Origin: Verrucomicrobiota bacterium
GTDB taxonomy: Bacteria > Verrucomicrobiota > Verrucomicrobiia > Limisphaerales > JADLHS01
NCBI GenBank assembly: GCA_008933055.1
Contig: WBXK01000007.1
Coordinates: 1 to 34,501 of the forward strand
Reading direction: 5' to 3'
Length of the DNA stretch: 34,501 nucleotides
Below the pieces are notes generated by a model. The model was not told the DNA's origin. It ran no database searches and worked only from the letters and a program-made list of their open reading frames with translations. Of this stretch, positions 1-34,501 are shown piece by piece; position 1 is the stretch's first letter, and the number at the start of each line of letters is the position of its first letter. Both the position numbers and the translations under genes were made by a program.

Positions 1-1
1 A

Positions 2-1021
2 GGCCAGCCGACCATCCTGTTCATCGACGAAATCCATCGCTTCAACAAATCGCAGCAGGATATTTTGCTACCCGATGTCGAAAGTGGCGTCATCCGGCTC
101 ATCGGCGCGACCACGCACAATCCGTTTTTCTTCGTTAACTCCCCGCTGGTCTCGCGATCGCAAATCTTCGAGCTACGTCCGTTGACCGAGGAAGATTTGT
201 TCAACCTGCTCCAACGCGCCTTGCGTGACGAAGAACGCGGCGTCGGCTACCTGAAACTCGAAGCGGACGAGAAAGCCATCCGCCATCTCGCGACGATGGC
301 TGACGGAGACGCACGCAAATGCCTGAACGCGCTGGAAATTGCCGCGCTCACCACAAACCCCGGCGCGGACGGCGTCATACACATTGATCTCACCGTTGCC
401 GAGCAAAGCATCCAGAAGAAAGCCATCGTCTATGACGGCGATGGTGACGCTCACTACGACACGATCTCCGCCTTCATCAAATCTATGCGCGGCAGCGATC
501 CCGACGCCGCGCTCTACTGGCTGGCCAAGATGATACACGCTGGCGAAGACCCGCGGTTCATCACGCGCCGCATCGTCATCTGCGCTGCGGAAGATGTTGG
601 CCTCGCCGACCCCATGGCGCTCGTGCTGGCGAACGCCGCGCATCAGGCGGCGGAATTCATCGGCTGGCCGGAAGCGCGCATTCCCATCGCCGAAGCCACG
701 ATTTACATCGCCACCGCCAATAAGAGTAACAGCGCCTACAAAGCGATCGATGCCGCGCTGGAAGACGTCCGCTCCGGTCGCACCCTCGCCGTGCCCGAAC
801 ATCTGCGCGACGGTAGTTACTCTGGGGCGAAACGCCTCGGCCACGGCGTCGGCTACCAATACGCGCACGACGGCAAAGACCATTTTGTGGCGCAGGATTA
901 TCTCGGCGAGGACAAGCGCTACTACGAACCTACCGAACAAGGCGTGGAAAAGAAAATCAAGGAACGGTTAGATAATTGGCGGAAGCAGGCCGAATCCGCG
1001 CACAAAAAAACTGTGGGGTAA
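2..1021 (+). CDS. rarA: Replication-associated recombination protein A (RarA/MgsA, AAA+ ATPase), 5' truncated by the window edge
   Basis: The frame is open from base 2: GQPTILFIDEIHRFNKSQQD (Walker B), then LIGATTHNPFFFVNSPLVSRSQIFEL and a C-terminal YQYAHDGKDHFVAQDYLGEDKRYYEPTEQGVEKKIKERL, typical of RarA. Confidence 0.95.
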   Translation, partial: GQPTILFIDEIHRFNKSQQDILLPDVESGVIRLIGATTHNPFFFVNSPLVSRSQIFELRPLTEEDLFNLLQRALRDEERGVGYLKLEADEKAIRHLATMADGDARKCLNALEIAALTTNPGADGVIHIDLTVAEQSIQKKAIVYDGDGDAHYDTISAFIKSMRGSDPDAALYWLAKMIHAGEDPRFITRRIVICAAEDVGLADPMALVLANAAHQAAEFIGWPEARIPIAEATIYIATANKSNSAYKAIDAALEDVRSGRTLAVPEHLRDGSYSGAKRLGHGVGYQYAHDGKDHFVAQDYLGEDKRYYEPTEQGVEKKIKERLDNWRKQAESAHKKTVG

Positions 1022-1300
1022 ATGGCGTTCTTCAAAAAACGTTATGGGTCTTCGATGGTGTCTATAGAAGCACGAATCTGAATTCAGCAAACGCATTATT
1101 TCTTTCGCCGCCTTAAATGGGGGGCGGGTTGGGGATTGCACTGAGCGTGATAGGGAAATGCTATGGGCTCGCCTCAAATAAAGAAATGAAATTTCCTCGT
1201 TGTGGATTGGCTATCCACAATTAATGGTTTAGCGACAGGTAAAAGTTACCCCCTGAAAAGCCTGTGATTGCTAAATTCTAAGTTTCTTCGTTAGTGAACG

Positions 1301-1978
1301 CTATTGATCAGCCGATTTCATAAGGCGATTTCGTTCACGTAAGAATTCAATAACAGCGGGTAGGATGGAGAGGAAAATGATCGCCAGTACGACCACGGAA
1401 AAGTTTTTCTTCACCCAAGGAAGGTTGCCGAAGAAATAGCCTATTGGTAACAGCAGGCCGATCCATAGCACCGCACCGCTGACATTGAAACCCATGAACC
1501 GTGAGTAGGTCATCTTGCCGATGCCTGCGATGAACGGCGCGAAGGTTCGAACGATGGGAACAAAGCGCGCAATGATTATGGTCTTGCCGCCGTAGCGTTC
1601 GTAGAAGTCATGCGTTTTTTGGATATGTTGCGGCTTGATTAGTCGCGGGAGTCTACGTGGCAGCGTGTCCCCAAACTTTTTACCTACCCAGTAATTTACA
1701 GAATCACCAAGAATGGCTGCCACTATCAGTGTAGGAAGTAATATCCAGATATTGAGTCCGTCCGGTCTAGCAGCGAGCGCCCCGACGGCGAATAGTAAAG
1801 AATCTCCTGGCAGAAATGGCGTCACCACTAGCCCTGTCTCGCAAAACACAATCAAGAAAAGAATGACATATAGCCACGGTCCGAACTGGGCCACCATATC
1901 GTCAAGATGCTTGCTCATGTGCAATATCAAATCTATGCACTTCTTCAGAAATTCCATGGGGCTGGAAGTTAGTGACAC
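1301..1978 (-). CDS. DedA family membrane protein (VTT domain)
   Basis: ETGLVVTPFLPGDSLLFAVGALAA...LGDSVNYWVGKKFG...FYERYGGKTIIIARFVPIVRTFAPFIAGIGKM is characteristic of DedA. The start may be the internal Met at about 1957 (MEFLKK). Confidence 0.93.
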   Translation of the reverse strand: MSLTSSPMEFLKKCIDLILHMSKHLDDMVAQFGPWLYVILFLIVFCETGLVVTPFLPGDSLLFAVGALAARPDGLNIWILLPTLIVAAILGDSVNYWVGKKFGDTLPRRLPRLIKPQHIQKTHDFYERYGGKTIIIARFVPIVRTFAPFIAGIGKMTYSRFMGFNVSGAVLWIGLLLPIGYFFGNLPWVKKNFSVVVLAIIFLSILPAVIEFLRERNRLMKSADQ

Positions 1979-2076
1979 GAAGCCTCAAAGGGAAGATTGA
2001 ATTGCGCGTTGGTTTTGTTGCGCTGGGTGTTTTGCACTTCCCGTCAAGCGGGCTTGCGGTCTAACCTCTCGCCATC

Positions 2077-2502
2077 ATGGAGTTTTTCGCAATGATTGAT
2101 CGGTTGGGTGGCTTCACCGATGGGCGATTTTTCTGGATCGAGTGGCACTTCTGGAAGGTGATCGGCTGGTTGGGTAACCTCGTGTTCACGTCGCGCTTTA
2201 TCATCCAATGGATCGCCACGGAAAAAAAGAAACGCGTCGTAGTGCCGTCTGCCTTCTGGTGGTTGAGTCTTGTGGGGACTTTGCTGCTCTTGAGCTACGC
2301 GTTGTTCGGCAAGAAGGATTCAGTATTCATCTTCGCCTACGCGTTCTCGTGGATTCCTTACATCCGCAACCTTGTCATCCATCGTAGGCACAAAAAAGCG
2401 CACACGGCTTGTCCCGCGTGCGCCAATGTATGTGCGCCTGAATCCAATTTTTGTTCTGCGTGCGGCGCAAAGTTGCCGGAGGATTCGACCTCTGCGGGGT
2501 AA
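2077..2502 (+). CDS. Lipid A biosynthesis N-terminal (LABN)-like membrane protein with a C-terminal zinc ribbon
   Basis: WKVIGWLGNLVFTSRFIIQWIATEKKKRVVVPSAFWWLSLVGTLLLLSYALFGKKDSVFIFAYAFSWIPYIRNL matches the LABN pattern. The tail CPACANVCAPESNFCSACGAKL contains two CxxC pairs. Confidence 0.8.
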   Translation: MEFFAMIDRLGGFTDGRFFWIEWHFWKVIGWLGNLVFTSRFIIQWIATEKKKRVVVPSAFWWLSLVGTLLLLSYALFGKKDSVFIFAYAFSWIPYIRNLVIHRRHKKAHTACPACANVCAPESNFCSACGAKLPEDSTSAG

Positions 2503-2507
2503 GATTA

Positions 2508-2930
2508 CTACTTCTTGGGGGCGGCAGTCGGAGTGGCGACCGCTGGTTTCACAGAGGCGGGCGTTGCTGCGGGAGCAGTTGTTGGAGCGGGTGCACCGGG
2601 TTGACGTTGGACGTACTTGCCTAGCACGGCACCGAAGTCTGGATGGCCTTTTGCATAATCCATAAGTTGCGCGAGGAATTTATTAGCGATTGGATCCTGA
2701 GCCTTTGACGCCTCTGCCACCTGGGTCGCCTGCGGTCGGAGGAGTGTGAGTGCTTGACCATTCCGGCGGACTTCAAGCGCTAGAAAACCAGCTAGGCAGA
2801 CGGCTACGACCACCAACGCGACTCGTAATGAATGAGTCTGACGTTCGAGTTCGGCGAATTGTTGTTTGAGTTCGCTCAGCTCTGATGTGTCAGCAGTTTT
2901 TGACGGGGCGGAAATGTTTTGTTCGCTCAT
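2508..2930 (-). CDS. Hypothetical small membrane-anchored coiled-coil protein
   Basis: 140-aa ORF with a heptad-like N-terminus (ELKQQFAELERQTHSLR), one TM segment (VALVVVAVCLAGFLAL) and a Pro/Ala-rich tail. Confidence 0.6.
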   Translation of the reverse strand: MSEQNISAPSKTADTSELSELKQQFAELERQTHSLRVALVVVAVCLAGFLALEVRRNGQALTLLRPQATQVAEASKAQDPIANKFLAQLMDYAKGHPDFGAVLGKYVQRQPGAPAPTTAPAATPASVKPAVATPTAAPKK

Positions 2931-2954
2931 AAGAATAGAAAATTGGAATGGATC

Positions 2955-3227
2955 TTATTTGGCTGCTGGCTTCGTGCCAGCAGCTTTCGGTTTGAGGTTG
3001 TTGACTTCAAGGATCGGATCAATCGACGGATTACGTTTGCTGTATTCCATGCAGTCGGCGATCAAGCTGTTCAAGAACTGCTGCTTGTTCTGATACTCTA
3101 CGATCTTGGATTGCAGATTCCTTACTTCCCGTGTCTTGAAGAAGTATTGGATGGAGCAGACTGCCAGCGCGATGACTGCGATGGCCAGTGCCCAGTTAAG
3201 GATGGTTGTTGTTCCGTTTTTTTTCAT
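2955..3227 (-). CDS. Hypothetical small membrane protein, diverged relative of the neighbouring ORF
   Basis: 90-aa ORF: N-terminal TM (ILNWALAIAVIALAVCSIQYFF), coiled coil, and LIADCMEYSKRNPSIDPIL, which resembles LAQLMDYAKGHPDFGAVL in 2508..2930. Confidence 0.6.
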   Translation of the reverse strand: MKKNGTTTILNWALAIAVIALAVCSIQYFFKTREVRNLQSKIVEYQNKQQFLNSLIADCMEYSKRNPSIDPILEVNNLKPKAAGTKPAAK

Positions 3228-3337
3228 ATCAATTGTTTGACGAGTTTAGCGGCTCAAAGCGTTATGTCCATTGAGTTTTTAGGGACGAATCGAGTCAGGG
3301 CGCAATCATAAAAACATTGGGAGACGGTTTTATCTAT

Positions 3338-3352
3338 TTAGAATAATTCCAA
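3338..3352. promoter_or_regulatory. PerR/Fur-box-like operator
   Basis: TTAGAATAATTCCAA is a 7-1-7 dyad with one mismatch (TTAGAAT/ATTCCAA), close to the PerR consensus TTATAATnATTATAA, and lies upstream of a Fur-family gene. Confidence 0.55.
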
Positions 3353-3355
3353 ACA

Positions 3356-3383
3356 TTGACTCACAACTGTGGCTGGCTAGAAT
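3356..3383 (+). promoter_or_regulatory. Sigma70-like promoter of the fur-sufB-sufC operon
   Basis: TTGACT (3356-3361), 16-bp spacer, TAGAAT (3378-3383), immediately upstream of the Fur-family start at 3393. Confidence 0.55.
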
Positions 3384-3392
3384 GTTTTTTTG

Positions 3393-3830
3393 ATGACTCA
3401 GGTAGAGAACCGTAAGATTGAACGCGAACTGGGCGAGAGGCTGGCGACGAGCGGCTTTCGCTTCACGTCGCAGCGGCGGTGTGTCTATGACGTGCTGTTG
3501 CACAAGCTCGATCATCCGACGGCTGAAGACGTTTTCAGTCGTGCCAAGAAGGCGATGCCAGAGATTTCCCACGCCACAGTATATAACTGCCTTGATGCGC
3601 TCGTGGAATGTGGCTTGGCGCGTCAGGTCCATCTGGAGCGGGGCGCCACGCGGTATTGCCCGAATATGGAAGAGCATTGCCATTACATTTGCGATGAGTG
3701 TGGCGAGGTGTTCGATGTGATGCTGCCGACGGATGGCGCGTTGATGCCCAAGCCCAAAGGGTTTCAAGTGGATCACTACGATATCGCCGTCCACGGACTT
3801 TGCGCGGATTGCGCGCGGAAAAAGAAATAA
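3393..3830 (+). CDS. Fur-family transcriptional regulator (PerR-like)
   Basis: GFRFTSQRRCVYDVLLHKLDHPTAEDVFSRAKKAMPEISHATVYNCLDALVECGLARQV...RYCPNMEEHCHYICDECGEVFDV...CADC: Fur winged helix plus two CxxC motifs. Confidence 0.92.
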   Translation: MTQVENRKIERELGERLATSGFRFTSQRRCVYDVLLHKLDHPTAEDVFSRAKKAMPEISHATVYNCLDALVECGLARQVHLERGATRYCPNMEEHCHYICDECGEVFDVMLPTDGALMPKPKGFQVDHYDIAVHGLCADCARKKK

Positions 3831-3836
3831 ATTTTC

Positions 3837-5285
3837 ATGAGCACAGCGACCGACACAATCGAAGATCTGGTAAAGACGGAATACAAATACGGCTTCGTCA
3901 CGGACGTGGAGACGGAGTCCGCGCCGCCGGGATTAAGCGAGGACACCATCCGCATGATCTCGCGCAAGAAGAACGAGCCGGAGTGGTTGCTTGATTGGCG
4001 GCTCAAATCCTACCGCCATTGGCTCACGATGACCGAGCCGACGTGGCAGAAGGCGCATCACGAGAAGATTGATTATCAGGCCATTGTTTATTTTTCGCAG
4101 CCGAAGCCTAGGAAGGACGCGCCGAAGAGTCTGGATGAAGTTGATCCGAAGCTGCTCGAAACTTACGAGAAACTTGGCATTCCGTTGCGCGAACGAGGGC
4201 GGTTGGCGGGCGTGGCGGTGGACGCGATTTTCGACAGCGTATCTGTCGGCACGACATTTAAGAAGCAACTCGGCGAGAAGGGCGTGATCTTCTGTTCGTT
4301 CACCGAAGCGGTGCATGAACATCCTGAGTTGGTTAAAAAATATCTTGGGTCGGTCGTGCCCTACACGGATAATTTTTACGCAGCACTGAACTCGGCGGTC
4401 TTCACCGACGGTTCGTTCTGCTATATCCCAAAGGGCGTGCGCTGTCCCATGGAGCTTTCCACTTACTTCCGAATCAACGCGGCGAATACAGGGCAGTTCG
4501 AGCGCACACTCATCATCGCTGATGATGGAGCTCATGTGAGTTATCTCGAAGGTTGCACGGCACCGATGCGTGATGAAAATCAATTGCACGCCGCGGTCGT
4601 GGAACTCGTTGCGCTCGACGATGGCGAGATTAAATACTCGACGGTGCAGAACTGGTATCCCGGCGACGAGAACGGCAAGGGCGGCATCTACAATTTCGTC
4701 ACTAAGCGCGGTCTGTGCAAAGGCCGGAACTCTAAGATCACTTGGACTCAGGTTGAAACCGGTTCGGCGATCACTTGGAAATATCCGAGCTGCATTTTGC
4801 TTGGCGATAATTCCAAGGGGGAATTTTATTCCGTAGCGGTGACGAACAATTATCAGCAGGCTGACACCGGCACAAAGATGGTTCATATCGGGAAGAACAC
4901 GAGCAGCACTATCATCTCCAAGGGGATCTCGGCGGGGCACGGGCAGAACAGCTATCGTGGTCTGGTGAAAATTGCGAAGAGCGCTACTAATGCGCGGAAC
5001 TTTTCGCAGTGCGACTCGATGTTGATCGGGTCGAAGTGCGGCGCGCACACGTTCCCTTACATTGAGGTCAAGAACACCACCGCAAGCGTAGAGCATGAAG
5101 CCTCAACGTCGAAGATCGGCGAAGACCAGATTTTTTATTGCAACCAGCGCGGCATCGAAACGCAGGATGCAGTGAACATGATCGTGAACGGATTTTGCAA
5201 AGAAGTGTTCAAGGAGCTCCCCATGGAGTTTGCCGTGGAAGCGCAAAAACTGCTGGGGGTGAGTCTCGAAGGCAGCGTTGGATAA
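3837..5285 (+). CDS. sufB: Fe-S cluster assembly protein SufB
   Basis: 482 aa with SufB motifs: [121 protein letters not shown]. Confidence 0.98.
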
Positions 5286-5295
5286 AATTTAGACC

Positions 5296-6069
5296 ATGAG
5301 CAATCAACCTATTCTCGAAATCAAAAACCTCCACGCTGGCGTGGAGAATAAACAAATCCTCAAAGGCTTCAGCCTCACGATTTATCCTGGCGAAGTCCAT
5401 GCATTGATGGGCTTGAACGGCAGCGGCAAGAGCACCCTCGCGGCCATTTTGGCCGGTCGCGAAGGCTACGATGTGACCGAAGGCATTGTGAAATATCTCG
5501 GCAAAGATTTGCTGGAACTTGATCCTGAAGAGCGGGCCCGCGAGGGCGTTTTTCTCGCTTTCCAATATCCTGTCGAGATCCCTGGCGTGAACAGCACTTA
5601 CTTCCTCAAGGCCGCGTTGAATGAAGTTCGCAAGCACAAGGGGCAACCCGAACTCGATGCGATTGAATTCCTCGCGCTCGTTAAGGAAAAGGTGAAGCTG
5701 CTTGATTTGAACGATGATCTGCTCAAGCGTTCGGTCAACGAAGGTTTCTCGGGCGGAGAAAAGAAACGCGCCGAGATTTTCCAGATGGCCGTGCTCGAGC
5801 CAAAGCTCGCCATTCTCGACGAGACGGACTCCGGTCTGGACATTGACGCTCTCAAGGTTGTTTCCAGCGGCGTGAACAAACTCAAGCGCGCCGACTCTGC
5901 GCAACTCGTTATCACGCACTATCAACGTTTGCTGAATTACATCATCCCGGATCACGTTCATGTCATGGCAGATGGGCGTATCATCAAGTCCGGCGGCAAA
6001 GACCTTGCGCTGGAACTTGAAGCTCACGGGTACGATCGCATCGTTAAAGCGGCTGCAGTGACGGCGTGA
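5296..6069 (+). CDS. sufC: Fe-S cluster assembly ATPase SufC
   Basis: ABC ATPase with GLNGSGKSTLAAILAG (Walker A), FSGGEKKRAEIFQMAVLEPKLAILDETDSGLDIDAL (signature plus Walker B), characteristic of SufC. Confidence 0.98.
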   Translation: MSNQPILEIKNLHAGVENKQILKGFSLTIYPGEVHALMGLNGSGKSTLAAILAGREGYDVTEGIVKYLGKDLLELDPEERAREGVFLAFQYPVEIPGVNSTYFLKAALNEVRKHKGQPELDAIEFLALVKEKVKLLDLNDDLLKRSVNEGFSGGEKKRAEIFQMAVLEPKLAILDETDSGLDIDALKVVSSGVNKLKRADSAQLVITHYQRLLNYIIPDHVHVMADGRIIKSGGKDLALELEAHGYDRIVKAAAVTA

Positions 6070-6089
6070 TTGGTTGCTCGAAGCATTTC

Positions 6090-6116
6090 AGGGCGGCCCC
6101 CAGTGGCCGCCCTTTT
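6090..6116 (+). terminator. Rho-independent terminator after sufC
   Basis: GGGCGGCC-cccagt-GGCCGCCC-TTTT: perfect 8-bp GC stem followed by a T run. Confidence 0.85.
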
Positions 6117-6166
6117 CCTTTCCGTAAGCTTGCTGGCGTGGGTGTCGGCGGATTAGCCTGACACTG

Positions 6167-7297
6167 ATGCGTCTGTTGGACCGATATCTCCTGCGGGAAT
6201 TGCTCGCGCCGTTTGCTTACTGCCTCGGCGGCTTCCTCATGTTCTGGATCTCCTCTGATCTGTTCAAAGAGATGGGTGAATTCCAGAAAGCGCAGATGAC
6301 CCTCGGTGATATAGCCGAATATTATTTTGTTACCTCGCCGGAATTGATCTCAATCGTCCTCCCGGTCGCGCTCCTGCTCGCAATGCTCTACGCATTGACG
6401 CAACACGCGCGGCACAACGAGATCACCGCCATGCGCGCCGCAGGCATCGGTTTGTGGCGGCTAGCCTTGCCGTATCTGGTCACGGGCTTTTTTTTAAGCG
6501 TCGCTCTGTTTGTCATCAATGAATTGTGGTCGCCCGATGCCGATGTGCGCGGAGAATTCATCAAAGCTCGACACGCCCAGAAAGGAGGAGTCAAAAGCGA
6601 TCCGAGCCTCGTGCAGAACCTTGGATTCGTCAACGCCCGCGACGGACGCAACTGGACCATCAAGTTGTTCAACACCGAAACGATGGAGATGACTCAGCCT
6701 GTTGTTATCTCGACGGAGAGGGACGGTTCGCAACTTTCACTTTACGCGAGCAGCGCGGTCCGTAGTAATGGCATGTGGTTCTTTTTTTATGTGCGCGAAT
6801 TCAGGGGCGATCCCGGCTCTAAGACTGCGCCCGTGCCAACGATTCAAGCCGACGTAATGCCGCGTCCGGATTTCAACGAGACGCCGGACGAAATCCGCAG
6901 CGAATTGCGGATCAAGGCTCGGATGGTCGCAAAGAATCGTCACAATAAGAAAGACATCCCGCTTGCGGAGATTAAAGATTACGTCGCCATCCATCCGAAC
7001 ATCAGTGGCGCGGAAAAATCGTGGCTCGACACCATGATGCATAGTCGCATCGCGGGTCCGTGGAAATGTCTAGTGGTGGTGCTTATTGCGCTGCCGTTCG
7101 GCGCAGCGGCAGGCGCGCGGCGGAATGTTTTCGCGGGAGTCGCAGGCAGTATCGTGATTTGCTTTGCGTACTTTGTGCTGACGGAGATCAGTCTTGCAGG
7201 TGGCACAGCGGGGACGATTCCTCCGTGGCTTGCGGGTTGGTTGCCTAACATGGCATTTACATGGTTGGCTGTCTGGCTTACAAGGAGGGCGAGATGA
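6167..7297 (+). CDS. LptF/LptG family lipopolysaccharide export permease (YjgP/YjgQ)
   Basis: MRLLDRYLLRELLAPFAYCLGGFLMFWISSDLF...LPVALLLAMLYALTQHARHNEITAMRAAGIGLWRLALPYL...SRIAGPWKCLVVVLIALPFGA is typical of the YjgP/YjgQ family. Confidence 0.93.
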   Translation: MRLLDRYLLRELLAPFAYCLGGFLMFWISSDLFKEMGEFQKAQMTLGDIAEYYFVTSPELISIVLPVALLLAMLYALTQHARHNEITAMRAAGIGLWRLALPYLVTGFFLSVALFVINELWSPDADVRGEFIKARHAQKGGVKSDPSLVQNLGFVNARDGRNWTIKLFNTETMEMTQPVVISTERDGSQLSLYASSAVRSNGMWFFFYVREFRGDPGSKTAPVPTIQADVMPRPDFNETPDEIRSELRIKARMVAKNRHNKKDIPLAEIKDYVAIHPNISGAEKSWLDTMMHSRIAGPWKCLVVVLIALPFGAAAGARRNVFAGVAGSIVICFAYFVLTEISLAGGTAGTIPPWLAGWLPNMAFTWLAVWLTRRAR

Positions 7298-8997
7298 GTG
7301 ACGAACTCGCAGACCTGAAAGCGCGATATGAGCGGCTCAAGCTGCTTTACCAAGTCGGCAGTGTGATCCACTCCACGCTAGATCCGCAAACCGCTCTCTC
7401 GCTCATCGCACGGGAGGCGGCGCGGCTTATGGGGGCGTCGAGTTGTTCGGTGATTCTCGTTAATCCTACCACCGGTTTTCTGGAGATCGAAGCGTCTGAA
7501 GGTTTGCCGGACATTGCACGCGGACTTAAACTTCGCGTTGGCGAAGGGCTCACCGGTTGGGTGGCGCAAAGCGGAAAACCCGCGCGCGTCGGCGATGTGG
7601 TGGAAGACAAACGCTACATAATGCTCCGCGCTGAAGTTCGCTCGGAGCTCGCCGTGCCGCTCGAAGTCGCTGGCGAAGTTCGCGGCGTTTTGAATGTGGA
7701 CTCGGATCGGCTGAATGCGTTCAGTGCGGACGATCAGGAGTTGCTAGAATCTCTCGCCTCTCAAGCCGCACGCGTGATCCAAAATACCTGGCTCTTCGAG
7801 CAATTGCGTCTCAAAGCGCGCTTGCTTGAGTCTCTTGCCAGCGTGAGTCGCACCATCAATTCTGCTCTCAACCTAGACGAGGTGTTACAAACGATCACGC
7901 GTGACGCCGCTGTGTTGATGCAGGCGAAGATGTGTTCGTTGATGATGCTGGATGAGACTCGGGCTTGGCTGGATCTGCGTGCGAGCCATGGGGCAGGGGA
8001 TGATTACATCAGCAAGCCCCGATTGAATGTGGGTGAAACTCTTCTCGGAGCGGTGGTGCGTCGTAAGAAGGCTGTGCATGTGGACAATGTGCAAACTTCT
8101 TCTGGCTATCAGAATGTCGAAGTCGCTCGGCGCGAAGGGTTAGTCTCACTCCTGAGCGTGCCGCTGATGTTTTCCAATGAAGCCATCGGCACGTTGAATA
8201 TTTATACCGCTGCGCCCTACAAATTTTCCAACGAAGAGATCCGCATCCTTTCTGCATTTGCGGAATTGTCGGCTATTGCGATTGAAAAGGCGCGGATGTA
8301 CGAGCGGCTCGTGGATGCCGAGGAATACATGCGGCAGAACGAGAAACTTTCCGCGCTCGGTTTGCTTGCGGCAGAGGTCGCTCACGAAATCCGCAATCCA
8401 CTCACGGTGATGAAGATGTTGTATCACTCGCTGGACTTGAAATTTCCCGCCAAGGACCCGCGCTCAGAGGACGCGCGGCTTATGGGCGAAAAGATCGAGC
8501 ACCTGAACAAGATCGTGGAGCGTATTCTAGATTTCGCGCGCACCACCGAGCCGAACCTTGCGCCCGTGCATTTGAATGCCGTAGTGGAAGAGCTTTGTCT
8601 GCTCGTGCGCCATAAGCTGGCAAATCAAGGCGTGAAGTTGGTTCTCGCCCTGCAACGTGAGCTTCCGACCGTGATGGGTGATGCGATGCAACTCGAACAG
8701 GCTTTCCTCAATCTCATTCTCAACGCCAGCGAAGCGATGATCGATGAGGGCTCAATTACTATCACCACACGCACGACTCAGGCACAGGTGGTGATCGAGT
8801 TCGCAGACACGGGCGAAGGCATGACCGAGGAGCAATGCTCAAAGGCGTTCCGATCCGTCCTCAATACGACTAAAGCCAAAGGCACCGGCCTCGGCCTCGC
8901 CATCGTGGGCCGCACGATGGAGACACACGGCGCGGAGCTGGACATCCAATCGCAGCTTGGACGCGGAACGACCATCATGGTGAAATTTCCGATCTGA
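7294..8997 (+). CDS. Sensor histidine kinase with two GAF domains (NtrB-like HisKA-HATPase)
   Basis: ATGA overlap with the preceding stop and an AGGAGG ribosome-binding site just upstream. Two GAF segments, H-box LGLLAAEVAHEIRNPLTVMK, N-box LILNASEAM, G-boxes DTGEGMT and GTGLGLAI. Confidence 0.93.
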   Translation: MSDELADLKARYERLKLLYQVGSVIHSTLDPQTALSLIAREAARLMGASSCSVILVNPTTGFLEIEASEGLPDIARGLKLRVGEGLTGWVAQSGKPARVGDVVEDKRYIMLRAEVRSELAVPLEVAGEVRGVLNVDSDRLNAFSADDQELLESLASQAARVIQNTWLFEQLRLKARLLESLASVSRTINSALNLDEVLQTITRDAAVLMQAKMCSLMMLDETRAWLDLRASHGAGDDYISKPRLNVGETLLGAVVRRKKAVHVDNVQTSSGYQNVEVARREGLVSLLSVPLMFSNEAIGTLNIYTAAPYKFSNEEIRILSAFAELSAIAIEKARMYERLVDAEEYMRQNEKLSALGLLAAEVAHEIRNPLTVMKMLYHSLDLKFPAKDPRSEDARLMGEKIEHLNKIVERILDFARTTEPNLAPVHLNAVVEELCLLVRHKLANQGVKLVLALQRELPTVMGDAMQLEQAFLNLILNASEAMIDEGSITITTRTTQAQVVIEFADTGEGMTEEQCSKAFRSVLNTTKAKGTGLGLAIVGRTMETHGAELDIQSQLGRGTTIMVKFPI

Positions 8998-9032
8998 GCG
9001 TAGCCTGAAAGTGCCGCTGGCGTTGAAAGAAT

Positions 9033-9324
9033 ATGCCAGAACCAAAAAAAATCAACTACGGCAAATTCGCGCCCGCTTTGGGTGCTTGCGATTTCACTCT
9101 GCGTAATCGCCGTGTGTCTCTTATTGCTGGTCGTCAAAACGATTTCAACGCGGGAGGAATCAGGGAGAAAAGCATTTGTAGACGCGGCCACAAAAGAAGA
9201 TGCGGCTTTGCGAAAATCTTTACCCGTCCGTCAGCCTGCAATTGAGAAGCCAAACCGCACAGTTGGTAATTCACCAACGAATGCGAGCCCCGCTCAGGCT
9301 TTGATTCACTTGAAGCAAACTTGA
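9033..9324 (+). pseudogene. Small single-TM protein gene, apparently frameshifted at an A8 run
   Basis: MPEPKK (frame of 9033) continues sensibly only in the frame of 9082: removing one A from the A8 run (9044-9051) gives MPEPKKSTTANSRPLWVLAISLCVIAVCLLLLVVKTIS...ALIHLKQT*. Confidence 0.45.
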
Positions 9325-9340
9325 CGTCACGGCGACCACG

Positions 9341-10081
9341 GTGACAACTGTTTTCCCCGTATTCGCTGGTAGCGTGATCACGAATCCTGAGTCGTCTCGC
9401 ATCCTTGCTGAGACTGCGACCATTACTCGGCGAGTCATATTGCGGGGCACGCCTCCGGCGGAAACAATTCTTCAGTTGCCAGAACTCAGTCCGTGCGCGC
9501 TGTTGCAGACTAACACGCAGACCACAAATCTGTTCGGCGTTGGAGCAGGCAAAGGACTGGCTGATGTGGTGATTGAGATTCAGAGGATTCGCGGCACCGG
9601 AAATCCGATCCTGCGCCCCGCTTTACGTGCGGTGAAGATCGGGTTCGCTAACTGTGAAATATTGCCTATTGTCAGCGTCATCACGCGCAATTATGAACTT
9701 TTCTTTGAAAGCGGGGACAATGTGATGCACACACCTCGTATTACTTCCACCGATCTTCTGCCGAGCACCACTATCTCGTTTTCGCTTGCGGCGATGTCGA
9801 TTCGTCAAGTCTCCGGCATCATTCCGACGGAGTTGTTCATGCCTGTCACCTGCGACGACCATCCGTCGGAAAAAGCCGTCATTTCAGTCGTGCCGCATCC
9901 GCTCTTTGCGTTGACGGATACGAACGGAAACTTCACCATCACCAAAGTTCCTCACGGCAAATATTTATTGCGCGCGCTGCATCGCGGAGTGTCGTCCATC
10001 AATCGATTGATCCGCGAAGTAACGGCGGGCAAATCTGAAATCGTGCCGGTGAATTTCGTCGTAGACTCTCCACGGAGTTGA
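9341..10081 (+). CDS. Putative carboxypeptidase-regulatory/cupredoxin-like domain protein, possibly a fragment of the upstream frameshifted gene
   Basis: VILRGTPPAETI...CDDHPSEKAVISVVPHPLFALTDTNGNFTITKVPHGKYLLRALHRG resembles the C-terminal regulatory-domain pattern. It has a GTG start and no clear signal peptide. Confidence 0.5.
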   Translation: MTTVFPVFAGSVITNPESSRILAETATITRRVILRGTPPAETILQLPELSPCALLQTNTQTTNLFGVGAGKGLADVVIEIQRIRGTGNPILRPALRAVKIGFANCEILPIVSVITRNYELFFESGDNVMHTPRITSTDLLPSTTISFSLAAMSIRQVSGIIPTELFMPVTCDDHPSEKAVISVVPHPLFALTDTNGNFTITKVPHGKYLLRALHRGVSSINRLIREVTAGKSEIVPVNFVVDSPRS

Positions 10082-10096
10082 GCGTTCACCGGAGGT

Positions 10097-10475
10097 TTAG
10101 GGCATTCTCCAGCCCAGTAATAAAATCACCCCGCCCTCGAGCGTCACTAACAGCGGGATTAGACCCCGCGACGAACCTAAGAACGGCGGGAACGGCCAGT
10201 GAAATCCAAGAACCGTCGGTGCTAGGAGATCTGTTGTGGATGGAGGATCATTTTCAGCCAACGCACGCGCCAGAGCATTCGCTGGGAATATAGTGTTCTC
10301 CGGGGCATCTCCGTAATAGCTCAAATTGAGCGGTGGCGCTAAATTGTTCAGGCATGAGCGCGTAGTCGCCGAGCCAAATGAAGAAGCGACCACCTGCGAT
10401 GATAAGCAATCTCGTAACGAGGGCCAGAAACAGGAATCGTTTCGTGCACAGACCTTGGCGCGTCAAAAAAATCAA
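10097..10475 (-). pseudogene. Possible decayed fragment of a polytopic membrane protein gene
   Basis: Two overlapping minus-strand frames both look membrane-like: FLFLALVTRLLIIAGGRFFIWLGDYALM (10254..10475) and ANALARALAENDPPSTTDLLAPTVLGFHWPFPPFLGSSRGLIPLLVTLEGGVILLLGW (10097..10393). Confidence 0.25.
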
Positions 10476-10633
10476 GCAAGTCGCATGTGGCGCTGTTACG
10501 TCGTGATCGGAGCGCCGCGTTCTCGATGCCGGTGTCAGTCATGTCCTGGATGCATGTATTCAAGTTGCGACCAGTTACAATTCGCCAGAGCTTTTACCTT
10601 TCTAGCCCTCGTGAGTTCGGGCATCATAGTGTC

Positions 10634-12250
10634 ATGTCAGGTTTAATCGCCATCGTCGGTCGGCCCAATGTCGGCAAGTCCGCTCTGTTCAATCGTATCA
10701 TTCGCAAACGCATCGCCATCGTCCACGATCAACCGGGCGTGACTCGGGATCGCGTGAGCGCGGAAGCGGAATGGCGCGGTCGTCCCTACACCATCGTGGA
10801 CACGGGCGGTATCGGATTGTTGCGGAAGGAAAAATCGACGGACGTCATCATTAAAGCCGCTGTGGAGCAGGTGGACATCGCCATTGAATCTGCGGACGTA
10901 ATCATCCTCGTCGTGAATGTGCAGGAAGGCATCGTGCCATTGGATCAGGAAGTAGCAATGCGTCTCCGCAAGTCCGGCAAGACCGTACTCGTGGCTGTTA
11001 ACAAGGTGGACACGGAGCGCGTGGAGCCGCAGTCGTTGGAATTTCTTCGTCTTGGCTTTGAGAAAGTTTTCCCGGTGACGGCGATTCACGGTGAGGGTAT
11101 TGAAACCTTGATGGCGGAGGCGGTGCGATTGCTGCCTGTATTCACGCCGGAGACCACTGAATCAACTGACGACAGTGCGGAATCAACCGAGTCTGCAGAA
11201 GTTCCCGAAGGCGGGGAAGGCGAGGTTTCGCCGCCGCGCAAACCTAAGGGTCCGTTGAAGCTCGCCATCGTGGGGCGACCCAACGTCGGCAAATCTTCCA
11301 TTATCAACGCTCTCACGAAATCCGAGCGCGTGATCGTGAGTCCCATCGCTGGCACAACGCGCGATTCTGTGGATGTGCCGTTCGAGGTGGACACGGATGG
11401 CGTGAGACAGAAATATATTTTGATCGATACGGCGGGTATCCGAAAAACACGTAGCGTGGGTGATTCCATCGAGTTCTTCAGCGTGAAACGCTCGGAGGAA
11501 TCCATCGAGCGATGCGATATCGCTGTACTGGTGTTGGACGCACAAGGCGGGATTTTGGAGCAGGACAAAAAAATCGCCGACCGGATCGTGCAAGCTCGCA
11601 AAGCCTGCATCGTGGTCGTCAACAAGTGGGATTTATTCTCTGATGCTGTGCTCAAGGCGCGCGAGGAAGAGATTAGCCGTCGAAAAGTAAAAGTGCGTTA
11701 CGAAGGCAACGATGCTCCGCTGACGATGCTGGGCGAATTTGGTTCGTGGGTGCAGGAGAAATTGTTTTTTCTGGATTATGCGCCGGTGATTTTTACGTCT
11801 GCAAAATCGGGTTTCCATCTGGACAGGTTGCTCGAGGCGGTGCGCTACGTCGCGGCGCAATTGCAGCAAAAAATTCCTACTGCGCTGTTGAATCGCACCA
11901 TCGAGGATGCCGTGGAACGCCGCCAACCAGTGAGCGCTGCGGGGCATCGCTTGAAATTTTTTTACGCCACGCAAATCCGCCAAGCCCCGCCGACGTTTCT
12001 ATTGTTTGTGAATCGCGATGAGCTTTTCTCCGACGCCTACAAGAAACATCTAGCCAGTGATTTGCGCAAGGCGTTCGGCTACGAAGGTTGCCCCATCGTC
12101 CTAGTGCCCAAAGCGCGTCCGAAGACGATTGAGCCGAAGCGGAAGTTCATCAAGGACGCGCCGTTCAAAGGTGGCGTTCGTCCCAAACGCAGCGGCAGAA
12201 GTTTTAGTTTTCATCGGGATAAAAACAAACCGCGCAACAAGGCGGCGTAG
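10634..12250 (+). CDS. der: Ribosome-associated GTPase Der (EngA)
   Basis: Tandem G domains: MSGLIAIVGRPNVGKSALFNRI...DTGGIG...NKVD and LKLAIVGRPNVGKSSIINALTKSERVIVSPIAGTTRDSVDVPFE...DTAGIRK...NKWDL. The ORF-track start at 10487 is probably too early. Confidence 0.97.
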   Translation: MSGLIAIVGRPNVGKSALFNRIIRKRIAIVHDQPGVTRDRVSAEAEWRGRPYTIVDTGGIGLLRKEKSTDVIIKAAVEQVDIAIESADVIILVVNVQEGIVPLDQEVAMRLRKSGKTVLVAVNKVDTERVEPQSLEFLRLGFEKVFPVTAIHGEGIETLMAEAVRLLPVFTPETTESTDDSAESTESAEVPEGGEGEVSPPRKPKGPLKLAIVGRPNVGKSSIINALTKSERVIVSPIAGTTRDSVDVPFEVDTDGVRQKYILIDTAGIRKTRSVGDSIEFFSVKRSEESIERCDIAVLVLDAQGGILEQDKKIADRIVQARKACIVVVNKWDLFSDAVLKAREEEISRRKVKVRYEGNDAPLTMLGEFGSWVQEKLFFLDYAPVIFTSAKSGFHLDRLLEAVRYVAAQLQQKIPTALLNRTIEDAVERRQPVSAAGHRLKFFYATQIRQAPPTFLLFVNRDELFSDAYKKHLASDLRKAFGYEGCPIVLVPKARPKTIEPKRKFIKDAPFKGGVRPKRSGRSFSFHRDKNKPRNKAA

Positions 12251-12697
12251 CATAGGAAATCCACATCTCAGACTCGAATAATGCCACGGATCCGAAACCG
12301 GATTTGGACTTGATTTCATCATTTAGAATCAGAGAAAACTGCCTAAAAATCGTTCTAGTTCAACAGCCGACAGGCATCTGGTAAATCGGTGATCAAAACA
12401 ACCCGCTCACAAGCGACTTATTCACCGATGGGAACAACTAGGAAAATCTTCGATTTGGCGGGAGAATTCCGAGTTTTTTCTCTGCCAATATCTTTCCAGT
12501 AAAATATTTTTAAAAAAGGCTTGAGCCATACAATCTGTGGTATCAAGATACGCGCGTTCCACCACTAATGGGGGAATTTCGTTGTCTTAAAAACCCAAGC
12601 TTCCTGAGGATTTAGCGTCATTTTGACGTATTTAGATGAGTTTTTGTCCTTGGAACGTTGTGGAATAACACGGAAAAAACTAAACCCTAGAAATACC

Positions 12698-15600
12698 ATG
12701 ATTGACGCACGTGAAGATGTAATGACCGCTCCCTCAAAATCCTCCAGTCGCCGCGCCTCAAATGCTGCCACTGCGCGTGGAATCCGTCCGGAGAAATCTG
12801 CCGCCGGAAAATCTCTCCCCATCAAGCGCGTCTTCAGTGATGCCAAGGTAAAGCCGTTCGATCAGATTGAGTGGGATAAGCGCACTGCCGAGATTACCGA
12901 CGACGGTGGCAAGGTTATCTTTAAGCAGGAGAACGTCGAAGTGCCGAAGTCATGGTCGGTGCTCGCGACGAAGGTTGTGGTGTCGAAATATTTCTACGGT
13001 GAACAAAACACTCCTGAGCGTGAAACGTCAGTCCGTCAGCTTATCCATCGCATCGCGCGGACCGTTGCGGACTGGGGCATCAAGGATGGTTACTTCAGCA
13101 AGGCAGATGGCGAAGTATTCTTCGACGAGTTGACTTGGTTGTCTGTGAATCAATACGGCGCGTTTAACTCTCCTGTATGGTTCAACGTCGGTCTTTACCA
13201 CCAATACGGCGTCGGCAAGAACTCCACCAAGGGTAATTGGTTTTACAATCCCAAGACCAACGAAGCCGAACGCGCTCCCACTCAATACGAATACCCCCAA
13301 TGCAGCGCGTGCTTCATCCAGTCCGTAAAAGACGATATGGAAAGCATCATGCACCTTGCATACGCCGAGGCAATGTTGTTCAAGTTCGGCTCCGGCACGG
13401 GCACTGATCTGACGCCTATCCGTTCTGCACGCGAAAAACTGAGCGGTGGCGGTCGCCCCAGCGGCCCGATGAGTTTTCTGAAAGTTTATGATCAAGTCGC
13501 CAACGTTGTGAAGTCCGGCGGCAAGACCCGTCGGGCGGCTAAAATGAACACGCTCCGCGATTCTCACGGGGACATCGAAGAATTCATTGATGCCAAGCAG
13601 AGGGAAGAGAAGAAGGCGTGGGCATTGATTGAGCAAGGTTACGACGGTTCTTACAATGGCGAAGCTTATGGCAGCGTCATGTATCAGAACGAAAACCTCT
13701 CCGTTCGCGCAGGTGACGAATTCATGGAGGCCGCGCTTGCGGGCAAGGAATGGTGGACGAAGTCAACTACCACTGGAAAACCGCTCGAAAAGAAAGACGC
13801 GGCCAAGCTTATCACCAAAATTGCGGAAGGCACTTGGATTTGCGGCGACCCCGGAATGCAGTACGACGGTGCGATCCAAAAGTGGCACACCTGCGCTGGT
13901 ACAGAGCCCATCCACTCTACCAATCCGTGCAGTGAATACGTATTCCTCAATAACACCGCGTGCAATCTCGCTTCGTTGAACTTGATGAAGTTTAAGCGCG
14001 AAGACGGCAAGTTCGACATCGAACGCTTCAAAGCCGCTGTTCGCATCTATATAACCGCGCAGGAAATCCTCGTGGACAATGCGTGCTATCCCACAAAAGA
14101 AATCGCGGAGAACTCCCACATCTTCCGCACGCTTGGGCTCGGCTTCGCGAATCTTGGCTCGCTCTGCATGAGCTACGGTTTGCCTTATGACAGCGATGAA
14201 GGCCGCGCGCTCGCCGGTGCGATCACCGCGATCATGACAGGTCACGCGTACGAGCAATCTGCGGAACTCGCAGGTGCGATGGAGACTTTTGCAGGCTATC
14301 GCGACGCGCGCTGCTCTGGTGTTGCCAAGCCTGCGAAGAAAGACAATGTCGAGTCTATGCTAAAGGTCATCAAGCTGCATCGCGATGCTGTAGAAGAAAT
14401 TCAACCGAGCGCAGAGTTCAATTATCTCAAGACCGAAGCCCGCAAGTGCTGGGACGGCGCTCTAGCGCGTGGCAAACAAGTCGGCTATCGCAACGCCCAA
14501 GTCACCGTGCTCGCGCCCACGGGCACGATCGCGTTTCTCATGGACTGCGACACCACAGGTGTTGAACCCGACATCGCGCTCGTGAAATACAAACTGCTCG
14601 CTGGTGGCGGCATGTTAAAGATCGTCAACCGCACCGTACCCGAAGGCTTGCGCCGTCTCGGTTACGACGCGAAGACCATCGAAGCCATTATCGCGCACGT
14701 CGAGAAGTTCGATACCATCGAAGACGTTGAAGAAAACGGCGCAACCATCCGCAGCGGATTGAAGGCGGAACATTTGCCGGTGTTCGATTGTGCGTTCAAG
14801 GCATTCCGTGGCAAGCGCAGCATCGGTTACATGGCGCATCTCAAGATGATGTCTGCCGCCCAACCGTTCATCAGCGGCGCGATTTCCAAGACCGTCAACA
14901 TGCCGAGCGAATGCTCCGTGGACGATATCCGCCACACCTACGTTGAAGCTTGGAAGATGGGCCTCAAATGCGTGGCCATATATCGCGACGGTTCAAAGCG
15001 CTCACAACCGCTCAACACCAAGAAGACCAACGAAGCGGGTGACAAAACAGGTGCCGCCGTTGCCGCGCCTGTCACCGCCTCACTCGAAGCACGTGTCAAA
15101 GAACTTGAAAACGAAGTTAGCCGTCTGCAGATCGAATCCGGCAAACCGTTGCGCCGCCGTCTTTCCGACACGCGCTCTGCGGTCACGCACAAATTCGATA
15201 TCGCGGGACACGAAGGCTACCTTACCGTTGGCTTGTTCGAGGATAATCAGCCCGGGGAGTTGTTCATCACGATGGCTAAGGAAGGTTCGACCATCGGCGG
15301 CTTGATGGACAGCATCGGCACATTGACCAGCATGGCTCTCCAATACGGCGTGCCTCTCGACGCGTTGCTTCGCAAGTTCGCGCATCAACGCTTCGAGCCG
15401 AGCGGCTTCACCAAGAATCCTGAGATCCGCAACGCTGCATCCATCACGGACTACGTGTTCCGCTGGATGGCCATGCAATTCATTCCCGGTTATCGCGAAG
15501 CCAACACCGCGGTGCGGAATCAACCCGAGCTTCAGATTCCCGGCTTACTTGAAGAGATGAAACGTCAGGTCAACCGGCCTGTGCCTGAACTTCCGATCTC

Positions 15601-15805
15601 TGACGACACCGACATCCTTAACCTGAAATCGTCAGTCACTGGCGGGACACACGTTTCTAAGCGACGCACCGTGAAATCCTTGAGCGAATCCGTGGCGCAC
15701 TTCCAGCAGGACGCTCCCACATGTCCGAACTGCGGTCACATGGCTGTGCGAAATGGTGCATGCTACAAATGTTTGAATTGCGGAGAGAGCCTCGGCTGCT
15801 CATAG
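12698..15805 (+). CDS. nrdJ: Vitamin B12-dependent (class II) ribonucleoside-diphosphate reductase
   Basis: KRVFSDAKVKPFDQIEWDKRTAEITDDGGKVIFKQENVEVPKSWS..., NQYGAFNSPVWFNVGLYHQYG, NPCSEYVFLNNTACNLASLNLMKF, and a C-terminal zinc ribbon CPNCGHMAVRNGACYKCLNCGESLGCS. The track start is 12623; the ATG at 12698 or a later one is more likely. Confidence 0.95.
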   Translation: MIDAREDVMTAPSKSSSRRASNAATARGIRPEKSAAGKSLPIKRVFSDAKVKPFDQIEWDKRTAEITDDGGKVIFKQENVEVPKSWSVLATKVVVSKYFYGEQNTPERETSVRQLIHRIARTVADWGIKDGYFSKADGEVFFDELTWLSVNQYGAFNSPVWFNVGLYHQYGVGKNSTKGNWFYNPKTNEAERAPTQYEYPQCSACFIQSVKDDMESIMHLAYAEAMLFKFGSGTGTDLTPIRSAREKLSGGGRPSGPMSFLKVYDQVANVVKSGGKTRRAAKMNTLRDSHGDIEEFIDAKQREEKKAWALIEQGYDGSYNGEAYGSVMYQNENLSVRAGDEFMEAALAGKEWWTKSTTTGKPLEKKDAAKLITKIAEGTWICGDPGMQYDGAIQKWHTCAGTEPIHSTNPCSEYVFLNNTACNLASLNLMKFKREDGKFDIERFKAAVRIYITAQEILVDNACYPTKEIAENSHIFRTLGLGFANLGSLCMSYGLPYDSDEGRALAGAITAIMTGHAYEQSAELAGAMETFAGYRDARCSGVAKPAKKDNVESMLKVIKLHRDAVEEIQPSAEFNYLKTEARKCWDGALARGKQVGYRNAQVTVLAPTGTIAFLMDCDTTGVEPDIALVKYKLLAGGGMLKIVNRTVPEGLRRLGYDAKTIEAIIAHVEKFDTIEDVEENGATIRSGLKAEHLPVFDCAFKAFRGKRSIGYMAHLKMMSAAQPFISGAISKTVNMPSECSVDDIRHTYVEAWKMGLKCVAIYRDGSKRSQPLNTKKTNEAGDKTGAAVAAPVTASLEARVKELENEVSRLQIESGKPLRRRLSDTRSAVTHKFDIAGHEGYLTVGLFEDNQPGELFITMAKEGSTIGGLMDSIGTLTSMALQYGVPLDALLRKFAHQRFEPSGFTKNPEIRNAASITDYVFRWMAMQFIPGYREANTAVRNQPELQIPGLLEEMKRQVNRPVPELPISDDTDILNLKSSVTGGTHVSKRRTVKSLSESVAHFQQDAPTCPNCGHMAVRNGACYKCLNCGESLGCS

Positions 15806-15824
15806 TCACTGGTAGGAAATTAGG

Positions 15825-15858
15825 AAAGGCCGGGAAGCGCGAGCTTTCCGGCCTTTTA
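15825..15858 (+). terminator. Rho-independent terminator after nrdJ
   Basis: AAAGGCCGGGAAGC-gcga-GCTTTCCGGCCTTTT: long stem with one G-T wobble, then a T-rich tail. Confidence 0.88.
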
Positions 15859-16063
15859 TATTACTCGCGTGCAAACCGGAGCTGCCATTCAAAGATGCCG
15901 CGCGTGCAGCTTTGTCTGAGCGATGAGTCGGTCAGGCCGCAAAACCGGTTGCAAGTGTCAGCAAACCAAGGTTGCATCTCAGTTGTATCTGTTATGTATC
16001 CTAGGCTTGTCATCGCCCCGTTGTCGCCCCGATACTCGGCCTACAAAAACTCACTATCAAATC

Positions 16064-17455
16064 ATGCCCATCAAATTAACTTTCTTCGGTGCGGCTGGCG
16101 GGGTCACAGGCTCTTCTTATCTCGTTCAGACGAGTCGCGCTCGAGTGTTGATAGATTTCGGCATGTTCCAAGGTCGCGGCGAGAAAGAGGACATGAACAA
16201 AGTGCCGGCTGCACTCGATCCGCTGAAGATTGATGCCGTGGTGTTGACGCATGGGCATCTCGATCATTGCGGTAGATTGCCGCTGCTGGCCAAGGCAGGT
16301 TATCGCGGGGCAATCTTCACGACTGAGCCGACGATCCAGCTCGCGTCGCTGGTGATGCGGGACTCGGCGCATTTGCAAGAGGTGGAGGCGGAGCGTTACA
16401 ATCGCAAGCATCCTGAGAAGAAACCGAGCGAGCCAATCTACAACGCAAAGAATGTGGATGAACTCATCGCGCTCTTCAAACCTGTGAACTACTACCAACG
16501 CGTGGAAGTAGCTCCCGGAATCCGCGCGCAGTTTGTCGAAGCAGGTCACATGCTCGGCTCGGCCAGCATCCGCCTTACGGTGGAGGAGGGCGGGAAGACG
16601 AAGAATATTGTTTTCTCCGGCGACATTGGGCCGAAGGGCGCACCCATCCTCAAGGACTCTGTCGGTTTTCATCAAGCAGACTTCGTGGTGATGGAATCTA
16701 CTTACGGAGATCGCGATCACAAGCCTTTGGCCGAAACGGTGACGGAGTTTGAAGGCATCGTGAAATGCGCGGTGGCGAGTAAAGGCAAGTTGCTCGTGCC
16801 GGTGTTCGCCATCGGGCGCACGCAGTTGTTGCTCTACTTGCTCGCGCAGATGTTCCGCAATCGCACCGTGCCGAAGTTCCCCATCTTCCTCGACAGCCCT
16901 ATGGCTATCGAGGCGACGAAGATTTATTGGGAGCACATGAACTTGTTCGACGAGGACTTTCAGGCGTTGAGCCGTGAACGTCCGCTTACCCAAGATTTGA
17001 ATACTCTGAAAGCCACGCCCACGGCTCAGGACTCGATGGCGTTGAACGACCAACCCGGCCCTGCTCTTATCATGGCTGGCGCGGGAATGTGTACCGGCGG
17101 GCGCATCATGCATCATCTCCGGCATAATCTCAGCAAGCCTGAAGCCTGTGTGTTGATTGTCGGCTATCAAGGCGAAGGTTCACTGGGACGGCGACTTGTT
17201 GATGGTGAAAAGGAAGTCACCATGTTCGGCGAGAAGATTCAGGTGAAAGCCACCATTCATACGCTGGGCGGATTCAGCGCGCACGCAGGCCAGACAGATT
17301 TGATGGATTGGTTCAGTTACCTCGCTGCCGCGCATCCGCGCGTGGCTCTGACTCATGGTGAAGATCGCGGTCGCCTACCGTTGTCGAAATTGATTCAAGG
17401 TCGGTATGGCATCAAAACTTTGTTGCCCCAACTCGGCGAGACTATCGAATTGTGA
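16064..17455 (+). CDS. MBL-fold/beta-CASP RNA-processing metallohydrolase
   Basis: MPIKLTFFGAAGGVTGSSYLVQT..., THGHLDHCGRLPLL, AGHMLGSASI, FSGDIG, ESTYGDRDHK, GAGMCTGGRIMHHL, FSAHAGQ: MBL plus beta-CASP motifs. The start at 16064 is preferred over 15923. Confidence 0.93.
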   Translation: MPIKLTFFGAAGGVTGSSYLVQTSRARVLIDFGMFQGRGEKEDMNKVPAALDPLKIDAVVLTHGHLDHCGRLPLLAKAGYRGAIFTTEPTIQLASLVMRDSAHLQEVEAERYNRKHPEKKPSEPIYNAKNVDELIALFKPVNYYQRVEVAPGIRAQFVEAGHMLGSASIRLTVEEGGKTKNIVFSGDIGPKGAPILKDSVGFHQADFVVMESTYGDRDHKPLAETVTEFEGIVKCAVASKGKLLVPVFAIGRTQLLLYLLAQMFRNRTVPKFPIFLDSPMAIEATKIYWEHMNLFDEDFQALSRERPLTQDLNTLKATPTAQDSMALNDQPGPALIMAGAGMCTGGRIMHHLRHNLSKPEACVLIVGYQGEGSLGRRLVDGEKEVTMFGEKIQVKATIHTLGGFSAHAGQTDLMDWFSYLAAAHPRVALTHGEDRGRLPLSKLIQGRYGIKTLLPQLGETIEL

Positions 17456-17553
17456 ATATTCTCAGTGGCGATCGAGTCTGCCAAAACTGGACAGCAGCGC
17501 TTTGTCCGATTACACATTGTTCATTGTCTGATGATTATAGAGATTGAATAGCC

Positions 17554-18891
17554 ATGAGTTCTGCAACGCCGCAATCGCTGCCGCCGCTCCGCCACGAGAC
17601 CACTGCTGGGAATTATTTCGTGGCAAACTATCCGCCATTCGCGTTCTGGAAGGCCGAGTTCGTCCCGCAGTTTGAAGCTGCACTATCGGCTAGCACCCCT
17701 CGCCTCTCGCCTCCCCTCGGCCAATACGTTCACATCCCCTTTTGCCGCAAGCGTTGTCACTTCTGCTATTTCAAAGTTTATACGGACAAGGATTCTTCCG
17801 AAGTGCGCGGTTACATTGATGCGTTGTTGAAGGAACTCGCCGTGTATGCGAGCAAGCCTGTCATCGGTGGACGCAAACCTAAGTTTGTCTATTTCGGTGG
17901 CGGCACGCCCAGCTATCTTTCGCCCGACCAATTGAAGCTGCTCACCGACGGAATGAAACGCCTGCTGCCGTGGGATGAAGTAGAGGAAGTCACCTTCGAG
18001 GCTGAACCTGGCACGCTCACGGATCATAAGTTGCAAGCCATCCGCGACATGGGCGTCACGCGTCTCTCGCTTGGCGTTGAACACTTCGACGATCACATCC
18101 TGGAGATCAACGGACGCGCTCATCGTTCCAAGGAGGTCGCCCGCGCGTATGCGTTTGCCCGGGAGATCAGTTTTCCGCAGATCAACATTGATCTCATCGC
18201 TGGCATGGTTGAGGAGACGGATGAAAAATGGCGCGAAACCGTCGCCAAAGCCGTCGCGCTTCAACCTGACTCGGTGACGATCTACCAAATGGAAGTGCCC
18301 TACAACACCGGCATCTATCAGCAGATGAAAGCCAGCGGCAAACTCGTTGCGCCAGTCGCCGATTGGGAGACGAAACGCGCTTGGGTAGATTACGCGTATC
18401 GCGAATTCGAGAACGTCGGCTATACCGTCACGAGCGGCACGACCGTCGTGCGGGATCCGGTAAAGGTGAAGTTCATCTATCGCGAAGGGTTGTTCACCGG
18501 TGCAGATATTTTATCTATCGGCGTGGCGAGCTTCGGACATCTCAACGGCGTGCATTACCAGAATCACCACGAATTCCAGCCCTACGTGGACGCGGTCAAT
18601 GCAGGTAAACTCCCAGTCTATCGGGCATTGACGCCCCCAGCTGACGAATGTTACATCCGCGAGTTCATGCTGCAACTCAAGCTCGGCTCTGTCAGTGCGG
18701 AGAAATTCAAAGCAAAATTCGGTAACGACCCGCGCGAAACGTTCGCTGCTTCTCTTTCGACCCTGAAGCAATGGGGTTTCCTGACAGACAACGGCGACCG
18801 CATCGGTATCACACGCGAGGGCTTGCTGCAGATTGACCGACTGCTCCAAGAGTTTTTCAAACCTGAACACAAAACCGGAAGATATGCCTGA
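17554..18891 (+). CDS. HemN/HemW-like radical SAM protein (coproporphyrinogen III oxidase family-like)
   Basis: YVHIPFCRKRCHFCYFKVYTDKD (CX3CX2C), FVYFGGGTPSYLSPDQLKLL, VEEVTFEAEPGTLTDHKLQAIRDMGVTRLSLGVEHFDDHILEINGRAH, INIDLIAGMVEETDEKW. Confidence 0.88.
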   Translation: MSSATPQSLPPLRHETTAGNYFVANYPPFAFWKAEFVPQFEAALSASTPRLSPPLGQYVHIPFCRKRCHFCYFKVYTDKDSSEVRGYIDALLKELAVYASKPVIGGRKPKFVYFGGGTPSYLSPDQLKLLTDGMKRLLPWDEVEEVTFEAEPGTLTDHKLQAIRDMGVTRLSLGVEHFDDHILEINGRAHRSKEVARAYAFAREISFPQINIDLIAGMVEETDEKWRETVAKAVALQPDSVTIYQMEVPYNTGIYQQMKASGKLVAPVADWETKRAWVDYAYREFENVGYTVTSGTTVVRDPVKVKFIYREGLFTGADILSIGVASFGHLNGVHYQNHHEFQPYVDAVNAGKLPVYRALTPPADECYIREFMLQLKLGSVSAEKFKAKFGNDPRETFAASLSTLKQWGFLTDNGDRIGITREGLLQIDRLLQEFFKPEHKTGRYA

Positions 18892-19426
18892 AACATTCGC
18901 TTATCCGCTCTCAGACTTTTACGCCCACGCCAAATTGCCGATGCCGCGCATCGAGGTGATTTCTGCGGACGCCGTGCCAGAGCCTTACCAGTCGCTGCTC
19001 GTTCACAAAAACGACATGACCCCGACGCTCGAAGCGTTTCACGACTCCCGCATTCATCTGGAACTCGTGAAGAAAGATCATCGCGGCGGATTCTATTTCC
19101 GCGAAGTCATCCTGCGACTTGATCGCGACGAGAAGCCCGTTGAGTTCGGCGCGAACAAGCTTCACATCGGGATTTTCTCAGAAGAAGCGCAGGAGCAAAT
19201 CCTGTTGGAGCAGGTACCTTTGGGGCGGATTCTCAAGGAGTGCGGCGTGCGTCATGTGACCGAGGCAAAGTTTTTCCTGCGCGTCGAGCCCGACGAACTC
19301 ATCTGTCGCGCGCTTGAACTAGAGTCGCCTGTCACTCTCTACGGTCGCAAGGCGGTGATTTCGGATCACAAGGGGCTGGTGTTGTCGGAGATCGTTGAGA
19401 TTTTGCCACAATCTGCCGTAGCTTGA
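18884..19426 (+). CDS. Chorismate lyase-like (UbiC/DUF98-like) protein
   Basis: REVILRLDRDEKPVEFGANKLHIGIF...ILLEQVPLGRILKECGVRHVTEAKFFLRVEPDELICRALEL...LYGRKAVISDHKGLVLSEIVEILP resembles the UbiC-like fold pattern. The ATG overlaps the preceding stop by 8 bp. Confidence 0.5.
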   Translation: MPETFAYPLSDFYAHAKLPMPRIEVISADAVPEPYQSLLVHKNDMTPTLEAFHDSRIHLELVKKDHRGGFYFREVILRLDRDEKPVEFGANKLHIGIFSEEAQEQILLEQVPLGRILKECGVRHVTEAKFFLRVEPDELICRALELESPVTLYGRKAVISDHKGLVLSEIVEILPQSAVA

Positions 19427-19525
19427 TTGTTTCGCCACGTTTAGATTCCAAGCCGAATTCGAATTGGAAGATTGCTCGTCGCTCTGTTACTTTTCCGCAA
19501 GAGAAAATCAAACGAGAGGAACACA

Positions 19526-19798
19526 ATGCCACAAGCCATCATGGACCCAGGCGAAGTCCGGCGCTTTGCTGAAGAGCTCAAACGCTTCAATGCCGAGACG
19601 CAGAATCGCATGTCGCTTCTTCAGGCGCGTTTCTCCGCGCTAGGCGATACTTGGCAGGATCAGGAACACGCAAAGTTTTCCGAGGAGTTCCGCGACACGA
19701 TGAAGGTTTTGAAAAAGTTCATCGAAAGTTCCAACAATCATACGCCTTTCCTCCTGCGCAAGGCGCAGCGGATCGAGGAGTATTTGAATCAGCATTGA
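19526..19798 (+). CDS. WXG100-family (type VII secretion target-like) protein
   Basis: 90 aa, helical, with a central turn motif: VRRFAEELKRFNAETQNRMSLLQARFSALGDTWQDQEHAKFSEEFRDTMKVLKKFIESSNNHTPFLLRKAQRIEEYL. Adjacent to an FtsK/EccC-like ATPase. GAGAGGA upstream of the ATG. Confidence 0.8.
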   Translation: MPQAIMDPGEVRRFAEELKRFNAETQNRMSLLQARFSALGDTWQDQEHAKFSEEFRDTMKVLKKFIESSNNHTPFLLRKAQRIEEYLNQH

Positions 19799-19801
19799 CC
19801 G

Positions 19802-20374
19802 ATGCCCGATCGCGCCAAAGTCACGTCGTTAGAAGCCATCGAGGATTTGCGCGCCAAGCTAGTCGTCTATCGCGACAAGGCCAGGCGTGTCCTCGACGAG
19901 GTAGATCATGACGTCTCGCGCAATCGCGTCTGGCTTGAGAACGAACGCCCGAACTACTGGCAAAATCAGATTCGTCTCCGCACCCGCGCTCTGGAGGAAT
20001 GTCAGCAAGAACTTTTCAGCGCGCGACTTTCTGGCCTGCGCGATTCTTCCTATGTTCAACAAGCCGCCGTGCAAAAAGCCCGTCGCTCCATCCGCGATGC
20101 CGAGGAAAAGTTTAGAATCACCGGACAATGGGCGAGGCAGTTCGATCATCGTGTCGAAGCTCCCGCCCGTCAGGTGGAGCAACTTAGGCAACTTTTGGAT
20201 CATGATCTCGGTAAAGCGGTGATGTGGTTGAATGAACTCATCAAAAGTTTGAGCGCTTATGCGGAGCTTTCTCCGAGTGCTGCATTACCCACCACCACGC
20301 TTGAAGCCCCATCGTCCTCGCCGTCGACTGTTGGAAATGAATTCGATTGCGTGGATAAACCAACACAATCATGA
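19802..20374 (+). CDS. Coiled-coil protein of the WXG100/FtsK cassette
   Basis: 190 aa, strongly helical and charged (EAIEDLRAKLVVYRDKARRVLDEVDHDVSRNRVWLENERPNYWQNQIRLRTRALEECQQELF), starting 3 nt after the WXG100 stop. Confidence 0.75.
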   Translation: MPDRAKVTSLEAIEDLRAKLVVYRDKARRVLDEVDHDVSRNRVWLENERPNYWQNQIRLRTRALEECQQELFSARLSGLRDSSYVQQAAVQKARRSIRDAEEKFRITGQWARQFDHRVEAPARQVEQLRQLLDHDLGKAVMWLNELIKSLSAYAELSPSAALPTTTLEAPSSSPSTVGNEFDCVDKPTQS

Positions 20375-20577
20375 GCGCCAGCCAGAACAGATTGATGGCG
20401 TTGACGAACAACCTCCGCGCAGAGTGGGAGCAGACCAAGAGTTATTGGAACGACGCCAAGAGCCGTGAGTTCGAAGAGCGTTTCCTTCAAGAACTCTTCC
20501 CTGCTGTCAATCAAGCCATCAGCAACATAGAATCTCTTGAACGAACCCTTCAAAAAATCCGCAGCGACTGTGAATGA
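20371..20577 (+). CDS. Second small WXG100-like helical protein
   Basis: 68 aa: MSASQNRLMALTNNLRAEWEQTKSYWNDAKSREFEERFLQELFPAVNQAISNIESLERTLQKIRSDCE. ATGA overlap with the upstream ORF. Confidence 0.65.
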   Translation: MSASQNRLMALTNNLRAEWEQTKSYWNDAKSREFEERFLQELFPAVNQAISNIESLERTLQKIRSDCE

Positions 20578-23500
20578 AATGCTGACTGTAGCTCAAACCG
20601 TTGACTTGCTCGTGCTCGTGCGTCAAAGCTTGAGCGATTCGGCAGTCCGCAAGGGCGAGCTTGAGCGGGACTTCGCAATGCGTTCACACAAGTTGCGCGT
20701 GCAGTTTGAATCCGCACTCACAAACGCGAAATCTCGGGGTCAGGCCGAATCAAACTCGGCTAATGCCGACTTGCTAGAGCAGCAAAATCAAGTGCAGGCA
20801 GCGTTTGTGCGACGCAAGAAACGCATCGCCGAAGCATTGGACAACGCGCGCATAAAACGCCTCGCACAAATCGAAGCCGAGGAAGGCAAGCATACGTTCG
20901 AGAATCAAAGTCACATCCTCGAAACCGAACGAGCTCGGGAGGAAGAAACGAACAACAACAAGGCGAACTACGAAGCGTTCACCGCCAAACTTGCCAACGA
21001 ACGTAATGCCTTGAGCCAGCTAGATCGCCGCGCTCGCGCCACATTCTCGGGATTTCGCTCTCTCGCCAAACTCATCTCTGAAACTCCCGCGCCCGCTACG
21101 CTCGACACCAACGCTCATGAAAGCCAACTTTTAGAGCAGCTTTACGAGTGTCGCGATAAGGCCGAGCGCGAACTGTCCCGCACGAACTCGCTAGTGCTGC
21201 CATTGTTCTTTCGCGTGTTCCGAGTTTGGCTGTGTTTGTTGCTGATCATGGGCTTGCCATTCGCGTTCGTGCCGGAGTTGCAAAAGTTAGATTTTCAATC
21301 CGTGCCCGCAAACGTCTGGCTCATCATGGGCGCGAGTGCGGCGGGAATTGTAATGTTGTATTATCTGGCAAGAATGCTCGCGACACCTCGCGCTAAAGCC
21401 GCGGCGCTCCCGATCAGTTCAACGTTCAAGCTAGCCGATATTTGTGCGCAGAAATCCGAAGCCAGCTTCAATGCCGAAACGCAACGTATCCAGTCTATAC
21501 ACGCCAATGCGTCGCAATTGCTGAATGCTCGATGGAAGCAAGTGAGCGGAGATGCGAGGACGTTGCGCGAAGGTTGGAACGACCGGCTGAACGATCAAGC
21601 GCGTAGGCTACATCTCGCCAACGAGGAACGGAAACGCCTTTGGTTGAATAGCGTCAACGAGCGCCACGCCGAGTTGGCAGCGAATTTACAACAGCGGCTT
21701 TCAACTGCGGTGAACCATATTGAATCAGGCTATGCGAGCGATCTCATGCGCTTAACGGCGACGCGCGATGAGGGTCAAAAAAGTTTGTACGATCAATGGC
21801 GGAACGTGACGACTCCTATGTTGAAGACATTGAGTGTGGCCGGAAGTGCTGCGGACGAGGCGTTTCCGGCATGGCGCGCGGAGTTGTGGCAAAAGTTCAC
21901 ACTGCCAGAAGATTTCAAACACGCGGCCAAGTTCGCCACGCTGCATGTGCCCACCGCCAAGATTTCCAGAGAGGCCGTTGAACTCAACTCAACACAAACA
22001 GCCTCAACGGGGGATTTAAATATCGCGCTAGTTTTGTCTGTGCCGCAACAGGCTTCAGTTTTGTTTGAGACAAAAACTTCCGGTCACGAGCAGGTTATCG
22101 GAGCTCTGAATAATCTCATCCTGCGCCTGCTCACCAGTGCGCCACCGGGACGAATCGCATTCACGATCTTTGATCCGGTCGGTCTCGGGCAAAATTTCGC
22201 GGGCATCATGCACCTCGCCGATTTTGAGGATCGTCTCATCAACAGCCGTATTTGGACGCAGCAGGCGCAGATCGAGCAACGCCTCGCCGATCTCAACGAA
22301 CACATTGAAAAGGTCACGCAGATGTATCTTCGAAATGAGTACGCATCGCTCTCCGAATACAATGCCCAAGCAGGCCGTCTCGCGGAGAAATATCAATTCC
22401 TCGTCATCGCCGACTTCCCCACGAACTTCAGCGAAGTGGCGGTGAAACGTCTACAAAGCATTGCGGCCAGCGGGTCGCGTTGTGGGGTGCATATCTTGAT
22501 ACACTGGGATCAACGCAAGACTGCGCCCGTGGAATTCGTGGCAGAGGAATTGCGCAAAAACTCCATCTGCATCGTGCCCAAAGGTGAAGGCTTCGCATTA
22601 GCTCAGGCGAATTGGGAAGGAACAACGCTTTCGCTTGACGCCCCGCCGGAAGCTGAACTCGCGACGAAGCTGCTTCACCAGATCGGCAAATCTAGTACGG
22701 ACTCGTATCGTGTCGAAATGCCGTTCGCTGAAGTTGCTCCCGAAGATAACGAGCTCTGGAGCTTGGATACAACAAACGAGCTTCGTGTGGCCGTCGGGCG
22801 CACAGGCGCAACCAAACTTCAATATCTGGCGCTCGGTCAAGGAACGCGGCAGCACGGACTGATCGCCGGTAAAACGGGTTCAGGTAAATCGACGTTGTTC
22901 CACGTCGTTATCACGAACCTCGCCCTCTGGTGCAGTCCAGAGCAAGTCGAGTTCTATCTGGTGGACTTCAAGAAGGGCGTCGAGTTCAAGACATACGCCA
23001 CCCACAAATTGCCCCACGCGCGCGTCATCGCCATTGAGAGCGACCGTGAATTCGGCCTCAGTGTGCTTCAACGCGTGGATGAGGAACTCAAGAGGCGCGG
23101 GGATCTTTTTCGAAAAATCGGTGCGCAAAATATTGCGGGTTACAAAGCAGCGGGCGGTTCGCAGGCGATTCCTCGCACGTTGTTATTGATTGACGAGTTT
23201 CAAGAATTGTTTGTGGAGGATGATCGCGTGTCACAAGGCGCAGCGTTATTGCTGGATCGCATTGTGCGTCAAGGTCGTGCGTTCGGAATTCACGTTCTGC
23301 TCGGTTCTCAAACGCTTGGCGGCGCGTATTCACTTGCTCGCGCGACGATTGGCCAAATGGTTGTCCGCATCGCGCTCCAATGTAATGAAGCTGACGCCTA
23401 CCTAATCATGAACGAGGACAATCCCGCGCCACGTCTACTCTCGCGTCCCGGCGAAGCGATCTACAACGACGAGGGCGGTGCGATCCAGGGGAACAGTCCG

Positions 23501-24457
23501 TTCCAAGTCGTTTGGTTGCCCGATAAGGTGCGTGACGAATGGCTGGGCAAAGCGGCGAAGCTCGCAGCCAGCAGGCATGTTTCAGCCGTGCCCATCGTCT
23601 TTGAAGGCAATGCTCCAGCGAATGTGGGCGACAACCCGCTGCTGCGTTCACTGCTTGATGCGAGTTCGTTGCAAACAACAAATTCACCACGCATCTGGCT
23701 TGGTGCGCCCAACTCGATCAAAGGCCCGACCGAAGCATTATTTCGTCGGCAGAGTGGTAGTCATCTGATTATCGTCGGCCAACGCGAGGAGACGGCTTTA
23801 GGAATGCTGGGGGTCGCGTTGATTTCACTGGCGGCACAACAAACAAGAGCAGGTTCGCGGTTTATCGTATTCGACACCAGTGCGCCGGATTCCGCCGAGG
23901 CGAAGTTCCTCGACCAGATCGTTCAAACGATTCCGCATGGAGTGAAACTCGCGCGTGCGGGAGAGGTGGATGAAGTCATGTCCGAGCTCGCCGCGGAACA
24001 GCAAAAGCGCTTGGAACAAGGCGGCGCAGCAGGCGCAGAGACATTCTTGTTCCTCCACGGCTTGCAGAAGAACAAGAAACTCAAGTTCGACGAGGAGATG
24101 AGTTTTTCGCTGGACGCGAATGCGAGCGCGCATTCGGGTTTACAACTCAACAAGCTGATCATCGAAGGCGCGGGGGTTGGGTTCCACGTCGTTGCCACGT
24201 GCGACAGCTACAACAACGTCATGCGTTGCCTGAGTCGCAAGGCCGTGAGCGAATTCGAGATGCGTGTTGTGTTCCAGATGAGTTCCAACGATTCGGCTAG
24301 TTTGATCGACTCGCCACAAGCCAACGATCTCGGCCTCCATCGCGCCATCCTATTCAACGGCCAGGAGGGCTGGACCGAGACGTTCAGGCCTTACGCGTTG
24401 CCGGAAGCGGAGTGGATTGCGATTGCCGCAAAATCATTGAGACGTCTGCACGGATGA
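20570..24457 (+). CDS. FtsK/SpoIIIE (EccC/EssC-like) ATPase, membrane-anchored, three ATPase-like modules
   Basis: N-terminal coiled coil, two TM helices (VWLCLLLIMGLPFAFVP; VWLIMGASAAGIVMLYYLA), Walker A GKTGSGKST (22868-22894), Walker B RTLLLIDEFQELF, and FtsK-like HVLLGSQTLGGA. The track start (TTG 20537) is less likely than GTG 20570 or ATG 20579. Confidence 0.9.
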   Translation: MNEMLTVAQTVDLLVLVRQSLSDSAVRKGELERDFAMRSHKLRVQFESALTNAKSRGQAESNSANADLLEQQNQVQAAFVRRKKRIAEALDNARIKRLAQIEAEEGKHTFENQSHILETERAREEETNNNKANYEAFTAKLANERNALSQLDRRARATFSGFRSLAKLISETPAPATLDTNAHESQLLEQLYECRDKAERELSRTNSLVLPLFFRVFRVWLCLLLIMGLPFAFVPELQKLDFQSVPANVWLIMGASAAGIVMLYYLARMLATPRAKAAALPISSTFKLADICAQKSEASFNAETQRIQSIHANASQLLNARWKQVSGDARTLREGWNDRLNDQARRLHLANEERKRLWLNSVNERHAELAANLQQRLSTAVNHIESGYASDLMRLTATRDEGQKSLYDQWRNVTTPMLKTLSVAGSAADEAFPAWRAELWQKFTLPEDFKHAAKFATLHVPTAKISREAVELNSTQTASTGDLNIALVLSVPQQASVLFETKTSGHEQVIGALNNLILRLLTSAPPGRIAFTIFDPVGLGQNFAGIMHLADFEDRLINSRIWTQQAQIEQRLADLNEHIEKVTQMYLRNEYASLSEYNAQAGRLAEKYQFLVIADFPTNFSEVAVKRLQSIAASGSRCGVHILIHWDQRKTAPVEFVAEELRKNSICIVPKGEGFALAQANWEGTTLSLDAPPEAELATKLLHQIGKSSTDSYRVEMPFAEVAPEDNELWSLDTTNELRVAVGRTGATKLQYLALGQGTRQHGLIAGKTGSGKSTLFHVVITNLALWCSPEQVEFYLVDFKKGVEFKTYATHKLPHARVIAIESDREFGLSVLQRVDEELKRRGDLFRKIGAQNIAGYKAAGGSQAIPRTLLLIDEFQELFVEDDRVSQGAALLLDRIVRQGRAFGIHVLLGSQTLGGAYSLARATIGQMVVRIALQCNEADAYLIMNEDNPAPRLLSRPGEAIYNDEGGAIQGNSPFQVVWLPDKVRDEWLGKAAKLAASRHVSAVPIVFEGNAPANVGDNPLLRSLLDASSLQTTNSPRIWLGAPNSIKGPTEALFRRQSGSHLIIVGQREETALGMLGVALISLAAQQTRAGSRFIVFDTSAPDSAEAKFLDQIVQTIPHGVKLARAGEVDEVMSELAAEQQKRLEQGGAAGAETFLFLHGLQKNKKLKFDEEMSFSLDANASAHSGLQLNKLIIEGAGVGFHVVATCDSYNNVMRCLSRKAVSEFEMRVVFQMSSNDSASLIDSPQANDLGLHRAILFNGQEGWTETFRPYALPEAEWIAIAAKSLRRLHG

Positions 24458-24497
24458 ACATTTTTATCCCCAGCGAGTCCAAGTGTGGGATTCAATT

Positions 24498-25766
24498 ATG
24501 AAGACAACTGATAATAGTTACGACGTGATAATCATCGGCGGCGGTCCGTCGGGCGCGAGTGCCGCCGCAATCCTTGGCGAATACGGCCACCGCGTGCTGG
24601 TGTTGGAACGTGAGAAGTTCCCTCGCTATCACGTCGGCGAATCAATGATTCCATTCACATTCCAACCGATGCAACGGCTCGGTCTTGTTGACATGATGAA
24701 GAAGTCGGTATTCCAAAAGAAATTTAGCGTACAATTTGTTGCCCCGAATGGTAAGGCGAGTCAGCCGTTTTATTTCTACAACCGTTACGACCGTGAAACC
24801 GTGGCGCAGACCTGGCAAGTGTTGCGGAGCGAGTTTGATGCGTTGCTGCTAGATCATGCTCGGAAACGTGGTGCTGAGGTGCGGCATGAGGTGACGGTAA
24901 AAGAACTGATCTGGGAGAAGGCCGAAACAGAACGCGTCGTGGGCGTTCGGGCTCAGCTCGCGTCTGGCGAGATCGTGGAGTTTTCGGCGCCGATGACACT
25001 GGATTGCACGGGCAAGGAAAGTTTTACCGCTATGCGAAATGGCTGGCGGCAGAAAGACCCGTCACTCAACAAGGTCGCGGTGTGGACTTACTTCAAAGGC
25101 TCGAAGCGCGAGAGCGGCATTGATGAGGGGCAGACCACGGTGGCGATGATCCCCCAGAAAGGCTGGTTCTGGCACATCCCCCAGCACAACGACATGGTCA
25201 GCGTGGGTGTCGTGGCCGAGGGGAAATATTTGGCGCGCGACGGCATCAAGGATCCGAAAGCCATGTTTCATCGTGAAGTCGGCGAAAATCTCTGGATCAA
25301 GGATCACCTCTCAGTCGGCGCAAGTACGGGCGAGTATTTCATCACGAGTGAATACAGCTTTCACTCGCGCCATTGTGGCTGCGAAGGGTTGTTGCTCGTG
25401 GGTGATGCGTTTTGTTTTCTCGACCCCGTGTTCAGCAGCGGACTTCTACTCGCTCTCAAGAGCGGTGTCATGGCGGGCGAAGATGTTCATCTTGCGCTCA
25501 CAAGGAAGGATTTTTCACCAAAGCTGTTTGAATGTTACGCCCGCTGCATGCGCCAAGGCATCGAGAACATGAGAAAGCTCGTCTATGCGTTCTACGATCC
25601 GAACTTCTCGTTCAAGCAGGTGATCGATAAATATCCCGAAGCTGGGGATGAGATCACGGATTGCCTAAGCGGTGATGTGAACAAAGACTTCGACCCTCTC
25701 TGGAAAAAATTTCGTGAGTTCGCCCCCCTGCCGGAGGATTTGAACGTCGGCGGACCACTGGTATAA
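24498..25766 (+). CDS. Flavin-dependent halogenase-like FAD oxidoreductase
   Basis: DVIIIGGGPSGASAAAILGEYGHRVLVLEREKFPRYHVGESMIPFT (FAD-binding), GWFWHIPQH (matching the WxWxIP motif of flavin halogenases), and GLLLVGDAFCFLDPVFSSGLLLALKSG. Confidence 0.85.
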   Translation: MKTTDNSYDVIIIGGGPSGASAAAILGEYGHRVLVLEREKFPRYHVGESMIPFTFQPMQRLGLVDMMKKSVFQKKFSVQFVAPNGKASQPFYFYNRYDRETVAQTWQVLRSEFDALLLDHARKRGAEVRHEVTVKELIWEKAETERVVGVRAQLASGEIVEFSAPMTLDCTGKESFTAMRNGWRQKDPSLNKVAVWTYFKGSKRESGIDEGQTTVAMIPQKGWFWHIPQHNDMVSVGVVAEGKYLARDGIKDPKAMFHREVGENLWIKDHLSVGASTGEYFITSEYSFHSRHCGCEGLLLVGDAFCFLDPVFSSGLLLALKSGVMAGEDVHLALTRKDFSPKLFECYARCMRQGIENMRKLVYAFYDPNFSFKQVIDKYPEAGDEITDCLSGDVNKDFDPLWKKFREFAPLPEDLNVGGPLV

Positions 25767-25955
25767 GAGAGTCCATCTGGATTGTCATGGCAGAGCGTCA
25801 GCGGGGACACGGCATTTCGGTAGGGTAATGCGTTCAGATGATTTTATCGCGCTTCGTGCGTGCAAAAGCGGCGTGGCATTTCACTTCCCGTCGTCGGTCA
25901 AGAACGTCCCATTGTTTCTCGCCGATTGACTCCGACCTTACGTCGTCGGCTAAAA

Positions 25956-28900
25956 TCACTGATACAGCGCGCGATAGAATTGATTCGAAACATTAGCGGG
26001 CGGGTCGTCGGTGAAGCTGAGTGAACCGAAGGGATTCGCCAGATTTGTCAGCACAGACCACGTGATCAGGTTTGTCGAGGTGAGGAGTTGAATATTGAAG
26101 CCAGCCTCACCGTTAATGCCCAGTTGAACTCGTCCATCTTTCAATCGTGCGATGGAAGTGAACGACAACGGCGCGGTCGGTGTCAGCGTTAGCGCAGCGA
26201 CCGAACTCGTCACCGAGCCGCTCGTGTTTGTCACTGCTACGGAATAATTCCCTGCGTGAATGACCTGCGCGTTCACGCGCGTGTAGCTGCTGTTGGTTGC
26301 GCTTGCGATATTTGTTCCGTTCAACCGCCATTGGTAAGCAAGTGGGGCCGTGCCGCCTGCACTGGCGCTCAACGTAGCGTTGCTGCCGACAGGGGCGGTC
26401 ACGTTTTGCGGTTGCGCCGTGAGATATGGCGGCACATTCGTGACGAAGCGTTCCACGCGGACATTATCTATCAGGCCAAAGCTCAAATTGGTGTTGTCAG
26501 AGACCGATGTGAAGGAATCCCAGTAGCCGAGAAAAATGTTGCTTGCGCTCAGAGTGGCGTTGGTGATCGCGGCGATCTTCAATGCGTCAATGAACCATTC
26601 TACGGTGTTGTTTGTCTTGTTGATGATGACGTCCCGCCACGCGAAGCCGACGGAGCCGACGGCGAGTGATCCCGTTTGTTGCGGGAAGCTTGATTGTTGA
26701 AGCACGGGCGCAGTCTGGCCTCCGGGAAATGTGCCGGCATAATACGGATGACCGTTGCCGCGCACGTTGGGTTCGTTGCCGCCCAACCAGACACCACTGT
26801 TGGTTTGCTGCAAAGCTGTCCCAACATAAGCGCGCCAATCCGGCAGCGTGGCTGATGTGTCTGTGGCCTGGCCTTCGCCATCGGCGGCGAACCACACTCC
26901 GTCAGCCGAGCCCGCGTTCCACTGCACATTGTTGCCCGTGGTACCGACGCCAGCGGTGAGATGCTCTGTCGAACCCGTGCCCCCCAGTGGAAAAGGGCCG
27001 TTAGCATTAATCCACATATCGAAACGCAGCCGATAATTTCCGCCAAAGCTTTGGCCGATGGGCGAAACGCTGACGGCGGCGACGTTGGTGGTGCTCAGGT
27101 TCGCTTCGAATCGCAAGCCACGCGTCGTGCCGCCAACTGAGTTGGGGGCAGATGCGATTCCCAGGGGTGAATAATCCCAATTGAAGGTAATCCGCGTGTC
27201 GGTCGCTGAGCGATTCGTCGTCCAGTTCGCGCCAGTGTTCACGTCGAAGTTATCAGCGAAAAGGGTTTGCGCTGGGGGTAAAATCACTTCTAGTAGCGCC
27301 ACCTGGCTGGTTGCCGCGCCGAACGGGTGCGTCACTACACAGACGTAGTTACCGGAAATTGCGGGTAAACAATTTGTGAGCGTGAAGGCAAGATTTGTCG
27401 CGCCGGAAATATTGTCGCCGTTGAAACGCCATTGATACGCGAGTGGTGAAGTGCCGGATGCGCTGACGGTGAGAGTAGCGTTTGAGCCTTGCACGACGAA
27501 CTGGCCAACGGGTTGCACATTGATGGAGGGAGAAACATTCGTCGCAGCGGGCAGGCTTAGAAATATGAGGGCTGCGCTCATGTATTGCGTGCGAACCGTG
27601 AAGCTCGTGATCGTTTCGAATGGAAAACCCATGAGTAAAACACGCCCGCCGCCTGCCAAGCCGTCGTATTGCACTGCGCTCGCGCCGCCGAGTCCGCCGA
27701 TGTAATTCAACGCCACTGCCGCGCCCGGACCCTTTGGTGAAAGTTTGTCGGGTGTTCGGACGGCATAGATTCCTTTTGAGCCATCGTCAAACAAGCCGTT
27801 GGAGTTGCCAACGAACAATCCGCCGCCCGCAGGCATGACGGTGTAGCTCGCGGCGTTGTTGTTCGCATCCGCGCCAAGAGCGGCGTGGAGTTGGTCGTTG
27901 AGGAACGCGCGATCCCCAGCAGTCGGGCCGGACGCGCGATCCAAGTCCCATGCGATTTCTGCGCCGGAGGCAAGCAGCGCTCCGCCTGCCGCGAGAAATG
28001 TGGCGATGCGCGTCTGCTCCGTGGCGCTGAAGGTTTCGTCTGCAACGGACTCATTGCCGCAAGCCCAGATGACAATGGAATAATTCGAGAGCGCAACCGT
28101 GCCTGCGCTGACGGCTTGGTTCTGGCACGAATCAAAGAGCGCGCCTGCCGCAGCGAGTGCTTTGCCGTGCGTCACGACGTAATCAAAGGAGTTGTTCCAC
28201 GCGCCGAAAACGCGTTCGATTGCGCCAGTCGCGTCTGCTGGAGCGTAACCTTGCACCGTTAAATCCACCCGCAGGTTTTGAGTGCGCTCGAAGCGATCAT
28301 ACGCATTCACGAACAAAACTTTTGCCGCGCCGTTGGTCGAAGGCGCGCGACAGGCGACCACTTCAGAAGCCATAGACTCGCCGCCGCCATTCGCTGCCGC
28401 GACCCGGAAGTAGTGATCTGTGTTTACGGGTAGGTTGGAAATGGTGATGCTGGTGACATCGCCAACGGAGATGGCGCTGCCGAAGCCAAACCCATTGGTC
28501 GAACGGTAAATCAAGTAATTCGTCGGCGACTGGCTTCCGCCGGTGCTGACGGGCGCGGTCCACGAAAGTGTGATGTTGCCGTTCGTGCCTGAGGAAATGG
28601 CGCGGAGATTGGTCGGCGGTTCAGGCAAAAACAACAGCGGCGCTGGGTTGTTAGTGTCGAACGTGTTCATGAATTTGATGACGCCGTGCATCGCGGCTTT
28701 GCCCACGGCTGCGCGGGCTTTGGGATCGCGCAAGAGTTGAGCGTCCAAGGCACTGTCGTGAAACGCGACCTCGATAATCGTCGCCGGCATTTCGTAATTG
28801 AACAGGCTGCCATCAATCTCAGAGTAACCGCCGCTGAATGTGTGCGTGGTTTTGTTGAACCACGGAATCTCGAGCGGTGGCGAACCGAGCGTGACGAGAT

Positions 28901-30122
28901 CGGCATTCACCTCAGCTCCGGTGATTTCGGCTAGGTCGGCTTGATTAGGCGTGGGATCAGTGGTGATCAAACCCACTGTGCCGCGCCCACCTCCAGCGTT
29001 GGAGTGAAAGCTTATGTGAACGCGGTCGTAAATATCCCCAGCAGCTTGGCGATTCATCTCCGCGGACATTATCGGAGGACACGACCAGCTGTCGCTTTCA
29101 TCATTTCCAGCGCCCTCATAGAGCGCAGAGGATTGTCCTTGGGCGAGATTATACTGAACCCAATAGCGCATGTTTTCCTCCTCACGAGGATAAGTGGAAA
29201 CGCCGCTGCCGCGATCCACTGAGCCCATGCCGTTGCCGAACCGAATGGCATCTGCGATCACAACGTTGCCCTGTGCAGTGCTGCGAAGATTGCTGATGAC
29301 AACCGCCCCGAAAGTGGAGTTCGATCCAGCGTTGAAATAATATTCGCCCAGATAAATCCACCCGTTGCCCACCATGTGATGAGGGAGACGGATAAGCGAT
29401 TCACCCCCGGTATGACGGACGCGATAAAGTTGATGGCCGCGATCTGAACCCGAAAGCGTCCACGCATAGACCGGATAATATCCCGCTGCGGGAATCGTGG
29501 GCGTGTAAGTAGCCGTGGCGGTTTCAGCGACATTGAGTGAGGCGAAGCGATACGGCACATCGCCAGGGCTGCCGAAGTAAACCGCGTTTGAACTAAAGCC
29601 CCACGCGCCAGAGAACGTGACGGCGGCATCATCGTTGTCGAGGACGACCTCGTTGGTTTGGTGGCCAAGTGGACGGAACGAGACCACGGTAGCTCCCGCG
29701 TTGAAGCAGTATTGCGCGAAGAAGTTGAGTTGATCGAGATTGCCATAGTCTTCGTTCATCTCGTTGCCGATGCCGCGCTGCAATCGCCACTGCGTGGGAT
29801 CGTAAGTCCAGCCGTGACCGCTGTTCATGAATACGATTTTGCCCGAGAGCGCGCCTTGTGGTTGTTGCGATGAGGGGCCGAACGCGCTGAACAGTGATGG
29901 CGTGACCAAGTCGCCCATCGGCGCAGGTGGTGCGTAGCCCTCCGACACATCCGGTGTGAAGATGGATTGCAGATTATCGAGCTTGGGCGCGAGACGGTCT
30001 TCGTGATCGCTTTCCTGCGCCGTCGAACTCGCGACAATTAAACTGTACGCCGTGAGCAGCGCAAACCGATACCCGCCGGATAAAGCAGAACAAACAGACA
30101 TACGACTTGGATACTGTTTCAT
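25956..30122 (-). CDS. Secreted multidomain protein: golvesin-like domain, N-acetylmuramoyl-L-alanine amidase-like domain, FN3, Ig-like repeats
   Basis: Signal peptide from MKQYPSRMSVCSALSGGYRFALLTAYSLIVASSTAQ. Amidase-like RVHISFHSNAGGGRGTVGLI...NYEMPATIIEVAFHDSALDAQLLRDPKARAAVGKAAMHGVIKF. FN3 PPTNLRAISSGTNGNITLSWTAP. Two Ig-like modules (LAYQWRFNGDNISGATN; LAYQWRLNGTNIASATN). Confidence 0.85.
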   Translation of the reverse strand: MKQYPSRMSVCSALSGGYRFALLTAYSLIVASSTAQESDHEDRLAPKLDNLQSIFTPDVSEGYAPPAPMGDLVTPSLFSAFGPSSQQPQGALSGKIVFMNSGHGWTYDPTQWRLQRGIGNEMNEDYGNLDQLNFFAQYCFNAGATVVSFRPLGHQTNEVVLDNDDAAVTFSGAWGFSSNAVYFGSPGDVPYRFASLNVAETATATYTPTIPAAGYYPVYAWTLSGSDRGHQLYRVRHTGGESLIRLPHHMVGNGWIYLGEYYFNAGSNSTFGAVVISNLRSTAQGNVVIADAIRFGNGMGSVDRGSGVSTYPREEENMRYWVQYNLAQGQSSALYEGAGNDESDSWSCPPIMSAEMNRQAAGDIYDRVHISFHSNAGGGRGTVGLITTDPTPNQADLAEITGAEVNADLVTLGSPPLEIPWFNKTTHTFSGGYSEIDGSLFNYEMPATIIEVAFHDSALDAQLLRDPKARAAVGKAAMHGVIKFMNTFDTNNPAPLLFLPEPPTNLRAISSGTNGNITLSWTAPVSTGGSQSPTNYLIYRSTNGFGFGSAISVGDVTSITISNLPVNTDHYFRVAAANGGGESMASEVVACRAPSTNGAAKVLFVNAYDRFERTQNLRVDLTVQGYAPADATGAIERVFGAWNNSFDYVVTHGKALAAAGALFDSCQNQAVSAGTVALSNYSIVIWACGNESVADETFSATEQTRIATFLAAGGALLASGAEIAWDLDRASGPTAGDRAFLNDQLHAALGADANNNAASYTVMPAGGGLFVGNSNGLFDDGSKGIYAVRTPDKLSPKGPGAAVALNYIGGLGGASAVQYDGLAGGGRVLLMGFPFETITSFTVRTQYMSAALIFLSLPAATNVSPSINVQPVGQFVVQGSNATLTVSASGTSPLAYQWRFNGDNISGATNLAFTLTNCLPAISGNYVCVVTHPFGAATSQVALLEVILPPAQTLFADNFDVNTGANWTTNRSATDTRITFNWDYSPLGIASAPNSVGGTTRGLRFEANLSTTNVAAVSVSPIGQSFGGNYRLRFDMWINANGPFPLGGTGSTEHLTAGVGTTGNNVQWNAGSADGVWFAADGEGQATDTSATLPDWRAYVGTALQQTNSGVWLGGNEPNVRGNGHPYYAGTFPGGQTAPVLQQSSFPQQTGSLAVGSVGFAWRDVIINKTNNTVEWFIDALKIAAITNATLSASNIFLGYWDSFTSVSDNTNLSFGLIDNVRVERFVTNVPPYLTAQPQNVTAPVGSNATLSASAGGTAPLAYQWRLNGTNIASATNSSYTRVNAQVIHAGNYSVAVTNTSGSVTSSVAALTLTPTAPLSFTSIARLKDGRVQLGINGEAGFNIQLLTSTNLITWSVLTNLANPFGSLSFTDDPPANVSNQFYRALYQ

Positions 30123-30257
30123 GGCCTGAACTGATTGTGGATTAAAAATATCTCTGTAACTGGCGTTCACCAAGAAGTATTCAAGGTGAACGGCTAGGTG
30201 CAAGGGTGTCAGGCATTGTCCCCCGGGGTTGGGGGAAAGGCGTAAGCTGGCGTTGCG

Positions 30258-32306
30258 ATGCTCAACCTGTGCAGGCAGACTGCGGTGGTTGAAATGGACG
30301 ACTCGCCTCCCAACCAAAAGAATGAATTGCGACCGAACGACTGGCTAAACCTAGAACCCAATTTGGCAGTCGGTGCTGGGATCATCGCGCTGCTCTCATT
30401 GATAGCCTACTGGCCCTCACTCGGCGGCGGGTTTGTCTGGGATGACCTGATTCTGGTGGCGAAGAATCCTTTGGTCACCGGTGAATCGAGCCTGAGCAAC
30501 ATCTGGTTCGCGGGAGATTTCAGCCTAAGCACGGTGGCGATGTGGATGGAGTGGCTCGTGTTTGGGAAGAATCCGACAGGCTATCGCGTAGTGAATCTTT
30601 TGCTACACATCGGCAGCGCGCTGATGATCTGGGGGATTCTAGCCCGGCTGGATTTTCGAGCGGCGTGGTTCAAGGCGTTAATTTTTGTGCTGCATCCGAC
30701 GTGTGTGGCGTCTGTGGCTTGGATTTCCGAACTGAAAAACACTCTCTCGCTCCCGCTATTTCTCGCAAGCGTATGGTTTTTTCTAAAAACTGAAACACCT
30801 TCTGCACCACCTTCACATTCAACCAAGAACCCTATCGTCGCCTACCTCACTTCCATCGCATGTTTCCTCCTTGCGCTGATGGCGAAGACTTCCACCGTCA
30901 TGCTGCCAGTATTTTTTTTGTTGATCGCGTGGTGGCAACGGGGTCGTATCGCTAAACGCGATGTCTTGAAATCCGTTCCGCACTTCGCGCTCGCCTTCGC
31001 GTTCGGATTAATGTCCGTCTGGTATCAAACGCATCAAGCGATTCGCGCCGTGATCCCGCAACAGGAAAATCTTTTAGAACGATTGCTCACAGCGGCGATG
31101 GCAATCTGGTTCTACCTTTGGAAAATCATTTTTCCCATCAACCTCAGCATGATCTACCCGCGCTGGGAAATTTCCAGTATAACGCCGCTCACTCTACTTC
31201 CGCTGTTTTCTCTCGTCGCAGTCGCAGTCGGTCTTTGGTTAGCGCGACACAAGAGGCCTGTGGCGCGCGCCAGCTTGTTCACGCTTGCCGCATTCGTCAT
31301 TGCTCTATTTCCCGTGCTCGGATTCTTCGACATGTATTTCATGATCTTCTCGCGCGTATCGGATCACCTCGCGTATCTGCCCTGCGCCACGCTGCTGCCG
31401 CTCGTTGCCTCTGCCGTATTCCTTTTGAAGAACGCGCGCATACGGCTGCTTGTTGCCGTGATGATGGTTTGCCCGCTTCTGATTCTGACATTTCAACGGG
31501 CAAAAGTTTTCCACTCCGATGAATCTCTTTGGCGGGATACTGTGGCTAAAAATCCCAACGCTTGGAACGCTCACAACAATCTCGCATGCAACCTCGCCGA
31601 GCGCGGGCAACTCGACGATGCGATCAACCATTTTGCTGTGTCGCTCGAACTCAACCCCAAAAATGCCGGAGCGCAACAGAACTATGCAAAGGGGCTTGTG
31701 ATGAAAGGAAAGTTCTCCGAAGCCGAACCGCATTTTCGCGCCGCACTAGAACTCAAACCCGACGATGCCGACACGCACGTCTCTTACGCCGATGCGTTCG
31801 CAAGCAATCGCAGACTCGCCGAGGCTATCGAGCATTATCGCGCCGCTTTGGACATCAAGCCCGACGTGAAAACACGCCTCCGACTCGCGCCGTTGCTAGC
31901 TGCCACGGGTCGCACCGAAGACGCGATCCAAGAGTTCCGCGCCGTGTTGAAGGAACAACCGGATTCCGTCGAAGCACTCAACAACCTCGCGTGGATTCTC
32001 GCCACCTGCGCTGAACCGAAGCTTCGGAACGGCGAAGAAGCCGTCGGTTACGCCGACAAAGCGTGGAAGCTCACTGGTGGAAAAGAAGCGACGATGCTCG
32101 GCACGCTGGGGGCAGCCTACGCCGAAGCGGGACAATTCACGAATGCGATCATGGCAGCCCAGCAAGCCATTGAGCTGGCGCAAGCATCTGGGAACTCCGG
32201 TTTCGCGCGAATGAACCAGCAGTTGCAACAACTCTATCGCTCAGGCCGCGCTTACCACGAGAAACCCAGAACTTCTCCCGCTACGAACACGACCCCAACT
32301 CGGTAG
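30258..32306 (+). CDS. Polytopic membrane protein with C-terminal TPR repeats (TMTC/GT-C glycosyltransferase-like)
   Basis: LIAYWPSLGGGFVWDDLILVAKNPLV...GYRVVNLLLHIGSALMIWGIL...LIFVLHPTCVASVAWISELKNTLS, then TPRs (NAWNAHNNLACNLAERGQLDDAINHFAVSLELNPKNAGAQQNYAKGLVMKGKFSEAEPHFRAALELKPDD). Confidence 0.85.
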   Translation: MLNLCRQTAVVEMDDSPPNQKNELRPNDWLNLEPNLAVGAGIIALLSLIAYWPSLGGGFVWDDLILVAKNPLVTGESSLSNIWFAGDFSLSTVAMWMEWLVFGKNPTGYRVVNLLLHIGSALMIWGILARLDFRAAWFKALIFVLHPTCVASVAWISELKNTLSLPLFLASVWFFLKTETPSAPPSHSTKNPIVAYLTSIACFLLALMAKTSTVMLPVFFLLIAWWQRGRIAKRDVLKSVPHFALAFAFGLMSVWYQTHQAIRAVIPQQENLLERLLTAAMAIWFYLWKIIFPINLSMIYPRWEISSITPLTLLPLFSLVAVAVGLWLARHKRPVARASLFTLAAFVIALFPVLGFFDMYFMIFSRVSDHLAYLPCATLLPLVASAVFLLKNARIRLLVAVMMVCPLLILTFQRAKVFHSDESLWRDTVAKNPNAWNAHNNLACNLAERGQLDDAINHFAVSLELNPKNAGAQQNYAKGLVMKGKFSEAEPHFRAALELKPDDADTHVSYADAFASNRRLAEAIEHYRAALDIKPDVKTRLRLAPLLAATGRTEDAIQEFRAVLKEQPDSVEALNNLAWILATCAEPKLRNGEEAVGYADKAWKLTGGKEATMLGTLGAAYAEAGQFTNAIMAAQQAIELAQASGNSGFARMNQQLQQLYRSGRAYHEKPRTSPATNTTPTR

Positions 32307-32308
32307 AC

Positions 32309-33108
32309 TCACGGCTGCGCTTCCACGCGGAAAAATCTTGGCGCGCCGTTTGTCGCCGCTGGCAACGTCAGCCCCGTCGTGTAGCCAGACGCGCGAATCC
32401 AATCCGAGTAAACATTCCACGTTGCCATGTTCACGCTGCCGAGCATCCGATACCCGTGGCCGGGAGCGGATGGCCAGTCGAGCCTGATCTGTTTGTTGAT
32501 CAATCGCGTCCGCCGCTCAGTTTTGTTTCCTGCGTGAGCTGGGTGAAGAGACCCTTCACCAGCTGCGCGTCGGACTCGTTCGCCTTCGCAGAAAGCAGCA
32601 CGGCGATTTCCAGGTTGTCGCCTTTGGCAGACTTCGCTGCCTGTTGCAATCGCAAGTGAACCTTCTGTTCCGTGCGATACTCTCCGACGAATTGAACATA
32701 CCCTAGCGCGCGGATCTCCGCCGCACTGACGTTCTCGAACTTTGCTACGAACGCGTCATCTGGCACGTAATGCAGCAGCGAGATACCAAGCTTGGCGAGT
32801 TGTGCCCTCCACTGCGGTTTGGGTGCTTCGCGGAATTGGATGACGAACAGCCCCGAAGTCGGCGCGGGTTTGGAAGCGAGCGACTGCGTTCTCACCGGGG
32901 TTGGGGCGGTGGAAAGTGGATTGCGAAGCCGGATCGGTTTGTTGTTTTGCGCTGAAGCGGCAATTGCCAAGGCGAAGCCGCAGACCACAAACAGGCTGCT
33001 GATACGTCGCGCAAACGCCGGAAACTTCACGGTGCGACAGTAAAGGACGATGGTAAGAAAAACAAGACGACCTTGACGGAGGAATTTCTCAAAGCGGTAA
33101 ATATTCAA
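32309..33108 (-). pseudogene. Remnant of a secreted S8-type serine peptidase gene: propeptide region joined to the C-terminal tail, catalytic domain missing
   Basis: 32500..33108 encodes a signal peptide plus SGLFVIQFREAPKPQWRAQLAKLGISLLHYVPDDAFVAKFENVSAAEIRALGYVQFVGEYRTEQKVHLRL and stops at GGRD*. The overlapping frame 32309..32503 encodes a typical C-terminal tail (RLDWPSAPGHGYRMLGSVNMATWNVYSDWIRASGYTTGLTLPAATNGAPRFFRVEAQP). Confidence 0.55.
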
Positions 33109-33120
33109 CGCGGTTCAGGA

Positions 33121-33328
33121 AGTGTGCATCTTGAAAGTAACCCCGACTGTCCCGAAGGGACGGAACATGAATAGCCGTGGGCGATAGCCCACGGGACAAA
33201 GCAAAAACACATTCGACCCCGAAGGGGTCGCACAATTCTTCGACATTCCACCGTGGGTTTGCACCCACGGCTATTCATGTCTGGCCGCTTCGCGGCCTGA
33301 TGTGCGGGGTGCTTTCAAGATGCACACT
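33121..33328. repeat. 208-bp nested-palindrome (REP/BIME- or MITE-like) element with 17-bp perfect terminal inverted repeats
   Basis: AGTGTGCATCTTGAAAG (33121-33137) and CTTTCAAGATGCACACT (33312-33328) are perfect reverse complements. Internal inverted pair ACATGAATAGCCGTGGG (33165-33181) / CCCACGGCTATTCATGT (33264-33280). At least five local palindromes lie inside. Confidence 0.85.
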
Positions 33329-33415
33329 GTGTAAACACTTTCCCAAATGAACCCTTGAAGGTTTAGCGCACGGGTGCTACAAAAGGTCAGCCTCAAAAAC
33401 CAAGAACCACCGGGC

Positions 33416-34501
33416 ATGAAACCAATCTTCCACAAACTGATTCCGGCGTTGCTTGCCTTGATCTCGCTGAACGCCTCTGCGGTGACGCGCTACGTGGACT
33501 TGAACAGCCCCAGCCCCACGCCGCCTTACACTAGCTGGCTCACCGCTGCCACGAACATTCAGGACGCGATTGATGCGGCTGTGGCGGGCGATTTGGTGTT
33601 GGTGACAAATGGCATCTATTGCACGGGCGGAAAAGTCAAAGCTGGCGATTTGACGAATCGCGTCGCGATAGACAAAGCCATCACAGTTCAAAGCGTGAAC
33701 GGCTGGGCTTTTACTACGATTCAAGGACAGAAAGACCCAGCCACGAATGGCAACGCTGCGGTTCGATGTGTTTGGTTGACGAATTCGGCATCGCTCATAG
33801 GTTTCACTTTGCGAGATGGTGCGACCCGCGCCACTGGCGATCAATACTCTCTGCGGAGTGGCGGCGGTGTTTGGGCAAGCGGCACCAACTCACTGATTTC
33901 AAACTGTCTGATAATTGAAAACGCCGCGCACTATGGAGGTGGAGCTTACCGTGGGTGGTTAGAAAACTGCATCATAAAGAACAATTTGGCAGAAGGTGAT
34001 GGCGGCGGTTGCTACTCAAACGTGTTGAACCGATGTCTGATAACCGAAAATATGGGGCGAATCAACGGCGGCGGGATGCTTGGCGGTAGTGCTTACAACT
34101 CTGCCATCACTATGAATTCAGCGTCCGCGGGTGGAGGCGCGTATATATCCGGAAATTTGTTGAACTGCACGATCACTTACAACAGAGGCAATTCAATCGG
34201 CGGGACTTACAGTAGTGGCTCTGGGCTTTTTCTACAAAACTGCATTATTTGGGCGAATCTGCCGGGAAACTACTCTGGTAGCGGCCCTAGTTTTCAAAAT
34301 TGCTGCACCACTCCCAATCCAGGAGTAGGCTTAGGAAACATCGCAGCTGATCCGCTTCTACTCTCAGACGGAATTCATATCTCATCCAACTCACCTTGTC
34401 GAAATGCAGGAGCGTCAATCGCGACTGGAAATGATTTTGACGGTCAAACTTGGAATTCCCCTCCAGCGATTGGTTGCGACGAGTGGAAGCCCGAGCCATG
34501 G
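33416..34501 (+). CDS. Secreted right-handed beta-helix-like repeat protein, 3' truncated by the window edge
   Basis: Open frame to the window end: MKPIFHKLIPALLALISLNASAVTRYVDLNSPSPTPPYTSWLTAATNIQDAIDAAVAGDLVLVTNGIY...GGGVWASGTNSLISNCLIIENAAHYGGGAYRGWLENCIIKNNLAEGDGGGCYSNVLNRCLI. Absent from the ORF track because it has no stop in the window. Confidence 0.85.
   Translation, partial: MKPIFHKLIPALLALISLNASAVTRYVDLNSPSPTPPYTSWLTAATNIQDAIDAAVAGDLVLVTNGIYCTGGKVKAGDLTNRVAIDKAITVQSVNGWAFTTIQGQKDPATNGNAAVRCVWLTNSASLIGFTLRDGATRATGDQYSLRSGGGVWASGTNSLISNCLIIENAAHYGGGAYRGWLENCIIKNNLAEGDGGGCYSNVLNRCLITENMGRINGGGMLGGSAYNSAITMNSASAGGGAYISGNLLNCTITYNRGNSIGGTYSSGSGLFLQNCIIWANLPGNYSGSGPSFQNCCTTPNPGVGLGNIAADPLLLSDGIHISSNSPCRNAGASIATGNDFDGQTWNSPPAIGCDEWKPEPW

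Follow-up and report, generated by a model that had tools for sequence, protein, structure and literature searches.

A four-gene verrucomicrobial cassette pairing WXG100-like proteins with a predicted membrane-anchored EccC/EssC-type ATPase

Layout of the locus

We analysed a 34,501-nucleotide stretch of DNA (the window; positions 1-34,501 of contig WBXK01000007.1, assembly GCA_008933055.1) from an uncultured Verrucomicrobiota bacterium. Four plus-strand open reading frames, here called A, B, C and D, were located where the original prediction had placed a compact type VII secretion (T7SS)-like cassette. Gene A (19526-19798) encodes a 90-aa WXG100-like helical-hairpin protein with the motif W43-x-D45-x5-F51, and gene B (19802-20374) a 190-aa coiled-coil protein made of two long antiparallel helices and a tail. 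Gene C (20371-20577) encodes a short (68 aa) helical protein, probably WXG100-like, with W26-x-D28-x5-F34, and gene D (20570-24457) an EccC/EssC-type ATPase of 1295 aa. A and B are separated by a 3-nt gap, B and C share an ATGA overlap, and D could start either at a GTG (20570), overlapping C by 8 nt, or at an ATG (20579), 1 nt past the C stop. The predicted coordinates and tight coupling were confirmed throughout: A-B-C-D is one tightly coupled operon.

Comparison with relatives found third codon positions to be far more divergent than first and second ones (for A against a locus of the same genus, L006, differences of 0.01, 0.01 and 0.32 at first, second and third positions). Because divergence is concentrated in this way, we consider A-D to be real genes, and purifying selection was seen on all four. 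LptF/LptG is encoded in the same window (6167-7297), which supports the predicted diderm host.

Two small proteins with a W-x-D motif

A exceeded the cut-off of the Pfam WXG100 family (PF06013; 32.7 bits, cut-off 27.3) and stayed under that of TIGR03930. Its closest solved relative was HP0062 of Helicobacter pylori (PDB 3fx7, E 1.8e-10). Homologues of A share a mean identity of 80%, every complete one is 90 aa long, and most matching genomes encode only one. The turn motif (19652-19660, plus strand) was W-x-D in 100/100 homologues, replacing W-x-G, with W43, D45 and F51 invariant among 69 aligned sequences. A is therefore a WXG100-family protein encoded with an EccC/EssC-type ATPase, though with a W-x-D motif.

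C gave only 16.3 bits (E 0.012) against the Pfam WXG100 model, below the same cut-off of 27.3, and 24.4 bits against TIGR03930 (cut-off 44.85). W26, D28, F34 and C67 were invariant among 73 aligned sequences. When the C profile was searched against 19,602 ORFs, the best non-self matches were all A proteins. Homology of A and C was not recovered by hhalign (1.8% probability); despite this we consider it supported, because the profile ranking and the motif register agree. Thus, of the two WXG-like proteins originally proposed, A stands and C is a probable case judging by its sequence, but verrucomicrobial homologues of both carry W-x-D and not W-x-G.

The YxxxD/E C-terminal export tail was found in 0/100 A and 0/105 C sequences. 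At its C terminus C carries a conserved Asp-Cys-Glu tail (20566-20574, plus strand). The tail persists even where Cys is encoded by TGC and no GTG start overlaps it, which points to a constraint at the protein level; with TGC found in 18 loci, we rejected the idea that the C-terminal Cys simply follows from the overlap with the GTG start of D.

A predicted membrane-anchored ATPase with three RecA-like domains

D consists of a coiled coil, a transmembrane (TM) hairpin, a second coiled coil and three RecA-like domains. It matched FtsK_SpoIIIE (PF01580) with 110.9 bits; the stretch 738-915 of this match lies in the middle RecA-like domain. Among NCBIfam models it scored 113.7 bits for EccCa, 94.1 for EccCb, 86.7 for EssC and 29.6 for FtsK, under the EccC/EssC equivalog cut-offs. 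EccC and EssC were also the top structural matches in Foldseek (best: EccC 4nh0, E 7.6e-29), a sequence-to-structure search likewise favoured them over FtsK, and D grouped with them in a domain tree, apart from chromosomal FtsK. HMM scores, the three-domain fold and the domain tree together rule out that D is a chromosomal FtsK, so the predicted pairing of a WXG100-type protein with an ATPase distinct from chromosome-segregation FtsK holds; a separate ordinary FtsK is kept in the genomes examined. Other defence-library matches of D (SspH, mads_8, HerA) covered the motor domain only.

The TM hairpin (21215-21358, plus strand; residues 216-234 and 245-263) is conserved: of 94 D sequences, 82 have both hydrophobic segments and 93 have one or more. 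No TM segments were found in the related ATPases of Caballeronia, Deinococcus and loci L143, L144 and L145. In the AlphaFold2 model the first RecA-like domain (22016-22636) has a degenerate site, lacking Walker A/B consensus at the aligned positions. The middle domain (22769-23521) is intact, with Walker A GKTGSGKS at 22868-22891 and the Walker B region LLLIDEFQE at 23174-23206, and these motifs were invariant or nearly so among 66 aligned D sequences. The third domain (23690-24451) is degenerate, with GQREE replacing Walker A in the model and the alignment. Only the middle RecA-like domain is predicted to be catalytically intact.

B, a bare helical hairpin

The helices of B (residues 6-77 and 80-156, antiparallel; AlphaFold2 pLDDT 95-98 over the helices) form a bare 150-residue hairpin, followed by a disordered Pro/Ala/Ser-rich tail that is variable and of low complexity among homologues. 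We could recognise no enzymatic or toxin domain in B and no specific Pfam or PDB match, and no added domain follows the hairpin, only the low-complexity tail. Helical PDB matches were generic (none at Foldseek E <= 0.001). TacA1 antitoxin (19.4 bits, cut-off 21) was rejected as a spurious coiled-coil match, because the families that most homologues match do not include it. YxxxD/E occurred in 8 of 103 tails. In 15/15 genomes there was one copy of B, with no dispersed B-domain proteins.

In relatives, the slot of B is occupied by coiled-coil nucleases with immunity genes. The Helicobacter plasmid relative encodes a WXG protein, a coiled coil fused to a WHH nuclease (PF14414, E 1.1e-11), SUKH-1, a 77-aa protein and FtsK; that of Caballeronia encodes a WXG protein, a 436-aa coiled-coil protein, proteins of 113 and 76 aa and FtsK. 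At locus L063 extra ORFs lie between B and C, which from their sequence look like an inserted toxin-antitoxin pair and no cassette component.

Conservation and inheritance

The survey of relatives suggested with the original prediction found A-B-C-D in this order in about 100 verrucomicrobial loci, a recurrence far beyond chance. No further conserved neighbour, no outer-membrane partner and no TerY-P genes recurred beside the cassette across these loci. Two exceptions, L077 (without A) and L055 (without A and B), both have ample upstream sequence. The D tree tracks that of the housekeeping FtsK (Spearman 0.75, Mantel P 5e-4), so we consider the cassette mostly vertically inherited; it appears to have been retained mostly by descent, largely intact, across families of much of its order. 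Phage and plasmid records held no close copy; relatives do occur on plasmids.

YukD, YukC and EccB were searched genome-wide, while EsaA, EssA, EccD, EccE and mycosin were judged by neighbours only. YukD and YukC were absent from 15/15 cassette-bearing genomes with a positive B. subtilis control, bearing out the original prediction, which recognised no other T7SS component in the window; EccB was found in 0/15, with its control search also silent.

Possible function

Our best reading is that the cassette is a verrucomicrobial branch of WXG100 - coiled coil - small protein - ATPase operons, known from Proteobacteria, Campylobacterota, Deinococcota and Actinomycetota and in some cases toxin-carrying, with a role in export or as a scaffold and with B as cargo or adaptor. 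With B in the position that a coiled-coil nuclease has in relatives, a stand-alone, membrane-anchored WXG100/EssC-like machine would export a structural coiled-coil protein and not a toxin, a proposal whose chances we regard as evenly balanced. D would form an inner-membrane hexamer with the middle domain as its motor, A and C would serve as WXG100-type helical adaptors, the Asp-Cys-Glu tail of C is a candidate docking peptide for D, and B would be translocated or displayed. As the toxin of related sets is missing here, the cassette may serve as a so far unstudied export device with a housekeeping role.

In favour of export are the synteny, the EccC/EssC match, the intact middle Walker motifs, the TM hairpin, the likeness of A to HP0062, the nuclease in the B slot of relatives, the single-copy B and the vertical D tree. 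Against it count the absence of YxxxD/E, YukD/YukC and an outer-membrane partner, the sub-threshold score of C, the exceptions L077 and L055, and the weak profile matches of B to N-terminal coiled coils of relatives' toxin proteins. More tentatively, the cassette could be its own subtype of diderm, vertically inherited, toxin-free four-gene WXG100/EssC-type export machine, with the bare hairpin B as conserved cargo and the Asp-Cys-Glu tail of C, a WXG protein of half the usual size, replacing YxxxD/E.

It is also conceivable, though rather unlikely, that nothing is secreted and D works inside the cell, anchored to the membrane, as a scaffold or stress/defence ATPase with A, B and C as structural subunits on its cytoplasmic side. 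The hyper-conservation of A (in sequence and fixed length), the tails of A and C without YxxxD/E and the lack of a conserved outer-membrane component would fit, and related ATPases without TM helices belong to predicted defence loci of the TerY-P/CoCoNuT type (PMC11090510). However, D has a TM hairpin and an overall EccC/EssC fold, in the T7SS characterised so far EsxA/WXG100 proteins serve as substrates or partners in export (PMC11217815), and no TerY-P genes recur here.

We think it improbable that the cassette is a mobile interbacterial weapon with toxins encoded elsewhere in the genome. Plasmid-borne relatives, and a 2012 toxin survey that calls such operons mobile versions of T7SS (PMC3482391), speak for it, but most genomes have one A, B is single with no dispersed B-domain proteins, and inheritance of D is mostly vertical with no close mobile copy. 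Slightly less credible still is a toxin-delivery operon that lost its nuclease domain and immunity gene and lingers, as the B slot of relatives and the variable tail of B might suggest; decay would not yield purifying selection on A-D, invariant Walker motifs and retention by descent across families. A role for D as an FtsK/HerA-superfamily translocase of DNA, with the helical proteins as accessories, could be argued from its PF01580 and HerA-like motor matches but is highly implausible given the far lower FtsK than EccCa score, three tandem domains with EccC/EssC as top folds, and the separate FtsK.

Comparison with known systems

T7SSa/T7SSb and T7SSc-j (PMC11217815) share with the cassette a membrane-anchored multi-ATPase, of the EccC/EssC type in D, and a WXG100 protein. 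D has three RecA-like domains, of which the middle one alone is intact, whereas T7SS ATPases have four predicted NTPase domains; the cassette also lacks EsaB/YukD, EssB/YukC, any other conserved partner and YxxxD/E, carries W-x-D and belongs to a diderm host. Membership of T7SS proper thus fails on several defining features, and the four genes read as a pared-down relative of that export machinery of Gram-positive bacteria. FtsK/SpoIIIE chromosome translocases have a single motor domain and match FtsK best, unlike D.

HP0062 of H. pylori dimerises as a helical hairpin, and its gene clusters with one for an FtsK/SpoIIIE-domain protein (PMC3397514). In the HP0062/HP0066 pair (PDB 3fx7, 2gts; PMC3397514, PMC4978471), HP0062 carries W-x-D (WRD) as A does; H. 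pylori belongs to another phylum, and the direct comparison covered A and HP0062. The WXG100 extension of CoCoNuT/TerY-P systems combines a coiled-coil protein and a pair of WXG100-like proteins, one without WxG, with an EssC-like ATPase that has an N-terminal coiled coil and three domains, the central alone being predicted active, and such a set is said to occur stand-alone too (PMC11090510; Anantharaman et al. 2012 as cited there). CoCoNuT III-A/TerY-P loci are distinguished by a coiled-coil nuclease fusion, TerY-P genes and an ATPase without TM helices; in contrast, B lacks a nuclease domain, D carries a TM hairpin, and the cassette is not flanked by VWA, PP2C, kinase, CARF or McrBC genes. 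Two genomes, G452 and G308, have each version at a locus of its own.

Of the same kind are the solo WXG plus YueA-like ATPase systems of PMC3482391, whose table footnote 6 names verrucomicrobia and describes three HerA/FtsK domains of which the middle alone is active. The cassette has the same three domains, with the middle one predicted active, and adjoining WXG100-like proteins; those operons are called mobile, whereas this one is mostly vertical, and the footnote itself mentions neither genes B and C nor a TM hairpin. The original prediction allowed for a minimal or divergent machine that has not been characterised; operons of this kind, stand-alone or mobile and pairing WXG with an EssC-like ATPase, have however been described before, though as unproven systems, in PMC3482391, PMC4978471 (H. 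pylori) and PMC11090510 (CoCoNuT). New here is a verrucomicrobial variant with a conserved TM hairpin in D, W-x-D in both small proteins, an Asp-Cys-Glu tail on C and a bare helical hairpin, B, in the nuclease slot. Whether Gram-negative WXG100/EssC-like pairs secrete is an open question in the literature (PMC10765036). The variant consists of four genes only, usually present once per genome, has no toxin complicating genetics and occurs in a lineage with a strain record under the name Verrucomicrobium (BvORR106, L076); it could therefore show what is required for an EssC-type motor to carry a WXG100 protein through a diderm envelope, and which roles such machines have beyond weaponry.

Operon organisation and conservation

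The cassette lies at 19526-24457 on the forward strand as one translationally coupled unit of four genes. A (WXG100-like, 90 aa) is followed after a 3-nt gap by B (coiled-coil, 190 aa), which shares an ATGA overlap with C (short WXG100-like, 68 aa). The start of D (EccC/EssC-type ATPase, 1295 aa) is either GTG 20570, within the end of C, or ATG 20579, just past its stop; an 8-nt C/D overlap as the D start was found in 64/105 related loci. Codon-position differences indicated purifying selection on all four genes, strongest on A.

The A-B-C-D order was kept in ~100 loci; counts are slightly inflated, since the set of 111 contains two copies of the window and a few duplicated loci (e.g. L003/L032). 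A was not recognised in 11 loci, 9 of them cut by contig ends. Its absence from the other two looks real: L055:7778-11849 lacks A and B, L077:7275-11840 lacks A, and several kb of upstream sequence are present in both. In L063:3060-3966 and L025, ~900 bp separate B from C; the L063 interval is apparently an insertion in the operon, with what looks like a HigB/HigA-type toxin-antitoxin pair. When families overlapping A-D on the other strand or frame were set aside, every further neighbour family occurred in at most 6 of 80 loci. An FAD-dependent halogenase-like protein (24483-25766; Trp_halogenase, 103.7 bits) begins 26 nt past D, an adjacency not kept in relatives. The reverse-strand gene at 25956-30317 encodes 1453 aa with fibronectin III, Ig and Golvesin C-terminal domains; this large product is probably secreted or located at the surface.

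D is an EccC/EssC-type ATPase

D scored 113.7 (EccCa), 94.1 (EccCb) and 86.7 (EssC) bits against NCBIfam models, versus 29.6 for FtsK, all under the equivalog cut-offs. The model of residues 215-1295 (mean pLDDT 79) shows a long coil and then three RecA-like domains; in Foldseek it matched T. curvata EccC (E 7.6e-29) and EssC best, and FtsK at ~1e-9. Only the middle domain retains Walker A and B, which are invariant there; the first and third domains have lost both motifs. Around residues 216-263, two hydrophobic segments were found in 82/94 sequences and at least one in 93/94. Among ATPase relatives, a single segment each is present in Helicobacter, Rhodococcus and the related locus L146, and none in Caballeronia, Deinococcus, L143, L144 and L145. 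In the middle-domain tree, a 0.997-supported split places all verrucomicrobial D on one side and plasmid/TerY-P relatives, EccC, YukB and FtsK on the other. Two D homologues (G022:C38:109553-113428 and G052:C66:7060-10887) carry one in-frame TGA each, possibly reflecting decay, sequencing error or readthrough.

A is a WXG100-like helical protein and C a probable relative

A exceeded the Pfam WXG100 cut-off, and its profile was nearest to H. pylori HP0062 among solved structures (3fx7, E 1.8e-10), EsxB and EsxA entries ranking lower. All 100 homologues are 90 aa long and have W-x-D in place of W-x-G at the turn; the YxxxD/E export tail was found in 0/100. A weak A-profile match was also seen in L147 (G282:C162:3778-4452), in a protein of 224 aa that has a hydrophobic segment at its N-terminus; the other three cassette genes are absent there.

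C is a probable half-size WXG100 relative. It shares W-x-D-x5-F with A in register, and W26, D28 and F34 are invariant in the alignment (those of A, C and D comprise only the window and the named set). When the C profile was run against 19,602 ORFs, the top non-self matches were A proteins. C remained under every family-profile cut-off, and hhalign gave no support for a C-A relation. The C-terminal Asp-Cys-Glu is a protein-level constraint, since Cys67 is invariant and 18 loci encode it with TGC, from which the overlapping GTG start of D cannot arise.

B occupies the position of a coiled-coil nuclease

AlphaFold2 predicted two long antiparallel helices in B (residues 6-77 and 80-156, pLDDT 95-98) and a disordered tail, which is Pro/Ala/Ser-rich and of variable length (whole protein 164-232 aa). 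No domain was found in the tail, and Pfam and PDB searches with B gave generic coiled-coil matches only. Each of 15 genomes has one copy.

Relatives with toxins have comparable gene orders. A Helicobacter plasmid carries WXG (WGD), coiled coil + WHH nuclease, SUKH-1 immunity, a 77-aa protein and an FtsK-type ATPase. A Caballeronia plasmid carries VWA, WXG (WQD), a 436-aa coiled-coil protein, 113-aa and 76-aa proteins, ATPase, CARF, VWA, PP2C and kinase. Rearranged versions are present on Rhodococcus and Deinococcus plasmids. From these gene orders, B therefore occupies the slot of the relatives' coiled-coil nuclease by position and shape; any homology between the two is putative.

In two verrucomicrobial genomes, G452 and G308, a TerY-P version coexists with an A of the window type at a separate locus; the second locus of G452 reads as a complete A-B-C-D cassette. 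Their TerY-P/CoCoNuT-like loci, L143 (G452:C189) and L144 (G308:C1), encode VWA, WXG, a 436-442-aa coiled-coil protein, small genes, an EssC-like ATPase, VWA, and PP2C-like and kinase-like proteins.

Distribution and inheritance

The long ATPase was found in 59/96 genomes, counting that of the window (assembly 78% complete) and including 12/12 of the family; ordinary FtsK is encoded separately. Across a phylum-wide sample, A was found in 24/390 genomes. For 22 genomes, the D tree follows that of their ordinary FtsK (Spearman 0.75, Mantel P 5e-4); the cassette has thus been retained mostly by descent, with losses.

Proposed function and comparison with known systems

D would form an inner-membrane hexamer driven by its middle domain; A and C would serve as helical partners, with B being moved or displayed. 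The lack of YxxxD/E and of a fourth NTPase domain, together with the conserved Asp-Cys-Glu tail, would fit a changed mode of recognition. The chief alternative is a scaffold inside the cell or a role in stress, with nothing secreted. According to PMC10765036, Gram-negative WXG/ATPase pairs of this kind are unconfirmed as secretion systems.

No paper in the literature searched deals with the verrucomicrobial form. Solo WXG proteins with a three-domain ATPase, of which the middle domain alone is active, have been termed mobile T7SS, with verrucomicrobia among the lineages named (PMC3482391, footnote 6), and HP0062/HP0066 are treated in PMC4978471 and PMC3397514. The CoCoNuT-associated form has a coiled-coil nuclease, lacks TM helices and is reported to occur stand-alone as well (PMC11090510). 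The C-terminal half of the Caballeronia 436-aa protein has no Pfam match, and its likeness to the CoCoNuT D-ExK coiled-coil nuclease is one of position only.
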